Below, in pieces: positions 1 to 62,496 of a stretch of 62,496 nt of DNA. A program made the position numbers and the translations under genes. The first letter of the stretch is position 1. Each line of letters starts with the position of its first letter. The notes below the pieces were generated by a model, which saw nothing but the letters and a program-made list of their open reading frames with translations, searched no databases and was not told the origin of the DNA. Source of the DNA: Acidobacteria bacterium Ga0077522 (GTDB lineage: Bacteria > Acidobacteriota > Vicinamibacteria > Vicinamibacterales > Vicinamibacteraceae); assembly GCA_001464065.1 (NCBI GenBank), contig LNDN01000012.1, positions 1 to 62,496 on the forward strand, written 5' to 3'.

Positions 1-581
1 GGCGCGAAGTGCGACGCGAAGCCGAATGGCAGCCCGAGCTGCGCGGCGAGTTGGGCGCCGAACAGGCTCGACCCCAGGATCCACAGCGGCACCTGCGTCC
101 CTGACCCCGGCACGGCCTCGATGCGCTGCCCCGGTTGGACCGGTCCGAGGAAGGCCTGCAGTTCGAGGACATCCTGCGGGAAGTGGTCGGCGGCCGACGG
201 ATCGCGGCGCAACGCCTGCAGGGTCAGCTGGTCGGTGCCAGGGGCGCGGCCCAGGCCGAGGTCGATGCGGCCCGGGAAGAGGGTCGCGAGCGTGCCGAAC
301 TGCTCGGCGATGACGTAGGGCGCGTGGTTGGGCAGCATGATGCCGCCCGCCCCGACGCGGATGGTGCTGGTGCCCGCCGCGACGTGCGCGATGACCAGCG
401 AGGTGGCCGCCGTGGCCACGGTTGGCGCGTTGTGGTGCTCGGCCACCCAGAAACGGCGATACCCGAGGAGCTCGGCGTGCTGCGCCAGCGTCCGGGCCTC
501 GTCGAGGGCCGCCCGGCGGTCGGATCCCTGCTTGACCCGACCGAGTTCGAGAATCGACAACGGAACAGGCGTCTTGGTCAC
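1..581 (-). CDS. LLM-class flavin-dependent oxidoreductase (luciferase-like), 3' end outside window
   Basis: N-terminal ~193 residues of a bacterial-luciferase-like monooxygenase of the single-component type found in many soil bacteria; family members use reduced flavin and O2, substrate unknown. Visible family signatures are LSILELG near the N-terminus, RFWVAEHHN (strand 2/helix 2 of the TIM barrel), [13 protein letters not shown] and [13 protein letters not shown]. The start is a GTG; an in-frame stop lies six codons upstream, so no longer form exists. The 47 bp before it carry a weak dyad (TACA-4-TGTA, 582-593) overlapping the start codon, possibly an operator. It lies downstream of, and in the same direction as, the isomerase-like gene, so the two may be co-transcribed. 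Confidence 0.85.
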
Positions 582-628
582 TACATCACTGTATCATTCA
601 GTGCTGTACTTCGCTCGACCGCACCGAA

Positions 629-1687
629 TCAACCCTGCAACGACGCCTGGCAGTACGCGAGGGCCTTCGTGATCTCGGCCGCGCGCGTCGACCCCTCCGG
701 CACGCGGTACTCGAACTCGATGATCGGCCGGATGGCCCACTTGTTGTCGCGGATGGCCTGCAGGGTCTGCCGCACCGGCGTATCGCCCTCGCCGAACGGG
801 CGATTCTCGCCGCCATTGGTCCCGAACCGGCGATCCTTCACGTGGATGTGAGGGATGCGATCGGCGTGCTTCGCGAGAAACGGGAGCGGCGATTCGTTGT
901 GCGTCGCCGTCCAGTGGCCGATGTCGATGTTGGCGCCGTTGTACTTCGCCTCGGTGAAGATCTCCTCGTACAGCGCCGCCGTGCCTTGCGCGTGGTGGTG
1001 ATAGGCGGCAAACACCTTGTGCCGGTCGGCGAACGCCCCGATGCGCTTCGTGTCGCTGCGTTGCTGCGGCAGCTCCGACGAGATCGCCCGGGCGCCGAGG
1101 TCACGCGCCATCTGGAAGAAGTAGTCGAGTTCCTCGTCCGACACCGTGTAGAGGTCGTCCACCTTCAGCACGTCGATCACCACGCCCGCCTGCTCGTACA
1201 GCTGGCGGAACGCCTTCACGCGGGCGGAGGGGGCGGATGCCCGCCAGGCGCGGACCTCGGCCTTCTGCGCCTGCGCGGCGGCGACCTGCTCGGGCGTCTG
1301 CGCTCGGCCGCCGCCGCGTCCTCCCTGCGCCATCTGCTGCGGCGTCGGCGCCGGTTGTCCTGCGGCGCGCGCCGCCTCGCGGGCCTTGGCCGCCTCTGCG
1401 GCGGCCCGCACCGTGGGCGATCCGAGGAAGTGCTCGACCGGCTGCGCGCGCAACTCGACCGATCCGATGCGCAAGTCGACGAGGTGGGTCAGGAGCTCTT
1501 CGGCGGCGAGGTTGTTTCCGAGCCCGAGGCTGTACGGGACGTTGAGCCCGACCTGCACGCCGCCCCACCGCGACATGGGCGCCGCGGTCTGGGCACTGGC
1601 CGTGCCGATGGACCCGCGCAGCGCCGCACCCAGGGAGGGCACGCCGACCAGGGCAACTCGTCCGAACTCGCGTCTCGTGATGGACAT
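629..1687 (-). CDS. Tat-exported sugar phosphate isomerase/epimerase-like TIM-barrel protein
   Basis: 352-residue protein with a twin-arginine leader (TRREFGR at 4-10, hydrophobic stretch, AxA-type cleavage near residue 32). The mature part is an AP-endonuclease-2/xylose-isomerase-like TIM barrel: LRIGSVELR near 72-80, YHHHAQGT, NIDIGHWTA and IPHIHVKDR carry the usual metal-binding His/Asp/Glu pattern. Residues about 91-145 are an Ala/Gln/Gly/Pro-rich low-complexity insertion that splits the barrel; this is unusual. The start was placed at the ATG in front of the Tat leader, preceded by AGGAG, rather than an upstream ATG. Substrate unknown; exported homologues in Acidobacteriota and Planctomycetes are usually linked to carbohydrate use (family knowledge). 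Confidence 0.82.
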   Translation of the reverse strand: MSITRREFGRVALVGVPSLGAALRGSIGTASAQTAAPMSRWGGVQVGLNVPYSLGLGNNLAAEELLTHLVDLRIGSVELRAQPVEHFLGSPTVRAAAEAAKAREAARAAGQPAPTPQQMAQGGRGGGRAQTPEQVAAAQAQKAEVRAWRASAPSARVKAFRQLYEQAGVVIDVLKVDDLYTVSDEELDYFFQMARDLGARAISSELPQQRSDTKRIGAFADRHKVFAAYHHHAQGTAALYEEIFTEAKYNGANIDIGHWTATHNESPLPFLAKHADRIPHIHVKDRRFGTNGGENRPFGEGDTPVRQTLQAIRDNKWAIRPIIEFEYRVPEGSTRAAEITKALAYCQASLQG

Positions 1688-1784
1688 GACTGTCTGCTCC
1701 TCGTGCCTGGAGGGTCCGCACGGCATGTGAGCGGCACGTGACCTGCCCCGGATCGCCAGAAGGTAGCACGAGGCGGCGCGCCAG

Positions 1785-2159
1785 TCAGGCATCAGCGACG
1801 CGCCACAGCTGACAACCGGCGGCGATGAACAGCAATTGCACCACCACCCGAACCGTCGCGGCGACGGGCGACGCGAAGAACGGGTCGGGACGCACGAAGT
1901 CCCACAGATGCAGTGGCAGGTAGGCGAGGCACAGCGCCGCGAACGCCAGCCCGGCCCACTTCCGCGTGCCTGGCCACAGGGCCGCCAGCCCGATGGCGAT
2001 CTGCAGCACGCCGGTGGCTGCGATGACCAACCCCGCCGGCAGCACAGGCGGCACCAGCGGCACGAACTGATCCGGGGTGGTGAGGTGCCCGATCCCGCTG
2101 GCGATCATCACCAGGGCGACCAGCAGGGCGAGGACGATGGACCAGGTCTTCCGTCCCAT
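1785..2159 (-). CDS. DoxX-family small membrane protein
   Basis: 124-residue integral membrane protein with four predicted hydrophobic helices, matching DoxX/DoxX-like size and topology. Helix 1 ends in the typical SGIGHLTTPDQF segment, and helix 3 contains LPLHLWDFVRPDPFF. DoxX proteins are associated with quinone or thiosulfate redox chemistry in some organisms, but a specific role cannot be read here. It is the first gene of a same-direction trio, with 97 bp to the next gene. That gap holds a TGCTACCTT element on the minus strand that could be a second promoter. Confidence 0.78.
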   Translation of the reverse strand: MGRKTWSIVLALLVALVMIASGIGHLTTPDQFVPLVPPVLPAGLVIAATGVLQIAIGLAALWPGTRKWAGLAFAALCLAYLPLHLWDFVRPDPFFASPVAATVRVVVQLLFIAAGCQLWRVADA

Positions 2160-2407
2160 TCGGCGCGTGCTCCGTCTGCGTGGTCGACAGGACGCGCCCC
2201 CGGGCCGTGGCGCGTGCCGACGCCTGGGGACGTTGCCCGCGTCGACACGACGGGCCGAGGTGGCTCGCAGTATGCCTCACGCACAGGGGCGTTCGTGGGC
2301 CGATGCGGCGATGACGCTCGGTCGTCACACGAACGGCGCACGAACGCCACATCGCTGATACCTGCGGCCGGTAGCGTGGCGAAACCCATCTGGAGGACGT
2401 CACGACA

Positions 2408-4906
2408 ATGAGAAGAACCCTGCTCGGATTCGGCTGCGCCGTCATGCTGGCGCTCGCGGCCTCACCAATCTCGCACGCCAACGACCGCGATGACGATGAC
2501 CGCGATGACAGACGGCGCCGTGCCGGGCGGCGCTTCACGCGGGTCGGCACGTTCGCCAACTTCCGCAACGCCGGGCTCGAGACACCGACGGTCTCCGAGA
2601 TCATCACGTCCACGCCGGACGGTCGGACGTTGATCTATACCGACGCCGAAGGGGCGCTCGGCTTCATCGACATCTCGGACCCGGCCAGGCCGCTGGCCGC
2701 CGGCACGCTGGCGCTCGACCCGGATCCCGCCAGCGCCCCGGCCTACTCGCCGACGTCTGTCACCGTGCTGCGCAATCAGTACGTCCTCGTGGCCATCGAC
2801 ACCAGCCTGTCGAAGAAGCAGCCGAGCGGTGAACTGCAGGTGATCGACCTCGTCACCCGCAACATGGTGGCGACCATCGACCTTGGCGGTCAGCCCGATT
2901 CGATCAAGGTCAGCCCCGACTCCCGCTACATCGCCGTCGTCGTCGAGAACGAGCGCGACGAGGCGTTGTGTGTGGGCGGCACGGCCGATGACCAGACGGT
3001 CGCCGAGGCCGCGTGCACGACCGGCGGCGGCCGCCTTGGTGGCATGCCGCAGAATCAGCTCGGCAACCCCGCCGGCTATCTCTCGGTGATCGAGACGGCT
3101 GGCGCGCCGACAGCGTGGGTCCGTGACGATGTCTCGCTCGTGGGCTACGCCAACCGCTTCCCGGACGACCCGGAGCCGGAGTTCGTCGACATCAACCGCA
3201 AGAACCAGGCGGTGGTCACGCTTCAGGAGAACAACCACATCGTGGTGGTCGACCTGCGGCGGCGCAGCATCGTGACGCACTTCTCGGCGGGCGCCGTCGA
3301 CCTCACCCAGATCGACACCGTGCGCGCTGGGTCAGGCGTGCCCAACACCATCGCGCTCGTCAACAGCCAGCCCGGTCGACTCCGCGAGCCCGATGCCGTG
3401 ACGTGGGTGGGCGATCGCATCGCCACCGCCAACGAAGGCGACTACGACGGCGGCAGCCGCGGCTTCACGCTGTTCAACCTGGACGGCACGGTCTTCTACG
3501 ACAGCGGCAACGAGTTCGAGCACCTCGGCGTGCGCGTCGGGCACTACCCGGACCGTCGCTCCAACTCGAAGGGCACGGAGCCCGAGGCGATCCTGTTCGC
3601 CAGGTACGGCTCGAACGACGTGCTGTTTGTCGGCTCCGAGCGCGGCAGCTTCGTGGCGGTCTATCTCATCGACCGTCGTGGCGTGCCCCAGTTCTCGCAG
3701 TTGCTGCCCGGACCGCTGGCGCCTGAGGGCCTGCTCGCCGTGACCAATCGCAATCTGCTCGTGGCCTCCGGAGAGAACGACACGCCGCCGTTCGGCGTGC
3801 GCTCCACGGTGCAGCTCTACAAGCTCGACGACGACGGCCCGTTCTATCCCTCCATCGCGTCGGCCAGTGAGTCGATTGGCGGGGCCGCACCCACGCCGGT
3901 GCCGTGGGGCGCGCTGTCGGGTCTCACCGAGGTTCCCGGTCGACCAGGCCGACTGCAGGCCATCGCCGATTCCTTCTATACGCCGACGACCATCTTCGAC
4001 ATCGACACGACGCAGGCCCCGGCCGTGCTCACGCGAGCGCTGACGGTGGGCGCGCCGTGCACGACCGCGGCGGGCTGCCTCGACCCGGAAGGGCTCGCCT
4101 ACGCGCCCAACGGCGACCTGTGGATTGCCAGTGAGGGCAACGGCGACGACACGCGTCCGAACCGGCTGGTCCAGGTCGATCCAGCCACGGGCGCGGTGCT
4201 GCGGACGGTCGGACTGCCGTCGAGCGTCCTCGCGTGTCGCGCTGCGGAGCGCGCCAAGATGCCGGCATCGACCCGCGCCACGGGCAGCCATGGCTCCGGG
4301 TTCGAAGGGCTCGACATCGTCGCCAAGCCGGATGGTGGCTATCTCATCTACGCCGCGCAGCAGCGCGGGTGGAACTACACCACGACGGCGGCGTGTGATC
4401 TCCTCGATGACGACCCGCTGGACGGCGGCAACATCAGCGAGCCGACCCAGACGCGCCTCTGGGTGTTCGACCCCTCGGTGGTGAGCAATGACGCGGCGTG
4501 GGCGGCCATCAGCTATCAGTTCCAGCCCAAGCCCGTCGATGCGGCATGGATCGGGCTGTCGGAGATCACGTACACGCCCGACGGCTGGATCCTGATCGAG
4601 CGCGACAATCTCACCGGCAGCTTCGACTCGCCAGGCGACGCCGAGACGCCCAACGGCTACAAGACGCTGGTGCGTCTGCCGTTGTCGGCCGGTGCCGACC
4701 AGGCGTACACGCGCGACGACAAGGAGATCTACGACCTGCGGCCGGCGCTGCTGTCGAGCAACGGCTGGATCACCGACAAGCCCGAGGGTGTGGCCGTGCG
4801 TGCCGATGACATGCTCTTCATCGTCACCGACAACGATGGCGTCGACGGGTCGTCGGGCGAGACCATCTTCAAGCGGCTCGGCAAGGCCTGGCGCCTGTTC
4901 CGCTGA
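2408..4906 (+). CDS. Exported esterase-like phytase-domain beta-propeller protein
   Basis: 832 residues with a Sec signal peptide (cleavage near SHA-N, residue 25) followed by an Asp/Arg-rich patch (DRDDDDRDDRRRR). The N-terminal half reads as a WD/YVTN-type beta-propeller (TSTPDGRTLIYTD, QPDSIKVSPDSRYIAVVVEN, VTWVGDRIATANEGDYDGG). The C-terminal half carries the esterase-like-activity-of-phytase pattern (SGLTEVPGRPGRLQAIAD, DPEGLAYAPNGDLWIASEGN, GFEGLDIV, LSEITYTPDGWILIERDN). Acidic loops probably bind calcium. Likely an extracellular or periplasmic phosphoesterase; the substrate is unproven. GGAGG lies about 13 nt upstream of the ATG. It converges on the DUF4174 gene across a hairpin. Confidence 0.82.
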   Translation: MRRTLLGFGCAVMLALAASPISHANDRDDDDRDDRRRRAGRRFTRVGTFANFRNAGLETPTVSEIITSTPDGRTLIYTDAEGALGFIDISDPARPLAAGTLALDPDPASAPAYSPTSVTVLRNQYVLVAIDTSLSKKQPSGELQVIDLVTRNMVATIDLGGQPDSIKVSPDSRYIAVVVENERDEALCVGGTADDQTVAEAACTTGGGRLGGMPQNQLGNPAGYLSVIETAGAPTAWVRDDVSLVGYANRFPDDPEPEFVDINRKNQAVVTLQENNHIVVVDLRRRSIVTHFSAGAVDLTQIDTVRAGSGVPNTIALVNSQPGRLREPDAVTWVGDRIATANEGDYDGGSRGFTLFNLDGTVFYDSGNEFEHLGVRVGHYPDRRSNSKGTEPEAILFARYGSNDVLFVGSERGSFVAVYLIDRRGVPQFSQLLPGPLAPEGLLAVTNRNLLVASGENDTPPFGVRSTVQLYKLDDDGPFYPSIASASESIGGAAPTPVPWGALSGLTEVPGRPGRLQAIADSFYTPTTIFDIDTTQAPAVLTRALTVGAPCTTAAGCLDPEGLAYAPNGDLWIASEGNGDDTRPNRLVQVDPATGAVLRTVGLPSSVLACRAAERAKMPASTRATGSHGSGFEGLDIVAKPDGGYLIYAAQQRGWNYTTTAACDLLDDDPLDGGNISEPTQTRLWVFDPSVVSNDAAWAAISYQFQPKPVDAAWIGLSEITYTPDGWILIERDNLTGSFDSPGDAETPNGYKTLVRLPLSAGADQAYTRDDKEIYDLRPALLSSNGWITDKPEGVAVRADDMLFIVTDNDGVDGSSGETIFKRLGKAWRLFR

Positions 4907-4914
4907 CGAGCTGA

Positions 4915-4944
4915 GGGGGGGGCGAGGCCGGTGTCTCGCCCCTC
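4915..4944. terminator. Bidirectional hairpin between convergent genes
   Basis: GGGGCGAG (4919-4926) pairs perfectly with CTCGCCCC (4935-4942) across an 8-nt loop, in the 47-bp gap between two convergent genes. No U tract follows, as is usual in GC-rich genomes. Confidence 0.6.
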
Positions 4945-4953
4945 TCCGTCACG

Positions 4954-5406
4954 TCACGGCATCTCCGCACGCCGCATCGGCATGGTGTCGATCACGGCAA
5001 AGAGCTCCGCCAGATCGAACACGGCCTGCGTCTGCCGCGCCTTCACCCCACCGTCCTTCCCGATCAGCACGAGCTGAGCCACCCGATCCTGCAGACCGAG
5101 TCGTTGGCGCACCTCGAGGCGCTCCGTCGCACCAAGAGCGACTGCGGTCGGCAGGGTGTCCCCCGCACGGGGCAGGTCGCCCACCGGGATGATCAGCAGA
5201 TCGCGGGCGCGCACGTCCTCCAGTCGGTCGTGGAGTGAGGCCCGCAAGGCCTCCAGCGTCGCCCGGCCGGCTTCGGTATCCGGCACGTGGACGACCAGCA
5301 ACCGATGCGTCCAGCGATAGGCCGACAGCGGATCCGGATCAGCGAAAGCCCACAGGGGACTGCACGCCATCACGACGGAGCACAGGGCGAGAGTGGCGAG
5401 GCGCAT
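4954..5406 (-). CDS. DUF4174-domain exported protein
   Basis: 150 residues with a Sec signal peptide (about 22 residues). The mature part matches DUF4174: LSAYRWTHRLLVVHVP at the start, ARDLLIIPVGD in the middle, LVLIGKDGGVKAR, and the C-terminal ELFAVIDTMPMRR signature. The domain has a thioredoxin-like layout without a CxxC, so redox catalysis is unlikely; the function is unknown. Its start lies 31 bp from the divergent CIA30-like gene, so the two promoters must overlap. Confidence 0.85.
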   Translation of the reverse strand: MRLATLALCSVVMACSPLWAFADPDPLSAYRWTHRLLVVHVPDTEAGRATLEALRASLHDRLEDVRARDLLIIPVGDLPRAGDTLPTAVALGATERLEVRQRLGLQDRVAQLVLIGKDGGVKARQTQAVFDLAELFAVIDTMPMRRAEMP

Positions 5407-5437
5407 GGAGGTTAGACTGCAGTTCTGGGGTGACAGG

Positions 5438-6016
5438 ATGCGTCGGGTGACGATGGCCTCCGTGCTGGCCGTTCTGATGGGCGGGGGGGCGATGGCTCAG
5501 GCTCCGCAGGTGCCGCTGTTCGGGTTCGCTTCGCCGGGGGCGGCCACCGAGTGGCAGGCCGTCAACGACGGCGTCATGGGCGGGGTGTCCGACGGCCGGT
5601 TCAGGATCACCGAACGACAGACGCTCGAGTTCTTCGGGACGCTGTCGCTCGAGAACAACGGCGGCTTCGCCTCGGTACGATCGCGGCCGCGGGTTCTCGG
5701 CCTGCAGATGGGCGATGTGCTCGTCGCACGCGTGCGTGGGGACGGGCGCGCGTACCAGCTCAATCTCTACGCGGCCGGGCGAGCGAGGGCCCTCTCGTAC
5801 CGGGCACCGGTGCAGACCCGCAAGGGCGAGTGGATTGAGGTGGCGGTGCCGCTGGAGCAGTTCGAGGCCACCTCGTTCGGCCGGGTCCTGCGGGGCGTGG
5901 GCCCCGTGATGCCCTCCAGCATCACCTCGATCGGCTTCCTGCTGTCTGACAAGACGCCCGGCCCGTTCCTGTTGGAAGTGGCATGGATCGGGGTCCGCCG
6001 CGGCAAGGGCGCGTGA
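5438..6016 (+). CDS. CIA30-family exported protein
   Basis: 192 residues with a short signal peptide (cleaved near AMA-Q). The body is a jelly-roll CIA30 (complex I intermediate-associated protein 30) domain: EWQAVNDGVMGGVSDGRF, the LENNGGFASVRS strand, YQLNLY, GEWIEVAVPLEQFEATSFGRVL and ITSIGFLLSDKTPGPF. CIA30 proteins in bacteria have no assigned complex I role; the fold resembles carbohydrate-binding modules. The start was set at the ATG with GGGGTGACAGG upstream, because an earlier ATG would run into the divergent gene's leader. Confidence 0.82.
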   Translation: MRRVTMASVLAVLMGGGAMAQAPQVPLFGFASPGAATEWQAVNDGVMGGVSDGRFRITERQTLEFFGTLSLENNGGFASVRSRPRVLGLQMGDVLVARVRGDGRAYQLNLYAAGRARALSYRAPVQTRKGEWIEVAVPLEQFEATSFGRVLRGVGPVMPSSITSIGFLLSDKTPGPFLLEVAWIGVRRGKGA

Positions 6017-6047
6017 GGCGTGACCTGGTGTCCGGCCGCCGCGGACG

Positions 6048-6385
6048 TCAGTCGGTCGACAGCCGCGTGTCGTTGCGGACGCGTCGCAACAGGACGAGCG
6101 CGTAGAGCGCGTTGGGCAGCACGATCGCCATCGGCAACGCCCACACCCATCCCGCCGTGAAATCCTCAGGCGCGGCCGTATCCGCGGTGGCGGACGTGAC
6201 GAAGGTCCCGAAGTCCCATTGCTGCCGTCGCTGGCCCAGCGCATGCCGAAGAGCGTCAGCAGTGTCCAGCCGACATACGTGAGCAAGGCGGTCGGCAGAC
6301 GAAGCGGTGCACGGGTGGGGTCATCGGTCCGGCTTGCTGTCGAGGTGGCGCCAGTCCAGCTGACGCGTTGGCCGCGAGGGAGGCA
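6048..6385 (-). pseudogene. Degenerate small membrane protein gene with two frameshifts
   Basis: Three overlapping reading frames on the minus strand together give one plausible ~110-residue protein. It starts at a GTG near 6385 (PPSRPTRQLDWRHLDSKPD), shifts near 6320 into RAPLRLPTALLTYVGWTLLTL, then shifts near 6225 into WDFGTFVTS and TAGWVWALPMAIVLPNALY, ending LRRVRNDTRLSTD. Each piece has coding-like third-position GC. Two hydrophobic helices are recognisable. It sits 35 bp downstream of the K+ channel gene and could once have been co-transcribed. Family unknown; sequencing error is possible but would have to occur twice. Confidence 0.5.
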
Positions 6386-6420
6386 CGGCGCAATCTACCG
6401 CGACCGGATCGGTCGACGAC

Positions 6421-7275
6421 TCACGCGAGGGAGGTGCCGCAGCGATGGCAGAACCTGGCATCGGCGGCGCTCACGGACGCTCCGCACGCCCCGCAGTGGC
6501 GCGAGACGTCCAGCAGCGACATGCGGCGCGTCGTCATCTCGGCGGTCACGATGCCGGTGGGCACGGCGAGAATCCCCCAGCCGAGGAGCATGACGATGCT
6601 CGCCACCGCCCGCCCGAGGTTGGTCTGCGGCGCGATGTCGCCGAAGCCGACCGTCGTCATCGTGGTGATCGCCCAGTAGATGGCCACCGGGATGCTGGTG
6701 AAGCCGCTGTCGGGCCCTTCGACCACATACATCACGGTGCCGAGCACCACGACGACCATGGCCACGACCGACAGGAAGACGGCAATCTTGCGGCGGCTGG
6801 CGTGGAGGGCGTCGCCAAGACTGGCGAACTCCCGCACGTACTCGGTCAGCTTGAGGATGCGGAAGGCGCGCAGCATCCGCAGGATGCGGATGTCGATGAG
6901 GACGTGCAGTCCTGGCACGAACGCGGCCAGATACATCGGCAGCACCGACGCCAGGTCGACGAGGCCGAAGAAGCTGCGGGCGTAGCGCAGCGGTCGCTGC
7001 ACGCACACGAGTCGCGCGACGTACTCTGCCGTGAAGAGCAGCGTGAACGCCCACTCGACCGCGAGCAACAGCTGCGCGTGGCGGGTCGCCAGCGGCCGCA
7101 CCGACTCGAACATCACCACAAGCACGCTCGCGACCACCACCACCAGCAGCGTCAGGTCGAAGCGACGGCCAGCGGGTGTGTCCGACTCGAAGATGATGGC
7201 GAACCATCGTCGACGCCAGCCCTCCGGCGGACGGCCGAACTGGACGGCCTCGGGCGACGAGGGCGGCTCGATCAC
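6421..7275 (-). CDS. Voltage-gated potassium channel (6-TM, Kv type) with C-terminal zinc ribbon
   Basis: 284 residues. The S1-S4 voltage sensor includes an S4 with regularly spaced arginines (RILRMLRAFRILKL, about 130-143). S5, pore and S6 follow, with the canonical K+ selectivity filter TTVGFGD at 207-213. After S6 there is a short linker and a treble-clef/zinc-ribbon tail with C261, C264, C276 and C279 (CGAC and CHRC pairs). GTG start. A cytoplasmic zinc ribbon directly after S6 is uncommon in bacterial Kv channels and may gate the channel by metal or redox state (inference). Confidence 0.9.
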   Translation of the reverse strand: MIEPPSSPEAVQFGRPPEGWRRRWFAIIFESDTPAGRRFDLTLLVVVVASVLVVMFESVRPLATRHAQLLLAVEWAFTLLFTAEYVARLVCVQRPLRYARSFFGLVDLASVLPMYLAAFVPGLHVLIDIRILRMLRAFRILKLTEYVREFASLGDALHASRRKIAVFLSVVAMVVVVLGTVMYVVEGPDSGFTSIPVAIYWAITTMTTVGFGDIAPQTNLGRAVASIVMLLGWGILAVPTGIVTAEMTTRRMSLLDVSRHCGACGASVSAADARFCHRCGTSLA

Positions 7276-7389
7276 GCGATCATCTTACGGCGGGGAACAG
7301 TCGCGCCACGCGATGATGGTGGCGATGTCCGTGCGACGCGACTGGCTGAGGAGGCGCATGCATGTCGGACTCACTCCAAAGGGGGCGAG

Positions 7390-8121
7390 ATGGCCACTGA
7401 AGCACGAGGGGCAGCGACACCGTACTCGGCGATCGTGCTGGGGGCGACAGGCAACGTCGGCGGCCGCATCGTCCAGTTGCTGATCCGCACTGCCCTGTGT
7501 ACCAGGGTCGTGGTGGTGACACGACGCAGGACCGGCACGTTCACCGACCCGAAGGTCTCCGAACTGGTGGTCGACATGGACCGCCTCGAGGCAGAGGTGG
7601 CACCGCACGCGCGCGGCATCGACATCGCCCTGGTGGCTTTCGGTGTCGGCAAGGGGACGGCGAAGATGCCGCCGGAGGAGGTCCGCCGGATCGAGGTCGG
7701 CTATCCCCTGGCCTTCTGCCGCGCTGCCAGGGCCGGCGGCGTGCGGGTGTGCGCCGTGATGACGGCGGCCGGCGCCGACGCCGAGTCGCGCATGGCCTAC
7801 GCGAGGGTCATCGGCGAGAAAGAGAAGGCCGTCGAGGGCGTGGGCTTCGACGACCTCGCCGTGTTCCGTCCGGCGGTGATGCTCGGCAATTCCAACACGC
7901 CGGGCCTCCTCAATCGGGCGATGCCGCTGGTGGATTGGCTCCTGCCCGCCCGGTACCACTCGATCCACACGCACGATCTCGCACGCGCCATGGTGACGCA
8001 GTCCGAGCAGGCGCTGTTCGCGACGCGTCAGCGCGCCACGCCCGCCGCGCCCACCCTGACGATCCTGGAGTACCCGGAGATGAAGGCCTTCTTCGTCGAC
8101 GGCGATCGCGACGACCACTGA
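7390..8121 (+). CDS. NAD(P)H-binding oxidoreductase/epimerase-like protein (HTATIP2/TIP30-like)
   Basis: 243-residue atypical SDR. The dinucleotide-binding motif GATGNVGG lies near residue 20. There is a conserved EVGYPLAFCRAARAGGV segment, and FDDLAVFRPAVMLGN matches the FRPG-like motif of the TIP30/HTATIP2 group. The usual YxxxK is replaced by AYARVIGEKE, as in that subgroup, so Y-A-R-V-I-G-E-K may supply the lysine. GGGGGCGAG directly precedes the ATG. It is divergent from the channel gene. Substrate unknown. Confidence 0.75.
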   Translation: MATEARGAATPYSAIVLGATGNVGGRIVQLLIRTALCTRVVVVTRRRTGTFTDPKVSELVVDMDRLEAEVAPHARGIDIALVAFGVGKGTAKMPPEEVRRIEVGYPLAFCRAARAGGVRVCAVMTAAGADAESRMAYARVIGEKEKAVEGVGFDDLAVFRPAVMLGNSNTPGLLNRAMPLVDWLLPARYHSIHTHDLARAMVTQSEQALFATRQRATPAAPTLTILEYPEMKAFFVDGDRDDH

Positions 8122-8177
8122 CGCTCTGGCCCGTTCGGCGATCCAGTGTCGCGGCCAGCAACGTTCCGGCGAGGCGG

Positions 8178-8570
8178 CTACTCCGTGGTGTGGCCGTCGA
8201 ACTGTTCGGTATCGGCCTCCGCCTCGGCGCGGGTGTGATGGACGACGCCATCGCGATGGTTCGGCGGCGCATAGAGCGTGTAGAGCTTGAGCGGGCGCTC
8301 GCCGGTATTGATGATGTTGTGGGTGGCCCCGGCCGGCACGACGACGGCGAAGCCGGCGGCGATCGGTGTCCGCACCCCGTCGAGCACGGCCTCGCCGGCG
8401 CCCTCCTCGACGCGGAAGAACTGATCGAGCGTGTGAACTTCCTCGCCGATCTCTTCGCTGGGCTTCAGTGCCATCAGCACCAGCTGGCAATGCCTGGCGG
8501 TGTACAGCACGCGACGGAACTCCTCGTTCCTGACGGCGAGCCCCTCGATGTCCTGCACGAAACCTGTCAT
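8178..8570 (-). CDS. Cupin-domain protein (mannose-6-phosphate isomerase-like)
   Basis: 130 residues forming a single cupin barrel. Motif 1 is recognisable as PSEEIGEEVHTLDQFFRVEEG, where the usual HxH is reduced to GEEVH, and motif 2 as VVPAGATHNIINTG. Homologues of this size occur as stand-alone small-molecule-binding or isomerase-like proteins. AAGGGG precedes the chosen ATG. An upstream ATG would add 27 residues with no domain content. Confidence 0.8.
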   Translation of the reverse strand: MTGFVQDIEGLAVRNEEFRRVLYTARHCQLVLMALKPSEEIGEEVHTLDQFFRVEEGAGEAVLDGVRTPIAAGFAVVVPAGATHNIINTGERPLKLYTLYAPPNHRDGVVHHTRAEAEADTEQFDGHTTE

Positions 8571-8690
8571 GACGCACCCCTTCTGCGGAATCGCATCCAC
8601 GTCCTGATTCTTCACCCGCGCCGTGAGGCCGGGCTGTGCCCCTTTGCACAATCCGGCCCTGCCGCAGAGAGGGCGGCCACGCTCGGCGCG

Positions 8691-9389
8691 TCAGCGCACG
8701 GCGGCCTGGATGAGCGCGAACGCGGCACCCTGCGGGTCGTCGCAGGGCGTGACCAGATCGCCGTCGCCGGTCGTGAACGTCGGCAGCGTCAGTCCGCCGC
8801 CGTCGCGCACGCGGGCCAGCGACGCGTCCAGGTCCTCGGTGGGGAAGAAGAAGAGCCACTGCGGGTGGACGTGCGGGCGGCGCGCGAGGTTCGAGATGCT
8901 GCCGACCGCCTCGGAGTGCGCGCTCCACGCGAACTCGACATGACGCCCCCGCTCGGCACCGAGATCGGCGACGCCGCGGGACGCCCAGCCGAACAGATCC
9001 GCGTACGTCTCGTATGCCGCTGCCTCGTCCCTCGCACAGAGCACATGCCAGGCGACGCGGTCGTCGGTCACGGCAGCGCTCGTCGAGGTGAGGCCGACCA
9101 GGGCGCCGTTCGGATCGCGAAGCACGGCTCGCTCGCCGATGCCGCCGCGCGGTGCCGGGCCGAGTGGCGTGGCTCCACGCTCGACGAAGTGGAGCATGGT
9201 GCCAACGACGTCGTCGACGGCGATGTGGCCGAGCCAGTGGGCGGGTGCGCCGCGCGCCGCGGCCTGCGCCGGCAGCTGCGTGACGCTCACGCAACCCTGC
9301 CAGAACGACGGACCGAAGAGATCCGCGTAGAAGGCGTGCGCCGCCGCCACATCGGTGGTGCGGAGTTCGTAGTGACAGAACCGGCTCAT
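8691..9389 (-). CDS. VOC-family protein with two glyoxalase domains
   Basis: 232 residues with two tandem vicinal-oxygen-chelate modules. The first starts SRFCHYELRTTDVAAAHAFYADLFG and closes with RDPNGALVGL; the second starts WHVLCARDEAAAYETYADLFGW and closes with DDPQGAAFALIQ. Such two-domain proteins form one metal site between modules; metal ligands are partly recognisable (H6, E8). Actual chemistry (dioxygenase, glyoxalase or binding only) cannot be inferred. A longer upstream start would add 61 low-complexity residues and was rejected. Confidence 0.82.
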   Translation of the reverse strand: MSRFCHYELRTTDVAAAHAFYADLFGPSFWQGCVSVTQLPAQAAARGAPAHWLGHIAVDDVVGTMLHFVERGATPLGPAPRGGIGERAVLRDPNGALVGLTSTSAAVTDDRVAWHVLCARDEAAAYETYADLFGWASRGVADLGAERGRHVEFAWSAHSEAVGSISNLARRPHVHPQWLFFFPTEDLDASLARVRDGGGLTLPTFTTGDGDLVTPCDDPQGAAFALIQAAVR

Positions 9390-9502
9390 GGCTGCACAGG
9401 ATAGCTGCCGTCGGCGCTGGCGCCGCGCACGTGCCTCCGTTGCGCTCACTACCCGCGAGGAGTACGCTGGGCCCAGTCTTCCCTGCGGAAAGGACGCCTC
9501 CC

Positions 9503-10150
9503 ATGCGGTGCTGCGTGTCCTCCCTCGTGCTCCTTGCGCTCCTGTGCAGCGCCGCTGCGCCGGCATCGGCAACGCCGGTGACGTTGCGATTCAGAGGCAC
9601 GGCCGACCTGGCGCCGTTCGGCGCCTCCACCACGAGCCGCGTTGTCGGCGACGTGACGTGGGACCCGGCGATGCCGTGCAATGGCAACGGCGACGACTAC
9701 AGCGTCTGCCGATTCGACCCCGAGGCGTACGACGGGGACCCTGTTCCGGTGGGCCACCTCTCCATCGACGGCGTGGACTACAGCGCCCGTATCGCGCCGT
9801 ACTCGCGTCTCGAGGTGTTCCCCTACGACCTGTTCCTCGAGTTCTGGTTCACGCCGCCGCATGGGCCGGGTGCTCTGAATGTCGGCCGCGTGTACCTGTG
9901 GATGTGGAGTTCGCGCAGCGAGGCGGCGGGCACACCCGTCTTCTACGGTGGGTGGCTTCCAGCGGACCTGGCCTTCCTGTCGCGGCTGGAACGACGAGCG
10001 TTGGTGCTGAGCGGCCCGTGGAACGAGACGGACCCCTACCTGCCTTCTGTCTCCGCTACCACCCTGTTCGTGCCGGAACCCGGCGTCTCGGCGTTGCTCG
10101 TGGCAGGAATGGTCGCAGCCGTCAGGCGCCGCGGGGCACGGCGAAGGTGA
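9503..10150 (+). CDS. PEP-CTERM sorting-domain protein
   Basis: 215 residues: Sec signal peptide (about 22 residues), a unique beta-rich body, and a C-terminal VPEPGVSALLVAGMVAAV segment followed by an Arg-rich tail. This is the PEP-CTERM tripartite signal processed by exosortase (EpsH family), which is not encoded in this window. GGAAAGGA precedes the start. The last 29 bp overlap the 3' end of the convergent histidine kinase gene. The body is unrecognised; such proteins are usually surface- or EPS-associated. Confidence 0.75.
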   Translation: MRCCVSSLVLLALLCSAAAPASATPVTLRFRGTADLAPFGASTTSRVVGDVTWDPAMPCNGNGDDYSVCRFDPEAYDGDPVPVGHLSIDGVDYSARIAPYSRLEVFPYDLFLEFWFTPPHGPGALNVGRVYLWMWSSRSEAAGTPVFYGGWLPADLAFLSRLERRALVLSGPWNETDPYLPSVSATTLFVPEPGVSALLVAGMVAAVRRRGARRR

Positions 10151-11924
10151 CCAGCAGGTCCTCGAGTGCGGCTGGCGACAGCGGTTTGGTCAGGTGATGG
10201 TCGCAGCCGGCGTCGCGCGCACGCCGGCGATCCTCGTCCTGGCCCCAGCCGGTCAGCGCAGCGATGTGCACGTGCGCCATCTCCGGCATCTCGCGCAGCC
10301 GTCGCGCGACGGTGTAGCCGTTGATGCCGGGCAACCCGATGTCGAGGAAGATCACGTCGGGGGCGAACTGCGCCGCGGCCGTGAGCGCCGTGCCGCCATC
10401 GTGCGCCCGGCAGGTCTGGTGACCCAGACCGGCAATCGCCAGTTCCAGCATCGTCGCGGCGTCGAGGTTGTCCTCGACGACCAGCACGCGAAGGGGACGA
10501 CCATTGGCCGGCCTGGGCCGTTCCGCGGGCGCCGCGGGCGCGGCCTCGACGGAGACGATCGGGAAGCGAATCTCCACCTCGGTGCCTTGCCCCGTGCCGG
10601 CGCTCCGGATCTCGATCTGGCCGTCCTGCATCTCCACGAGGCGTCGCGCCAGGGTCAGTCCGATGCCCAGGCCGCCGACCGTGCGTTCGAGGATGGGCTC
10701 CGCCTGGTGGAACATCTCGAAGACGCGCGGGAGGGCGTCGGGCGCGATGCCGATGCCGGTATCGCGGATGCGGACGACGGCGAGATCGGCGTGCGCTTCG
10801 GCGGTGAACCAGATGTCCCCGGCCCCTGGCGTGAACTTCACGGCATTCTGCAGGACGTTGGTGAAGACCTGCACGAGCCGTGCGCTGTCGCCGCTCACGA
10901 TCAGGGCGCGGGCGGGCGGCTCGACGTGCAGGGTATGCCCCGCGGCCGTCGCGAGCGGCGCGATCGACTCGGCGGCCATCGTCATCAGGCGCGTGATGTC
11001 CAGGGGCTCGCGGTGCAACTGGATCTTGTTGGCCGTGATCCGCGACACGTCCAGCAGGTCGTCGACCAGACGCACCAGTTGCCCGACCTGACGCTCCATG
11101 ATGTCTCGCGCACGGGTGGCCATCGGCGGCGGCGCATTGGCCTTCAGCGCCTCGAGCGCGAACCGGATGGGTGCGAGGGGGTTGCGCAGTTCGTGCGCCA
11201 GCGTGGCGAGGAACTCGTCCTTGCGCTGGTCGGCCTCGGTCAGCCTGGCGGTGCGGTCGCGCACCCTGAGCTCGAGTTGCCGATTGAGCGCGTCGGCTTC
11301 GTCCTTCGCGGCCCTGAGGCTTGCGATGAGCTCACGGTTGGCGAACCCGAGCCGAAGCGAGGACGCAATCACCACATGGAAGCGCCAGGTCGTCACCACC
11401 GTCGCCACGGTGAAGAGTCCGGCGAGGAACGCCATCATGACGTGGGTGCGATCGCCCTCGATGGCCAGCCGCAGCGCCGTGAGGAGGCCCGCTGGCAACA
11501 GGAAGGCGAGAAACGCCTCGGGCCGGGCCGCCAGCAGGGACGCGCCGCCGAGCATCACGCCGCCGACGGCGAACACCAGCAGGATCTCGTTCGCGGGCTG
11601 ACGCGCCGGGTTCAGGATGAACGCGCCGGCGCCCCATCCCAACGCCGCCAGGGCCGCGCCCGCCACGAACAACTGGTTCCAGCGCCCGACCTCCTCGCCA
11701 GGTGACGCCTGCCGGTACAGCCGCACCAGCAGTGAGCGCGCCGCGGCGACCCCCAGCATGTACAGCAGCCACGCCAGGACGACGGCGCGCGGAACCGAGT
11801 CCCAGTGCGCGTAGGCGAGCAGCGAGGCGATGACGACGGTGACGATGGTGCCGGTGTGGGCGTTGTCGTACAGCAGCCGTGTTTCGGCCGCGCGCACCTG
11901 CTGGTCGTGGTCGCCCGTGGCCAT
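10122..11924 (-). CDS. Membrane hybrid histidine kinase with C-terminal receiver
   Basis: 600 residues. About six transmembrane helices (roughly 25-195) form an integral sensor. A coiled coil (200-235) leads to a HisKA domain with H244 in HELRNP. HATPase_c follows, with an N box around NVLQNAVKF (356-364) and a G1 box DTGIGIA (388-394). A receiver domain has the phospho-acceptor D528 in FLDIGLPG and the acidic pair near VEDN. The C-terminal receiver may act as a phosphate sink or regulator; no output gene is adjacent. AGGAGG precedes the ATG. The 3' end overlaps the PEP-CTERM gene. Confidence 0.92.
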   Translation of the reverse strand: MATGDHDQQVRAAETRLLYDNAHTGTIVTVVIASLLAYAHWDSVPRAVVLAWLLYMLGVAAARSLLVRLYRQASPGEEVGRWNQLFVAGAALAALGWGAGAFILNPARQPANEILLVFAVGGVMLGGASLLAARPEAFLAFLLPAGLLTALRLAIEGDRTHVMMAFLAGLFTVATVVTTWRFHVVIASSLRLGFANRELIASLRAAKDEADALNRQLELRVRDRTARLTEADQRKDEFLATLAHELRNPLAPIRFALEALKANAPPPMATRARDIMERQVGQLVRLVDDLLDVSRITANKIQLHREPLDITRLMTMAAESIAPLATAAGHTLHVEPPARALIVSGDSARLVQVFTNVLQNAVKFTPGAGDIWFTAEAHADLAVVRIRDTGIGIAPDALPRVFEMFHQAEPILERTVGGLGIGLTLARRLVEMQDGQIEIRSAGTGQGTEVEIRFPIVSVEAAPAAPAERPRPANGRPLRVLVVEDNLDAATMLELAIAGLGHQTCRAHDGGTALTAAAQFAPDVIFLDIGLPGINGYTVARRLREMPEMAHVHIAALTGWGQDEDRRRARDAGCDHHLTKPLSPAALEDLLVTFAVPRGA

Positions 11925-12153
11925 GGGCCTCCTGGCGGCGCGACGCGTCGAGAGGCGCGTGAGCCGGGATACGGGGAGCATGTCGTGGGCGTGCGCACGC
12001 ACGCCACCAACGGTCGACCATGGTACGCGATCCCCCGACCTGCGCCAGCGACGACATCGAGTCGACGGCTCCCGGGGTGCCAGTTCGTCCCAGGAGAACT
12101 CGCGCCGAACGGTGCGAGGGTCTTGCCACAACGCATGACCGTCACTAGCATAT

Positions 12154-12513
12154 GTGGCTGTGACATCTATCGATGCGCGAATGCTGGCCCGGGAACTGAA
12201 GAAGGGCTCGGCCGAACTGATCATCCTGTCGATCGTCGAGACCAGGTCGCGGCACGGCTACGAGATCGGCAAGCTGATCGCCGAACGCTCGCAGGGCGAG
12301 GTGACCTTCCACGTCGCCTCGCTCTATCCCCTCCTCTACCGCCTCGAGGAGCGGGGCTGGCTGCAGGGCAAGTGGGTGGAGCGGGCCGGCGAGCGACGAC
12401 GGCGGTTCTACGGCCTCACGGCCGAAGGCCGTCGCGTGCTGTCGCAGCAGCGCGAGACGTGGAAGTCCTTCGTCGAGGCGATGGCGCTCATCACGGGAGC
12501 CGACCATGCCTGA
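12154..12513 (+). CDS. PadR-family transcriptional regulator of the adjacent ADOP exporter
   Basis: 119-residue winged-helix protein. The diagnostic [14 protein letters not shown] opening is followed by [10 protein letters not shown] and [19 protein letters not shown] (recognition helix) and the wing [13 protein letters not shown]. PadR proteins generally repress adjacent efflux genes and are relieved by a small ligand. Its 3' end overlaps the permease by 8 bp, so translation is coupled. The start is uncertain: GTG at 12154, GTG at 12160 or ATG at 12180. A TAGCAT hexamer at 12146-12151 leaves almost no leader, suggesting a leaderless mRNA starting at one of these. Confidence 0.88.
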
Positions 12514-15205
12514 GTGGGGTCCTGACGTCCGTGCGCAGCTCTCACGGCTGCAGCTCGACGGATCGCGCGAACTCGAGATCGTCGAGGAGCTGTCGCAGCA
12601 CCTCGACGAGCGGTTCGAGGAGCTGCGTCGCGAGGGCCTCGACGAGGCGCAGGCTCGTGCGCTGGCCGTCGAAGAGCTGCTCGAGCCCGATTCGCTCGCC
12701 ATCCGCATGGCGCCACTGCGCCAGGCGGCGCATCGGCCGGCGCCCACGCTCGGCGCCCGCGCGGAATCGCGCCTGGAGAACGTCCGCCAGGACCTCCGCT
12801 ACGGCTGGCGGATGCTGCGGACCAGCCCCGTGTTCGCCACCGCGGCCATCCTCACCCTGGCACTCGGCATCGGTGCCAATACCGCCATCTTCGCGCTGGT
12901 CGACGCCACGCTGCTGCGACCACTCCCGGTGCCGGATCCCGACCGCGTCGTGCTGGTGTGGGAGCGCACCCCGACGACGACGCGCGGTCGTGCCTCCGTG
13001 CTCAACATGCTCGACTGGGCCGAACGGAGCCGCACCTTCGCGTCGATCGGCGCCTACGCGCCCACCGTGGGCGGCATGGTGCTTGGCAACTCCGCCGGGA
13101 TGCCCGACACCGTCGCTCGCCAGTGGGTCACCTCCGAGATCTTCACGGCGCTCGGCATCACGGCCGTCGCCGGCCGCACCTTCGAGCGCGCCGACGATGT
13201 CGAACGGCGGAGCGTGGTGGTGCTGAGCGAAGCGTTCTGGCGCGAGCGCTTCAATGCCCGTCCCGACACGATCGGCCGCGAGATCACCCTCGATGGCGAC
13301 CCCTTCACCGTTGTCGGCGTCGTGCCGAAGGAGGCACAGCTGATTGGACGCGCCAGCATCTGGGCGCTCGTCCCCGCCATCGGCGCGCCGCCCCGGGCCC
13401 GGGGCAATCACGGCCTGGTCGCCGTCGGTCGGCTCAGGCCCGACGCGAGTCTCGACGCCGCGCAGAGCGACCTCGCCGCCGTCGCCGCCGGGCTCGCCAG
13501 GGAGTACCCGGACACCAACGCGGATCGGTCCGTCCTGCTCGAGCCCCTGCACAACGCCATCTTCGGGTCGGAACTGCGGCAGACCTCGCTGCTGTTCATC
13601 GGCGTGGTCGGCCTCGTGCTGCTCATGTGCTGCGCCAACGTCGCCACCCTGCTGATGACGCGCGCCACGGTCCGCCAGCGCGAGCTCGCCGTGCGCGCCG
13701 CGCTCGGCGCCGACCGCGGCCGCATCCTCCGGCAACTCCTCACCGAGAGCCTGTTGCTCTCCGCCATCGGGGGTGCACTCGGACTGCTCATCGGCGCCGG
13801 CATCCTGCGCGTGGCACCGACGGTACTCCCCGCGGACCTGCTGCCAACCGTGCTGACGCTCGCCGTCGACCTGCGCGTCGCCGCCTTCTGCGCCATCACC
13901 GCCGTCGGCGTCGGTCTGCTGTTCGGCCTCGCGCCCGCCTGGCAGGCCGCGTCGCTGCCCGCCTCGCAGGCCATGTCGGGCACACGCTCGATCACCGGAC
14001 GCGGCGGTCGCGTCAGGGATGTCCTCGTGGCGGGTCAGGTGGCCGTCGCCGTCGTGCTGCTGGTCGGCGCAGGCCTGCTGCTCCGGACGCTGCAGGTCGT
14101 CGAGGGTGTCGATCGTGGCTATCGTGACGGGCAGGTGCTCAGCATGCTCGTCGATCCGATGTCGAGCACGTACCCGACCGACGAGGCTGAGCTGCGGTTC
14201 TACCAGTCGGTCGAATCGGAGATCCGCGCGCTGCCAGGTGTGCGTGGCGTGGCGTGGGCCACCACACTGCCGCTCGGCGAGTCGTATGAAGGCACCTCGC
14301 CCTTCCAGGTCGAGGGACAGCCCCTGCCGGAGGGGAGCCAGCGCCCCGAGGCCGACATGCAGATCGTCAGTCCTGACTACTTCGAGACGCTCGGTGTGAC
14401 CGTGCGCACGGGACGCGCCTTCGACGACCGCGATGCCGCCGGCACGACACCGGTCTGCATCGTCAGCGAGGCCTTCGCGCGAACGCATCTGCCGGGCGGG
14501 GCGATTGGCCGCCGGGTCGCGATCTGGCAGTCCGAGGCGCCGCAGGCGGAGATGACCGTGCGCGAGATCGTCGGGGTGGCGCGGCAGGTCAAGGGCTCCC
14601 CGACCGAATCCCAGGACCTGCTGCAGATCTACGTGCCGATGGCCCAGGACACCCCGGGCGACATCTTCCTGCTGGTCGTACCGACCTCGGGCCCGGCCGC
14701 GGCGCTGGCACAACCAGTCAGGCACGCGATCAATCGAGCCGACACGGCGCAACTCGTCAGCGTGCGGCAGGTCATGACGCTCGACGATGTGGCCGCAGAG
14801 GCCAACGCGCGCCACCGCTTCCGGGCGACTCTCGTGGTCGCCTTCGCGACCCTCGCACTGGTGCTGTCGATGGTCGGATTGTTCGGCCTCCTGGCGTACT
14901 CGGTGCAGCAGCGCCTGCGCGACTTCGGCATCAGACGGGCCCTCGGCGCGTCGACCCGACAGGTGATGTCGCACGTGGCCGGTAACGCCCTCTGGGTCAT
15001 TGCCGGTGGCGCGGTGATCGGGCTGGTTGGTGCCGGTGTGCTCAGCCGTCTGATGGTGGCGATGCTGTTCGGCGTGCAGCCGTCGGATCCCGTGACGTTC
15101 GCCACCGTCGCCCTGGTCGTCGTCGCGGGTGCGCTGGCCTCGGCCATCGGACCAGCATGGCGGGCGGCGCGGGTCGACCCCGCCACGGCACTCCGCAGCG
15201 AGTAG
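12506..15205 (+). CDS. ADOP-type MacB-like ABC transporter permease
   Basis: 899 residues. An N-terminal prefix domain (about 1-85, helical, [33 protein letters not shown]) is typical of the acidobacterial duplicated orphan permease family. After it come two MacB_PCD/FtsX units. Unit 1 has TM1 at [20 protein letters not shown], a periplasmic domain, and TM2-4 with [15 protein letters not shown]. Unit 2 opens [20 protein letters not shown] and closes with [15 protein letters not shown] and three helices, ending [15 protein letters not shown]. Family members are thought to work in mechanotransmission-type export. It lies between its PadR regulator and an ATPase. Confidence 0.93.
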
Positions 15206-15244
15206 GTGGCGACCCCGACACCCTTCCCCGCGATAGGATCGAGC

Positions 15245-15979
15245 GTGCTCTTCAAGCGTTCCACGACGAGTCCGGCAGAGCCGGCCCTGCCGCTCGGCGA
15301 CAACGGCGCGATCGTGTCACTGCGCGACGTCGAGAAGTCGATTCCGCAGGGGCTCGGTCAGCTCTTCCTGCTGCGGCGCATCACGATCGACATCCGGCCC
15401 GGCGAGTTCGTCTCGATCATGGGCCCGTCGGGCGCCGGCAAGTCGACGCTGCTGCACATCCTCGGCATGCACGATGCGGCGTGGCGGGGCACCTACACGC
15501 TGATGGGGCATCCCATCCACGCCCTGTCGGGCAAGGCGCGGTCGGCCCTCCAGAAGCGGCACATCGGCTTCGTCTTCCAGAGCTATCACCTGCTGGACGA
15601 CCTCACGGTGTACGAGAACATCGAGCTGCCGCTCTCGTACCGCGACGTCACGACGTCGGACCGCCAGAGCATCGTCGCCGACATCCTCGACCGCTTCAGG
15701 ATCGTGGGCAAGAAGGACCTGTACCCCAGCCAGCTCTCAGGCGGTCAGCAGCAGCTGGTCGGTATCGCCCGGGCGGTGGCCGCGAGTCCGTCGATCATCC
15801 TGGCCGACGAGCCGACCGGCAACCTCCACTCGTCGCAGGCGCAGGAGATCATGGAGTTGTTCCGGCAGCTCAACGATCAGGGCACGACCATCGTGCAGGT
15901 CACCCACTCGGAAGCCAACGCCGCGTATGGCGGCCGGGTGATCCGGCTGCGGGATGGGCTCCTCGAAGAACCCGCGTGA
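15245..15979 (+). CDS. MacB/LolD-type ABC transporter ATP-binding protein
   Basis: 244-residue ABC ATPase. Walker A GPSGAGKS at about 60-67, Q-loop FVFQSYHLL, signature LSGGQQQL, Walker B IILADEPTG, and H-loop VTHSE are all present, so it should be active. It follows the ADOP permease directly and most likely energises it. Two starts are possible: GTG at 15206, immediately after the permease stop, and GTG at 15245. I chose the latter because AGGA sits 8 nt upstream, while 15206 lacks a Shine-Dalgarno sequence. Confidence 0.9.
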   Translation: MLFKRSTTSPAEPALPLGDNGAIVSLRDVEKSIPQGLGQLFLLRRITIDIRPGEFVSIMGPSGAGKSTLLHILGMHDAAWRGTYTLMGHPIHALSGKARSALQKRHIGFVFQSYHLLDDLTVYENIELPLSYRDVTTSDRQSIVADILDRFRIVGKKDLYPSQLSGGQQQLVGIARAVAASPSIILADEPTGNLHSSQAQEIMELFRQLNDQGTTIVQVTHSEANAAYGGRVIRLRDGLLEEPA

Positions 15980-16068
15980 GCGCCGCGACGCGCCACTCAT
16001 TCGAATATCAGCACCTGCTCACCATTCGGTGAAGACTCCACGGTTCGCCGGCGCGCACACTGCCGCAC

Positions 16069-17067
16069 ATGAACACGACCGTGCTGAACGCCGTCCGCGC
16101 CTTCACTCTCGTCGCCCTCGGTCTGGCCATCGCCGCCATGGGCGTCTACGTCGCCGACGCCGATGATGCGCCGGGCGCCGCAGCGATGGGCCTGGTGCTC
16201 CTGGTCGCCGGCGTCGTGCTCGGTGTGCAGGCCCTGCGCAACCGGCTCCCGACGTGGGCCGCACGGACGGCCGTGGCGATCGGAGTGGTCACGGCGCTGT
16301 TCGCGGCGACGCTGACCCACGCGGTCGGGGTGGCTGCGCCACTCTTCCCCGGGGCGAGCGATGTGCCGTCGGTGGTCAACGCCGCACCATCGCCCGAGCA
16401 TGCCGCGGCCGTCGCGCGCGCCAGGGAACTCGCGCGCGCGGCCATCGTGGAGCAGAACCTGCCCGGAGTCTCCGTGGCGGTCGGGGTCGGCGGGGTGGTC
16501 GTCTGGGCCGAAGGGTTCGGATGGCGCGACGTCTCGACGAGCGCGCCCGTGACGCCCGCGACGCGCTTCAACATCGGCACGGCCGCATCAGCGGTCGCGG
16601 CCCCGGCGGCGGCGCTCGGCCTGACCGACACCGGGGCGGACGCGCCGGCGGCGTGGAGCCCTGAAGCCATCGGCGAGGAGGGCGAGGACTTCCCACCCCT
16701 GGCGCTGCTGCGCCATCTGGTCTGGCAGCCGCTCGGCCTGATGCCGGCAGAGTACCCGCTGGCGGGCGACCGCGCGACGTTCCATGTCCCGCGGTCCGGC
16801 ACCGACCCGCGGCAGGGACGTCGACTGATGGCCATGCGCGACCTGGCCTGCTGCGCCGATGGACAGGCGTTCGCCTCGACGCCGTCCGACCTCGTGCGCA
16901 TCGCGCTGGCTGCCGGTCCAGGCACCCTCGACGGTCAGCTCGCCGGCGGCACGGTGATGTCGCTCGTCACCGATCGCGGCACCGTCGTGGCCGTGACGTC
17001 CAACATCGCGCACGCCGGGACGTCGACGCTGGCGCGCGGCATCGCGGAGGCGTTCGCGGGCCTCTAG
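16069..17067 (+). CDS. Beta-lactamase-fold (serine hydrolase-like) membrane protein lacking the catalytic SxxK
   Basis: 332 residues with three N-terminal hydrophobic helices (about 10-95), then a class C beta-lactamase/penicillin-binding-like domain. VEQNLPGVSVAVGVGGVVVWAEGFGWRD and VTPATRFNIGT match the strand preceding the catalytic helix. The expected SxxK after FxIG is replaced by T-A-A-S, so both catalytic Ser and Lys are absent. A later FASTPSDLVRIALA segment is typical of the family. The residual domain is shorter than normal. Likely a non-catalytic binder or regulator. Its stop shares a CTAG with the convergent gene's stop. Confidence 0.7.
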   Translation: MNTTVLNAVRAFTLVALGLAIAAMGVYVADADDAPGAAAMGLVLLVAGVVLGVQALRNRLPTWAARTAVAIGVVTALFAATLTHAVGVAAPLFPGASDVPSVVNAAPSPEHAAAVARARELARAAIVEQNLPGVSVAVGVGGVVVWAEGFGWRDVSTSAPVTPATRFNIGTAASAVAAPAAALGLTDTGADAPAAWSPEAIGEEGEDFPPLALLRHLVWQPLGLMPAEYPLAGDRATFHVPRSGTDPRQGRRLMAMRDLACCADGQAFASTPSDLVRIALAAGPGTLDGQLAGGTVMSLVTDRGTVVAVTSNIAHAGTSTLARGIAEAFAGL

Positions 17068-19754
17068 GGCACGCGCGCGTCGCCCTCCAACGCGTGGATC
17101 GTGCCCTGCACCACGCCGTCGAACGCCACGCCATCCGCGGCGCGCAGGTCGTAGGCCACTTCGACGACCCACGTCGGCGCGAGATCGGGCACCTGCAACC
17201 GCACGGTGCGACCGTCGGCCCCGAGCGTGACGCGATCGACCCGCAAGGTCCGCGTGTTGTGCCGCTTCGAGCCGTACTCGGCGGAGCGCCGAAGGTCCCA
17301 CACGGTGACCGCGAACGCGCCCGGAGCGGCGGCGGCCTTGTCGAGCGGCGACGCGAAGGTGAGCTCGATGCCAGTGGTCTGCGCCTTCATGCCGACGGGC
17401 AAGCGCAGGGGCCGACCGGTGTGGCGAATCCGATAGAGGCCGCCCTCCTGCATCGTCTGGTTGGTCGCCCAGGCCGACAGGCCCAGGACGTAGAGCTGTC
17501 CGTCCTGCGGGTTGAACCGACCGCGGATGATGCCCGTCGGGAACTGGGGCACCGGCAGCGCCACGACCGCGCCCTGCCTGATGCGGTCGAAGGCCTGCGT
17601 CATCACGACGAAGATCTTCCCGGTGCCATAGGACAGGCTCAGCAGACTGCCGCCGAGGGGGCCCCAGCGCTGGCCGTCGGCCCGGAGCAGTTCCGACGGC
17701 GAGCGATCGTGCTTCGAGTCGAGCCAGAGCAGGGGCCTCGCCATCGCCTGGTCTGAGGCATCCGCGGGCGCGCCGTAGCCATACATGTTCCCGTAGAACC
17801 CACCCGGCTCGACCCAGTTGATGCGGTTCATCGGGGTCCAGTAGCCCTCCTGATCGGTCACGATGAAGGAGCCGTCCGGGTTGACGAGGACGCCGTTGGC
17901 CGCGCGGAAGCCGGTCGCGACAATCTCCGACGTCCGGCCATCGGGACTGACGCGCATGAGCGTGCCGTGCTGCGGAATCAGCGCGGTCCGCGCGTGGCGG
18001 GCGCTCTTGGCGTAGTAGAAGTTCCCCGCCGCGTCGGTCTGCAGCCCCATCGCGAACTCGTGGAAGTGCTCCGTCACCTGGTGGTCGCTGTTGAAGCTCT
18101 CGTAGAAGTCGGTCGCGCCGTCGCCGTCGATGTCACGCAGCACCACGATCTGGTCGCGGCACCCGACATAGATCGCACCCTGGTGATACTTCACGCCGAG
18201 CGGCTGGAAGAGCCCCGTGGCGATGCGGCGCCACTGAATCATGCCCTGCGATTGCGTGATCCCCGTGATGCGCCACACCTCGCCGTCGACCGTGGTGACC
18301 ACGGCCTCGTCGCCGCCGGGAAGGAAGTCGATGCCCGAGGGGCGCACACGACTCTTCCACGGGTTGTCCCGCGGAAGGGTGAGCACGTCGACGGCGTAGG
18401 CGTCGCGATCCGGTCCCCGGACGATGGGCGTCGAGAGCACGTCGGTGTCACGCGCCGGCCCGCCGTGCGTGAAGCGACGCAGGTCGCCAGGCGAATCGCC
18501 AGCCCGCGCCGCCGCAGCGACATCGACGCCGGCCGTCCCGATCCAGATGGTGACGCGCGCCGTCGTGCCGGCCGGGATCTTCAGCACGTGGAAGCCGTCC
18601 TCGCGCGCCAGCGTTCCCCCCTGTCCGGCGAGGTGCACCGCAGCCGTCAGCGGCGCGATGCGCATCGTCAGGGCCGTGCTCGCAGCACCGACATCGAGCG
18701 TGCGTCCCACCACCGGCGCGTCGCCTGACGTCCGAAGGTAGTACGACTCGAGCACCGCGGCGTCGCCCACTGTGTAGGCGATGACGACGCGACGGCCGTG
18801 GCGGTAGAGGCCTGTGTAGTGCGCCCACCCCCGGGGCAGCGGACCGAAGGGTCGTCCGTCGACCGCGACGAAACGGGGATCGACGAACCCGCCCGTGGCA
18901 GGGTTGGCCCAGCCCGGGGTGATGGGGTTCTCGACCGCGATCGTGCCGACCGTGCGGGGAAAGATGTTGTGCCGATCGTTGAGGAGAATGCTCTCGTAGT
19001 CGATGAACCCGGCGCCGGTCCACATGCCGGTCATGCGCATCAGGTCATGGTCGAACAGCACGAAGGCCGTGCCGGCGGCCACGCCGCCCGTCCCCTCGTC
19101 GAGGCGGATGGCAATGCCTTTGTAGGCGAAGTTGACGTCGCGGAAGTCCTCGTTGGGCAGCGGGCTGCGCCCGCCCGAGATGCGGCGAGGCGGGTCGTTC
19201 GCGTCGGCGAGCTCGTAGGTGTGGATCAGGAAGTCGCCGTAGTCCATCTCGGCCCACGGTCGGTAGGGTTGCGGCGCGGGCCCCCGCGTGTCTCCGGCAG
19301 GCAGCCTGGCGAGGTAGGCGTCGGTGACCGGGACGTACTGCGAGAGGTTGCGCTTCTTCAGGAACTCCTCGCGGAGGAAGTGGATCACCTCGTACTTCTC
19401 GCGGGGGGTCAGGCGCACCTGCGGCGGCATCAGGCCGAATCCGCGTGTCAGCGTCTGGTAGAGCGCGTGCGGATCGGCGCCGTTCCTGAGCGGCTCCTCC
19501 CAGAACCGCCGGGCGTTGGGGAGGGATCCCGGCTGCTCCGGATCGCCGTGGCAGCTGTAGCAGGCGGTCCGGTACGTCACCATGCCCCTGCCAACGGCGT
19601 CCCGGTCCAGGCTGGCGATGAGGCCGGCGTGATCGAGGGAACGCTCGTAGTCCGGCAGGGCGGGCGTGTCGAGGAGGTATGTCGCGCGAGGCCGCGTCGT
19701 CAGGCACCCTGCGGTGAGCAGCACGAGGAGGAGCAGCAGGAGACGGCGGGTCAT
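17064..19754 (-). CDS. DUF6797 lipoprotein with N-terminal cytochrome c and PQQ/sorbosone-dehydrogenase-like propeller
   Basis: 896 residues. The lipoprotein signal is MTRRLLLLLLVLLTAGC with lipid-accepting C17. A cytochrome c domain has CYSCH at 65-69 and a GLMPPQ axial Met region. A DUF6797 region follows (FAYKGIAIRLDEG, GMWTGAGFIDYESILLNDRHN), then a six-bladed propeller of the L-sorbosone/glucose dehydrogenase type (GIDFLPGGDEAVVTTVDGEVWRI, GFRAANGVLVNPDGSFIVTDQEG). Homologues sit at the outer membrane in Verrucomicrobia, Planctomycetes and Acidobacteriota and are thought to oxidise sugars (family inference). The start was placed at the lipoprotein Met; a longer frame adds 26 residues without a signal. 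It is divergent from the M28 peptidase. Confidence 0.85.
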   Translation of the reverse strand: MTRRLLLLLLVLLTAGCLTTRPRATYLLDTPALPDYERSLDHAGLIASLDRDAVGRGMVTYRTACYSCHGDPEQPGSLPNARRFWEEPLRNGADPHALYQTLTRGFGLMPPQVRLTPREKYEVIHFLREEFLKKRNLSQYVPVTDAYLARLPAGDTRGPAPQPYRPWAEMDYGDFLIHTYELADANDPPRRISGGRSPLPNEDFRDVNFAYKGIAIRLDEGTGGVAAGTAFVLFDHDLMRMTGMWTGAGFIDYESILLNDRHNIFPRTVGTIAVENPITPGWANPATGGFVDPRFVAVDGRPFGPLPRGWAHYTGLYRHGRRVVIAYTVGDAAVLESYYLRTSGDAPVVGRTLDVGAASTALTMRIAPLTAAVHLAGQGGTLAREDGFHVLKIPAGTTARVTIWIGTAGVDVAAAARAGDSPGDLRRFTHGGPARDTDVLSTPIVRGPDRDAYAVDVLTLPRDNPWKSRVRPSGIDFLPGGDEAVVTTVDGEVWRITGITQSQGMIQWRRIATGLFQPLGVKYHQGAIYVGCRDQIVVLRDIDGDGATDFYESFNSDHQVTEHFHEFAMGLQTDAAGNFYYAKSARHARTALIPQHGTLMRVSPDGRTSEIVATGFRAANGVLVNPDGSFIVTDQEGYWTPMNRINWVEPGGFYGNMYGYGAPADASDQAMARPLLWLDSKHDRSPSELLRADGQRWGPLGGSLLSLSYGTGKIFVVMTQAFDRIRQGAVVALPVPQFPTGIIRGRFNPQDGQLYVLGLSAWATNQTMQEGGLYRIRHTGRPLRLPVGMKAQTTGIELTFASPLDKAAAAPGAFAVTVWDLRRSAEYGSKRHNTRTLRVDRVTLGADGRTVRLQVPDLAPTWVVEVAYDLRAADGVAFDGVVQGTIHALEGDARVP

Positions 19755-19779
19755 GCGGGTCCGAGCGCCAGAAGGTAGC

Positions 19780-22038
19780 ATGACCGGCATGCGACCTGCG
19801 TTGTCCCTGCTCGCCTCCCTGCTCTGTGTCACGTCGCTCGTCGGTCACGCCCAGGATCGACCCGCGGCCTCGATCCACGGCTTCGTCCCGGCCCGCCTCG
19901 ACGCACAGCGCGCGCTCGAAGCGCGCTTCGACGCCCAGGTGTCGACGGCCAACCTGAAGGCGTGGCTCACGCAACTCGCCGGACGCCCGCATCACGCCGG
20001 CTCACCGCACGGCAAGGCCAACGTCGACTTCATGGCGGGCCTGCTGCGCGACTGGGGCTACCAGGTCGAGATCACGCAGTACGACGTCCTGTTCCCCACC
20101 CCGACACTGCGCCGCCTCGAACTCGTCGCGCCCACGACGTTCAGCGCGCGCCTTGCGGAACCGGCGCTGGCCGAGGACGCACTGTCGAAGCTGCAGGCCG
20201 AGGCGCTACCCACGTTCAACATGTACTCGATCGACGGCGATGTCACCGGCGATCTCGTGTACGTGAACTACGGCGTGCCAGCCGACTACGAGGCGCTCGA
20301 ACGGCGCGGCATCGACGTCAGGGGCAAGATCGTCATCGCCCGCTACGGCGGATCCTGGCGCGGCATCAAGCCGAAGGTCGCGGCCGAGCACGGCGCCATC
20401 GGCTGCCTGATCTACTCGGACCCTCGCGACGATGGGTACGGGCAGGGTGACGTCTATCCGAAGGGCGGCTATCGGAACGAGCACTCGGCGCAGCGGGGCT
20501 CCGTGTCGGACATGCCCGTGTACCCGGGCGACCCGCTCACGCCGGGCGTGGCGGCCAAGGGTGGCGTGACGCGGCCGGAGTTCACGAAGGCCCAGACGCT
20601 CACGAAGATCCCGGTGCTGCCCATCTCGTACGCCGATGCGCGACCGCTGCTCGAGGCGCTCGGCGGCCCGATGGCGCCGGCGGCGTGGCGCGGCGGTCTG
20701 CCCATCCCGTATCACGTGGGGCCCGGTCCCGCGCGCGTCCGCCTGCAGCTGGCCTTCGACTGGAAGCTGGTGCCGGCCTACAACGTCATCGCGACGCTGC
20801 CGGGCCGCGAGTTCCCGGACCAGTGGGTCGTGCGCGGCAACCACCACGACGGCTGGGTCGCCGGGGCGACCGATCCCGTGAGCGGCATGGTGGCGGTGCT
20901 CGAGGAGGCGCGCGTGATCGGCCAGTTGGCCCGCACCGGCTGGACGCCACGGCGGACCCTCGTGTTCGCCGCGTGGGATGCCGAGGAACCGGGGCTGCTC
21001 GGGTCGACGGAGTGGGTCGAGGACGTCGCGGACACGCTGCGCGCGAAGGTCGTCGCGTACGTGAACTCCGACAGCAATGCCCGCGGCTTCTTCGATGCGG
21101 GCGGGTCGCACAGCCTCGAGCGGCTGGTGAACGAAATCGCCCGCGACGTGCCCGACCCGAAGGTGAAGGGGTCGGTGGCCGACCGCCTGCTCGCGCGCAC
21201 CATCCTGCAGGGATCCGCCGACGAACGCCGGCTCGCACGCGACCAGCGTCACTTCGAGATCGACGCGCTCGGATCGGGGTCGGACTACACGCCGTTCCTG
21301 CAGCACCTCGGCATCGCGTCGCTGAACATCGGCTTCGGCGGTGAGGGCGAGTACGGGCAGTACCACTCCGCCTACGACTCGGTGGACCACTACCTGCGCT
21401 TCCAGGACCCCGATCTCGCGTATGCGGCGGCGCTCGCGAAGGTGGGCGGACGCGCGGTGTTGCGGCTGTCGGAGGCCGACCTGCTGCCGTTCGACTTCAC
21501 GCGGTCCGCCGACCGCATCGGGCGCTATGTCGACGAGCTGGGCGACCTGGTGAAGACGCTCGACTCCGATACCCGGGAGCACAACACGCGCCTCGCCGAG
21601 GGCGCCTTCACGCTCGCAGCCAATCCCGCGGAGACGTGGATTGCGCCGAAGAAGAAGGACGACGTACCCGAGTTCGATCTCGAGCCGCTGCGCCAGGCGG
21701 TGGAGCGGTTGCGCGTCGCGGCGCGACGGTTCGAGACCGCCGCGCAGACGACGAGCGATGTGCCGGCGAGCGCGCTGACCGCCGCCAACGCGATCGTGTT
21801 CCAGGCGGAGCGCACGCTCACCCGCCCCGAGGGCCTGCCGCGGCGCCCGTGGTTCCGGCACCAGGTCTACGCGCCCGGCTTCTACACCGGGTACGGCGTC
21901 AAGACGCTGCCGGCGGTGCGCGAGGCGCTCGAGCAGCGCGCGTGGGACGAGGCACGCGCGCAGATCCCGATCGTCGCGCAGACGCTGGAGCGGTACGCGG
22001 GCGAGATCGAGCGCGCCGCGTCGGTGCTGGCGCGGTGA
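19780..22038 (+). CDS. PSMA-like M28 metallopeptidase with PA and transferrin-receptor dimerisation domains
   Basis: 752 residues, Sec signal peptide. Domain order is that of glutamate carboxypeptidase II: an N-terminal segment, a PA insert (KIVIARYGGSWRGIKPKVAAEHGA), the zinc peptidase core, and a C-terminal helical dimerisation domain. Metal ligands are recognisable: H and D in NHHDGWVAGATDP, the E-E pair in WDAEEPGLLGSTEW, D in NSDSN and H in YHSAYDS. It should therefore be an active exopeptidase of the cell envelope or outside. The ATG at 19780 is preceded by AAGG; a second ATG nine bases on is possible. Confidence 0.93.
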   Translation: MTGMRPALSLLASLLCVTSLVGHAQDRPAASIHGFVPARLDAQRALEARFDAQVSTANLKAWLTQLAGRPHHAGSPHGKANVDFMAGLLRDWGYQVEITQYDVLFPTPTLRRLELVAPTTFSARLAEPALAEDALSKLQAEALPTFNMYSIDGDVTGDLVYVNYGVPADYEALERRGIDVRGKIVIARYGGSWRGIKPKVAAEHGAIGCLIYSDPRDDGYGQGDVYPKGGYRNEHSAQRGSVSDMPVYPGDPLTPGVAAKGGVTRPEFTKAQTLTKIPVLPISYADARPLLEALGGPMAPAAWRGGLPIPYHVGPGPARVRLQLAFDWKLVPAYNVIATLPGREFPDQWVVRGNHHDGWVAGATDPVSGMVAVLEEARVIGQLARTGWTPRRTLVFAAWDAEEPGLLGSTEWVEDVADTLRAKVVAYVNSDSNARGFFDAGGSHSLERLVNEIARDVPDPKVKGSVADRLLARTILQGSADERRLARDQRHFEIDALGSGSDYTPFLQHLGIASLNIGFGGEGEYGQYHSAYDSVDHYLRFQDPDLAYAAALAKVGGRAVLRLSEADLLPFDFTRSADRIGRYVDELGDLVKTLDSDTREHNTRLAEGAFTLAANPAETWIAPKKKDDVPEFDLEPLRQAVERLRVAARRFETAAQTTSDVPASALTAANAIVFQAERTLTRPEGLPRRPWFRHQVYAPGFYTGYGVKTLPAVREALEQRAWDEARAQIPIVAQTLERYAGEIERAASVLAR

Positions 22039-22048
22039 TGTCGCCGGG

Positions 22049-22534
22049 TCACCGCTCCCAGAACGGCGGCGGCTCGACCCCCAGCGCGCGGAGGTAGACG
22101 TAGCCCTGCCCGCGGTGATGGACCTCGTTGTCGACGATGTAGAGGATCTGCCAGTGCCCGGGACCGGTGTACTGGCCGAACGACGTCACCGTCTCCTGAA
22201 ACCGCGCGGCCGGGATCTGCGCCCAGAACTCCGCGATCTTCGTCGTCCCCTCGTCCCAGAGCCGCAGGATCTCGGCCTTCGACGACGCCTTCGGCGGGGC
22301 GTAGCCGCCCCACTCGAGCGTGGCCAACCCGTGCGCCATGGGTCCGGCCATGCCGAGCAGTTCGTTGGCGAGGTCCCCGAACGTCCGCATCCCGCCAATC
22401 GAGAACGAGAACAGCTGGTCGTCGGGGAACAGCTCGATCGCCCGCCGGGTGAGCCGGCGGTGGCCCTGCCAGTGCTCGAGCAGCGCGTCGGTGGAGATGA
22501 ACATCGCGGGCTGGGATGGGTTCGTGCTTGTCAT
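22049..22534 (-). CDS. DinB-family putative metal-dependent enzyme
   Basis: 161 residues forming the four-helix DinB/YfiT fold. A His in ALLEHWQGHRRLT and the helix-4 pair VHHRGQGYVYLRALG supply the typical three-His metal site. DinB proteins include thiol transferases and many uncharacterised members; the specific role is unknown. The start was set at MTSTNPSQPAM rather than a far-upstream ATG that would overlap the divergent GntR promoter. Confidence 0.85.
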   Translation of the reverse strand: MTSTNPSQPAMFISTDALLEHWQGHRRLTRRAIELFPDDQLFSFSIGGMRTFGDLANELLGMAGPMAHGLATLEWGGYAPPKASSKAEILRLWDEGTTKIAEFWAQIPAARFQETVTSFGQYTGPGHWQILYIVDNEVHHRGQGYVYLRALGVEPPPFWER

Positions 22535-22627
22535 GAGGCCTCCTGGGCGCAGATCTTCGCCTTGTCTTCGCCAGCTGTCAACTCCCCTCGCGGGTCCGCC
22601 GCGGAACTCACGCGCGAACGCCTCGTA

Positions 22628-22654
22628 TATACTGTGCATACTGTCTATGCACAG
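22628..22654 (+). promoter_or_regulatory. GntR operon promoter with dyad operator overlapping the start codon
   Basis: Perfect 9-bp inverted repeat CTGTGCATA (22632-22640) and TATGCACAG (22646-22654) with a 5-bp spacer. The ATG of the GntR gene (22647-22649) lies inside the right arm. A TATACT hexamer (22628-22633) and a CATACT hexamer (22637-22642) are -10 candidates overlapping the left arm. There is no Shine-Dalgarno. The layout implies autorepression by the encoded GntR/YtrA-type regulator. Confidence 0.75.
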
Positions 22655-23042
22655 CCCTGGCGTCTTCATCTCTCAGGCCGATCCGCGGCCGATGTACGTG
22701 CAGATCGTCGAGCAGATCCGCCGTCGCATCGCCGTCGGCGACTGGCCGCCTGGCTTCGAGCTGCCGTCGATTCGCGCCCTGGCCGCCGCCACCCGGGTGA
22801 GTGTGATCACCGTCAAACGGGCGTACTCCGACCTCGAGCACGACGGCGTGATCGTGACGCGTCAGGGCAAGGGGTCGTTCGTGGCCGAGCAGGCGGACCT
22901 CAGCGCGCGCCTGCGCCTGGCCGAACTCGATGCCCACCTGTCCACCGCCACGTCCATCGGCCGCGCGCTGGGCTTGTCGGACGAGGACCTGCACGCGCGG
23001 CTCCGGCAGACGCTCACTGCCAAGGATCGACACGAACCATGA
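22647..23042 (+). CDS. GntR-family (YtrA subfamily) transcriptional repressor
   Basis: 131 residues. The winged-helix GntR domain opens DPRPMYVQIVEQIRRRIAVGDWPPGFELPSIRALAAATRVS and contains the recognition-helix signature VSVITVKRAYSDLEHDGVI, then GKGSFV. The short C-terminal tail with no ligand-binding domain is characteristic of the YtrA subfamily, which regulates ABC transporters responding to cell-envelope antibiotics. First gene of a five-gene operon; its stop overlaps the next start in an ATGA. Its start codon lies in a perfect dyad. Confidence 0.92.
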   Translation: MHSPGVFISQADPRPMYVQIVEQIRRRIAVGDWPPGFELPSIRALAAATRVSVITVKRAYSDLEHDGVIVTRQGKGSFVAEQADLSARLRLAELDAHLSTATSIGRALGLSDEDLHARLRQTLTAKDRHEP

Positions 23043-23935
23043 CCGAGCCCGTCTTCTCGCTGAGCGGCGTCGCCAAGCGCTACCGGTACTTCCAGCTCAC
23101 CGACCTCAGCCTGCGCCTCGACCCCGGGCAGGTGATGGGCCTGGTCGGGCCCAACGGGGCCGGCAAGTCCACCACGCTGCGCATCCTGATGGGCATGGTG
23201 CAGCAGGACCGCGGCGACGTCCGCGTGCTCGGCCAGTCGATGCCGGCCGCCGAGGCCGCCGTCAAGCGCGACGTCGGCTACGTGTCCGACGACATGCGCC
23301 TCTACGGCAGCCAGACGCTCGCCTGGCACATGCGCCTGGTCTCCGGCGTGCACGACACGTGGGACGCCGCCTATGCCGAGCAGCTCGTCGGTCGCTTTCT
23401 CCTGCATCGCGATCAGCCGATCCGCCTGATGTCGCACGGCGAGCGGGTCAAGGCCACGCTCCTGCTCGTCCTCGCCCGTCGTCCGCGCCTGCTCGTGCTC
23501 GATGAGCCGACCACGGGGCTCGACCCCGTGGCGCGTCATGAGGTCCTGACGGAACTGATGGCGGTGGTGCGCGACGAGACCCGCTCCATCCTGTTCTCGT
23601 CGCACAACACGCAGGACGTCGAGCGGATCTGCGACCGCATCGCCTTCCTCGATCGCGGCCGCGTCATCGAGGACAGCGACACCGCCGCCTACCTCGATCG
23701 CTGGCGACGGGTGCACCTCGACGTCCCTCCCGGCGCCACGGTGCCGCGTGCCGACGGCCTGATCGACACGGTGCAGGACGGTCGCCTGGTGGCCGTCACG
23801 ACCAGCGCATACGCCCCGGCGTTCGAGGCATCGTGCGCCCACGCCGGGATCGCCGTGCGCGACGTCCAGCGCATGACGCTCGAGGAGATCTTCGTCGCCA
23901 CGGTCATGCACCACCGTCAGGAGCGTGCGGCATGA
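23039..23935 (+). CDS. ABC transporter ATP-binding protein (GntR operon)
   Basis: 298 residues. Walker A GPNGAGKS, Q-loop region YVSDDMRLY, Walker B LLVLDEPTTGLD, and an SSHN H-loop. The signature motif is divergent: RLMSHGERVK in place of LSGGQ, a variant found in YtrB/CcmA-like ATPases that pair with YtrA regulators. A C-terminal ~90-residue tail (MTLEEIFVATV ending) resembles the regulatory domain of ABC-2 drug/lipid exporters. ATGA overlaps on both sides indicate translational coupling with the repressor and the permease. Confidence 0.9.
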   Translation: MTEPVFSLSGVAKRYRYFQLTDLSLRLDPGQVMGLVGPNGAGKSTTLRILMGMVQQDRGDVRVLGQSMPAAEAAVKRDVGYVSDDMRLYGSQTLAWHMRLVSGVHDTWDAAYAEQLVGRFLLHRDQPIRLMSHGERVKATLLLVLARRPRLLVLDEPTTGLDPVARHEVLTELMAVVRDETRSILFSSHNTQDVERICDRIAFLDRGRVIEDSDTAAYLDRWRRVHLDVPPGATVPRADGLIDTVQDGRLVAVTTSAYAPAFEASCAHAGIAVRDVQRMTLEEIFVATVMHHRQERAA

Positions 23936-24597
23936 GTACGGCCGTTCGGCACCTGATCGTCAAGGACCTGTCGCTGATGCGCTGGTGGATGGTCGGCACC
24001 ATCGGCGGGGGCCTGGTCGCGGCGTGGCTGATGACGCTCAGCGCGCAGCCGATCAGCGCCGGCGGCGTGCTGATGCTCTGCACGCTCATCATCCTCAACA
24101 TCTTCATGGTCATGGGCGGTGTCGTCACCGAGCGCAAGGAACACGTGACGCTGTTCCTGTTCACGTTCCCGGTGTCGCGCCGGCAGTACGTGGCGGCCAA
24201 GGTCGTCGCCAATGCCATCGCCTTCGGTCTGCCCTGGCTCGTGCTGAGCCTCGCCGTGGTGGCCGCCATCCGTCTGTCAGCGATCCCTGACGGATATCTG
24301 CCGCTGTGGACGTCGCTGCTCGGCTTCGTCTTCTTCTACTACTGCGTCCTGCTCGCGGTCGGGCTCAACACCGAGGCCAACGGCTGGCATGCGACGACGA
24401 TCACCATCGGCAACATCTCGGTGAACTTCTTCATCATGCTGCTGTTCGGCGTGCCGTCCGTGCAGCGCTTCGGCAGCGGACCGACCGCCGTGTGGGCCCC
24501 GGACATCCTCATCCTCACGGTGGGCGAGATGGCGCTCGGCGTGATCGTCCTCGTCGTCGGCGCCGTCACCCGCGCCCGCCGCGCCGATTTCATCTGA
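23932..24597 (+). CDS. ABC-2-type transporter permease (GntR operon)
   Basis: 221 residues with six predicted transmembrane helices. A typical ABC-2 coupling segment ERKEHVTLFLFTFPVSRRQYVAAKVV lies between helices 2 and 3. No large extracellular domain. It pairs by position with the preceding ATPase (4-bp ATGA overlap). The short length and the VSRRQY motif match YtrC/ABC-2 permeases of envelope-stress exporters. Substrate unknown. Confidence 0.88.
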   Translation: MSTAVRHLIVKDLSLMRWWMVGTIGGGLVAAWLMTLSAQPISAGGVLMLCTLIILNIFMVMGGVVTERKEHVTLFLFTFPVSRRQYVAAKVVANAIAFGLPWLVLSLAVVAAIRLSAIPDGYLPLWTSLLGFVFFYYCVLLAVGLNTEANGWHATTITIGNISVNFFIMLLFGVPSVQRFGSGPTAVWAPDILILTVGEMALGVIVLVVGAVTRARRADFI

Positions 24598-24607
24598 TCC
24601 GGGGAAC

Positions 24608-26746
24608 ATGCCCATGACCTCGCACGACCGCCTGCACGCACTCGACGCCGTCCGCGCCGGGGCCCTGCTGCTCGGTGTGGTGTTCCACGCCGGGTTCTCG
24701 TTCATTCCCGGCATGCCGCCGGGCCTCTGGGCGATGGTGGACCGCTCGCCGAGCACCCCGCTCGCGGTGCTCCTGTTCGCGTCGCACATGTTCCGGATGA
24801 CGCTGTTCTTCGTCATCGCCGGCGTCTTCGCCCGGATGGCGTTCCATCGTCGCGGCGCCCGCAGCTTCTGGACCAACCGCGCCACACGCATCCTCGTGCC
24901 GCTCACCGTCGGCTGGCTCGTGCTGGCGCCCACGATGGCGGGCGTGTGGATCTGGGGGCTGACGCGGACGTTCGGCGGCACGCTGCCGGCTCCACCGGCC
25001 ACTCTCCCGCCCCCTCCCGCGGCGGCGTTCCAGTTCATGCACCTGTGGTTCCTGTACTACCTGCTGGTGCTGTACGTGCTGGTGCTGGCGGTCCGCGCCC
25101 TCGTGGTGGCCGTCGACACGCGTGGGGCGGTACGTGGACGGGTCGACGCGGTGGTGGCCCGCCTTGTGGGGTCTGGCACGGCCGCCCTGGTCCTGCCCGT
25201 GCCGCTGGCGCTGGTGCTGGCGTGGACGCCGATGTGGTTCATGTGGTTCGGCATTCCCACGCCAGACCAGTCGTTCCTCCCGCGCGCCGCGTCGCTGGTC
25301 GGCTACGGCACGGCGGTGGCATTCGGATGGCTCCTGCATCGGCAGCTCCATCTGCTTGCCGCATGGAGTCGCCAGTGGCCCGTGCATCTCGGTGCCGCGA
25401 TCGTCGCGACGACGGGCTGTCTCGTGATGACCGGCCTGACGCCGCCGCTGGTGCCCGCCGTGCCTGGCGCGCCACTGTCGTTCGGGTTCGCGCTCGCCTA
25501 CGGCATCGGCATCTGGAGCTGGTCGTTCGCGGTGATCGGCCTGGCCGTGCGCTTCCTGAACCAGCCGCACGCCGTGGTGCGCTACACCGCCGATGCGTCG
25601 TACTGGATCTATCTCGCGCACCTGCCCGTGGTGGTCGCGATGCAGGTGCTGGTCGGGCAGCTGCCCTGGCACTGGAGCGTCAAGTTCCCGCTCGTGCTCG
25701 GCGTCAGCCTCGTCGCGCTCTTTGCCAGCTACCGCTACCTCGTGCGCCCCACCGTCATCGGCCAGGTCCTCAACGGACGTCGCTACCCGCGTGGCCTCGT
25801 GCGCGACGGTGTCGTTGATGCCGCCCACGAACCGGATGCGGCTCCACCACCTGCTGGTGCACCCATCCCCCTCGCGTCACTGCGGGACGTCCACAAGCGC
25901 TATGGCACGACGGTCGCGCTCGCCGGACTCGACCTCGACGTGCGTCCCGGCGAGGTGCTGGCGGTGCTCGGGCCCAACGGCGCCGGCAAGTCCACCGCCA
26001 TCGGCCTGCTGCTCGGCCTGCTCGAGCCCGACCAGGGCACGGCCTCGCTGTTCGGGCGTGCGCCGCTCGACGTCCACGCCAGGCGACGAGTGGGCGTGAT
26101 GATGCAGGACGTCGCGCTGACCCCGGAGCTGCGGGTCCGCGAGCTCATCGCCTGTGCGTCGAGCTACTACGCCACCCCGCTCACCGTGGACGAGACGCTC
26201 GCGCTGACACGACTCGACGCCCTGGCGCATCGCCCGTACGGCAAGCTCTCCGGTGGTCAGAAGCGCCTCGTGCAGTTCGCGCTCGCCGTGTGCGGCCGCC
26301 CGCAGCTGCTCTTCCTCGACGAGCCCTCCGTGGGACTGGACGTCGAGGCGCGCGAGGTGCTCTGGCAGACGGTGCGCGCCCTCGTCCACACGGGGTGCGC
26401 CATCGTGTTGACGACGCACTACCTGGAGGAGGCGGAGGCGCTCGCCGACCGCGTGGCGGTGCTGGCCGGCGGGCGACTCCTCGCCTCCGGCAGCGTCGCC
26501 GAGGTGCGGTCGCTCGTCTCGCGCAAGCACGTCACCTGCGCCAGCCGCATCGACGAGGCCGGTGTACGCACGTGGCCGGGCGTCGTCGCCGCGGTGCGCG
26601 ACGGCGAGCGACTCGCCATCACGGTCGTCGATGCCGAGGACTGTGTCAGGCGCCTGCTCGCGGCAGACGACCAGCTCCGCGATCTCGAGATTCGCCAGGC
26701 AGGTCTGGCGGAAGCGTTCTCTGCCCTCACGAAGGAGGCGGCGTAG
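24608..26746 (+). CDS. Fusion: integral-membrane acyltransferase 3 domain + ABC ATPase
   Basis: 712 residues in one uninterrupted frame. Residues 1-390 are an acyltransferase-3/OpgC-like membrane protein: RLHALDAVRAGALLLGVVFHAG at the N-terminus with the candidate catalytic H27, about ten helices, and RYTADASYWIYLAHLPVVV near the end. A Pro/Ala-rich linker (400-422) leads to a full ABC ATPase: Walker A GPNGAGKS at 455-462, signature LSGGQKR, Walker B LLFLDEPSVGLD, H-loop TTHYLEEAE and a DrrA-like C-terminal tail. The two domains are normally separate proteins. The next gene is a matching permease. The role may be coupling acylation to export (inference). Confidence 0.88.
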   Translation: MPMTSHDRLHALDAVRAGALLLGVVFHAGFSFIPGMPPGLWAMVDRSPSTPLAVLLFASHMFRMTLFFVIAGVFARMAFHRRGARSFWTNRATRILVPLTVGWLVLAPTMAGVWIWGLTRTFGGTLPAPPATLPPPPAAAFQFMHLWFLYYLLVLYVLVLAVRALVVAVDTRGAVRGRVDAVVARLVGSGTAALVLPVPLALVLAWTPMWFMWFGIPTPDQSFLPRAASLVGYGTAVAFGWLLHRQLHLLAAWSRQWPVHLGAAIVATTGCLVMTGLTPPLVPAVPGAPLSFGFALAYGIGIWSWSFAVIGLAVRFLNQPHAVVRYTADASYWIYLAHLPVVVAMQVLVGQLPWHWSVKFPLVLGVSLVALFASYRYLVRPTVIGQVLNGRRYPRGLVRDGVVDAAHEPDAAPPPAGAPIPLASLRDVHKRYGTTVALAGLDLDVRPGEVLAVLGPNGAGKSTAIGLLLGLLEPDQGTASLFGRAPLDVHARRRVGVMMQDVALTPELRVRELIACASSYYATPLTVDETLALTRLDALAHRPYGKLSGGQKRLVQFALAVCGRPQLLFLDEPSVGLDVEAREVLWQTVRALVHTGCAIVLTTHYLEEAEALADRVAVLAGGRLLASGSVAEVRSLVSRKHVTCASRIDEAGVRTWPGVVAAVRDGERLAITVVDAEDCVRRLLAADDQLRDLEIRQAGLAEAFSALTKEAA

Positions 26747-27556
26747 ATGCATCCCCTGACCACTCCGGCCGTCACCACTCCCGTCGCCAGCGACGTCGTC
26801 ATGCCGCTGCGACTCGTGCTGCGAGCGTACGCGATGGAGACCCGCGTCGAGGCCCTGCGCGTGCTGCGCACGCCCGGGCTGTCGGTGCCGTTCCTGCTGC
26901 TGCCGGTGCCGATCTACCTCTTCTTCGGCACCATCCTGCCCGCCGGCGAGATCGCGAAGAACCCGGCGCTCGGCAGCTATCTGTTCTGCAGCTGGTGTGT
27001 CTACGCGGCGATGGGGCCGGCGATGTTCGGCGCCGGGTGTACGCTCGCGGCCGAGCGCGAGGCGGGGGTCTTCCGCCTGCGTCGCGCGCTCCCGTCACCG
27101 CCCGGCGCGTGGCTGGTCGCCAAGACCGTGGTGTCGATGGCGTTCACGGCGCTCGCGGTCATCTCCATCGGCGTGACCGCGCGCATCGTCGGGGCGACCC
27201 CGCTGTCGCTGGCGCAGATGCTCATCATCGGCCTGACGATGGTGGCGGGTGCACCGGCATTCTGCGCGCTCGGCCTGTTCGTGGGGGCGCGTGCGTCGGG
27301 CTCATCGGCGCCGGCGATCATCAACGTGATCTTCCTGCCGATGCTCTGGCTCTCGGGCCTCTTCTTCCCGCTGCCCGGCTTCCTGGAGAAGCTCGTCGTG
27401 ATCTGGCCGGCGTTCCACCTCAATCAGGTGGCGATCGGCCTGGCCGGCGTCGAGGGCTTCAGCTACGTCCCCCCGACGATCTCCGCGGCCGTGCTCGTCG
27501 GCATGGCGGTGGTGTTCGGCGGGCTGGCGATCAGGCGCCTCGCGCGGCACGGGTAG
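26747..27556 (+). CDS. ABC-2-type transporter permease (DrrB-like)
   Basis: 269 residues with six helices. It has the ABC-2 family pattern: an amphipathic N-terminus, GAGCTLAAEREAGVFRLRRALPSPPGAWLVAK between helices 2 and 3, and FLPMLWLSGLFFPLPGFLEK near helix 5, a DrrB/NodJ-type signature. The start codon directly follows the stop of the fusion gene, so it is almost certainly the permease partner of that fusion's ATPase. Last gene of the GntR operon. Confidence 0.9.
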   Translation: MHPLTTPAVTTPVASDVVMPLRLVLRAYAMETRVEALRVLRTPGLSVPFLLLPVPIYLFFGTILPAGEIAKNPALGSYLFCSWCVYAAMGPAMFGAGCTLAAEREAGVFRLRRALPSPPGAWLVAKTVVSMAFTALAVISIGVTARIVGATPLSLAQMLIIGLTMVAGAPAFCALGLFVGARASGSSAPAIINVIFLPMLWLSGLFFPLPGFLEKLVVIWPAFHLNQVAIGLAGVEGFSYVPPTISAAVLVGMAVVFGGLAIRRLARHG

Positions 27557-27575
27557 CGGGCCGCGGCGACGCGCG

Positions 27576-27971
27576 TCACCGCACGGCTGCCGCGGTCGAG
27601 GCCTCGTACAGTGGCGCCAGCAGCTTGAGCCGGCTCTGCACGAGCGGCGAGGCCCTCGGCTCGTAGACGAGCACGTCCGTGCCGCCCTCGCGCACCACGA
27701 GGCGGTACGGCTGTCCCATGCGGTTCGTCAGGTGGTGCCACGCCAGCAGTTCGGCGACATCGTCGTGCCAGTTGCTGCTGCCATTCCCCATGCCCGCATC
27801 GGCGAACATCTTCAGCACCGACGGATCGGTGTCGCCGACGCGTGAGTCGAGTGGGGATATCGGGTCGATTTGCACGACGGGGGCGGGCGGCGTGGGCGCC
27901 TGCGCGCCGGCGGTGACCGGCACCGTGAGCGCCAGGGCGAACATCAGGGCGGTGGTGCGACTGGCGAGCAT
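27576..27971 (-). CDS. Hypothetical exported protein
   Basis: 131 residues with a clear signal peptide (TTALMFALALTVPVTAGA, cleaved before QAPTPPAP). The mature part has a Pro-rich start, then VLKMFADAGMGNGSSNWHDDVAELLAWHHLTNRMGQ and a basic C-terminus. I recognise no domain. Its 5' end faces the divergent DUF3592-like gene across 91 bp; its 3' end converges on the exporter operon. Third-position GC is high, so it looks genuinely coding. Confidence 0.6.
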   Translation of the reverse strand: MLASRTTALMFALALTVPVTAGAQAPTPPAPVVQIDPISPLDSRVGDTDPSVLKMFADAGMGNGSSNWHDDVAELLAWHHLTNRMGQPYRLVVREGGTDVLVYEPRASPLVQSRLKLLAPLYEASTAAAVR

Positions 27972-28062
27972 CTCTCTCCGTGGGCGAGACGTCCGAGGCG
28001 CTGACGCACGAATCACGTCCGCCGCGTCGACGGCCCTCGTGTCGATGCTACCGTGCTGGCGC

Positions 28063-28551
28063 ATGCCCTCTCGCGAGACGCTCGGCCAGGTGCTGGCGGC
28101 GACCGTGTTCGCCCTGGCGGGCGCCACGCTTGCGTACTTCGTGTGGCCGCAGATGCAACGTTCAGACACACTGCTGCGCGACGGAGTCAGGGCCGAGGCC
28201 ACCGTGGTCGCCCTCGACGCCACGACGTGCACCTCCTCCAGCTTTCGCAAGAGCTGGCCGTACCCGTGCTTCCACGCCACCGGACAGTGGTCCCATGACG
28301 GCGTCGTCTACCGGAGCACGCTGGGGCACTACAAGGACGCGACCAGGGCGCCGCTCGGCACCACGGTCGCGATCGTCTTCGCGCCGGATCCGGCAGCGGC
28401 GGTCGGGAAGGTCGACTTGCGGTTTCGCGTCGTCGGCGCCGGGCGCGATGCCCCGCGGTCGGAGCGACCGGTCTATCTGGGGCTGCTGGTACTCGCTGCG
28501 CTCCTGTGTGTGCCCCTCCCGGTGTACCTGATCAAGGCCCTGAGAGGCTGA
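28063..28551 (+). CDS. DUF3592-like membrane protein
   Basis: 162 residues. One helix near the N-terminus (VLAATVFALAGATLAYFVW) and one near the C-terminus (YLGLLVLAALLCVPLPVYLI) flank a beta domain (ATVVALD, YRSTLGH, LGTTVAIVFAPDPAAA), the layout of DUF3592 proteins. The central part contains a Cys pair. The function is unknown. A TGCTACCGT element lies shortly upstream and leaves very little leader; no Shine-Dalgarno is obvious. Confidence 0.6.
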   Translation: MPSRETLGQVLAATVFALAGATLAYFVWPQMQRSDTLLRDGVRAEATVVALDATTCTSSSFRKSWPYPCFHATGQWSHDGVVYRSTLGHYKDATRAPLGTTVAIVFAPDPAAAVGKVDLRFRVVGAGRDAPRSERPVYLGLLVLAALLCVPLPVYLIKALRG

Positions 28552-28577
28552 GCCAGGGCGCGCCCCTACCGGGGACC

Positions 28578-28931
28578 CTACCGCTTGGCCTCCGCCAGCT
28601 TCTGCTTCATCGGCTCCCAGTACCCGCGGCGCCAGCGTTCTTCGGTCCGCGGGATGAGCGCCTTCGGAACACCGCGATGCGTGAGCTTCAGTTCCGTCCC
28701 GGTCTCCACGCGACGCAGCGTGAACGCCGCCATCGAGAACACGCCCTCGGGATAGTCGCTCTCCCGCCACGCCCGTACGACGCGTTCGGCCGGCGCGAGG
28801 TCGACGACGATGCCGGTGCCCTCCCCGATGGAGAACGACTGCCCCACCTGCTCGGCTTCGGTCACGAGCAGCTGGTAGACGTCCGACGGCTCAGCCTTGA
28901 AACGGACCTTCTGGGAAATCGTCTTGCACAT
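28578..28931 (-). CDS. SRPBCC-fold (START/AHSA1-like) protein
   Basis: 117 residues: KTISQKVRFKAEPSDVYQLLV at the start, FSMAAFTLRRVETGTELKLTHRGVP in the middle, and a C-terminal GYWEPMKQKLAEAK helix. This is the AHSA1/START helix-grip pattern, although the middle is shorter than in most members. Probably a small hydrophobic ligand-binding protein. The start was chosen at MCKTISQ; the longer frame upstream is Arg/Pro-rich shadow. Confidence 0.72.
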   Translation of the reverse strand: MCKTISQKVRFKAEPSDVYQLLVTEAEQVGQSFSIGEGTGIVVDLAPAERVVRAWRESDYPEGVFSMAAFTLRRVETGTELKLTHRGVPKALIPRTEERWRRGYWEPMKQKLAEAKR

Positions 28932-29166
28932 GTTGCGCTCGTCTGTGTGTGGCCCTGACGCCGCCAGTGTGCCTCGCAGGCGTACGGGGCGCAATCGGCG
29001 ACGCCGTGGCGGCACATCCACGGGGACCGCCCACGAACCGCGCGCGGCAGACGACGGCTGAGCCGCGCAAGCTGCTCCGGTCTCGGCAGTCATGCGCGCC
29101 TGGCAGTTCCCGGTGCCGCGGTGGCAGAATCACCGCGCACTGACCACGCCAGCGAAGGAGCGAGAC

Positions 29167-29373
29167 GTGACGCCGTACATACCCACCGACTTCCCGCAGC
29201 CACCCGCCAATCCTGACGTTGAACCTGGCCCGCTGCCGCCCGAGCCTGCGCCCTGGCCTCCGCCGACCGATCCCGACACCGGGATGCCACCGGACGACAT
29301 GCCACCGGACGATCCGCCGGGCTTCGACCCGGCAGGCATGCCTGAAGACGACCCGCCGGGAGACGACTTCTGA
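29167..29373 (+). CDS. Small Pro/Asp-rich acidic protein
   Basis: 68 residues from a GTG preceded by AAGGAG at good spacing. Composition is extreme: about one third proline, many Asp, with a repeated MPPDD/MPEDDPPGDD pattern at the C-terminus. No signal peptide or helix; probably disordered. It precedes the DUF2235 gene by 68 bp in the same direction. I do not recognise a family. Confidence 0.55.
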   Translation: MTPYIPTDFPQPPANPDVEPGPLPPEPAPWPPPTDPDTGMPPDDMPPDDPPGFDPAGMPEDDPPGDDF

Positions 29374-29441
29374 GGGTTCGACGCCGCGACAGGTGAGATC
29401 CCCGCTGGGCGGTCTCAGCAAAGGGGAACCGAGGCACGCAC

Positions 29442-30974
29442 ATGGCGGTGTACGCATTCGATGGCACATGGAACCTGCGGGACCTGAAGGACGCGATCCT
29501 CACGGTCCAGCCGTCGCAGTACGGACCGGACGCCGCTTTCCGCCGTGACACAGAAGAGACGAACGTGCACCGCTTCTGCGAGTACGTCGGACTGGAGCGC
29601 TGCGAGTACCTGCAGGGTGTCGGCACACGATTCGGAGCCCTCGGCCGGATCGTCGGCGGGGCCTTCGGCGTCGGTGCGAAGTACCGCGTCCGCCGCATGT
29701 ATCGGGCGCTGTGCGAACGCTACGCGACCGACACCGACATCGACATCATCGGCTTCAGCCGCGGAGCGGCCACTGCCGTGCACTTCGCCAATGTCGTGCA
29801 CACGTACGGCGTTCGCGATCCGACACACCGGCATGCCGCGTGGCACTGGGACCCGTTGCTCGGGCTCTCGTGGCGGCTGCCGAAAGCGCGACGCACGGCG
29901 GCCGGTGCCACGCCGAGCGCGGACGATCCGCCGCCCATCCGGTTCCTGGGCGTGTGGGATACCGTGGCGAGCATTGGCCTGCCAATCGGGCCATTTCGTA
30001 ACCGTCCGACGACGCGCTGGCGCGTGTCGACCATTCCGCCCAACGTCCGCCGCAGCTTTCACGCCATGGCGCTCGACGAAGTGCGCGCGACGTTCGCCCT
30101 GATCCGCCCGGCACGAACGGAGAGCCAGGCCCGCCACTACGAGGTGTGGTTTCGCGGCGTGCATTCCAACGTGGGAGGCGGCTATCAGGACCGCGGCCTC
30201 TCGGACATCGCGCTGGCCTGGATGCTCGAGATGTACCTGTGGACGCTCGAACGCGAAGGCGGCAGCCACACGACGCCCCACGGTGTCATCTCGGCCTTGC
30301 GCCGGCTCCAGCCCACCGCCACGCTCGCTCGGGGTGCGCAGGGAGAGCAGGTGTTCGCCGCGTCGACGGCGAGTGACGAGACACCGGGCGCCGGCACCAT
30401 CGAGTCGCTCGAACCGAGCCCTGACGGCGAGGTCGGCCGTCCGCGGAGCGTCCGCCGCCAGGCGTGGCGCGCGATGCCTGCCGACGCGCTGGTGCACCAT
30501 GCGACCTACCGCCGCACGAAGAACCTGCTCCTGGACCACCATCGCGAGAACCGGCGCCTGCTGCGCCCGATTCCTGGTGACGCCCGTCCCGTCTACGACC
30601 CGCCCTACTTCCATGCCAAGACACTCCGGCAGGAAGCCGAAGACGTCGCCCGGGAGGCGTTCCATCACGTGCCCGTCCGGGCGAGCTGGCTCATCGTTGG
30701 CGGTCAGCCCGTCGTTCGCTCAGATGACTGGATTGGGCAGGGGGCAAGCCGGCGGGAGGTGCGCGTGGCCTACTCGCGCGACGTGTTCGTGAAGATCGCG
30801 ACCGAGTGGCTGCTGCAGGGGTGCTGCGCGGCCGACACCCTGACTGTGCCGGAGGTTCTGACGACGTACCGCGAGAGGCCGGTACCCGGCCCGGTCGTGG
30901 CCGCCTGGGTCGTGGCCGTGCTTCAGGGCCTCGAACCGTATCTCCCCGAGATCCGTCGATATCACACGCGATAG
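29442..30974 (+). CDS. DUF2235 alpha/beta-hydrolase-like protein (Tle1-related)
   Basis: 510 residues. The DUF2235 hallmarks are present: AVYAFDGTWN at the very N-terminus, ETNVHRFCEY, the nucleophile elbow GFSRGAA (GxSxG), FLGVWDTVASIGLP, and WFRGVHSNVGGGY with the catalytic His. DUF2235 includes phospholipase effectors of type VI secretion (Tle1) and many non-effector hydrolases. No T6SS genes are nearby. There is no signal peptide. The last 13 bp overlap a MOSC-domain remnant on the other strand. Confidence 0.88.
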   Translation: MAVYAFDGTWNLRDLKDAILTVQPSQYGPDAAFRRDTEETNVHRFCEYVGLERCEYLQGVGTRFGALGRIVGGAFGVGAKYRVRRMYRALCERYATDTDIDIIGFSRGAATAVHFANVVHTYGVRDPTHRHAAWHWDPLLGLSWRLPKARRTAAGATPSADDPPPIRFLGVWDTVASIGLPIGPFRNRPTTRWRVSTIPPNVRRSFHAMALDEVRATFALIRPARTESQARHYEVWFRGVHSNVGGGYQDRGLSDIALAWMLEMYLWTLEREGGSHTTPHGVISALRRLQPTATLARGAQGEQVFAASTASDETPGAGTIESLEPSPDGEVGRPRSVRRQAWRAMPADALVHHATYRRTKNLLLDHHRENRRLLRPIPGDARPVYDPPYFHAKTLRQEAEDVAREAFHHVPVRASWLIVGGQPVVRSDDWIGQGASRREVRVAYSRDVFVKIATEWLLQGCCAADTLTVPEVLTTYRERPVPGPVVAAWVVAVLQGLEPYLPEIRRYHTR

Positions 30975-31124
30975 ACGGCCTGGCCCACCGCCAGACGGCC
31001 GACACGCGTGACCGTCCCGTAGACGCCGGCGTTGTTGCCGTTCACGCATCGACTTGACGGGATACCTGAAGATCGCCTCGACGAACCCGACGTGTGTTTG
31101 CCCATGGTCGCCACAGAGTGCCAT
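30962..31124 (-). pseudogene. MOSC-domain gene remnant (both ends kept, middle deleted)
   Basis: The minus strand encodes the N-terminal MOSC signature VGFVEAIFRYPVKSM. After a frame change near 31045 it continues NAGVYGTVTRVGRLAVG, ending QAVYRV and a stop. These are the first and last strands of a MOSC beta-barrel (molybdenum cofactor sulfurase C-terminal domain). About 150-200 intervening residues, including the sulfur-carrying Cys, are missing. It lies just downstream of the 4-TM protein gene. Confidence 0.65.
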
Positions 31125-31144
31125 GGGTGTGAGCCGTCGACGAC

Positions 31145-31516
31145 TCAGGGCTCGGTGGCGAGCAGGTCGCGATGTCGCCACTCGAGCGCCGCCAGGCCGC
31201 CGACGAGCACCGCCTCGCCGACCAACTGAGCGAGGCCGAACGCACTCGCCTGGGTCCAGTACCGCGCCGCCAGAGCGAGACACACGAGACTCCACGCCGC
31301 GTTGGCGCCGACCAGCAGCACGACGAGCGACATGGGCCGGTGCGCACGCCGCGCCAGCATGAACGAACAGGCCCCGTACAGCAGGTTGGCCGCGCCGATC
31401 AGCAGGAGCAGGCGCAGCGGAAGCGCGTACAGGCGCGTGAGCCAGCCGCTGAGCGACAGCATGAGCACGCCGGCGACCGCGCCGGCCGTGCAGTCCACCC
31501 AGAGCAGGTGCTTCAA
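31145..31516 (-). CDS. Four-helix membrane protein (paralogue of the one at 43993-44403)
   Basis: 123 residues with four predicted helices. The TTG start is inside a TTGA overlap with the stop of the upstream DinB gene and is preceded by AAGGA, so translation is coupled. Conserved blocks shared with the second copy in this window: LLWVDCTAGA at the N-terminus, AANLLYGA, SLARRAxRPM, VGANAAWSxVCL and the ending VGGLAALEWRHR. Function unknown. Confidence 0.72.
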   Translation of the reverse strand: MKHLLWVDCTAGAVAGVLMLSLSGWLTRLYALPLRLLLLIGAANLLYGACSFMLARRAHRPMSLVVLLVGANAAWSLVCLALAARYWTQASAFGLAQLVGEAVLVGGLAALEWRHRDLLATEP

Positions 31517-32001
31517 CGCTGACCATCCTTCGGGCCGCGCGCGCCGGCATGAATCTGCCGGATGGCGCCCACGTGATAGGCAAGATGTACGACGCTGCCG
31601 ACGACGCCGTTCAACTCGACCGGTGTCAGTGCGCGGGGTACGACGACGGTCGCGAGCCAGTGCTCGATGTGCGTACGCAGTTCCGCACGCAGCCGATGCC
31701 ACTCGTCCTCCGACACGTCGCGCATCTGCCAGGCGGCGTTCCAGTCGGCGGAGTCGAACGGCTGCTCGCCGGCAGCCCAGCGGTTCATCAACGACAGCCC
31801 GTACGACACGTGGGCGACATGGGCGGCGATCGACGCCCCACCATGCGACGACATGGACGCCTCGTCGGCAGACAGGCGGTCGAGCGACGCGAGCAGCCCG
31901 GCGTCGCCGGGATTGAGCACGAAGGCGCCGGTGGGTGCGGCGCCGAACGTGAGCTCACGCATCAGCATCTGCACGCTCGTGAACAGCTCGGAGATGTTCA
32001 T
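31513..32001 (-). CDS. DinB-family protein
   Basis: 162-residue DinB/YfiT-like four-helix protein. AAHVAHVSYGLSLMNRW carries the first His ligand and HLAYHVGAIRQIH the second and third. Probably a metal-dependent thiol transferase or hydrolase of unknown substrate. A TACACT hexamer ends 6 nt before the ATG and there is no Shine-Dalgarno, so a leaderless transcript is likely. The stop overlaps the TTG start of the membrane protein gene. Confidence 0.86.
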   Translation of the reverse strand: MNISELFTSVQMLMRELTFGAAPTGAFVLNPGDAGLLASLDRLSADEASMSSHGGASIAAHVAHVSYGLSLMNRWAAGEQPFDSADWNAAWQMRDVSEDEWHRLRAELRTHIEHWLATVVVPRALTPVELNGVVGSVVHLAYHVGAIRQIHAGARGPKDGQR

Positions 32002-32007
32002 GGATTG

Positions 32008-32013
32008 AGTGTA
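32008..32013 (-). promoter_or_regulatory. -10 element of a leaderless gene (DinB)
   Basis: TACACT on the minus strand followed by six nucleotides and the ATG at 32001. No ribosome-binding site fits in that gap. Confidence 0.5.
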
Positions 32014-32072
32014 GTGTCAACGCCGCGTTCGCTTCGTCGTCTCTCGAGTTCCCGCGTACCATTCGACGGCAG

Positions 32073-32501
32073 ATGATGCGCCAGGCACTGTCCACGCTGA
32101 GGATTTCGACGAGAGGGCGCGGGTTCCAGGAGATCACGCGGGACGTCCAGCGATGTGTCGCTGAGGCCGCGGTGCAGACGGGCCTCTGCACGCTCCACCT
32201 GCAGCACACCTCGGCCTCGCTGCTGATCCAGGAGAACGCCGACCCCGACGTCCGTCGTGACTTCGAGCGGTTCTTCGCACGGCTGGTGCCCGACGGCGAT
32301 CCGCTGTTCATCCACACCGCGGAGGGCGAGGACGACATGCCGGCGCATGTGCGGACGGCACTCACGACGGTGAACCTGAGCGTGCCGGTGGCCGAAGGGC
32401 GCCTCTGCCTCGGCACCTGGCAGGGCATCTACGTCTGGGAGCATCGTCGCGCCCCGCACACCCGGTCGGTCGTCGTGCACGTCATCGGCGACGACGGCTA
32501 G
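32073..32501 (+). CDS. yjbQ: YjbQ/UPF0047 family protein
   Basis: 142 residues, full length for the family. Signatures: GFQEITRDVQ, the His-rich LHLQHTSASLLIQENADPDVRRD, EGEDDMPAHVRTAL and the C-terminal LGTWQGIYVWEHR. E. coli YjbQ has weak thiamine-phosphate synthase activity; the physiological role is unsettled. ATG at 32073 or 32076. A TACCAT hexamer lies about 12 nt upstream. Divergent from the DinB gene. Confidence 0.9.
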   Translation: MMRQALSTLRISTRGRGFQEITRDVQRCVAEAAVQTGLCTLHLQHTSASLLIQENADPDVRRDFERFFARLVPDGDPLFIHTAEGEDDMPAHVRTALTTVNLSVPVAEGRLCLGTWQGIYVWEHRRAPHTRSVVVHVIGDDG

Positions 32502-32523
32502 GGACGACCAGGCCGCCGGGTTG

Positions 32524-32709
32524 ATGCACGCGGCGAATGAGCTGGACCAGGTCGAACTCCTTGAAGCCGAACGCGCGCTCGGTGTCGACCCGGTGCACCA
32601 GGACGAGACCCGGGCACCGGCGATCAAGCAGAAGTACGCCCTCGACATGCCGGTCGACAGCGTGCAGGCGCTCTGTGAACGCTTCGGCCTGACGTTCCCG
32701 GCGGTGTAA
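32524..32709 (+). CDS. Hypothetical small ORF or gene fragment
   Basis: 61 residues (ELDQVELLEAERALGVD near the start, MPVDSVQALCERFGL near the end). Third-position GC is very high, consistent with coding sequence, but there is no Shine-Dalgarno and I recognise no family. It may be the 3' remnant of a longer gene between yjbQ and the SDR. Confidence 0.35.
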   Translation: MHAANELDQVELLEAERALGVDPVHQDETRAPAIKQKYALDMPVDSVQALCERFGLTFPAV

Positions 32710-32730
32710 GGTGCCGGGACAGGAGGCGGC

Positions 32731-33534
32731 ATGGCACGGCTCGCGGGCAAGGTGGCACTGGTCACGGGGGCGGCGCGCGGCATCGGCGAAGCCATCGCGC
32801 GGGCGTTGGCGATCGAGGGAGCCCGCGTCGTGCTCACCGATATCCTCGACGATGTCGGTCTGGCAGCGGCGTCCGCGCTCGGCGCTCCTGCCCGCTACGA
32901 GCGGCTCGACGTCCGCGACGAGACGGAGTGGCAGCGGGTACTCGACCGGTGTCTTGAACTCGCCGGTCGCCTCGACGTCGTCGTCAACAACGCCGGCATC
33001 ACCGGGTTCGACGAGTTCGGGGCGGCGCACGACCCGGAACACGTCACGCTCGACCAGTGGCGCGCCGTGCACGCCACCAATCTCGACGGCGTCTTCCTCG
33101 GCTGCAAGCACGCAATCCGGGTGATGCGCCAGGCGGGCGGGACGGGCTCGATCATCAACATCGGATCGCGCTCCGGTGTCGTCGGCATCCCCGGTGCCGC
33201 CGCGTACGCCTCCAGCAAGGGAGCGGTCCGCAACCACACGAGGACCGTCGCACTCTACTGTGCCGAGCAGGGCCTGCGCATCCGTTGCAACGTCATCCAG
33301 CCGGCGGCCATCCTCACGCCGATGTGGGAGCCGCTGCTCGGCGACGGGCCGCAGCGGGAGGCGCGAATGGCCGACTTCACCAGGGACACGCCGTTGCGAC
33401 GCTTCGGCACGCCGGACGAGGTCGCGGCCGTGGCGGTGCATTTGGCCGCAGACGAGTCGGCCTACACCACCGGCGCGGAGTTCACCGTCGACGGCGGACT
33501 GCTGGCCGGCACGGCGGTGCCGCCCCGTGTGTGA
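32731..33534 (+). CDS. Classical short-chain dehydrogenase/reductase
   Basis: 267 residues. The TGAARGIG cofactor loop is at 12-19, with D37 after strand 2 (VVLTD) indicating NAD(H) preference. NNAG is at 86-89, the catalytic Ser is in NIGSRSG, Y159 and K163 are in YASSK, and the C-terminal signature [12 protein letters not shown] is present. All catalytic residues are there. Probably oxidises a hydroxysteroid-, sugar- or acyl-type alcohol; the substrate cannot be deduced. GGAGG precedes the start. Confidence 0.92.
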
Positions 33535-33541
33535 GGGCGCG

Positions 33542-33793
33542 ATGCCGGTCCTCTGCGAGCAGCCGACGCGTCAGAGCATCGTCACCGGCGGGGCGGGCAA
33601 CTTCGCGGGATGGACCGGCGAGCAGCGGCAGACCTTCCTCGGATTCAACCCGACCGGCGGCGTCAACCAGCGCGTCACCTTCATCCTGCGGCCACCGGCG
33701 AAGGTAGGCCCACCGGGTGCAGGTGCGGGACTTCGGTACACTGCACGCACACCTCGGAGGACAACATGCGTGTGCCCTTGCTCCCGTCCCTGA
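33542..33793 (+). CDS. Possible gene fragment, unrecognised
   Basis: The frame starting MPVLCEQPTRQSIVTGGAG and continuing FLGFNPTGGVNQRVTFILRP has coding-like codon use for about 55 residues, then loses it before overlapping the next gene's start. No ribosome-binding site and no family recognised. More likely a 3' remnant of a secreted beta-rich protein than a complete gene. Confidence 0.25.
   Translation: MPVLCEQPTRQSIVTGGAGNFAGWTGEQRQTFLGFNPTGGVNQRVTFILRPPAKVGPPGAGAGLRYTARTPRRTTCVCPCSRP
33728..33744 (+). promoter_or_regulatory. Shared promoter element, copy 1
   Basis: GGACTTCGGTACACTGC, identical over 17 bp to 46057-46073, with TACACT as the -10 hexamer. Both copies precede exported alpha/beta hydrolase genes by about 20 bp. 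Confidence 0.45.
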
Positions 33794-34746
33794 CCCGCAC
33801 GGCGGTGCTCGCCGGTCTGCTCGCGCTCGGCTCGTCTGCCTACGCGCAGGACGGCACGATCTATCCACTCGACGCCCCCGCCGAGCCCAACGCCATTCCG
33901 CTCGGCACCGGTGGGGTCGAGGGACAGACCGCGAAGGAAAGCTGGTTCCGCCAGTGGGGCGACCCGATGGCGCGCAACGTGTCCACGGCGACGCTGACGC
34001 CGTTCCTGCCGAAACCGGGGACGGCGAACGGCGCTGCTGTCATCGTGGCGCCCGGCGGCGGGTTTCGCTGGCTGTCGATGGGTAACGAGGGTTGGGAGGT
34101 GGCGCAGGCGCTGAATGCGAAAGGTATCGCCGCGTTCGTGCTCAAGTACCGCCTGCAGCCGACGCCGGACTCCCTCGAAGGGCTCAAGCAGTCGATGGAG
34201 CGCACCTTTGCCGCGGCCACTCCACCGTCCGGTGCGGCTGGGGCAGCGCCGCCGCCAGCACCGCCTCGATGGGACCTGTCCAATCAACTCCAGGATGCCG
34301 AAGCGGCGTATGCGCTGATCGTCAAGCGGGCGAGGGAATGGGGCGTCGACACCACGCGCCTCGGCATGATCGGCTTCTCCGCCGGCGCCGGCCTGACGAT
34401 GCACAGCACGCTCAACTCGAAGACCATGAAGCTGGCCTTCATCGGTCCGATCTATGGCGGCATGGGCCCGGTGGAGGTGCCCAAGGATGCACCTCCGATG
34501 TTCACCGCCATTGCCACCGACGACTTCCTCTTCCGGGGCCAGTTCGGCGTCGTCAAGTCCTGGTTCGACGCGGGCAGGCCGGTCGAATTCCACCTGTATC
34601 AGAACGGCGGCCACGGCTTCGGTCTCGGCAACCCGAACCGCACCAGCAATCGCTGGTTCGAGGCGTTCACGCACTGGCTGGACGTGAACGGCTTTCTCAA
34701 GCCGACGACGGGTTCGGGCTCTTCACCAGCATCACCACCAGCGTGA
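33766..34746 (+). CDS. Exported alpha/beta hydrolase (BD-FAE/carbohydrate-esterase-like)
   Basis: 326 residues with a signal peptide (cleaved near AYA-Q). Alpha/beta hydrolase features: GAAVIVAPGGGFRWLSMGNEGWEVAQAL (oxyanion region), the nucleophile elbow GFSAGAG, Asp in ATDDFLF and His in NGGHGFGLG. The family commonly de-acetylates polysaccharides. GGAGG sits well placed before the ATG. The last 50 bp overlap the convergent antiporter gene. Confidence 0.87.
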   Translation: MRVPLLPSLTRTAVLAGLLALGSSAYAQDGTIYPLDAPAEPNAIPLGTGGVEGQTAKESWFRQWGDPMARNVSTATLTPFLPKPGTANGAAVIVAPGGGFRWLSMGNEGWEVAQALNAKGIAAFVLKYRLQPTPDSLEGLKQSMERTFAAATPPSGAAGAAPPPAPPRWDLSNQLQDAEAAYALIVKRAREWGVDTTRLGMIGFSAGAGLTMHSTLNSKTMKLAFIGPIYGGMGPVEVPKDAPPMFTAIATDDFLFRGQFGVVKSWFDAGRPVEFHLYQNGGHGFGLGNPNRTSNRWFEAFTHWLDVNGFLKPTTGSGSSPASPPA

Positions 34747-35785
34747 TGACCGTGAGCGGCACGACGAAGCTGAGCATCACCGTCGAGAAGGCGCTCAGCG
34801 CGGCCGCGTGCTGCTGCGCGGCCAGCACCAGGTAGGCGGTGTAGGCGAGGTAGTACGCGACGAATACCGCGCCCTCCCAGCGTGCGATCTGGCGCCCGGT
34901 CATGAACACGGGCAAGCACGCCAGCGCGACGGCGAGCATCACCCAGAGGTCGAAGTTGAGCATCGCGGTGGGCACCTGCAGGCCCTGGGTGCCCGCCACC
35001 AGGCCAGACAGGCCCAGGCAGCCCAGGATGTTGAAGGTGTTGCTGCCGACCACGTTGCCGACCGCGATGTCGCGCTCGCCCTTGACCGCGGCCATGATCG
35101 AGGTGGCGACCTCGGGCAGGGAGGTGCCGAGAGCCACCACGGTCAGGCCGATCACCACATCCGACAGGCCCAGTTGCTGCGCGACGGTGATCGCCGCGTG
35201 CACCAGCCCGCGCGCGCCGAGCACCAGCAGCGCCAGCCCGACGACGACGAGCAGCAGTTGCACCGGCAGCGAGGCGTCGAGGGCGCCGGCGGTGGCAGGC
35301 CGGACCTCCGCGTCGTAGTCTGCGATCCCCTCGCCGCAGGCGCGGCGCGACTGTACGACCAGGAACACCGTATAGGCGACCACGCCGGCCGCCAGCAGCG
35401 CGCTCTCGTGCAGGGCGAGTCTGCCGTCCAGCGCGAACAGCAGCAGCAGCACGGAGGCGCCGATCATGATGGGCACCTCCTGGCGAATGATCTGCAGGTG
35501 CACCACCAGCGGAGTAATCAGCGCCGAGATGCCGAGGATGAGCAGCACGTTGAGGATGTTGCTGCCGACCACGTTGCCGATGGCGATGTTGGTCTCGCCC
35601 TCCAGCACCGCGCCCACCGACACGGCGACCTCGGGCGCGCTGGTGCCGAAGGCGACGACCGTGAGGCCGACCACCAGGGGCGAGAGGCCGAACGAGAGCG
35701 CCAGTTTCGAGGCGCCGCGGACCAGCAGCTCCGCCCCAGCCACGAGACCGGCCAGGCCGGCGAGGAGAACGAGCAACGTGGTCAT
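34697..35785 (-). CDS. Calcium/sodium (CaCA, YrbG-like) antiporter
   Basis: 362 residues with about ten helices in two inverted repeats. The alpha-1 motif is VAFGTSAPEVAVSV followed by IGNVVGSNILN; the alpha-2 motif is VALGTSLPEVATSI followed by VGNVVGSNTFNI. The Glu residues in the two GTS-PE motifs coordinate the transported cation. Catalyses Na+/Ca2+ (or H+) exchange in the inner membrane. The start was placed at MTTLLVLL. The 3' end is antisense to the hydrolase gene. Confidence 0.93.
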   Translation of the reverse strand: MTTLLVLLAGLAGLVAGAELLVRGASKLALSFGLSPLVVGLTVVAFGTSAPEVAVSVGAVLEGETNIAIGNVVGSNILNVLLILGISALITPLVVHLQIIRQEVPIMIGASVLLLLFALDGRLALHESALLAAGVVAYTVFLVVQSRRACGEGIADYDAEVRPATAGALDASLPVQLLLVVVGLALLVLGARGLVHAAITVAQQLGLSDVVIGLTVVALGTSLPEVATSIMAAVKGERDIAVGNVVGSNTFNILGCLGLSGLVAGTQGLQVPTAMLNFDLWVMLAVALACLPVFMTGRQIARWEGAVFVAYYLAYTAYLVLAAQQHAAALSAFSTVMLSFVVPLTVITLVVMLVKSPNPSSA

Positions 35786-35915
35786 CCCGCGCAGTATCGC
35801 CGTTTCCGGCCGTCCTCGCGGCCCGGTGAGGGTGGCTCGACGACCGGCATTCGCTGCGGAGGTTGAAAGCATGGAGCGTGCCAGGCCACAAGATGGAGGA
35901 GGGATCCGCAGCCGG

Positions 35916-36593
35916 ATGCACCACAGGTGGCGTGTCTGGCGGGTCTTGGCGGGTCCGGGGTCGCGCGGCGCGCTCGCCTGTGCGTGCCTGCTGAGCGCCG
36001 CCGGGCCAGCCGAGCCGCAGCCCGGTCGCGAGGTCATCGTCCGTCAGCTGGCGGCAGGCACGATGCTGGTCTCCGCTCGCAACCTGCCCGACCCGAACTT
36101 CAGCGATACGGTGGTGCTGCTCATCGAGTACGGTCCCGGCGGTGCGGCGGGCCTCGTCCTCACGCGCCCGTCCGAGGTGCCGCTGGCGCGCGTGCTCCCT
36201 GACCTCGCCCCGGTGACGAGCGTCGGCGCACGGGTGTTCGTCGGCGGGCCGGTGTCGCCGGACACCGTGATCGCGCTGTCGCGCGGAGCCTGCGACGGCT
36301 GCCGCGAGGTGACCCGCGGCGTGTCCCTCGTGAGCGACGGCGCGGTGCTGCGCGAGCGCATCGCCGCGGGCGCCGACGACCGCCGTCTGCGCGTGTACGC
36401 CGGGTACGCCGGATGGAGTGCGGAGCAACTGGAGCGCGAGGTGCGCCAGCAGGCCTGGCGCGTCATCGACGGCGATGCGTCGATCGTGTTCGACGTCGAT
36501 CCCTCGACGTTGTGGCGCCGGATGCTCGCGCGCGCGGAGTCGGTGCTCGCCTCGAGCGCGCCGGTGGGCCTGCCTGGCACCGTGGCGCCGTAG
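35916..36593 (+). CDS. Exported YqgE/AlgH (DUF179)-like protein
   Basis: 225 residues. The YqgE signature is clear: AAGTMLVSARNLPDPNFSDTVVLLIEYGPGGAAGLVLTRPSE, VFVGGPVS, and RVYAGYAGWSAEQLEREV ending in a helix. YqgE proteins are normally cytosolic, but this one has a ~45-residue extension with a basic stretch and a hydrophobic core (GALACACLLSAAGPAEP), i.e. a Sec or Tat leader. An earlier ATG at 35871 is possible. Function unknown. Confidence 0.8.
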   Translation: MHHRWRVWRVLAGPGSRGALACACLLSAAGPAEPQPGREVIVRQLAAGTMLVSARNLPDPNFSDTVVLLIEYGPGGAAGLVLTRPSEVPLARVLPDLAPVTSVGARVFVGGPVSPDTVIALSRGACDGCREVTRGVSLVSDGAVLRERIAAGADDRRLRVYAGYAGWSAEQLEREVRQQAWRVIDGDASIVFDVDPSTLWRRMLARAESVLASSAPVGLPGTVAP

Positions 36594-36649
36594 CGCCGGC
36601 TGCACCGCCGGCGTCGGTCGCCGCAGGGTCGCGGGATGGCGTGCGGCGA

Positions 36650-36684
36650 TTGACATCACGACATCAGCGCATCACAGTATCAGC
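36650..36684 (+). promoter_or_regulatory. VapBC promoter
   Basis: A perfect -35 TTGACA (36650-36655) is followed after 19 bp by CAGTAT (36675-36680), only 4 nt before the ATG. The spacer holds repeated CATCA units, candidate VapB operator half-sites. Confidence 0.5.
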
Positions 36685-36915
36685 ATGCGGACCACCATCA
36701 CGCTCGACGATGATGTCGCGGAGGCGGCCCGGGCCCTGGCCAGCGGCTCCGGAAAGACACTCGGGCAGGTGCTCTCGCAACTGGCGCGGCGAGGGCTGCG
36801 CGCCGGGAACGAGCACGCGACCCGCAACGGGTTGCCGGTCTTCAGGGTCAGTGCCAACGCGCCGGTGATTCCATCCGGGCGTGCCTCGGATCTGCTGGCC
36901 GACGAACGGCCGTGA
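36685..36915 (+). CDS. vapB: VapB-like ribbon-helix-helix antitoxin
   Basis: 76 residues. The N-terminal RHH motif MRTTITLDDDVAEAARALA is followed by a C-terminal tail (GLPVFRVSANAPVIPSGRASDLL) that would wrap the toxin. It represses its own promoter and neutralises the PIN toxin encoded immediately downstream; the two genes overlap in a GTGA. No Shine-Dalgarno; probably leaderless. Confidence 0.88.
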   Translation: MRTTITLDDDVAEAARALASGSGKTLGQVLSQLARRGLRAGNEHATRNGLPVFRVSANAPVIPSGRASDLLADERP

Positions 36916-37334
36916 CGCCATCCCTGCTCGACGTGAACGTGCTGCTGGCGCTGACGTGGCCGTCGCACCAGCATCATCAGGCAGCGCACCAGTGGTTCCG
37001 CAGGGAGTCGCGCCATGGCTGGGCGACCTGCGCGCTCACGCAGCTTGCCTTCGTGCGCCTCTCGGCCAATCCGTCCTATTCACCCGATTTCGTGACGCCG
37101 CAGGAGGCCGCAACCCTGCTCGTTCGACTGACCGCACACGCGCGGCACCGCTTCTGGAACGACCTGCCGGGTCTCGACGCCAGCACCCTGCAGCACGCGC
37201 AAGGGCATCAGCAGGTCATGGATGCCTACCTCGTGCAGTTGGCACGGCACAGCCGCGGACGCGTGGTGACCTTCGATGCGCGCCTGGCCGCCCATGCCAC
37301 CGGTGATCACGAGGTGACCACGATCAGAGCATGA
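36912..37334 (+). CDS. vapC: VapC-like PIN-domain ribonuclease toxin
   Basis: 140-residue PIN domain: LLDVNVLLAL with the first catalytic Asp (D7), ATCALTQLAFVRLSANP with the conserved Thr/Gln/Arg block, MDAYLVQLAR with the third acidic residue and VVTFDARLA with the last Asp. It belongs to the PIN group that ends in FDxxL. Acts on RNA; the specific target is unknown. GTG start overlaps the antitoxin stop. Confidence 0.9.
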   Translation: MTPSLLDVNVLLALTWPSHQHHQAAHQWFRRESRHGWATCALTQLAFVRLSANPSYSPDFVTPQEAATLLVRLTAHARHRFWNDLPGLDASTLQHAQGHQQVMDAYLVQLARHSRGRVVTFDARLAAHATGDHEVTTIRA

Positions 37335-37363
37335 GCGCCGTCCCCAGGACGATGGCCGCGCTC

Positions 37364-38725
37364 TCAACGCGCGCCGTGGCGGCGTAGTGATTCCTGGACC
37401 GCCGGATTGCCAGCGGCCATGTCGAGCAGCGACCGACCCTCCCCGTTCCCGACGGCATGCACGTCGGCGCCTGCAGCCACGAGACGGTCGATCACGGCCG
37501 GGTAGTCGGCCCCAGATGCGCGCCGGTGCACCGACCCGAACGCGGCCCAGCCGAGCGGCGGGCTCTGGTGGACGGGATCGCGGAGGTCGAGCGACACGCC
37601 GCCGTGGGCCAGCACCTGTTCGACCATCGCGACGTGGCCCACCCAGCAGGCCGCGTGGAGCGCCGTGCCGCCATCGATGCCGGGCGCCGCCGGATCCAAC
37701 CCGACACGCAGCATCAGCGACGCCGCCGCGACGTGTCCGTGGAAGATGGCCTGGGCGAGGCGGCCGTGGTCGTCCCGCGACAACCCGGACACGAGTGCGG
37801 GGTCGTCGGCCAGGATGGCGGCGACAGCGGTCTCGTCGACCGCCAGCAGGGCGCTGAGCAGCCGCACGCGGCGGGGACTCGCCGCGTCGAGTACGGCAGC
37901 GACGGCGTGCTGGCCGTACTTGCGCACCACGTCGTGCGGCGACAGCCCGAACCCGAGCGACCAGCAGTAGATGCTGAAGGGCGGCACCAGCGCGTAGCCC
38001 GGCTCGTTGACGCGTGCGCCGAGGCACGAGGGGTCGGCAGCGATCAGGCGCGTCGCCAGGTCGGCGTCTCCGAGCCGCGCGGCCATGAAGATGTCGGGCG
38101 TCGCTCCGCGTGCGAGCAGGTGGCGACAGACGTCGGGCCGATCGCCGAGGGCGTACTGCGCGGGTGTGGACCTGTGGTCGATGCAGCGCGCGTCGATGTC
38201 CGCGCCGCGCGCAAGCAGCAGATCGGCGACGGCACTCGTGCGTGCCAGGTGCAGTGGCTGCTGCCCGTCGCCGCCGCGTGCGTGCACGAGCGTCGCGTCT
38301 TCGTCGAGCAGAGCCTGGAGACGATCGAGCCAGCCGAGTCGTGCGGCGACGTGAGGGGTCAGTGTCGCCCCGTGTGCGAGCAGGAACGGGACGGTCGCCT
38401 CGGTGGCGTTGTCGAGCACCGTGTACGGCCCGTTCTCCCAGATGCTCTTCAGGTTGAGGTCGGCGCCAGCCTCGATCAGCACCGCGAGCATCGGCTCGTG
38501 GCCGGCGGCGACATGGGCGGCGCGCTGGCCGAAGTCGAACAGCGGCTCGTTCACGATGGCGCGGACGTGTGGAGCGGCCAGGAGGTCCCGTGCGCGACCG
38601 ACATCGGCCGCGCGGACGGCATCTCGGAAAGCGGAAACGTCCCGGGCCTCCACCTGGGGGTCCCCGGCGTGCGTGTGCTGCGGCTTGCGGTCGAACGGGT
38701 CTGACGGGGGTTCTGGAGTGGACAT
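37364..38725 (-). CDS. Ankyrin-repeat protein
   Basis: 453 residues, no signal peptide. At least seven ankyrin-type helix pairs can be followed (GQRAAHVAAGHEPMLAVLIEAGADLN, QQPLHLARTSAVADLLLARGADIDARC, TALHAACWVGHVAMVEQVLAHGG, DYPAVIDRLVAAGADVHAVGNGEGRSLLDMAAG). The middle repeats are irregular. Probably a protein-interaction scaffold; no catalytic domain. The following hydrolase gene starts 12 bp before its own coding sequence ends upstream, in the same direction. Confidence 0.85.
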   Translation of the reverse strand: MSTPEPPSDPFDRKPQHTHAGDPQVEARDVSAFRDAVRAADVGRARDLLAAPHVRAIVNEPLFDFGQRAAHVAAGHEPMLAVLIEAGADLNLKSIWENGPYTVLDNATEATVPFLLAHGATLTPHVAARLGWLDRLQALLDEDATLVHARGGDGQQPLHLARTSAVADLLLARGADIDARCIDHRSTPAQYALGDRPDVCRHLLARGATPDIFMAARLGDADLATRLIAADPSCLGARVNEPGYALVPPFSIYCWSLGFGLSPHDVVRKYGQHAVAAVLDAASPRRVRLLSALLAVDETAVAAILADDPALVSGLSRDDHGRLAQAIFHGHVAAASLMLRVGLDPAAPGIDGGTALHAACWVGHVAMVEQVLAHGGVSLDLRDPVHQSPPLGWAAFGSVHRRASGADYPAVIDRLVAAGADVHAVGNGEGRSLLDMAAGNPAVQESLRRHGAR

Positions 38726-38737
38726 GGACGACCTCCA

Positions 38738-39706
38738 TCACCTGGCGGCGAACCACCTGACGACTCGGCCGAACGTCGCCTGGAGGCCCTCCGGCGGTGT
38801 GCGTCCGGGCAGGTCGAGGGCGTGGTCGGCGCCTTCGAGGCGCTCGAAGACCGCCTCACGCCCTGCGGCCGAGAGCTCTGCTCGAAGGGCATCGAAGCCG
38901 GTGATGGTGTTCTGGCTGTCGGCAGAGCCGTGCACGAAGTACAAGCGAGCCCGTGATGCGAGGGCCTCCCGCAGGATGGATGTGGCCATGAACGACGCCC
39001 ACTGCCGATACGTGCCGCCCCAACAGAACCTGTCGATGGCGGTCGGCGCGGCACGTACCTGCGCCCAGCAACGGTACACATCCTCGTCGGGGTTGCCACC
39101 AGTGCCGCGCACGTACTCCGCGATGTGGAACAGATAGACCAGGCCGCCGCCCGCGAGCGACGCCGCGTGCGTCACGCCTGGGGCAACGTTGGAGACGCGC
39201 ATGGCGACGATCCCCCCTTCCGAGTGTCCCATCACCAGGACGCGTGTCGGGTCGATCCCGGGCAGGGCTCGAGCCGCCGCGATGGCGGCCGCGATCGTTG
39301 CCGCCCAGTGGTCGAGGGTGAAGTCGCGGAGGAAGTCCGCCGGGCAGTCCTGGAGCCGCCGCGGCTCCGCATGCAGATAGGGAACGCCGGGCTTCTCCAC
39401 GCCCATCGCGATGACGTCCTGGCCTGCAGCCGTACGCACGAGCGTCAGGAGTCCGCCGGTGGGCACGCCGCCCTGTCCGCCGGAGAAGTGGGACTCACAC
39501 CCCGTTCCCTGCACCCACACCACGAGAGGACGCGGTCTGGCGGGGTCGGCGCCCGTGGACAGATAGAACGTGACGGCTGTCGGCTGCCCTGGCGTGGTGA
39601 TCGTGTAACGGTCGAAGGCGTGCCCGGGGACGACGCCTTCCGGCACGACGGCAGCCCCGGACAGCGTCGGCAGTGCCAGCGCCAGGAACATGAATGCTCG
39701 CGTCAT
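38738..39706 (-). CDS. Exported alpha/beta hydrolase
   Basis: 322 residues with a short signal peptide. Features: RPLVVWVQGTGCESHF (oxyanion loop), the nucleophile elbow VMGHSEGG, Asp in YFVHGSADSQN and His in EGADHALDLPG, so the triad is intact. Paired Cys residues (RLQDCPADF, YRCWAQ, RFCWGG) suggest disulfides in a periplasmic enzyme. The start codon overlaps the stop of an MFS-transporter remnant in an ATGA, implying it was once the second gene of a transporter operon. Confidence 0.85.
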   Translation of the reverse strand: MTRAFMFLALALPTLSGAAVVPEGVVPGHAFDRYTITTPGQPTAVTFYLSTGADPARPRPLVVWVQGTGCESHFSGGQGGVPTGGLLTLVRTAAGQDVIAMGVEKPGVPYLHAEPRRLQDCPADFLRDFTLDHWAATIAAAIAAARALPGIDPTRVLVMGHSEGGIVAMRVSNVAPGVTHAASLAGGGLVYLFHIAEYVRGTGGNPDEDVYRCWAQVRAAPTAIDRFCWGGTYRQWASFMATSILREALASRARLYFVHGSADSQNTITGFDALRAELSAAGREAVFERLEGADHALDLPGRTPPEGLQATFGRVVRWFAAR

Positions 39707-39921
39707 CGCCGGTGTCTCCGCGGCGGAGTGTACAACGGCGGTGCGCTCGCGCCGGGTGCCAGGCCCTCGTCGAACACCGGGCGTTCCGGGTCGACGATCA
39801 CCCAGCAGGCGGTACCGATGACGAACAACACCCCCATCACGTACAGGGGCACGTTCCAGCTGCCGTGTGTGGAGTCGCCCATGGCGGCGAACAGCACGCC
39901 GTACGACTGCGACCACGATCA
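39703..39921 (-). pseudogene. MFS transporter remnant (last ~70 codons)
   Basis: The frame reads WSQSYGVLFAAMGD then [20 protein letters not shown] and VDPERPVF, nearly identical to the end of the intact MFS gene in this window ([28 protein letters not shown]). An in-frame stop lies at its 5' end and no other MFS sequence precedes it. The C-terminal tail differs and ends in an ATGA overlap with the hydrolase start. Confidence 0.75.
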
Positions 39922-40083
39922 GCACCGTCCGACGTCGGCCATGGTCCGCTCTCGCCTCGACGTGACCGACACACGCTGGCTGTAGTGGCAGTCCTGGCAG
40001 CGGCAGTCCTCACGGTCACTGGCACGACGCGATCGGCTGGGCCGCGCGACTCTGGCAACTGCAGGTGCACGGAGTACCGAGGC

Positions 40084-40162
40084 AGACCCCCAGGTACCAG
40101 CGCGGGTGACTCACCCAGCGATACGGCTCCTCGTTCGGCGTGGAGGGCAGGCCGAGATTCTA
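40084..40162 (-). pseudogene. AraC-family gene remnant (promoter -10 plus first ~22 codons)
   Basis: The minus strand has TAGAAT, six nucleotides, then codons for LPSTPNEEPYRWVSHPRWYL. The intact AraC gene in this window has TACAAT, six nucleotides, then LPYTPNAEPYCWLSVPRWHL. The nucleotide match continues through the -10 box. Nothing of the remaining AraC gene is present. Confidence 0.65.
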
Positions 40163-40215
40163 GCAGCGCCGGCGGTGGACACTCGGTTGCAGGTCGTCTG
40201 CCCCTTGGGCTCGGC

Positions 40216-41124
40216 TCAGCGCGCGCCTCGGCGCTGCTGCACGAGCGCGACGCTTTCGTCGACGACCAGACGTCCCGTGGCCGGATCGAAGACGCGGTCC
40301 CAGACCCTTCGCGCGTGTGCTCCGTCGTGGGCGAACACCGCGCCGCTGCTCGCCTCGACAGCATCGGCGGTCATGATCCACGCGGCCGTGGCGCCCGAGC
40401 GCGTCGGCGTACTCGTGTCGGGAAGGAGGGGCGCCACCCAGCGGAGCACCGATGACCACGCCAGGCGTGCGGCGAGGGGAGCCGTCCGCGCGAGGCCCGT
40501 GCCGGGCATCAGCCCCGGATCGAGCGCGAAGAACGACGTGACCTCGGCCGGATGGCGTCGGGCCAACTCCACGGCCGTCACCATGTTGAAGAACTTCGAC
40601 GTCGCGTAGCGGTCGAGACCGCGTTGTCGGATCGACGCCGCGTCGTCGTGGTCGCCCCGGGCCGCCGCGCGAACCGAGGTCAGACGTGCGCCGCGGAACC
40701 CGAACAGCGAGGCCATCCTGTTGCCCGGGTGGTGTGTGCCACTCCCGATGAACAGCACCCGCCCACCGACCAGCCGCGGCAACAGGCCCAGCGTCAAGGC
40801 CACGGCGCCCAGATGGTTCACGGCGCACGTCTCCTCGTAGCCATCACAGGTCAGGCGGGTGTCATCGGTGATCTGGACCCCGGCGTTGTTGACCAGCCCG
40901 GCGAGGTCGCCCTGCCAGTCGGCGATGAACCGCTCGATGTCACCGAGCGACGCCAGGTCGAGCGGCAATGCGGTGACGTTGGATCCGATGGCGGCGGCGG
41001 CGGCGCGCCCACGGTCGAGGTCGCGCACCGCCAACACCACCCGTCGGCGCGAGTCGGCGGCCAGCGCGCGAGCCGTCGCGAGTCCAAGGCCCTGAGTGGC
41101 GCCGGTGACGATGAACGTGGTCAT
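40216..41124 (-). CDS. Short-chain dehydrogenase (retinol-dehydrogenase-like)
   Basis: 302 residues. The cofactor loop TGATQGLG is at the N-terminus; VNNAGVQ, a Ser in GRVLFIGSGTHHPG, and YATSK complete the active site. The C-terminal extension (SSGAVFAHDG and beyond) resembles the retinol dehydrogenase/oxidoreductase subgroup. It is the last gene of a four-gene minus-strand operon; its start overlaps the previous gene's stop (ATGA). Substrate unknown. Confidence 0.9.
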   Translation of the reverse strand: MTTFIVTGATQGLGLATARALAADSRRRVVLAVRDLDRGRAAAAAIGSNVTALPLDLASLGDIERFIADWQGDLAGLVNNAGVQITDDTRLTCDGYEETCAVNHLGAVALTLGLLPRLVGGRVLFIGSGTHHPGNRMASLFGFRGARLTSVRAAARGDHDDAASIRQRGLDRYATSKFFNMVTAVELARRHPAEVTSFFALDPGLMPGTGLARTAPLAARLAWSSVLRWVAPLLPDTSTPTRSGATAAWIMTADAVEASSGAVFAHDGAHARRVWDRVFDPATGRLVVDESVALVQQRRGAR

Positions 41125-41940
41125 GAGAGGGCGAGGGTTCGACGCATCACCATGTCGAGCCAGCGGTCGGGCAGCAATGATGGGATCGTCCAGTTGACCA
41201 GCCGGCCGCGGACGGCGGCGTACCGCGTCCGGGGCGAGCGCGCTTCGAAGACCCTGACGAGAAACCTGCCCGCCTCGTCGGAGGTGTATCCGCCTGCCTC
41301 GATTGCGCGTGAGAGCTCCTCGAACCGCCGGTAGGGCTGGCGGTACACCGATCCGATGTTCGCGCACTGTGCCGATGCCGACGCCTTCTGCCAGATGCGG
41401 CTCTGCACGGCGCCAGGCGCCACGATGACCGGGGACAACTCGCGTCGCAGCGCGTGAGAAAACCCTTCGACGGCGTACTTCGTCGCGTTGTAGCCAGCAA
41501 TGAACGGCGTGGCAATGCGTCCACCCGTCGAGCTGATGTTGATGATTCGACCGGGGCTGGACCGCCGCGCAGCCTCGGGTCCGGCGCCGAGCATCGGCAG
41601 CAGCGCCTTGGTGACGGCGATCAGCCCCACCACGTTGACCGCGATCTGCACCTCGATGTCGGCAAGTGGCTGCGTCAGGACGGGACCCGTACCCGTCGAG
41701 TTCGTGCAGTCCCAGCTCCCCCAGCACCTGCGGCAATCGGGCCACGCGGTCCAGGTCGCGCACGTCGAGCACCACAGGGGTCGCCAGACCACCGCACGCT
41801 GCCCTGACGCTGTGTGCGTCCCGATCCGAGCGAACGGTACCGAAGACGCGATAGCCCGCTCTCGTGAACATGCGCGCGGCGCCGAGTCCGATGCCTGACG
41901 ACACGCCCGTGATGAGCACGGACTTGCTGTGTGCGGCCAT
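41121..41940 (-). pseudogene. SDR gene disrupted by a small frameshifting deletion that removes NNAG
   Basis: Frame 1 encodes MAAHSKSVLITGVSSGIGLG through LGELGLHELD, a normal SDR N-terminus. Near 41691-41697 the frame changes and continues TGPVLTQPLADIEVQIAVNV, then INISSTGG, YNATKYAVEG and VAPGAVQSRIW to a normal C-terminus. Comparison with SDR spacing indicates loss of about 17 nt that would encode roughly VLVNNA. Everything else, including Ser, Tyr and Lys, is intact. ATGA/TGATG overlaps with both neighbours persist. Confidence 0.75.
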
Positions 41941-42785
41941 CACGCGTCGACTCCGACCAGCGCGGCGCTCGCGCGCCAGAGCTGCTCCTGCCGCCAGACG
42001 TCCCGCGTGTGCGCGGCGGTGGTCACCGCGCGCCGCTTGACGAAGAACCGTCCGTTCACGCCCGAGACCTCGGGCGCCCTTGCGAGCCAGGCCGGCGTAT
42101 CGGCCCCGCGCTCGGGCCCTGGCAACAGGGGCCCGACCAGAGACAGTGCGAGCTTCATCAGCCCCGTCGCACGACGGGCCAGCTGCGTGCGGATGATCCC
42201 GGGATGCGCGGCGTTGGCGGTGACGCCCGAGCCCTCGAGCCGCCGTGCCAGAGCATACGTGAACATGGCGCTCATGTTCTTGGTGCGCATGTAGGCCCTG
42301 GTCGGGGAGAAGTTGCGCTGCATCTGCAGGTCGTCGATCTGCACCGGTTGGGCCGCCAGGATGGTCGGGTCTGCGCCGACCACGACGATGCGGGAACCCG
42401 GCTTGAGGTGGGGTCGCGCCAACTGCACCAGCAGAAAGGGAGCGAGGTGATTGACGGCGAGGGTCTCTTCGATGCCGTCGATGGTCAGGCGGCGGGCCTC
42501 GGGCACGAAGGCCGCGTTCAGCACGAGCACGTCGACGGGTCGCTCGACGAGCGACGCGAATGCCCGTCGCACGTCCGCCTGCACCGACAGGTCCGCGCCA
42601 ATCGCGCGCACACGCGTCGCCCCGCCCAGTTCCTGCAGCCGCGCCGTGGTCGAGTCGAGGCGTGTGCTCTCGCGAGCCACCAACGTGACCGCGGCGCCGT
42701 CGCGGAGAAGCGTCTCGGCGATGGCGGCGCCGATACCACCGCTCGCCCCGGTGACCACGCAGTGCAACCCGTCCATGCCACTCAT
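41940..42785 (-). CDS. Short-chain dehydrogenase/reductase
   Basis: 281 residues. TGASGGIG cofactor loop, VLNAAFV in place of NNAG, Tyr/Lys in AYMRTKN, and NAAHPGIIRTQL (the proline-glycine motif after strand 6). The proteins of the retinol/WW-domain oxidoreductase type share this arrangement. It overlaps the DUF2147 gene by 4 bp and the disrupted SDR gene by 1 bp, so the three SDRs were translated as a coupled set. Confidence 0.88.
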   Translation of the reverse strand: MSGMDGLHCVVTGASGGIGAAIAETLLRDGAAVTLVARESTRLDSTTARLQELGGATRVRAIGADLSVQADVRRAFASLVERPVDVLVLNAAFVPEARRLTIDGIEETLAVNHLAPFLLVQLARPHLKPGSRIVVVGADPTILAAQPVQIDDLQMQRNFSPTRAYMRTKNMSAMFTYALARRLEGSGVTANAAHPGIIRTQLARRATGLMKLALSLVGPLLPGPERGADTPAWLARAPEVSGVNGRFFVKRRAVTTAAHTRDVWRQEQLWRASAALVGVDA

Positions 42786-43243
42786 TCGACGCGCTCCCAG
42801 GTCTGCGACCGACCGAGCAGGGAGATTCCACGGTAGGCGCGCACGACGAGCCGCCGTCCGCCGGGCTCGAGGCGGATCGTGACCTTGTAGAGGGCACCGC
42901 TGTCGGGATCCAGGATCTCGCCGCCACCGTATGCCGAGCCTTGCCAGCGAAGTCCGGTCATGAAGACGAGGCCCTTCAGGGGCTGGTCCTTGCGATTCCC
43001 CGGACAGCGGCGGCAGACCTTGCCCGGATCCTCGCCGGGCGCGAGGCTGCCCACCAGCGTTCCGCCGAGCTCGCCATCCTGCTCGGTGATGCGCACCAGA
43101 CCTCGGGCCGTCCGCCCATCGTCGCCGTACGTGCGCCAGAGGCCGACGGGCGTGGGCGCCCCCTGTCGCGCCGTCTCGGCGAGCGCCGGCGATGCGAGGG
43201 CTACGGCGAAAATCATGGAGGCAATCAGATGAACATGAAGCAT
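42782..43243 (-). CDS. DUF2147-family exported protein
   Basis: 153 residues with a signal peptide (cleaved near ALA-E). DUF2147 signatures: GLWRTYGDDGRTARGLVRI, CRRCPGNRKDQPLKGLVFMTGLRW, and the lipocalin-like strand GGEILDPDSGALYKVTIRL with the ending GRSQTWERVE. Probably a small periplasmic beta-barrel. First gene of the SDR operon and divergent from TetR, which is its likely regulator. The start codon lies inside a 12-bp palindrome. Confidence 0.85.
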   Translation of the reverse strand: MLHVHLIASMIFAVALASPALAETARQGAPTPVGLWRTYGDDGRTARGLVRITEQDGELGGTLVGSLAPGEDPGKVCRRCPGNRKDQPLKGLVFMTGLRWQGSAYGGGEILDPDSGALYKVTIRLEPGGRRLVVRAYRGISLLGRSQTWERVE

Positions 43244-43260
43244 GCTTCGGATAATATGTG
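43237..43260. promoter_or_regulatory. Divergent promoter with palindrome between DUF2147/SDR operon and TetR
   Basis: GAAGCATGCTTC (43237-43248) is a perfect 12-bp palindrome covering the DUF2147 start codon. The adjacent GATAAT (plus, 43250-43255) is a -10 candidate for tetR. The palindrome is a plausible TetR operator. Confidence 0.5.
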
Positions 43261-43287
43261 ACGGATCCTTCAGTTGGGAATTCGCAT

Positions 43288-43947
43288 ATGCCGACGGAGC
43301 TCACCCCTCGACTTCAGCCCCGGAAAATGCCGTCGCAAGCGCGATCCGGCGTCACCGTGACCGCGATCCTCGATGCCACCATTCAGGTTCTGATCGGGGA
43401 TGGCCTGACGCGCCTGACCACCACCAGGGTGGCCACCCGCGCGGGCGTCTCGGTGGGAACGCTCTACCAGTACTTCGCCGACAAGCGTTCGCTCGTGGCC
43501 GCGGTCAAGCAGCGCCATCTCGGCGAGATCGTCGGCGTCGTGGAGCAGGCGTGCGCGATGAACCGCGGCGCGCCATTGCGGGTCATGGTGACGTCGCTGT
43601 GCCACGCGTTCATCGACGCGAAGATCCGACGGGTGGACGAATCGCGCGCGCTGTACTCGGCCGGTGCCGAGGTGGACGGCGATGTGCTCGTCCGCGCCGC
43701 CAGCCTGAGAGCGCAGCAGGCGATTGCGGCGATGTTGGTCACTGCGCCCGACGCGACGTTCGAGGATCCGGCGGTGGCGGCGCTGATGTTGTCGACGGCG
43801 ACCATCGGGCCGGTACAGGCCCTGCTCGAAGCCGGCGCCCCAGCGCCGATGGTCGCCCTGCTCCGGACGCACCTGACGGAGCTCTGTGTCGGCTACGTGG
43901 AGCGGATTGGAGGCTCAGGAGCGGCACGCTCCACCGTCGGGCGGTGA
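43288..43947 (+). CDS. TetR-family transcriptional regulator
   Basis: 219 residues. The HTH segment is ILDATIQVLIGDGLTRLTTTRVATRAGVSVGTLYQYFADKRSLV; the C-terminal ligand-binding domain is of the TetR_C type with unknown ligand. It is divergent from the DUF2147/SDR operon and probably represses it, as SDR-linked TetR proteins commonly do. The ATG at 43288 was preferred; an upstream GTG at 43258 would overlap the promoter. Confidence 0.88.
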   Translation: MPTELTPRLQPRKMPSQARSGVTVTAILDATIQVLIGDGLTRLTTTRVATRAGVSVGTLYQYFADKRSLVAAVKQRHLGEIVGVVEQACAMNRGAPLRVMVTSLCHAFIDAKIRRVDESRALYSAGAEVDGDVLVRAASLRAQQAIAAMLVTAPDATFEDPAVAALMLSTATIGPVQALLEAGAPAPMVALLRTHLTELCVGYVERIGGSGAARSTVGR

Positions 43948-43992
43948 CAGGCTCATCGAGGGAGTTGCCCCGCCGGCCGTAGGCCGTTCACG

Positions 43993-44403
43993 TCACTGCG
44001 CTCGAGTGCCGCTCGGCGCAAGGGCGAGCGACTCCCGATGCCGCCACTCGAGCGCGGCCAGGCCGCCGACGAACAGCGACTCGCCGACGAGGGTCGCCAT
44101 GCCGAGAACGCTGGCGTCGTGCCAGTACCGGACGACCAGCCCCAGGCACACGACGCTCCATGCTGCGTTCGCGCAGACGAGCAGGACGAGCAGGCGCATC
44201 GGCCGTATGGCTCGTCGCGCCAGCGAGAAGGAGTAGGCCCCGTAGAGCAGGTTGGCGGCGGCGTTGAAGAGGATCAGGCCCTGCGGCAGCCCGTACAGGG
44301 GGGCAAGCCACGGGCTGAGCAGCAGCAGGAACACGCCGACGAGTGCGCCGGCGGTGCAGTCGACCCACAACAACCGCGCCTGCCACGGGCGCCTCGTCAC
44401 CAT
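43993..44403 (-). CDS. Four-helix membrane protein (paralogue of 31145-31516)
   Basis: 136 residues with four predicted helices. It shares LLWVDCTAGA, AANLLYGAYSFSLARRA, ANAAWSVVCLGL and VGGLAALEWRHRES with the other copy in the window. It has a few extra residues at both ends. Function unknown. It is divergent from an Fpg remnant 34 bp away. Confidence 0.72.
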   Translation of the reverse strand: MVTRRPWQARLLWVDCTAGALVGVFLLLLSPWLAPLYGLPQGLILFNAAANLLYGAYSFSLARRAIRPMRLLVLLVCANAAWSVVCLGLVVRYWHDASVLGMATLVGESLFVGGLAALEWRHRESLALAPSGTRAQ

Positions 44404-44437
44404 ACCCCTACTGTACGGTGTGGTCGCATCGGAGTTC

Positions 44438-44643
44438 GTGCCGGAGTTGCCGGAAGTCGAGGCGGCGCGTCGGCTGCTGATGCCGACCATGAAGGACGCG
44501 CGATTCGAGCACGTGCTGCTGCGTCGGGCGAATCTGCGGTAGGCGTTTCCACCCGCCTTCACCGCCAGACATACCGGCGCCACGGTGCTCGACGTCGAGC
44601 GCCGCGCGAAGTCGACGTTCTACTGCCCCACCTGCCAGCGCTG
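44438..44643 (+). pseudogene. fpg: Formamidopyrimidine-DNA glycosylase (fpg/mutM) remnant
   Basis: One frame reads (V)PELPEVEAARRLL, with the Pro2-Glu3 catalytic dyad, and VLLRRANLR. A TAG follows where Tyr/Pro is normal, then FPPAFTARHTGATVLDVERRAK. It jumps in frame to STFYCPTCQR and a stop, the very end of the zinc finger. About 200 internal residues are missing and one nonsense codon (44540-44542) is present. Confidence 0.8.
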
Positions 44644-44676
44644 AGCGTCTGCGCCGCTTCGCCGTGGGAGTGAGGG

Positions 44677-45939
44677 TCAGGCGTTGGCGAACACGGGCCG
44701 CTCGGGATCGACCACCACCCAGCAGACGGCACCGATGACGAACAACACCCCCATCACGTACAGGGGCACGTTCCAGTTGCCGAACCACTGCACGGAGTAC
44801 GCCACGATCAGCGGGTTCAGCATCGCGGCGAGGTTGCCGACCGAGTTCATCGTGGCCCCGACGACGCCCACCTGATTGCGGCCGACTTCGATGACGGTCG
44901 CCCAGGCGGCACCCAGCGTGAACATGGTCATGCCGGTCGCCGCCGCGATCAGCACGGCCGCGGTGATCGGCGACGACGAGCGGGCGGCCAACAGCAACGC
45001 CACGCCCGCGATCAGATACGACGCCGCACCGAGGCCGCACCGTCCGATGCGCAGGCCGTAGCGCGACGCCAGGCGGTCGGTCACCACGCCGCCCAGCAAG
45101 TCGCCGGGCATGCTGACGATGAGGGGGAGCCCCGCGAACAGGCCGAGACTCGCGGCCTCGAACCCGTGGCGTTGCCGCAGGTACGTCGGCAGCCAGGTGA
45201 TGCAGAAGTAGAAGATCATGCAGTTCGGGATGTACATGAGGCTGAGCGCGATCATGTTCCGGCTGCCCGCGAGCGCGCGCCAGTAGCCGAGTCCCGAGGG
45301 GTGGTCCGCCTCCGGCGCACGGTCGGCGACGATCACCTGGAGTTCCGCCGGGTTGACGCTGGAGTGCTCCGAGGGGTCGTTGCGGAACCAGGCCAGCCAG
45401 ACCGCCGTCCACACGAAGCCCAGCGCGCCGAAGGCGACGAAGATCTGTCGCCACGACAGGTACTGCAGCAGCCACAGCACCAGCGCCGGGGTCAGGCCGC
45501 CGACCAGGTGCGCGCCCGCGAAGAAGATGCCCTGCACGGTGCCGCGCTCGCGACGGGGGATCCATCGCGAGAAGGTGCGAGCGACGCAGCCCCACGCGCC
45601 GGCCTCCCCGACACCGAAGAAGAACCGCGTGGCCAGCAGGCCCGCGTAGCTGGTGGCGGCGCCGGTGGCCGCCGTGAGCAGCGACCACCACACGACGATG
45701 CGCGCCAGCACGAGGCGGGTGCCCTTGCGGTCGGCCCAGCGTGCGGTGGGAATCTCGAACAGGGCGTACGCCAGTTGGAACGACGTGAAGACGTAGCCCA
45801 TCTGCACGGTGGTCAGGCCCAGGTCGCGCATGATGCCGGGCGCCAGGGTGGCGATGCACGCGCGATCGAGGTGCGTGATCACCGCCAGGCACGTGGCGAG
45901 CGCCACGACCTTGTACCGCGCGTGTGTGGGGGCAGGCAT
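44677..45939 (-). CDS. MFS transporter (anion:cation symporter/hexuronate-like)
   Basis: 420 residues, twelve predicted helices. Between TM2 and TM3 the MFS motif appears as [18 protein letters not shown]4-5 carry [38 protein letters not shown], characteristic of the ACS (phthalate/glucarate/tartrate permease) family. Likely proton-coupled uptake of an organic or sugar acid. It ends [16 protein letters not shown], matching the stub at 39.7-39.9 kb. Confidence 0.9.
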
Positions 45940-46056
45940 CGTCGTGAGTCAGGCCGCTGGCAGCGTGACGCCCGTCATCTCGGCCAGGAGGCCCAGGAGT
46001 GGCGTTGGGCACGCATGCCGTCATTCTGCATCCCCCGAGCCGCGCCTGTCCGCAAC

Positions 46057-46073
46057 GGACTTCGGTACACTGC
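46057..46073 (+). promoter_or_regulatory. Shared promoter element, copy 2
   Basis: Identical 17-bp GGACTTCGGTACACTGC as at 33728-33744, with TACACT at 46066-46071, 22 nt before the hydrolase ATG. Confidence 0.45.
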
Positions 46074-46093
46074 CCCCGCACGCGGCGGAGATG

Positions 46094-47083
46094 ATGCGAA
46101 CGCACGTAGGTCCCCTGCTTCTCGGCCTGGCTGTTCTGGCTCTGCCTCGGCCTCTGCAGTCCGAGCCGCGACCAGAGCCGCCACCCGCCGCCCCTGAGGT
46201 GGTCACCATCGATGCGGGCGACCGCACCCTGCACGGCGTGCTCTATCGGCCCGTCGGACCGGGACCCTTTCCGGCCGTCCTCTACAACCACGGCAGCGCC
46301 CCCGGCATGCTCAACCAGCAGGCCTTCGAGGTGCTGGGGCCAGTGTTTGCCAGCCGGGGTTGGGTCTTCTTCGCGCCGTATCGCCGCGGGCAGGGTCTCA
46401 GCGCCCAGGCTGGCCGTTACATCGGCGACGACATCGCTGACGCGCGTCGGCGGGGACTCTGGCAGGGCTGCGCGGTGGTGGTGCCACTGCTGGCGCTCGT
46501 GTGGTTCGGCGTGTTGCGGCGGCAGCGACGTGCCACGCGCCTGGCTGCGGTTGTCGCGCTCACGCTGTGCGGAGGATTCGCGACCCATGTGTGGGCGCAA
46601 CGCGCGGGCGCGGCGACCATGGTGCGCCTGCTCTACACCGAGCAGTTCGTTGATCAGCGCGTGGCGTTCGACTGGCTGTGGCGCCAGCCGTTCGCGCAGG
46701 CTGGTCGCATTGCCACCGCCGGCAACTCCTTCGGCGGGATCATGGCCGTCCTCGCGGCCGAACGGGCGGACTACTGTGCGGCGGTGGACGCGGCAGGCGG
46801 CGCGGAGAGTTGGGCGGCCGCACCGGGCCTGCGTCGCCTGATGGACGGCGCGGTGCGTCGCGCCCGCGTCCCGATCCTGTTCATTCAAGCCGAGAACGAC
46901 TACGACGTGTCGCCGAGCTACGCGCTTTCGGGAGCGATGCGAGAGGCGGGCAAGACGGCAGCGGTGAAGATCTACCCGAGGTTCGGTCAGTCGCGGGCGG
47001 AGGGCCACAGCTTCGCGTGGAGAGGGAGCGCGCTCTGGGCGGACGATGTCTTCCGGTTCCTGTCCGAGCATTGCGGCGGGTAA
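46094..47083 (+). CDS. Exported or membrane alpha/beta hydrolase with a TM hairpin in the cap
   Basis: 329 residues with a signal peptide or N-terminal anchor. Hydrolase features: PFPAVLYNHGSAPGML (oxyanion loop), TAGNSFGG nucleophile elbow (GNSFGG), ILFIQAENDYDV (Asp) and a late His in AEGHSFAWRG. Between the second core strand and the nucleophile there is an insertion with two hydrophobic stretches (GCAVVVPLLALVWFGVL and LAAVVALTLCGGFATHVW) connected by RRQRRATR. The membrane hairpin in the cap is unusual. Start at the second of two ATGs because GGAG abuts the first. Confidence 0.78.
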   Translation: MRTHVGPLLLGLAVLALPRPLQSEPRPEPPPAAPEVVTIDAGDRTLHGVLYRPVGPGPFPAVLYNHGSAPGMLNQQAFEVLGPVFASRGWVFFAPYRRGQGLSAQAGRYIGDDIADARRRGLWQGCAVVVPLLALVWFGVLRRQRRATRLAAVVALTLCGGFATHVWAQRAGAATMVRLLYTEQFVDQRVAFDWLWRQPFAQAGRIATAGNSFGGIMAVLAAERADYCAAVDAAGGAESWAAAPGLRRLMDGAVRRARVPILFIQAENDYDVSPSYALSGAMREAGKTAAVKIYPRFGQSRAEGHSFAWRGSALWADDVFRFLSEHCGG

Positions 47084-47094
47084 CGGCGGTCGGC

Positions 47095-47352
47095 CTACAG
47101 CGGTTCGACACCGACGTGGGTCTGCTGATAGCCGGTTCGAATTCTCAGCCAGTCCCAGCGGGCCCTGTCACTCGCGACCGTGGTGTCGAACAGGTGCGGA
47201 TAGGGCGTCGCCGGATTGGGCGTGAGCGTGCCCGCGTAGAGACCAGACAACCCGTTGGGGCTGAAGCACTCCTGAGGACGAACGCCAACGCACGTCTCAC
47301 GGACGAGAAAGCGACGGATGCCGTCCTCCGTGGACGCCAGCGCCGGATGTCG
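47095..47352 (-). pseudogene. 3' fragment of an unrecognised gene
   Basis: Open frame of about 85 codons bounded upstream by a stop, with no usable start. It reads GIRRFLVRETCVGVRPQECFS, then GLYAGTLTPNPATPYPHLFD and ends RIRTGYQQTHVGVEPL. Codon use is coding-like and two Cys suggest a secreted protein. I do not recognise the family. Confidence 0.5.
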
Positions 47353-47378
47353 TCAGTCATGCGTGTCATGGTTCACAG

Positions 47379-48203
47379 ATGGACGAGACTACCCCAGCTC
47401 CCGGCGGGCTGACGCCCGCACAGATCGAGCAGTTCATCAGCGATGGGTTCGTCCGCATCGACGAGGCGTTTCCTCGCACGTTGGCGGATGAGGCCCGCGC
47501 CATCCTGTGGCGGGCGACGGGCTGCAGCCCGGACGATCGCGCCACGTGGACGCAGCCAGTCATTCGCCTGGGGATGTTCACGGAGTCGCCGTTCGTCGAG
47601 GCGGCCAACACGGCACGACTGCATGCCGCGTTCGACGATCTGGTCGGGCCCCGGCGGTGGCGACGCCTGGCCGCGATGGGCACCTTCCCGATCCGTTTTC
47701 CCTCTGCCGTCGACGCCGGCGACACCGGGTGGCACATCGATGTGAGCTTCGGCACGGAGGCGCCGGACTTCATGTCGTGGCGCGCCAACATCCACTCGAA
47801 GGGGCGCTCGCTCCTGATGTTGTTCCTGTTCTCCGACGTGGGCGAGCGGGATGCACCGACGCTGATTCGCGTCGGATCGCATGTCGACATCGCGAGGCAG
47901 CTTGCGCCCGCGGGCGAGCCGGGGTTGACGCTGGGTGAGCTGGCCGCCGACGGCTTCGCGGCGAGCGCGCATCGCGCCGTGGTGTCGGCGACGGGCGACG
48001 CAGGCACGGTCTACCTGTGTCATCCGTTCCTCGTGCATGCCGCACAGTCGCACCAGGGGGAGCGTCCGCGATTCCTGGCCCAGCCCCCGCTGTTGCCCGT
48101 GGATCCGGACAACCGACCGAGCGGAGTCCGCTCTCCCATGGAGGAGGCGGTGGCACGCGCGCTCGCAGGCGGGCAGGGTGGCCCCGACAACCGAATCGGA
48201 TAG
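47379..48203 (+). CDS. Phytanoyl-CoA dioxygenase (PhyH) family protein
   Basis: 274 residues. Double-stranded beta-helix Fe(II)/2-oxoglutarate oxygenase: the metal triad is H119-x-D121 in GWHIDV and the distal His in YLCHPFLVHAAQ. RPRF supplies the 2OG-binding Arg. The N-terminal LTPAQIEQFISDGFVRIDEAFP is the usual PhyH opening. Probably hydroxylates a small molecule; the substrate is unknown. It is followed by the sulfatase gene after 81 bp. Confidence 0.9.
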   Translation: MDETTPAPGGLTPAQIEQFISDGFVRIDEAFPRTLADEARAILWRATGCSPDDRATWTQPVIRLGMFTESPFVEAANTARLHAAFDDLVGPRRWRRLAAMGTFPIRFPSAVDAGDTGWHIDVSFGTEAPDFMSWRANIHSKGRSLLMLFLFSDVGERDAPTLIRVGSHVDIARQLAPAGEPGLTLGELAADGFAASAHRAVVSATGDAGTVYLCHPFLVHAAQSHQGERPRFLAQPPLLPVDPDNRPSGVRSPMEEAVARALAGGQGGPDNRIG

Positions 48204-48284
48204 ATGCGCGGCCGCCGGCCGCCGCTGAGCCAGAGCACGGTGTGTGGACGTCGAGGCGGGCGTGTTAGGATCCGCAGCCTTCCG

Positions 48285-50069
48285 ATGCGTATCGACCTGC
48301 GCGGGTGCGTCGCCGGCGCCATGGCCGCATTGGTCGCCGCCCTCTTCACTGCGGGGCCGCCGACCGCGGCGAGCGCCCAGGCTCCGTCGCGGCCGAACGT
48401 CCTGGTCATCGTCGCCGACGACCAGGGGTGGGGCGACGTGAGTGTGCACGGGAACCCGGCGGTGGCCACGCCGCGCCTCGACCGCCTGGCGCGCGAGGGT
48501 GTCCAGTTCGCGCACTTCTTCGTGCAGCGTGCGGAATTGCTGACGGGTCGCTATCATCCGCGCGGCGGTGTCACCGGCGTCAGCACCGGCGACGAGCGGC
48601 TCGACCTTGGCGAGCGCACCATCGCGGACGTCTTCCGGGCCGCTGGCTATGCCACCGCGGCGTTCGGCAAGTGGCACAACGGCACCCAGCCGCCGTACCA
48701 CCCGAACAGCCGGGGGTTCGACGAGTTCTACGGATTCACGTCGGGACATTGGGCCCAGTACATCGATGCGGCGATGGACCACGACGGCCGGCCGGTGACC
48801 GGACGCGGCTACATGCCCGACGATCTCACCGACCGCGCACTCGCCTTCCTGACAGAGCCCAGGCAGGGCCCGGCCTTCGTGTGGCTGGCCTACAACACGC
48901 CACACTCGCCGATGCAGGTGCCAGACCGCTGGTGGGATGCGGCCAGACAGCGCCAGTTGCCCGCCCACCGCTACAGCGCCGACGAGGACGTGCCGCAGAC
49001 CCGTGCCGCACTGGCCATGGTCGAGAACCTCGATTGGAACGTCGGTCGGCTGCTCGACGGACTGGCCGCCCGCCAGCAGCTCGATGACACGGTGGTGGTG
49101 TATCTGACCGACAACGGCCCGAACGGATGGCGATGGAATGGCGACATGAAGGGACGCAAGGGCACGCTGGACGAGGGCGGCGTGCGGTCGCCGCTGTTTG
49201 TCCGCTGGCCGACCAGGGTGCCGGCTGGCGGACGCGTCGCGCCGATCGCGGGCGCCATCGACCTGTTGCCGACCCTGGCTGACCTGGTCGACGTGCCGCT
49301 GCCTGACGACCGCCCGCTCGATGGCCGCAGCCTGGTGCCGCTGCTGCGCGGCGACACGTCGGCAGGCGCCGACGCGCGCCGGTGGCCCGACCGCGCGCTG
49401 CTGGCGTTCAGTACCAACGGGCGCGACGTGAGTGTGCGGACGCAGCAGTACCGACTCGACGCCGCCGGGGCGCTGTACGACATGGTCGCCGACCCCGGCC
49501 AGCGCCAGGACATCTCGGCGAGCCATCCCGCGGTGGTGCAGCAGTTGACCGCCACTCGCCGGCGCGTGTCCGACGAGGTCGGCTTCGGCCGGGTGCGCCC
49601 GCGGCGCCCGTTCACGGTGGGTGGTGCGGCCGTGACGTCGTTACCGGCCCGCGACGGCGTCCCGCAGGGAGGGTTGCGGCGCAGCAGCGTGCATCCCAAC
49701 GACTCCTACTTCCTCGAGTGGTCGTCGACGGCGTACGCCGTCACCTGGGACGTGGACGTGCTGCAGGCGGGCGCCTACGACGTGCAGGCGTGGTACGCCG
49801 TGCCGGCCGCCGACGTCGGCGCCTCCGTGCGGGTCACGCTCGGCGACGCATCGGCCTCTGCACGAGTCAGGACCGCGCACGACCCGCCCCTCGTCGGGCC
49901 GCCCGACGACCGCGTGCCACGCACCGAGTCGCCGACGAAGGCCTTTGCCTCGATGTCGCTCGGCACGCTCGCCGTGCCCGCCGGGCGCGCGACCTTGCGT
50001 GTGGACGCCACCGCCATCCCCGGTCGCCAGGCGTGGGAGCTTGCAGGGCTGACGATCGTCAGGCGGTGA
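48285..50069 (+). CDS. Sulfatase-family protein lacking the formylglycine (CxPxR) motif
   Basis: 594 residues with a signal peptide. Arylsulfatase core: RPNVLVIVADDQGWGD with the Ca-binding D45-D46, AAFGKWHNGTQPPYHP, YNTPHSPMQVP, VVYLTDNGPN and LPTLADLVDVP. A C-terminal beta domain (about 430-594) follows. Where family members read FF(V)xPVCSPTRAELLTGRY, this protein reads FFVQRAELLTGRY: six residues including the Cys or Ser to be converted to formylglycine are absent, in frame. Without it hydrolysis is not expected. TTAGGAT lies upstream as a -10. Confidence 0.85.
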   Translation: MRIDLRGCVAGAMAALVAALFTAGPPTAASAQAPSRPNVLVIVADDQGWGDVSVHGNPAVATPRLDRLAREGVQFAHFFVQRAELLTGRYHPRGGVTGVSTGDERLDLGERTIADVFRAAGYATAAFGKWHNGTQPPYHPNSRGFDEFYGFTSGHWAQYIDAAMDHDGRPVTGRGYMPDDLTDRALAFLTEPRQGPAFVWLAYNTPHSPMQVPDRWWDAARQRQLPAHRYSADEDVPQTRAALAMVENLDWNVGRLLDGLAARQQLDDTVVVYLTDNGPNGWRWNGDMKGRKGTLDEGGVRSPLFVRWPTRVPAGGRVAPIAGAIDLLPTLADLVDVPLPDDRPLDGRSLVPLLRGDTSAGADARRWPDRALLAFSTNGRDVSVRTQQYRLDAAGALYDMVADPGQRQDISASHPAVVQQLTATRRRVSDEVGFGRVRPRRPFTVGGAAVTSLPARDGVPQGGLRRSSVHPNDSYFLEWSSTAYAVTWDVDVLQAGAYDVQAWYAVPAADVGASVRVTLGDASASARVRTAHDPPLVGPPDDRVPRTESPTKAFASMSLGTLAVPAGRATLRVDATAIPGRQAWELAGLTIVRR

Positions 50070-50193
50070 GGTCCGTCGCCGTCGAGAGGGCCAGGCGAGC
50101 GGGCACGGCGGCCGCATGCCGCTTATCATGACGAGGTCTCGCGGCGACGCTCCCGGGGCGTCGCCGCATCACGTCACGCTCATCGGGAGTTCC

Positions 50194-51123
50194 ATGGCCT
50201 CCGGCTTCCTTGCCCTGCTCGACGACATCGCCACTATCACGAAAGTGGCCGCCGGCTCGCTCGACGACGTCGCGGCGCAGGCACTGAAGGCCGGCAAGAA
50301 GACCGCCGGCATCGTCATCGACGACGCCGCGGTGACACCCCGGTATGTGGTCGGCTTCGCCGCTGAGCGTGAGCTGCCGATCATCGCGAAGATCGCGTGG
50401 GGCTCACTCAAGAACAAGACGCTGTATCTGTTGCCCGGCGCGCTGGCGCTCAGCGCGCTGGCGCCCTGGGCCATCACGCCGCTGCTGATGGCGGGCGGCG
50501 CGTTCCTGTGCTTCGAGGGCTACGAAAAGGTGCACGGGATGCTGCACCCGGCACCCGCCGCGGCCTCGGGGGCCATGGCGATGGCACACGTCGACGAGGC
50601 AGCCAAGGTGGCCAGCGCCATCCGCACCGACTTCATCCTGTCGGCCGAGATCATGGCGCTCACCCTGGCGGCGGTCACCACCCCGACGCTCCTCAGCAAG
50701 GCCCTGGTGCTGGGCGTCGTGGGCGTGCTCGTCACCGTGGCGGTGTACGGCGTGGTGGCGCTCATCGTCAAGGCAGACGACGCCGGGATCCATCTGGCAC
50801 AGGCAGGCCGGCACGCCGTGGTGCGCTCGCTCGGCGTGGGGATCGTGCGGGCGATGCCGGTCCTGTTGAAGGCGTTGGGCTTCGTCGGGATGCTGGCGAT
50901 GCTCTGGGTCGGCGGAGGCATCTTCCTGCACGGGCTGGAGGAGTACGGACTCGGCGCGGTCCCGCACGCGATCCACGCGTTCGCGTCGGCAGCCGGCGCC
51001 CCACTCGGGGCCGCCGCGGGAGTCGTCACCTGGCTGATCGATGCGACAGCTGCCGGTGTGCTGGGCCTCGCGATCGGCTGGGTGGTGGCGCGCGTGGTGG
51101 CGTTGGTGGCACCCGCGCGGTGA
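50194..51123 (+). CDS. yedI: DUF808/YedI family membrane protein
   Basis: 309 residues. ASGFLALLDDIATITKVAAGSLDDVA at the N-terminus, GIVIDDAAVTPRYVVGFAAERELPII, and FLCFEGYEKVHGML followed by six hydrophobic helices are all YedI hallmarks. Integral inner-membrane protein of unknown function, sometimes linked to envelope stress. GGGAG precedes the start. Confidence 0.92.
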   Translation: MASGFLALLDDIATITKVAAGSLDDVAAQALKAGKKTAGIVIDDAAVTPRYVVGFAAERELPIIAKIAWGSLKNKTLYLLPGALALSALAPWAITPLLMAGGAFLCFEGYEKVHGMLHPAPAAASGAMAMAHVDEAAKVASAIRTDFILSAEIMALTLAAVTTPTLLSKALVLGVVGVLVTVAVYGVVALIVKADDAGIHLAQAGRHAVVRSLGVGIVRAMPVLLKALGFVGMLAMLWVGGGIFLHGLEEYGLGAVPHAIHAFASAAGAPLGAAAGVVTWLIDATAAGVLGLAIGWVVARVVALVAPAR

Positions 51124-51349
51124 GCAGGAACTCACCGGAGCAGGCATAGTCGGGCGCGTGCCTCGCGCCTGTGCCCCGTGCCACAGGCCCCACTGGCCAT
51201 ATGCCTCGGCGGATACCCGTCGGCTCGGAACACCAACGGTTGAATCCAGCTGCCGTACCCGTGCTGGCTGATCGGCGCGCCACCGCCGGCGTGGCGCCGG
51301 CGAGGATGCGGGAAGACGGGAGTGGCCTCATGGCGTCCTCCGGCTACCG

Positions 51350-51781
51350 TTACCCGACGGTGCGACCAGGCACCGTGGGCCTGTTCGCCAGCCACCGGCC
51401 CGTTGACGCCAGCCAGACGAGACCCGCGGGCATCGCGATATCGAAGGACCCGCAGAAAGCGGGCCACCACGCCGGCATCCCGGCATTCTCGACGATCCGT
51501 CCGTGAAAGAAGAAGTCCATGACGCCATGCGCGGCGATGCCGGCCACCACGAGCCACAGGGTCCCTTTGAAGCCAGCGACGGCCATCGCCAGGAACACGC
51601 CCATGATCGCCAACTCGATCACGAGCGCCCGCGTGGAACCGCCCATCACCGCGAACAGCACGTAGTACGACGCCACGACGATGAGCACCGTGGGGTAGAA
51701 GGCACGGTCGCGGTCGAATCCGACCGCTCGCGCGAACGCGCACGTGACGAGGCCGAGCACGCTGCCAACGATGTATCCCAT
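51350..51781 (-). CDS. DUF6010-like membrane protein
   Basis: 143 residues, four predicted helices. The motif AAHGVMDFFFHGRIVENAGMP followed by WWPAFCGSFDIAM resembles DUF6010 proteins. Function unknown. It follows the redox operon in the same direction after 21 bp and may be read through from it. Confidence 0.65.
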   Translation of the reverse strand: MGYIVGSVLGLVTCAFARAVGFDRDRAFYPTVLIVVASYYVLFAVMGGSTRALVIELAIMGVFLAMAVAGFKGTLWLVVAGIAAHGVMDFFFHGRIVENAGMPAWWPAFCGSFDIAMPAGLVWLASTGRWLANRPTVPGRTVG

Positions 51782-51802
51782 CTTTCCTCCTCAGGCTGGC
51801 GC

Positions 51803-52147
51803 CTACGAATGTCCGTCGCCACGACCCGGCGTGGTCGAGCCATCGCATGCCAGGAATGCGGACGCGTTCACGGCGCTCAGGTGTCCCGTCCGCACGTGGC
51901 GGATGACGACGACCTCGACGCCAGTGACACCGTCCACGCAGACGGCTTCGGCGCTCGTCGCCACCGTCACCTTACCGCGGCTGACGCGCACAGCGTTGTG
52001 AAGGCGTCGGCGAAAGCGTTGTCCCACCCGTGGGTCGCTGGCACGCAGCAGAACGAGAATGCGCCGACTGTCCTGCAGAGCCGCGGCAGCCGCGGCGAAT
52101 GCGCGGTGGCCGCCCCCTGCGATCACGAGATCGACGGTTCGGATCAC
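51803..52147 (-). CDS. Small flavoprotein/NAD-binding-like protein (truncated oxidoreductase)
   Basis: 114 residues. A Rossmann-type opening DLVIAGGGHRAFAAAAAAL is followed by a strand ILVLLRA and the ending HLSAVNASAFLACDG, which looks like the closing FAD-binding strand of a GidA/TrxR-type fold with the middle missing. The glycine motif GGGHRA lacks the third Gly of GxGxxG. It overlaps the peroxidase gene by 4 bp (ATGA), so it is co-translated. Could be a genuine mini-protein or a decayed gene. Confidence 0.55.
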   Translation of the reverse strand: MIRTVDLVIAGGGHRAFAAAAAALQDSRRILVLLRASDPRVGQRFRRRLHNAVRVSRGKVTVATSAEAVCVDGVTGVEVVVIRHVRTGHLSAVNASAFLACDGSTTPGRGDGHS

Positions 52148-53397
52148 GGCGTCGCCCCTGCCGCAGCCCGTCCATCGACCAGCACCGGCCCACTCAACGT
52201 CCGCAGGAACGCCTCGAGTTGACGCAGTTCGATGGACTTCAGCCGCAAGGACCGCAGCTCGCTGTGACCGCCCACAGCGGCCGGCGCCCGGTTGTAGTGG
52301 TCGAGCACGTCGGCAAGGGTGGCCAACTGTCCGCCGTCCATGTACGGGGCGCGTTCGGCCACGTTTCGCAGTGACGGCACCTTGTAGGCGCGGTCCAGTG
52401 TGTGCGCGCCGGTCACGATGAAGTCGAGCTCAGCACAGCGCTGGCGGGCGTCGCTCCACCGGCTCCTGCAGTTGAACTCCTCACCCACCACCGTCGTGGC
52501 GCCAGTCAGGCGGCCACGATCGAGCGGCAGTTCCGGCCGGGACGGCACGCCGGTATTGTGGAATTCGTTGTTGGTGAGCAGAGGGCCGTTATGGCACTGC
52601 GAGCAGTTCGCCCGGCCAATGAACAGCCGCAGCCCGGCGATCTCGTCCTCGGTCAACACGTCGTCGCCTGGATGTCCCGCGGTCACCGCCGCGACGTACC
52701 TGTCGAAGCGCGAGGCCCCGAACACGATGTGGCGCTCGTAGGCGGCAATGGCTTTGCCGATGTTCACGAAGACGCTGGTCACCAGGTCCCGCAGCGTCTC
52801 GTTCAGCGTGGACCAGGCCGTCATGGCCGTCGCGTCGCCCGCCGGGCCGGCGGACCCGGGAACGGCGGAGAGATCCGGCAGCGGTCCGAACACCGCTTCG
52901 TAGTCGCGGCGATAGTGGGCCGCGATGAGGTGCGCGTATTGCGCGCGCGTGCCGCCGTGCTCCACCGGGCTTTCGAGCGGGCCGAGCGCCTGCGCCCACA
53001 GGCTGTCCTTGCGTCCGTCCCAGAAGAGGAATGGCGACCGCGCCATGCCGGCAATCGGCATGGTACGCCTCGCCGTGGTGCCGACGCCGACAGCGAGCGC
53101 GATCCCGTCCTGGAAGCCACGCTCAGGCTGGTGACAGGTACTGCACGCGACGCGTCCATTCGAGCTGAGTCGCGTGTCGAAGAACAGGCGCCGTCCGAGG
53201 TCTGCGGCTCGCGGATCGTCGGCGACGCGGTTGGTGGGGTCGGGAGGCAGTGGCGGCAGCTCCGTGATGGACATCGAACGCAGTTCCTCGAGCTGCGCGG
53301 TGGTCCACCTGGTACGGGTCGACGCCGCGGTGCTCGCGAGCGTGGCCCAGAGGATCAGGACGACGAGTGCGGTCGCTGTACGGGTACGGTTCGTCAT
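52144..53397 (-). CDS. Di-haem cytochrome c peroxidase/MauG-family protein
   Basis: 417 residues with a signal peptide. There are two CxxCH sites: ACSTCHQP (85-89) and NCSQCHNG in the second half. The first domain contains RLFFDTRLS, and PFLFWDGRKDSLWAQALGPLE is the signature between haems. The family includes bacterial peroxidases and MauG/MbnH-type enzymes that oxidise protein or peptide tryptophan. It sits between a YtkA-like lipoprotein (14 bp upstream) and a mini-flavoprotein, a layout like MbnH partner operons. Confidence 0.88.
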   Translation of the reverse strand: MTNRTRTATALVVLILWATLASTAASTRTRWTTAQLEELRSMSITELPPLPPDPTNRVADDPRAADLGRRLFFDTRLSSNGRVACSTCHQPERGFQDGIALAVGVGTTARRTMPIAGMARSPFLFWDGRKDSLWAQALGPLESPVEHGGTRAQYAHLIAAHYRRDYEAVFGPLPDLSAVPGSAGPAGDATAMTAWSTLNETLRDLVTSVFVNIGKAIAAYERHIVFGASRFDRYVAAVTAGHPGDDVLTEDEIAGLRLFIGRANCSQCHNGPLLTNNEFHNTGVPSRPELPLDRGRLTGATTVVGEEFNCRSRWSDARQRCAELDFIVTGAHTLDRAYKVPSLRNVAERAPYMDGGQLATLADVLDHYNRAPAAVGGHSELRSLRLKSIELRQLEAFLRTLSGPVLVDGRAAAGATP

Positions 53398-53411
53398 GGC
53401 CGGGTGTCAAC

Positions 53412-53867
53412 TCAGACCGCGAGGTTGAAGGTGACCGTGTCGACGCCACGCGAGCCGGTGATCGCGAGCCTGAACTCCCACCACCCGCCCATGTTGAAGC
53501 GCACGCCCTCGATCTCGTAGATGCCGTCGCCAAGGCTCCGCGTCACGCGCGGCCGCGTCGGCAGGCCGTGGCCGTGCTGCGGCATGCCGCCGTCGACCAC
53601 GATCTGGGCATCGTCGATCCCCCGCCCGTCGACGTCGCGGACGATGACGCGGACCGTCTGCATCTGCCGGGGGCGCAGCGGCTGCGACGGCTCCAGCGTG
53701 GCCACGTATCGGCCTTCGACCGACGCGCGTGGCCCCAGCGTGAACTCGCTGGCGGCCGGGCGCCGGGCGCCGGTGCCGTGAATCATCATCATGGCGTGGC
53801 TGCACGCGGTCAGGGTCGAGGCTGCGGTCAGGACCGCCAGAATCATCAGGGTGTGAAGGGTCTTCAT
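53412..53867 (-). CDS. YtkA/FixH-like lipoprotein
   Basis: 151 residues. Lipobox LTAC gives a lipid-anchored N-terminus. The mature domain is an Ig-like YtkA fold: RVIVRDVDGRGIDDAQIVVDGGMPQHGHGLPTRPRVT, then GIYEIEGVRFNMGGWWEFRLAI. MPQHGHG and the Met-rich segment MMMIHG suggest copper binding (inference). It is the first gene of the peroxidase operon and faces the AraC gene. The start was placed at the second ATG, which has GGAG at normal spacing. Confidence 0.78.
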   Translation of the reverse strand: MKTLHTLMILAVLTAASTLTACSHAMMMIHGTGARRPAASEFTLGPRASVEGRYVATLEPSQPLRPRQMQTVRVIVRDVDGRGIDDAQIVVDGGMPQHGHGLPTRPRVTRSLGDGIYEIEGVRFNMGGWWEFRLAITGSRGVDTVTFNLAV

Positions 53868-53996
53868 CGACATCTCCGGTCTCACGGCGGCGGCAGTGCC
53901 GCGGTGTGACCTGAAGCCTAGCGACCCACCACGACCCGGGATTGAACGGAGAGGCCGGAGTTCTTGAACGCAGCGGCTGAAGTGGCCGTCCACGGC

Positions 53997-54002
53997 TACA
54001 AT
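53997..54002 (+). promoter_or_regulatory. -10 element of leaderless araC-like gene
   Basis: TACAAT followed by six nucleotides and TTG (54009). The same arrangement is preserved in the AraC remnant (TAGAAT, six nucleotides, CTG). Confidence 0.6.
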
Positions 54003-54008
54003 GGCGCC

Positions 54009-54857
54009 TTGCCGTACACGCCGAACGCAGAGCCCTACTGCTGGTTGAGTGTGCCGCGCTGGCACTTGTGGGAGGGCGGCTTCCTCCTCACCGGCAGAGC
54101 GCAAGGCGTCGTGCCCGCGCACACCCACCATGCGATTCAGATCGTGATCGCGCTCGACGGGTGCGTGGCCATCTGCGGCCAGAACGACGACTGGCGCGAG
54201 AGTCGCGGCGTGGTCGTGCGGCCGGATGCCGAGCACTCGTTCGACTGCAACGGCGCGCTCGGAGTGATGCTGTTCGTCGATCCCGAGTCGAGCGAAGGCG
54301 GCTGGCTGTCCACATCCCTTCGCCAGGACATCACGACCGTGCCGGAGAGCCGACTGGACGCGCTCGTGCCCGCGTTGCGCACGTTCGCCGACCAACCGGA
54401 CGAGACCGAGGACGTGCCGGCGCTCATTCGCAGCTGCGTGCACGGTCTGAGGCCAGGCCTGGCGCCGGCACGCCGGGTCGATACGCGGGTGACCACTGTG
54501 CTCGAGGCGATTCGACGCTCGGACGATCTGCGGATATCGCTCGACACGGCCGCCGAGATGGCGTTTCTCTCGCCCACCCGCTTTGCCCACCTGTTCAAGG
54601 AGCAGGTCGGCCTGCCGTTCAGCCGCTACATGTTGTGGCGCAAGCTGACGCGCGCGATGGTGGCCATCGCCTCCGAGCGGACGATCGCGGCGGCGGCCCA
54701 CGCGGCCGATTTCGCCGACGCGGCCCACCTGACGCGGACGTTCTACCAGATGGTGGGCATGGCGCCCTCGGCGTTGATGCGCGGCGAGTTCATCGAGATG
54801 CCGTCGCCGTTCAACTCGCTCGCCGGCACCCCGGGAGAGCGCCGGCCGGCCGAATAG
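54009..54857 (+). CDS. AraC-family transcriptional regulator
   Basis: 282 residues from the TTG at 54009. The N-terminal cupin-like sensor is HTHHAIQIVIALDG and VVVRPDAEHSFDC. The C-terminal double HTH is SLDTAAEMAFLSPTRFAHLFKEQVGLPFSRYMLWRKL and AAHAADFADAAHLTRTFYQMVGMAPSAL. It is divergent from the YtkA/peroxidase operon, which it probably activates. An upstream in-frame TTG at 53964 is possible, but I prefer 54009 because the -10 box at 53997 and the homologous remnant at 40.1 kb both place the coding start there. Confidence 0.87.
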   Translation: MPYTPNAEPYCWLSVPRWHLWEGGFLLTGRAQGVVPAHTHHAIQIVIALDGCVAICGQNDDWRESRGVVVRPDAEHSFDCNGALGVMLFVDPESSEGGWLSTSLRQDITTVPESRLDALVPALRTFADQPDETEDVPALIRSCVHGLRPGLAPARRVDTRVTTVLEAIRRSDDLRISLDTAAEMAFLSPTRFAHLFKEQVGLPFSRYMLWRKLTRAMVAIASERTIAAAAHAADFADAAHLTRTFYQMVGMAPSALMRGEFIEMPSPFNSLAGTPGERRPAE

Positions 54858-54920
54858 CCGATTCGTTCAACGACGACAGCCGCTCCATCCAATCCTGCGC
54901 GCCGACCGGCATGTGAGACT

Positions 54921-54951
54921 CCGTGTCGTTGTTGACATGTCGTCGACACGG
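54921..54951 (+). promoter_or_regulatory. Metallothionein operator/promoter dyad
   Basis: CCGTGTCG (54921-54928) and CGACACGG (54944-54951) form a perfect 8-bp inverted repeat with a 15-bp spacer containing TTGACA (54932-54937). The dyad-over-promoter architecture resembles MerR- or ArsR-type metal-responsive sites. Confidence 0.55.
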
Positions 54952-54965
54952 AAACGGAGCGTCTC

Positions 54966-55133
54966 ATGGCTACTCAATCGAACGTCTGCGCGTGTGCGGT
55001 CTGCAACGAGTCCGAATGCCGGTGCGGCTGTCAGACCGCCCCGGCCCGGCCGCTGGCATCGTGCCAGTGCGGCGCGGACTGCACCTGCGGGGAGACGTGC
55101 ACGTGCCCTGCCTGCAAGAGCGACCAGTCCTGA
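54966..55133 (+). CDS. Bacterial metallothionein-like Cys-rich protein
   Basis: 55 residues with 13 Cys arranged as CxC, CxxC and CxCxC clusters (VCACAVC, ECRCGC, SCQCGADCTCGETCTCPAC) and no aromatic residue. The length and the metal-thiolate spacing match small bacterial metallothioneins; it lacks the His and long hinge of SmtA. Likely binds Zn, Cd or Cu in the cytosol. Preceded by a dyad operator and GGAGCG. It converges on the flavoprotein remnant. Confidence 0.8.
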   Translation: MATQSNVCACAVCNESECRCGCQTAPARPLASCQCGADCTCGETCTCPACKSDQS

Positions 55134-55229
55134 CGGGCTGAGAGCCGGTCACGCACCCCGCATTCCCGATCGGACTCGTGCTGTCGGTGGCGGTTGCGGT
55201 GTCTGCGAGGCGGGCCGGCACGGTCATGT

Positions 55230-55694
55230 TCAGTCGCCGACCGAGACGGCCAGGGCGATGTCTTCCTGAACGAGATCGGCGTTGATGGCGATCGCGGCGG
55301 CCGAGCCGGCCCCTGCGGACGTGATGACCTGGGCGCGGGGGTCGACGACGTTGCCCGCACCCCCACAGCCCATCGACGCTCGTCCGCCCTGTGCGGTCGA
55401 CGATGGCGAAGCCGGCGTCGTCGAGAGCGCAGCCGAGGCTCCGGAGGAGGTCGTCGGGGTGCGGGACGTTGGTCGGACGGACGAAGACGGCGGCTCGGTG
55501 GACGACCCTCCCGTCGACGAGCTCGAGCCCGGTGAGGCGGTCGTCCTCGACCACGAGCCGGGCGACCTCACCGTGCACCACCCCGATGCCGCGCGCTTCG
55601 AGCTCGGCCGCCTCCTCGGCTGAGGGCTCCTGGGTGTGGGCGAAGTAGATGACGTCGTCGGACCACTGGCGGACCAGCTGCGCGTGGAGCACGG
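55230..55694 (-). pseudogene. Thioredoxin-reductase-like flavoprotein remnant fused to IS21 transposase
   Basis: After the transposase codons ...IHGTT the frame continues HAQLVRQWSDDVIYFAHTQEP, ELEARGIGVVHGEVARLVV and DGRVVHRAAVFVRPTNVPH, the C-terminal half of an NAD(P)/FAD-dependent TrxR-type oxidoreductase. At a run of five C (55360-55364, G run in coding sense) the frame shifts; after it comes GNVVDPRAQVITSAGAGSAA and INADLVQEDIAL, the family's C-terminal FAD motif. The N-terminal half is missing. Confidence 0.75.
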
Positions 55695-56625
55695 TCGTGC
55701 CGTGGATGCGCGTGTCGGCCCAGTGCGTCGTCCACCGATCGAGATACGCTTGCGCCGCCTCGAGGGACTCGAAACGCTGCCCTTTGAGCGGCGTCTGCTT
55801 GGCATGGCCGACACTGCGCTCGACCTTGCCCTTGCGGTCGGGATCACGGACGCGGCACGGCAGCGCCGTGACGCCGTAGTGCGCCAGCACATCGCGATAC
55901 AGCGGGTTGATCGTCGGGTCGTAGACGTCCGGCGTGAGGATGCCTTCGCGCAGGTTGTCGAGCACCAGCACGCGCGGCGCGCCGCCCAGGCGACGAAATG
56001 CCTGCTCGTGCAGCGTGGCCCAGATCTGGGCGCTCGACTGCCACGTGAGCAGGTAGACGGCCTTGCGCGAGCAGCCGAGCGTGAGCACAAACAGGCGCGT
56101 GCGCCGAAGCTTCCCGCCGCCCGGCGGGCGCACCATCGGGCCGTCACCGTAGTCGACCTGGGCCTCTTCGCCGGCGGCCGTGACGATGACGACGCGCGCC
56201 TCCGGCGTCGACGCGCCGCGCACGTGCCGGACGAAGCGCCGGACGCTGGCGTACCCGGCCGTGAAGCCGTGGTCGTCGACCAGGTCCTGCCAGATCGCGC
56301 GGGCGTTACGCCCGCGGCCGAGCGCCTCGTCGATCAGGTCACGGTAGGTCGCACAGGCACTCGCACTCGGCGCACGGGACGGCGGGGAGTCGGTGGACAC
56401 CCCCGGCGACGAAATGGCCGGCTTTGCCGTCGCTTCGCTCGGCGCCGCTGGCGCGTCCGCCCGCGGCCTCCCGCGGCCACGCACCGGCACGCCCGCGGCG
56501 CGCAGGTAGTCGCCCACGGTTTCGCGCCGGACGCCCGTGGTCTGCTCGATGCGGCGCAGCGACCAGCCCAGGCGCCCCAGCGCCACCACTTGCTGCTGTT
56601 TGCTTGGGTCCAAGACGTTCCCCAT
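55695..56625 (-). pseudogene. istA: IS21-family transposase IstA, C-terminally truncated
   Basis: About 310 codons of IstA. N-terminal HTH GWSLRRIEQTTGVRRETVGDYL is present. The DDE core is recognisable: EEAQVDYGDG (first Asp), VLVLDNLREG (second Asp) and KGKVERSVG (Glu). It breaks off after WADTRIHGTT, where IstA normally continues to a ~100-residue C-terminal domain, and joins a flavoprotein frame. No istB is present. Confidence 0.85.
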
Positions 56626-56684
56626 GGCGCCCACTGACGCACAGGGCGTCCGGGCGCGGTTCACGTCTCGACACCAGCCTCAGG

Positions 56685-56732
56685 AAATGGCCGGTTTTGA
56701 GGTGTCGCTTAATGGCCGGTTTTGGGTGTCCA
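56685..56732 (-). repeat. IS21 terminal direct repeats
   Basis: Two direct copies, on the minus strand ACACCCAAAACCGGCCATT (around 56711-56730) and ACACCTCAAAACCGGCCATT (around 56685-56705). These are typical IstA binding sites at IS21 ends. Confidence 0.75.
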
Positions 56733-56895
56733 CCGAGGCCAGCCCTCGAACTCCTCCGCCGTGGCATGCGAGTCAGGCCCGGCGTCGATGGTTCCCATGT
56801 CTACCAGCCCAAAGTGATCGCCCGGGCTCGACCCCTCGAGACGTACCGTGTCTGCAAGGGTCTCGCGCCTTCGGCCGCGACGCTGGAGTCCGTAG

Positions 56896-57507
56896 CTACT
56901 CTCTGAACAGGTCACGCACCCAAGCCAGGGGTCCACGTGATGGCGTGAACTCGAACTGGTCGCGGACGGCGTCAGCAATCGGTGTTCCGGACTCGAGATC
57001 GGCTGCGAGCCGCGAGGCCAGGGCAGGCCAGTCGGCAGCAACAAGCGGCTCATAGTTGGACCAGTCGTGGTTCGACGAGTCGCACCAGCCGTCCAGGAAG
57101 TTGATGGCGATGCTCACGTCTCGATCGGCCGGCCCCAGAGACATTCCCTCGAGCTGGTTGTGCAACAGCCCGATGTCGCCGAAGGCACCGCGCTCGTGGG
57201 CCACGACGGCAGCGCGCAGTGCGGCAGCCACCCGGTGTCGAGGCGAGACGTGCGGCAGTGCGCCGGCTACTTCGCTGGCTCGTGGCCGGCGAGTCTTCTG
57301 TACGTGGCGGGGATCTGCGGCGCCCACCACCGCGAAGTTGGCGCGACCCTCGGATAGGCTGAGCATCCCGTTCGGGCCTCCCCTGACCTCGAGGGCGTCG
57401 GCGTCGTCCTGCCCGTCATCCTCCCAGATGCAGACAGGGCAGACTTCGAAGCGCGACCTCGCAGTCAGCGTGAGATAGCCGCAGCAGGGACAAGGGATGT
57501 TCGTCAT
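56896..57507 (-). CDS. CPCC-family cysteine-rich protein
   Basis: 203 residues. The N-terminal CPCCGYLTLTARSRFEVCPVCIWEDDGQDD is the CPCC zinc-ribbon signature (two CxxC pairs). The rest is helical and unrecognised (FDWC-like segment LDGWCDSSNHDWSNYEPL). CPCC proteins are scattered, sometimes associated with toxin/immunity cassettes; none is apparent here. Immediately upstream of the IS fragment in the same direction. Confidence 0.8.
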   Translation of the reverse strand: MTNIPCPCCGYLTLTARSRFEVCPVCIWEDDGQDDADALEVRGGPNGMLSLSEGRANFAVVGAADPRHVQKTRRPRASEVAGALPHVSPRHRVAAALRAAVVAHERGAFGDIGLLHNQLEGMSLGPADRDVSIAINFLDGWCDSSNHDWSNYEPLVAADWPALASRLAADLESGTPIADAVRDQFEFTPSRGPLAWVRDLFRE

Positions 57508-57639
57508 GTGCGAACACTCATTCTCTCTTCCAGGTCAGGCACTGTCGAGCGTGCCACGTCCTGTGCTCGACGCCTCTTACTGACGAGCGCGGCCAATCAG
57601 TACGCCGCGGCACAGGACGCCAGTCGATAATGCGGGGGC

Positions 57640-58434
57640 ATGCTCGCTGCCCTCCTGCTCGCCTCGCTGGCCGTGCTCCTCGGTCCGCCACAAGGCGCGG
57701 CGACGCCGGACCTGTCCGGCCACTTCACCGGCCTCGACGCGACGTTCGTGCTGCTGGACGACGCGACCGGCGCGTACACGCGTCACGACCCTGCACGCGC
57801 GGCGCGGCGCTTCCCGCCGTGCTCGACCTTCAAGGTTCCGCACACGGCGATGCTGCTGGAGTCCGGGATTGTGCCGAGCGCGACGGGCGGCGCGCTGTCC
57901 TACGATCCGGCCCTGCACCAACCGGCGCAGTGGGCCCGCGACTTCGACCTCACCGGCGCCTTCAAGGCGTCAGCCCTCTGGTACTACCGCGCGCAGGCCC
58001 GGCGGCTCGGCATGGACGCCGAAGCCCGCGACGTCAGTCGGCTCGGGTACGGCAACATGGACACGAGCGGCGGACTCGACGGCTCGGACGGCCCGTTCTG
58101 GGTGGACGGGTCGCTGCGCATCTCGGCCGACGAGCAGGTGCAGTTCCTGCAGCGCCTGCACGACGGCCGCCTGGGTCTGTCTCAACGCACGACCGCGCTG
58201 ACGCGCGAGATCATGCTGGTCGAGGAGACGCCGCGATGGCGCCTGTATGCCAAGACCGGCGCGTGCCGTCCGCGGGGTGAGCAGACGTCGAACTGGTACG
58301 TCGGGTTCGTCGAGAAGGGCGCCGCGACCTACTACTTCGCGCTGCAGATCGGCGCGGACGACTACGGACGTGCCTTCGCCGAGCGGGTGCCGACCACGCG
58401 TCGCGTGTTGGCGAGCCTGGGCATTCTGGACTGA
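57640..58434 (+). CDS. Class D (OXA-type) beta-lactamase
   Basis: 264 residues with a signal peptide (about 20 residues). All class D motifs are present: S62-T-F-K65 (PCSTFKVPHT), S111-A-L in place of S-x-V, Y137-G-N and K205-T-G. FWVDGSLRIS lies before the C-terminal motif, as in OXA enzymes. K65 would be carboxylated. Expected to hydrolyse penicillins; the spectrum cannot be predicted. GATAAT ends 8 nt before the ATG. Monocistronic and chromosomal, so probably intrinsic. Divergent from the CPCC gene. Confidence 0.9.
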   Translation: MLAALLLASLAVLLGPPQGAATPDLSGHFTGLDATFVLLDDATGAYTRHDPARAARRFPPCSTFKVPHTAMLLESGIVPSATGGALSYDPALHQPAQWARDFDLTGAFKASALWYYRAQARRLGMDAEARDVSRLGYGNMDTSGGLDGSDGPFWVDGSLRISADEQVQFLQRLHDGRLGLSQRTTALTREIMLVEETPRWRLYAKTGACRPRGEQTSNWYVGFVEKGAATYYFALQIGADDYGRAFAERVPTTRRVLASLGILD

Positions 58435-58449
58435 GTTGCCAGCGGCAGA

Positions 58450-58686
58450 TCACGGCCGCGCGGCGGCGAGTGCCGCGTGAAGGGCGTCCTTGTCATCGAG
58501 ATCGACCAGCGCCTGCATCGGACGGGAGATCCAGTGGAAGTCGGAGCGCTCCCCTACTGCGCACCGCCTGGCGAGTGCGTCGGCCAGCAACGCCGACATG
58601 ACGGCGCCCAGGGGACGGCCGTCCTTCGCCTGCAGTGCCCTGACCTCCCCGAGGATCGGATCGTCAATGTCGACGGTGATGCGCAT
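58450..58686 (-). CDS. Antitoxin-like protein without an adjacent toxin
   Basis: 78 residues. MRITVDIDDPILGEVRALQAKDGRPLGAVMSALLADAL is an RHH-type VapB-like start, followed by a C-terminal tail WISRPMQALVDLDDKDALHAAL typical of toxin-binding tails. The expected PIN gene downstream is absent: the beta-lactamase ends 15 bp away in the opposite orientation. Either an orphan antitoxin or the toxin has been lost. Confidence 0.7.
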   Translation of the reverse strand: MRITVDIDDPILGEVRALQAKDGRPLGAVMSALLADALARRCAVGERSDFHWISRPMQALVDLDDKDALHAALAAARP

Positions 58687-58744
58687 GAAGACTCTGGTCG
58701 CATTCTGTGTCAGTTCTGCAGCGGGCACGATCGAGCGCGCGACG

Positions 58745-59386
58745 TCAGTGGTCGACGTCCGCGAGCAGCGTCTTCAGCCGCCGCCGGGGATCGCTCACGA
58801 CGACCTCGCGCGGGTCGAAGTGAGCCGGGTCGAACCCCTTGGGGACCCAGTCCCTGGCGTCCTGGTGCATCGGGTGGCGGCGGTCGGTCCTGGCAGCGAG
58901 CGTGTCGTAGTACCCGTGAATGCCGCCAGAGTCCTCGAGCGGTGCCGCGCACGCGCCGGCCACGCACCGCGACCATTTGAGCGGCGCCTCGGGAAACACG
59001 CGACCCTCGTACACCAGCGCCACGTGCCAGTCGTCGCCGAAGTCGTAGAGGTACATGCACGTCTGCAGGCCGGCCTCGAGGTCGGGCGTCAGCGCGCGTT
59101 CCCACCCGGGGATGGTGTCCTCAGCTTCGAACGGCAGACCTACCCGCTGACGTTCGCCGCTCTTGCTGGCGCCGAGGTCGAACTCGTGCAGGTGACGGTC
59201 CTCCCACGCGAACGCGTCCTGCAAGGCCACGTGAAGGTCCCACCAGGTCGCCTTGTGTGAGACCTGGATGCGGCGCCAGATCAGCGGCGCGCTCTCCGAC
59301 ACGACGGCCAGGAACTGATGCGCCCACGACGGCGGCCGACGGGCCGCGGGTTTCGAAGACGGCTTGACGAGGGTGAGCCGGGCCAT
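58745..59386 (-). CDS. Plasmid pRiA4b ORF-3 family protein
   Basis: 213 residues. The family signature is clear: PLIWRRIQVSHKATWWDLHVALQDAFAWEDRHLHEFDLG and MYLYDFGDDWHVALVYEG, followed by CVAGACAAPLEDSGGIHGYYDTL. The role of this family is unknown; it occurs on plasmids and chromosomes, often near mobile elements. Its start faces the HTH gene of the AbiE-like module. Confidence 0.9.
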   Translation of the reverse strand: MARLTLVKPSSKPAARRPPSWAHQFLAVVSESAPLIWRRIQVSHKATWWDLHVALQDAFAWEDRHLHEFDLGASKSGERQRVGLPFEAEDTIPGWERALTPDLEAGLQTCMYLYDFGDDWHVALVYEGRVFPEAPLKWSRCVAGACAAPLEDSGGIHGYYDTLAARTDRRHPMHQDARDWVPKGFDPAHFDPREVVVSDPRRRLKTLLADVDH

Positions 59387-59474
59387 GCGCGAATACTCTA
59401 CCGCCGGTGGACGGCGCCGTGTCGACGCGTGCGCGGAGTAAATCATCGCGATTGAAAGCGTGCGTGCGTCGAAG

Positions 59475-59496
59475 ATTCTGGATTCTAGAATATGGA
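59475..59496 (+). promoter_or_regulatory. Palindromic leaderless promoter of the HTH gene
   Basis: ATTCTAGAAT is a 10-bp palindrome containing TAGAAT (59486-59491) as the -10. GATTCT is repeated directly before it. The ATG at 59497 follows after five nucleotides, leaving no room for a ribosome-binding site. Confidence 0.6.
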
Positions 59497-60024
59497 ATGG
59501 CTCAGGCACTTCTTCCGCAAGATGTTGTCGTGCTCGCCAAGCTGATCAGTCTCTCAGGGGAGCGACCTCCGGTGGCGGAGCTGGCCTCTGAGGTGGCGCT
59601 GAGCCCTTCGCAGGCGCACCTCTCCTTGAAGCGCCTGGAACGGGCACGCCTGCTGGACGCTCACACCGGCCGGCCACTTCTGCACGCGGTGGAGGAGTTT
59701 CTGGTCCACGCCGTGAAGTACGTCTTCCCAGCGTCGCGGGGCGAGGTCACGCGAGGTATGCCGACGGGCTATGCCGCTCCTCCCTTGAATGCGCACATCG
59801 CGGCTGGCGCCGACCTGCCGCCGGTCTGGCCCCACCCGAACGGGAAGGTCCGCGGCGTCACCCTCGACCCCGTCCACCGGACCGCGACCGCCGTCGCGGA
59901 GAAGGATCCGACCGTGTACAAGGTCCTTGCGTTGCTCGATGCCCTGAGGGACGGCCGCGCCCGCGAGCGGGCGCTCGCCGAGCGTGAGTTGCTCGCGCTC
60001 GTCAGGGAGCGCCTCCGTGGCTGA
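59497..60024 (+). CDS. Winged-helix DNA-binding protein of the AbiE-like locus
   Basis: 175 residues. LPQDVVVLAKLISLSGERPPVAELASEVALSPSQAHLSLKRLERARLL is a MarR/IclR-type winged-helix domain. The remainder, including GYAAPPLNAHIAAGADLPPVWPHPNGKVRGVTLDPVH, is a conserved domain seen in proteins adjacent to AbiEi-like genes but without an assigned function. It precedes the AbiEi-like gene by 71 bp in the same direction. Probably senses or regulates the toxin-antitoxin pair. Confidence 0.65.
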   Translation: MAQALLPQDVVVLAKLISLSGERPPVAELASEVALSPSQAHLSLKRLERARLLDAHTGRPLLHAVEEFLVHAVKYVFPASRGEVTRGMPTGYAAPPLNAHIAAGADLPPVWPHPNGKVRGVTLDPVHRTATAVAEKDPTVYKVLALLDALRDGRARERALAERELLALVRERLRG

Positions 60025-60059
60025 GGCGGACTGGCAGACGGAATGTTCGACTATCTGAC

Positions 60060-60095
60060 TTGTTCATTATTAATGAACGATTTAGAATACCGTAC
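60060..60095 (+). promoter_or_regulatory. Autoregulated promoter of the AbiEi/AbiEii pair
   Basis: GTTCATTATTAATGAAC (60062-60078) is a perfect inverted repeat with 8-bp arms and 1-bp spacer. -35 TTGTTC (60060-60065) and -10 TAGAAT (60083-60088) are 17 bp apart, so the palindrome fills the spacer. The ATG at 60096 follows the -10 by seven nucleotides. It is the most AT-rich spot in the window. Confidence 0.75.
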
Positions 60096-61166
60096 ATGTC
60101 CACCGGACACGCGGCGCAATTGCGAGCGTATGAGGAGCACTTCAAGCGGTGGGTCCCAGGGGCCGAGCTTGCGATGGAGGCTCAGCCGACCCCATTCGTG
60201 GCGCAACTGGTCGCGCGGGTCGGCGGCAGGGCGCAGCGCTACCTGCTCGTCGAGAAGCGCCACTTCCGACACCAGGATGCGGCGGTTATTGCGGATCAGC
60301 TGACGCGTCGGCGCGCCGAACTCGGCCGGGCGCACGCCCGCGACCTCATACTCCTGCTGGCGCCGCATGTCCGCGCGCAGCAGGCGGTGGTGCTCGAGAG
60401 GGCCGGCATCGACTACGTCGATCTCGCCGGCAACGTGCACCTGAGCGCGCCCGGACTCTTCGTGCACGTGGAGGGCCGGCGTCCGCCGAAGGCGCCGGTA
60501 TTGGCGCCGGGCCGTCCGCAGAAGGGCTGGGTGAAGACTGTTCTCGCGCTGCTCGTGCAACCCACGCTCGTCAGTCAACCGTACAGAGCTGTCGCCGAAC
60601 GGGCAGGGGTGTCGCTGGGGACTGTCGCGGCGTGCCTTCGCGATCTCGCGATGCGGGGAATCCTGCTCGAGGACGCGGAAGGCCGCCGCATGCCCGACCG
60701 TGCCGCACTCGTGGCGCTCTGGGTGCAGGCGTATGGAGAGGTGCTCCGTCCGAAGCTCGCGGAGCGACGGCTTCAGGTGCGTGCCACCGACAAGGCGGAG
60801 CTGTGGGCGCGGCTGGACCACGTGCTTCGAGAGCGCGGCCTGCCGTGGGCGCTCACGGGGGCCGACGCCGCCAATCAGCGCCAGGCGTTCTTCCGCGCCG
60901 AGGACACCGAAATCTACGCGCCTGTCCTCGCCTTCGACGACCGCGACCTACAGAAGGCGCTCGTGGCGCAGCCCTCCGCGCGGGGCGGCAACCTGCTGGT
61001 GATCGAACCACCAGGCCCCCTGGCGATCCCGGAGACTGACACGGCTGCGCTGCCCGTCGCGCCGGATCTGCTGGCCTACGCCGAGCTGCGGTATCGAGGC
61101 ACGAGTCAGGCCCTCGAGGCCGCGGAGTTGCTGCTCCCCTTGGTGATGGGCGATGGCGCGGCTTGA
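60096..61166 (+). CDS. AbiEi-like antitoxin/repressor
   Basis: 356 residues. N-terminal part: RYLLVEKRHFRHQDAAVIADQLTRRRAELG and DLAGNVHLSAPGLFVHVEGR. A central winged helix (VKTVLALLVQPTLVSQPYRAVAERAGVSLGTVAACLRDLAMRGIL) would bind the palindromic operator. The C-terminal half is AbiEi-like (WALTGADAANQRQAFFRAEDTEIYAPVLAFDDRDL, PDLLAYAELRYRG). It overlaps the nucleotidyltransferase gene by 14 bp. AbiEi proteins repress their promoter and counter AbiEii; here the DNA-binding domain is central rather than N-terminal. Confidence 0.8.
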   Translation: MSTGHAAQLRAYEEHFKRWVPGAELAMEAQPTPFVAQLVARVGGRAQRYLLVEKRHFRHQDAAVIADQLTRRRAELGRAHARDLILLLAPHVRAQQAVVLERAGIDYVDLAGNVHLSAPGLFVHVEGRRPPKAPVLAPGRPQKGWVKTVLALLVQPTLVSQPYRAVAERAGVSLGTVAACLRDLAMRGILLEDAEGRRMPDRAALVALWVQAYGEVLRPKLAERRLQVRATDKAELWARLDHVLRERGLPWALTGADAANQRQAFFRAEDTEIYAPVLAFDDRDLQKALVAQPSARGGNLLVIEPPGPLAIPETDTAALPVAPDLLAYAELRYRGTSQALEAAELLLPLVMGDGAA

Positions 61167-61944
61167 TCCCGCGCTCCTGCCCGCTGTCGCGGATCTCGCA
61201 CGCGGGCTCCGCTCACTCGACGTGCCCTTCGCGATCGTCGGCGCCCTGGTCCCGGAACTGCTCCTCGAGGCGCCACCGGCAGCGATGACCAACGACGCCG
61301 ACGTGACCGTCGCTGTTGCCAACCTCGCGGAATTCGCGACGCTCAAGGCGCAGCTTGCGACCTTCGGCTTTGCGGAAAGCGGCGCGCACCGGCTTCGACA
61401 TCAGTCAGGCGGCTTGGTAGACCTTCTGCCCTTCAGCGAGTCGATTGCACCGGGTGGTCAACTGGAGCTGCAACGCGATCTCGTACTCAACATGGCCGGC
61501 TTCGAGCAGGCCGTGCCCAACGCCGTGCAGGTTGCCGTTGATGACGGACCGGTGCTGCCCGTGGTGCCACTTCCACTGTACGTGTTGCTCAAGCTCGTGT
61601 CGTTCGACGACCGAAAAGCGGCAAAGGACCTCGCGAGCGTCTTTCACTGCCTGCGCTACTACCTGCACGATGATGAGCGGCGATATCTGGCGGAGCACGC
61701 CGGCGCGGGTGTCCCGTTCGAGTACGCCGGTGCCTACTGGCTGGGCGGCGATGGGCGGCGGTTCGTGAGTGTTCCGCTTGCTCGCGTGGTGAGTCGGGTG
61801 CTCGGTCGGTTTGCAGACGCGGATGCCGGTGCCGTGGGTACCGTCGCCCGCGAACGCGGCAGGTACGACGTCGATGAACAGGAACGAGCGGAAATCTTCG
61901 AGTGCTTCAGGTGGTACAGGCTCGGTCTCGATCTCCCCGAGTGA
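61153..61944 (+). CDS. AbiEii/AbiGii-like nucleotidyltransferase toxin
   Basis: 263 residues of the nucleotidyltransferase superfamily: FAIVGALVPELLLEAPPAAMTNDADVTVAV carries the G(G/A) loop and the metal-binding D48-x-D50. A third acidic residue lies near LVDLLPFSES. LPLYVLLKLVSFDDRKAAKDLASV is the usual AbiEii helix following the core. In characterised AbiE systems the toxin blocks growth by modifying tRNA or using GTP. Fully overlaps its antitoxin gene at the start (14 bp), ensuring coupled expression. Confidence 0.85.
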   Translation: MARLDPALLPAVADLARGLRSLDVPFAIVGALVPELLLEAPPAAMTNDADVTVAVANLAEFATLKAQLATFGFAESGAHRLRHQSGGLVDLLPFSESIAPGGQLELQRDLVLNMAGFEQAVPNAVQVAVDDGPVLPVVPLPLYVLLKLVSFDDRKAAKDLASVFHCLRYYLHDDERRYLAEHAGAGVPFEYAGAYWLGGDGRRFVSVPLARVVSRVLGRFADADAGAVGTVARERGRYDVDEQERAEIFECFRWYRLGLDLPE

Positions 61945-61977
61945 GGAGGCTCCGACTCAAAGACACGTCGGCCTCCT
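61944..61977. terminator. Bidirectional terminator hairpin
   Basis: AGGAGGC-tc-CGAC (61944-61956) pairs with GTCGGCCTCCT (61967-61977), leaving a 2-nt bulge and a 10-nt loop. It lies between convergent genes. Confidence 0.6.
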
Positions 61978-61979
61978 AC

Positions 61980-62168
61980 TCAGTCGTTGTCGCGCGACAC
62001 GACATAAAGGAAGAACGCCAGCAAGCCGATCGACAGCAAGCCGCCCAGCACAGACGGGGGCTGGCTCGCCACCGCCGTGAACGCCAGGCTCCAGATGCCC
62101 AGGAAGACCCAGCCCTGCCAGGTCTTCGGGGGTCCCCATCCGAACCGTTTGCGTGAGAAGTGCGCCAC
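61980..62168 (-). CDS. Small membrane protein, hypothetical
   Basis: 62 residues with two hydrophobic helices (WQGWVFLGIWSLAFTAV and LGGLLSIGLLAFFLYVV). A GWGPPKTW motif precedes the first helix, a pattern common to small bacterial inner-membrane proteins of unknown role. It follows the DUF4019 gene by 6 bp in the same direction, so they probably form an operon. Confidence 0.6.
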   Translation of the reverse strand: MAHFSRKRFGWGPPKTWQGWVFLGIWSLAFTAVASQPPSVLGGLLSIGLLAFFLYVVSRDND

Positions 62169-62174
62169 GCGGCC

Positions 62175-62496
62175 CTACTGCACGAAGTAGCCGACGATGC
62201 GCCAGGTGCCGTCGGCGTCGCGGACGGCCGTCACCGTCTCAGTGGCCGTCGCGCGCTGTTCGAACGTGGCGCTGTACTGGATGATCACGTACTCGCCAGC
62301 CGGTGCGCCTGGCGGGTTCGTCATGGGCGCCGCGCTCGACTTCGTGCGCGACTTGAGCGCACCGACCTGGTCGCGCACGCGCTTCACCGCGTCCTGCCAC
62401 TTCTCCTGGGTCACGGCCTGCTTGAACGCGGAGGCCGCGCTGGTCCATGAGTCGGCGTACTTGCCGGCGTCGACCTGCGCCAGCCACGCCGTGGCG
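62175..62496 (-). CDS. DUF4019-domain protein, 5' end outside window
   Basis: C-terminal 106 codons. ATAWLAQVDAGKYADSWTSA, FKQAVTQEKWQDAVKRVRDQVG, YVIIQYSATFEQR and DGTWRIVGYFVQ match DUF4019, a secreted cystatin-like domain. The signal peptide would lie beyond the window edge. Function unknown. Confidence 0.8.
   Translation of the reverse strand, partial: ATAWLAQVDAGKYADSWTSAASAFKQAVTQEKWQDAVKRVRDQVGALKSRTKSSAAPMTNPPGAPAGEYVIIQYSATFEQRATATETVTAVRDADGTWRIVGYFVQ

What the first reader, a model, noticed from the sequence alone, without database searches (positions are those of the whole stretch)
24608..26746. Membrane acyltransferase fused to an ABC ATPase inside a GntR-controlled double exporter operon
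One 712-residue frame joins a complete acyltransferase-3/OpgC-like membrane domain (candidate catalytic H27, about ten helices) to a complete ABC ATPase with all motifs. It sits in a five-gene operon (22647-27556) with a YtrA-type repressor, a stand-alone ATPase and two different ABC-2 permeases, with ATGA overlaps or zero spacing through most of it. A natural hypothesis is a two-exporter machine in which acylation of a glycan or lipid is coupled to ATP-driven export, induced by envelope-active compounds. I know of no characterised system with this fusion.
Basis: partly seen in the sequence, partly recalled or inferred. Interest (0 to 1): 0.82.

Follow-up and report, generated by a model that had tools for sequence, protein, structure and literature searches.

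The report
Conserved acyltransferase–ABC ATPase fusion in exporter operon
Several Acidobacteriota carry one protein that joins a membrane enzyme able to pass acyl groups across the membrane to the ATP-burning motor of an export pump, inside a five-gene operon with its own repressor, which suggests a machine that exports something and acylates it at the same spot; this protein architecture has apparently not been described.

Summary
The fusion is real, not an assembly error. Window 24608-26746 encodes a 10-helix acyltransferase-3 (AT3) domain (D13xxR16, H27) joined by a disordered linker to a complete ABC ATPase. The same fusion occurs in seven genomes of two Acidobacteriota classes, with conserved motifs but unrelated linkers. 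Where contigs allow, it always lies in GntR-ATP1-PERM1-[AT3-ATP2]-PERM2. The repressor has one palindromic site per genome, at its own start codon.

The operon is a composite. GntR-ATP1-PERM1 occurs alone. GntR-ATP1-PERM1-AT3 with a separate AT3 occurs in Acidobacteriota and Pseudomonadota. ATP2's sister clade sits with PERM2-like permeases under DesK-type two-component systems. Thus AT3 also accompanies the first exporter without ATP2-PERM2, and the fusion tied it to a second one. All seven fused ATPases form one clade (100/99), which fits a single fusion.

Most likely it is a YtrA/PmtR-type, self-regulated double exporter, in which AT3 acylates, from cytosolic acyl-CoA, what is exported, or the envelope beside the pump. 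Assembly, substrate and inducer are inferred. The acceptor is unlikely to be OpgGH-type glucans: MdoG is missing in all 12 genomes searched. New variant of a known kind.

The parts
22633..22653 (.). Palindromic putative operator TGTGCATACTGTCTATGCACA; the GntR start codon (22647) lies in its right arm and a TATACT -10-like hexamer abuts its left arm
   Evidence: Exactly one copy in each of 9 genomes with the intact 5' end, reversed-pattern control 0; upstream comparison
22647..23042 (+). GntR-family regulator, YtrA-subfamily size (131 aa)
   Evidence: PF00392 59.7 bits; best NCBIfam profile PmtR, 74 of 200 bits
23039..23935 (+). ATP1, stand-alone ABC ATPase (298 aa)
   Evidence: PF00005 90.1 bits; best NCBIfam profile PmtA, below cut-off
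23932..24597 (+). PERM1, ABC-2 permease (221 aa)
   Evidence: PF13346 and PF12698 above cut-off; homologues next to ATP1 in related operons
24608..25792 (+). AT3 domain of the fusion (residues 1-395): 10 TM helices, D13xxR16, H27, both ends predicted cytoplasmic
   Evidence: PF01757 82.4 bits; topology; model; invariant residues
25793..25867 (+). Flexible linker; 397-414 disordered in the model; differs in length and sequence between homologues
25868..26746 (+). ATP2, ABC ATPase domain of the fusion (residues 421-712)
   Evidence: PF00005 95.4 bits; nearest solved fold NosF, Z 31.4, rmsd 3.2, 291 residues aligned; fused clade 100/99
26747..27556 (+). PERM2, ABC-2 permease (269 aa), different Pfam family from PERM1
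   Evidence: PF01061 40.3 bits; homologues follow ATP2 in fused and stand-alone contexts

Best explanation
A self-regulated, YtrA/PmtR-type double ABC exporter operon into which a membrane acyltransferase has been built. (1) The small GntR protein represses the operon from a single palindrome overlapping promoter and start codon; an unknown ligand releases it [palindrome conservation shown; binding, repression and ligand inferred]. (2) ATP1-PERM1 and ATP2-PERM2 form two exporters [each pair occurs alone elsewhere; assembly inferred]. (3) The AT3 domain has both ends in the cytoplasm, so its fused ATPase is on the right side to drive PERM2; an ATP2 dimer on a PERM2 dimer would hold two AT3 domains beside the pump [topology predicted, complex inferred]. 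(4) AT3 carries an acyl group from cytosolic acyl-CoA to the outer face of the inner membrane and puts it on the exported molecule, or on lipid or glycan next to the pump [inferred from the TmAT/AT3 mechanism]. (5) Evolution: AT3 became associated with GntR-ATP1-PERM1 more than once or very anciently; a pair related to the DesK-regulated ATP2-PERM2 exporters joined, and AT3 and ATP2 fused, probably once [trees; history inferred].
For: Fusion in 7 genomes in 2 classes with the same gene order; catalytic and ABC motifs conserved while linkers vary; tight gene spacing retained; one palindrome per genome; fused ATP2 monophyletic 100/99 and sister to the DesK-linked ATPases; AT3 as a separate gene after GntR-ATP1-PERM1 in G572, G269, G1017, G960, G746; two AT3 clades linked to such operons; both ends of AT3 predicted cytoplasmic; AT3 mechanism of presenting acyl-CoA to the outer face (PMC9833829); PmtR regulates only its own exporter operon (PMC5080381).
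Against: No substrate, inducer or biochemical evidence. The complex was not modelled; the domain arrangement rests on a monomer model with a disordered linker. The acyl group could be acetyl, succinyl or another. Rarity (2 of 162 genomes in the order, 5 of 149 in the other class) says it is dispensable. Most AT3-linked operons were found by searching with AT3, so the linkage frequency is biased.
Confidence: 0.5

Rival explanations
1. Envelope-modification response: the exporters and AT3 share a regulator and trigger but not a substrate. AT3 acylates a surface glycan or lipid while the pumps remove a membrane-active compound; the fusion only fixes stoichiometry or location.
For: AT3 enzymes modify surface glycans for resistance (PMC9558356); B. 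subtilis ytr is induced by lipid II cycle inhibitors (PMC12772383); linkers are variable and disordered.
Against: Co-induction alone does not need a fusion; the fusion is kept in all seven genomes that combine this AT3 with this ATP2, in both classes.
Confidence: 0.25
2. Drug modification and efflux: AT3 acylates a small antibiotic-like molecule, as macrolide O-acyltransferases of this superfamily do, and the DrrA-like ATP2-PERM2 expels it.
For: ATP2's best NCBIfam profile is the daunorubicin-resistance DrrA subfamily (187.8 of 312 bits).
Against: No curated cut-off reached; no biosynthetic genes in the operon; the only NCBIfam profile matched by the AT3 half is MdoC, a glycan enzyme. The macrolide comparison is from memory and untested here.
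Confidence: 0.1
3. One heteromeric transporter: ATP1 pairs with the fused ATP2 and PERM1 with PERM2, with AT3 as accessory subunit.
For: All five genes are tightly spaced or overlapping.
Against: ATP1-PERM1 occurs without ATP2-PERM2 and ATP2-PERM2-like pairs occur without ATP1-PERM1.
Confidence: 0.1
4. Chance read-through, lost stop or assembly error joining two genes.
For: AT3 and ATP2 homologues are separate genes in most relatives.
Against: Same fusion in seven assemblies, the six others 53-65% identical to the window protein and without a stop; monophyletic fused ATP2.
Confidence: 0.01

Closest known systems
Staphylococcus aureus PmtR-PmtABCD (PMC5080381)
   Same: Small YtrA-type GntR repressor first, then ATPase-permease-ATPase-permease, overlapping genes, regulator with a single target operon; GntR and ATP1 have PmtR and PmtA as best NCBIfam profiles
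   Different: Scores far below the curated cut-offs (74 of 200; 157 of 350); no acyltransferase among the pmt genes; ATP2 is DrrA/NodI-like; substrate unknown
Bacillus subtilis ytrGABCDEF (PMC12772383)
   Same: YtrA-type repressor in an ABC transporter operon linked to the cell envelope
   Different: No AT3 in the operon; YtrA operators have inverted repeats 13 bp apart (PMC4730234), here 5-7 bp
AT3 fusions: AT3-SGNH (OafA/OafB/OatA) and AT3-alanine racemase (VanT) (PMC7448272, PMC9558356)
   Same: AT3 domain with conserved Arg and His of helix 1, fused at its C-terminus to a second domain
   Different: The SGNH domain needs an 11th helix to reach the periplasm; here the partner is a cytoplasmic ABC ATPase after helix 10
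OpgC/MdoC glucan succinyltransferase
   Same: Only NCBIfam profile matched by the AT3 half
   Different: 116 of 338 bits; mdoG absent from all 12 genomes searched
DesK/LuxR-type two-component ABC exporters in related genomes (L042-L048)
   Same: ATP2 sister clade with PERM2-like permease
   Different: Stand-alone ATPase; histidine kinase and response regulator instead of GntR; an amidohydrolase-CIA30 gene in the cluster

Membership tests
AT3 / TmAT superfamily | Acyl_transf_3 profile above the gathering score | tested here: met
   82.4 bits against 31; also met in four other fusions
AT3 / TmAT superfamily | DxxR motif and conserved His in helix 1 | tested here: met
   D13, R16, H27 invariant in 7 fusions and 2 unfused relatives
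AT3 / TmAT superfamily | 10-helix TmAT fold | tested here: inconclusive
   10 hydropathy peaks and a confident model, but the fold search was filled by the ATPase half
AT3 / TmAT superfamily | Acyl transfer from acyl-CoA to an extracytoplasmic acceptor | not testable with these tools
   Needs biochemistry
ABC-2 type exporter | ATPase with all ABC motifs next to an ABC-2 permease | tested here: met
   conserved in homologues
ABC-2 type exporter | ATP-driven export | not testable with these tools
   Needs a transport assay
YtrA-subfamily GntR repressor | GntR winged helix plus very short C-terminal region | tested here: met
   PF00392 59.7 bits at 17-79 of 131 residues
YtrA-subfamily GntR repressor | Binding to a dyad operator at its own promoter | tested here: inconclusive
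   Single palindrome at the start codon in 9 of 10 genomes, control 0; binding itself not testable here
Pmt system (NCBIfam equivalogs) | PmtR and PmtA curated cut-offs | tested here: not met
   74.1 of 200 and 157.2 of 350 bits
OpgC/MdoC | MdoC equivalog cut-off | tested here: not met
   116.2 of 338 bits
OpgC/MdoC | Glucan synthesis gene mdoG/opgG in the genome | tested here: not met
   PF04349 absent in 12 of 12 genomes; E. coli control positive

The most novel reading that the evidence does not exclude
A previously undescribed class of machine in which an ABC exporter's motor and a transmembrane acyltransferase are one polypeptide, so that ATP-driven flipping and trans-membrane acylation of the same envelope molecule are mechanically coupled.
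Probability: 0.3. Interest if true: 0.85.

Novelty: new variant of a known kind. Interest (0 to 1): 0.62.

Why it matters
The two published overviews I checked name AT3 alone, AT3-SGNH and AT3-alanine racemase; a cytoplasmic ABC motor is a new partner. A fusion kept across two classes is strong evidence that acylation and export act together, and the unfused four-gene operon in Pseudomonadota shows the link is wider than the fusion. It gives a direct handle on two open questions: what YtrA-type exporters move, and how stand-alone AT3 enzymes meet their acceptors.

Tried and rejected
First AlphaFold2 job with four sequences was poor (pLDDT 54.7); repeated with 55 sequences. PDB sequence search of the AT3 half found nothing useful, and structure searches were filled by the ATPase half, so no solved AT3 relative is claimed. 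The one public-genome scan found only two loci because its peptide patterns were narrow. PADLOC hits were generic ATPase matches, no defence system. Plasmid collection: no record covers 80% of the fusion. ATP1 search in the class of G1017 found only G1017 itself, but only seven candidates per genome were scored, so this is not a frequency. The ATP1 tree did not resolve the history of the module. An 829-aa ATPase frame in G033 (L050) looks like an over-extended start, with an N-terminal part that is partly adenylosuccinate-synthetase-like and partly non-coding-looking; judged by eye, it is not another fusion of this kind. The sigma-70 scan found no promoter over threshold in the window. The paper searches found no description of an AT3-ABC fusion, in an open-access library only.

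Full report
OBSERVATION. The window is the whole of contig C12 of a 5.44 Mb genome. The frame at 24608-26746 reads through without a stop for 712 residues. Its N-terminal part matches Acyl_transf_3 and its C-terminal part ABC_tran, both well over the curated cut-offs. The five genes 22647-27556 are spaced -4, -4, +10 and 0 bases. A DinB-like gene lies upstream on the other strand (22049-22534).

IS THE FUSION REAL? In relatives, G023 (record title: Vicinamibacteraceae MAG) has the fusion end to end at 66% identity between PERM1 and PERM2; the first half of what looks like the same operon lies at the end of another contig. In another class of the same phylum, G379 and G449 were found first, then G617, G539 and G615. 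The order GntR-ATP1-PERM1-fusion-PERM2 is complete in G000, G379, G617 and G539, and consistent in the three that are cut by contig ends. D13, R16, H27 and the other AT3 residues tested are invariant in all seven; the ABC motifs are conserved too (three have LSAGQ as signature and one has T for S in Walker A), while the linkers are 29-47 residues by the measure used and unalike. That is the pattern of two functional domains on a tether. The fusion is rare: 2 of 162 genomes of the order and 5 of 149 of the other class. In 398 Pseudomonadota genomes only separate AT3 genes were found.

HOW IT WAS ASSEMBLED. GntR-ATP1-PERM1 occurs without AT3 in G005; G042 ends at PERM1 on its contig, and no AT3 of this kind was found in that genome. 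GntR-ATP1-PERM1 followed by a separate AT3 gene occurs in G572 and in diverged form in G269, and in the Pseudomonadota genomes G1017, G960 and G746. The nearest stand-alone relatives of ATP2 sit with a PERM2 homologue; in the loci examined further an amidohydrolase-CIA30 protein, a DesK-type kinase and a LuxR-type regulator follow. In the ATP2 tree the seven fused ATPases are one clade (100/99), with the DesK-linked ones as nearest group. In the AT3 tree the fused domains and the unfused G269 form one clade (98/93), while the AT3 of G572, G1017, G746 and G960 belong to another (100/99). So AT3 became linked to such operons at least twice, or very anciently, and the fusion most likely arose once; G269 may be the unfused sister or a later split (its place has weak support). 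G379 groups with the Vicinamibacterales fusions rather than with its own class in the AT3 tree (100/96) and weakly in the ATP2 tree (91/56), which hints at transfer of the operon.

REGULATION. A palindrome TGTGYAT-N-ATRCACA lies at the GntR start codon. Searched in ten genomes, it occurs exactly once in nine, each time at this place, with no match for the reversed control; the tenth, G449, lacks this end of the operon on its contig. In G379 the exact match lies just upstream of the start codon. The palindrome is also present in the three-gene operon of G005, the four-gene operon of G572, and just upstream of GntR in the Pseudomonadota genome G1017. The regulator is therefore most likely dedicated to this operon, as reported for PmtR (PMC5080381). 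Binding and inducer are not shown.

STRUCTURE AND TOPOLOGY. Averaged hydropathy gives ten helices, and positive charges alternate so that both ends lie in the cytoplasm. The AlphaFold2 model is confident for both domains (mean pLDDT 92.3) with a disordered linker. The ATPase is closest to NosF of the NosDFY transporter (Z 31.4, rmsd 3.2, 291 residues aligned). In published AT3-SGNH fusions an eleventh helix carries the partner into the periplasm (PMC9558356); here no such helix is predicted, and the partner is cytoplasmic, as an ABC motor must be.

MECHANISM. Published modelling of AT3 supports acyl-CoA entering from the cytoplasm and the acyl group being presented at the outer face (PMC9833829). 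Together with the exporter genes, this makes export followed by acylation at the outer face of the inner membrane the most economical model. Two separate pumps are favoured because each pair is found without the other. Because AT3 also accompanies ATP1-PERM1 where ATP2-PERM2 is missing, the first pump is probably involved too. The acceptor is unknown. Classical OpgGH glucans are unlikely, because MdoG is absent from all twelve genomes.

NOVELTY. Known AT3 architectures in the two sources read are AT3-only, AT3-SGNH and AT3-alanine racemase. My searches of the open-access library found no AT3-ABC fusion, but most subscription papers are not held. I rate it a new variant of known kinds (AT3 enzyme; YtrA-type ABC exporter operon) with a new domain architecture.

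LIMITS. No substrate, inducer, complex or activity was tested. The frequency of the AT3 link is biased by how the loci were found.

Noticed in passing
L087:5873-8773 (G449): One 967-residue frame joins an ECF sigma factor (residues about 22-190) to a second, distinct AT3 domain (579-944); possibly another AT3 fusion.
   Followed up: partly
L092:6297-8183 (G493): AT3 domain interrupted by an ankyrin-repeat block between its first and later helices, in one 629-residue frame.
   Followed up: partly
L042-L048: Recurring gene group of ABC ATPase, ABC-2 permease, amidohydrolase-CIA30 protein, DesK-type kinase and LuxR-type regulator in Acidobacteriota and a Maricaulis MAG.
   Followed up: partly
L029:1912-4190; similar gene sizes in several of L131-L135: Stand-alone AT3 genes in Pseudomonadota are followed by a roughly 215-residue protein with no Pfam match and a roughly 100-residue HTH_34 regulator (domains checked in L029 only).
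   Followed up: partly
L139:2976-2996: The Pseudomonadota genome G1017 has the same type of palindrome just upstream of GntR in its four-gene operon.
   Followed up: yes
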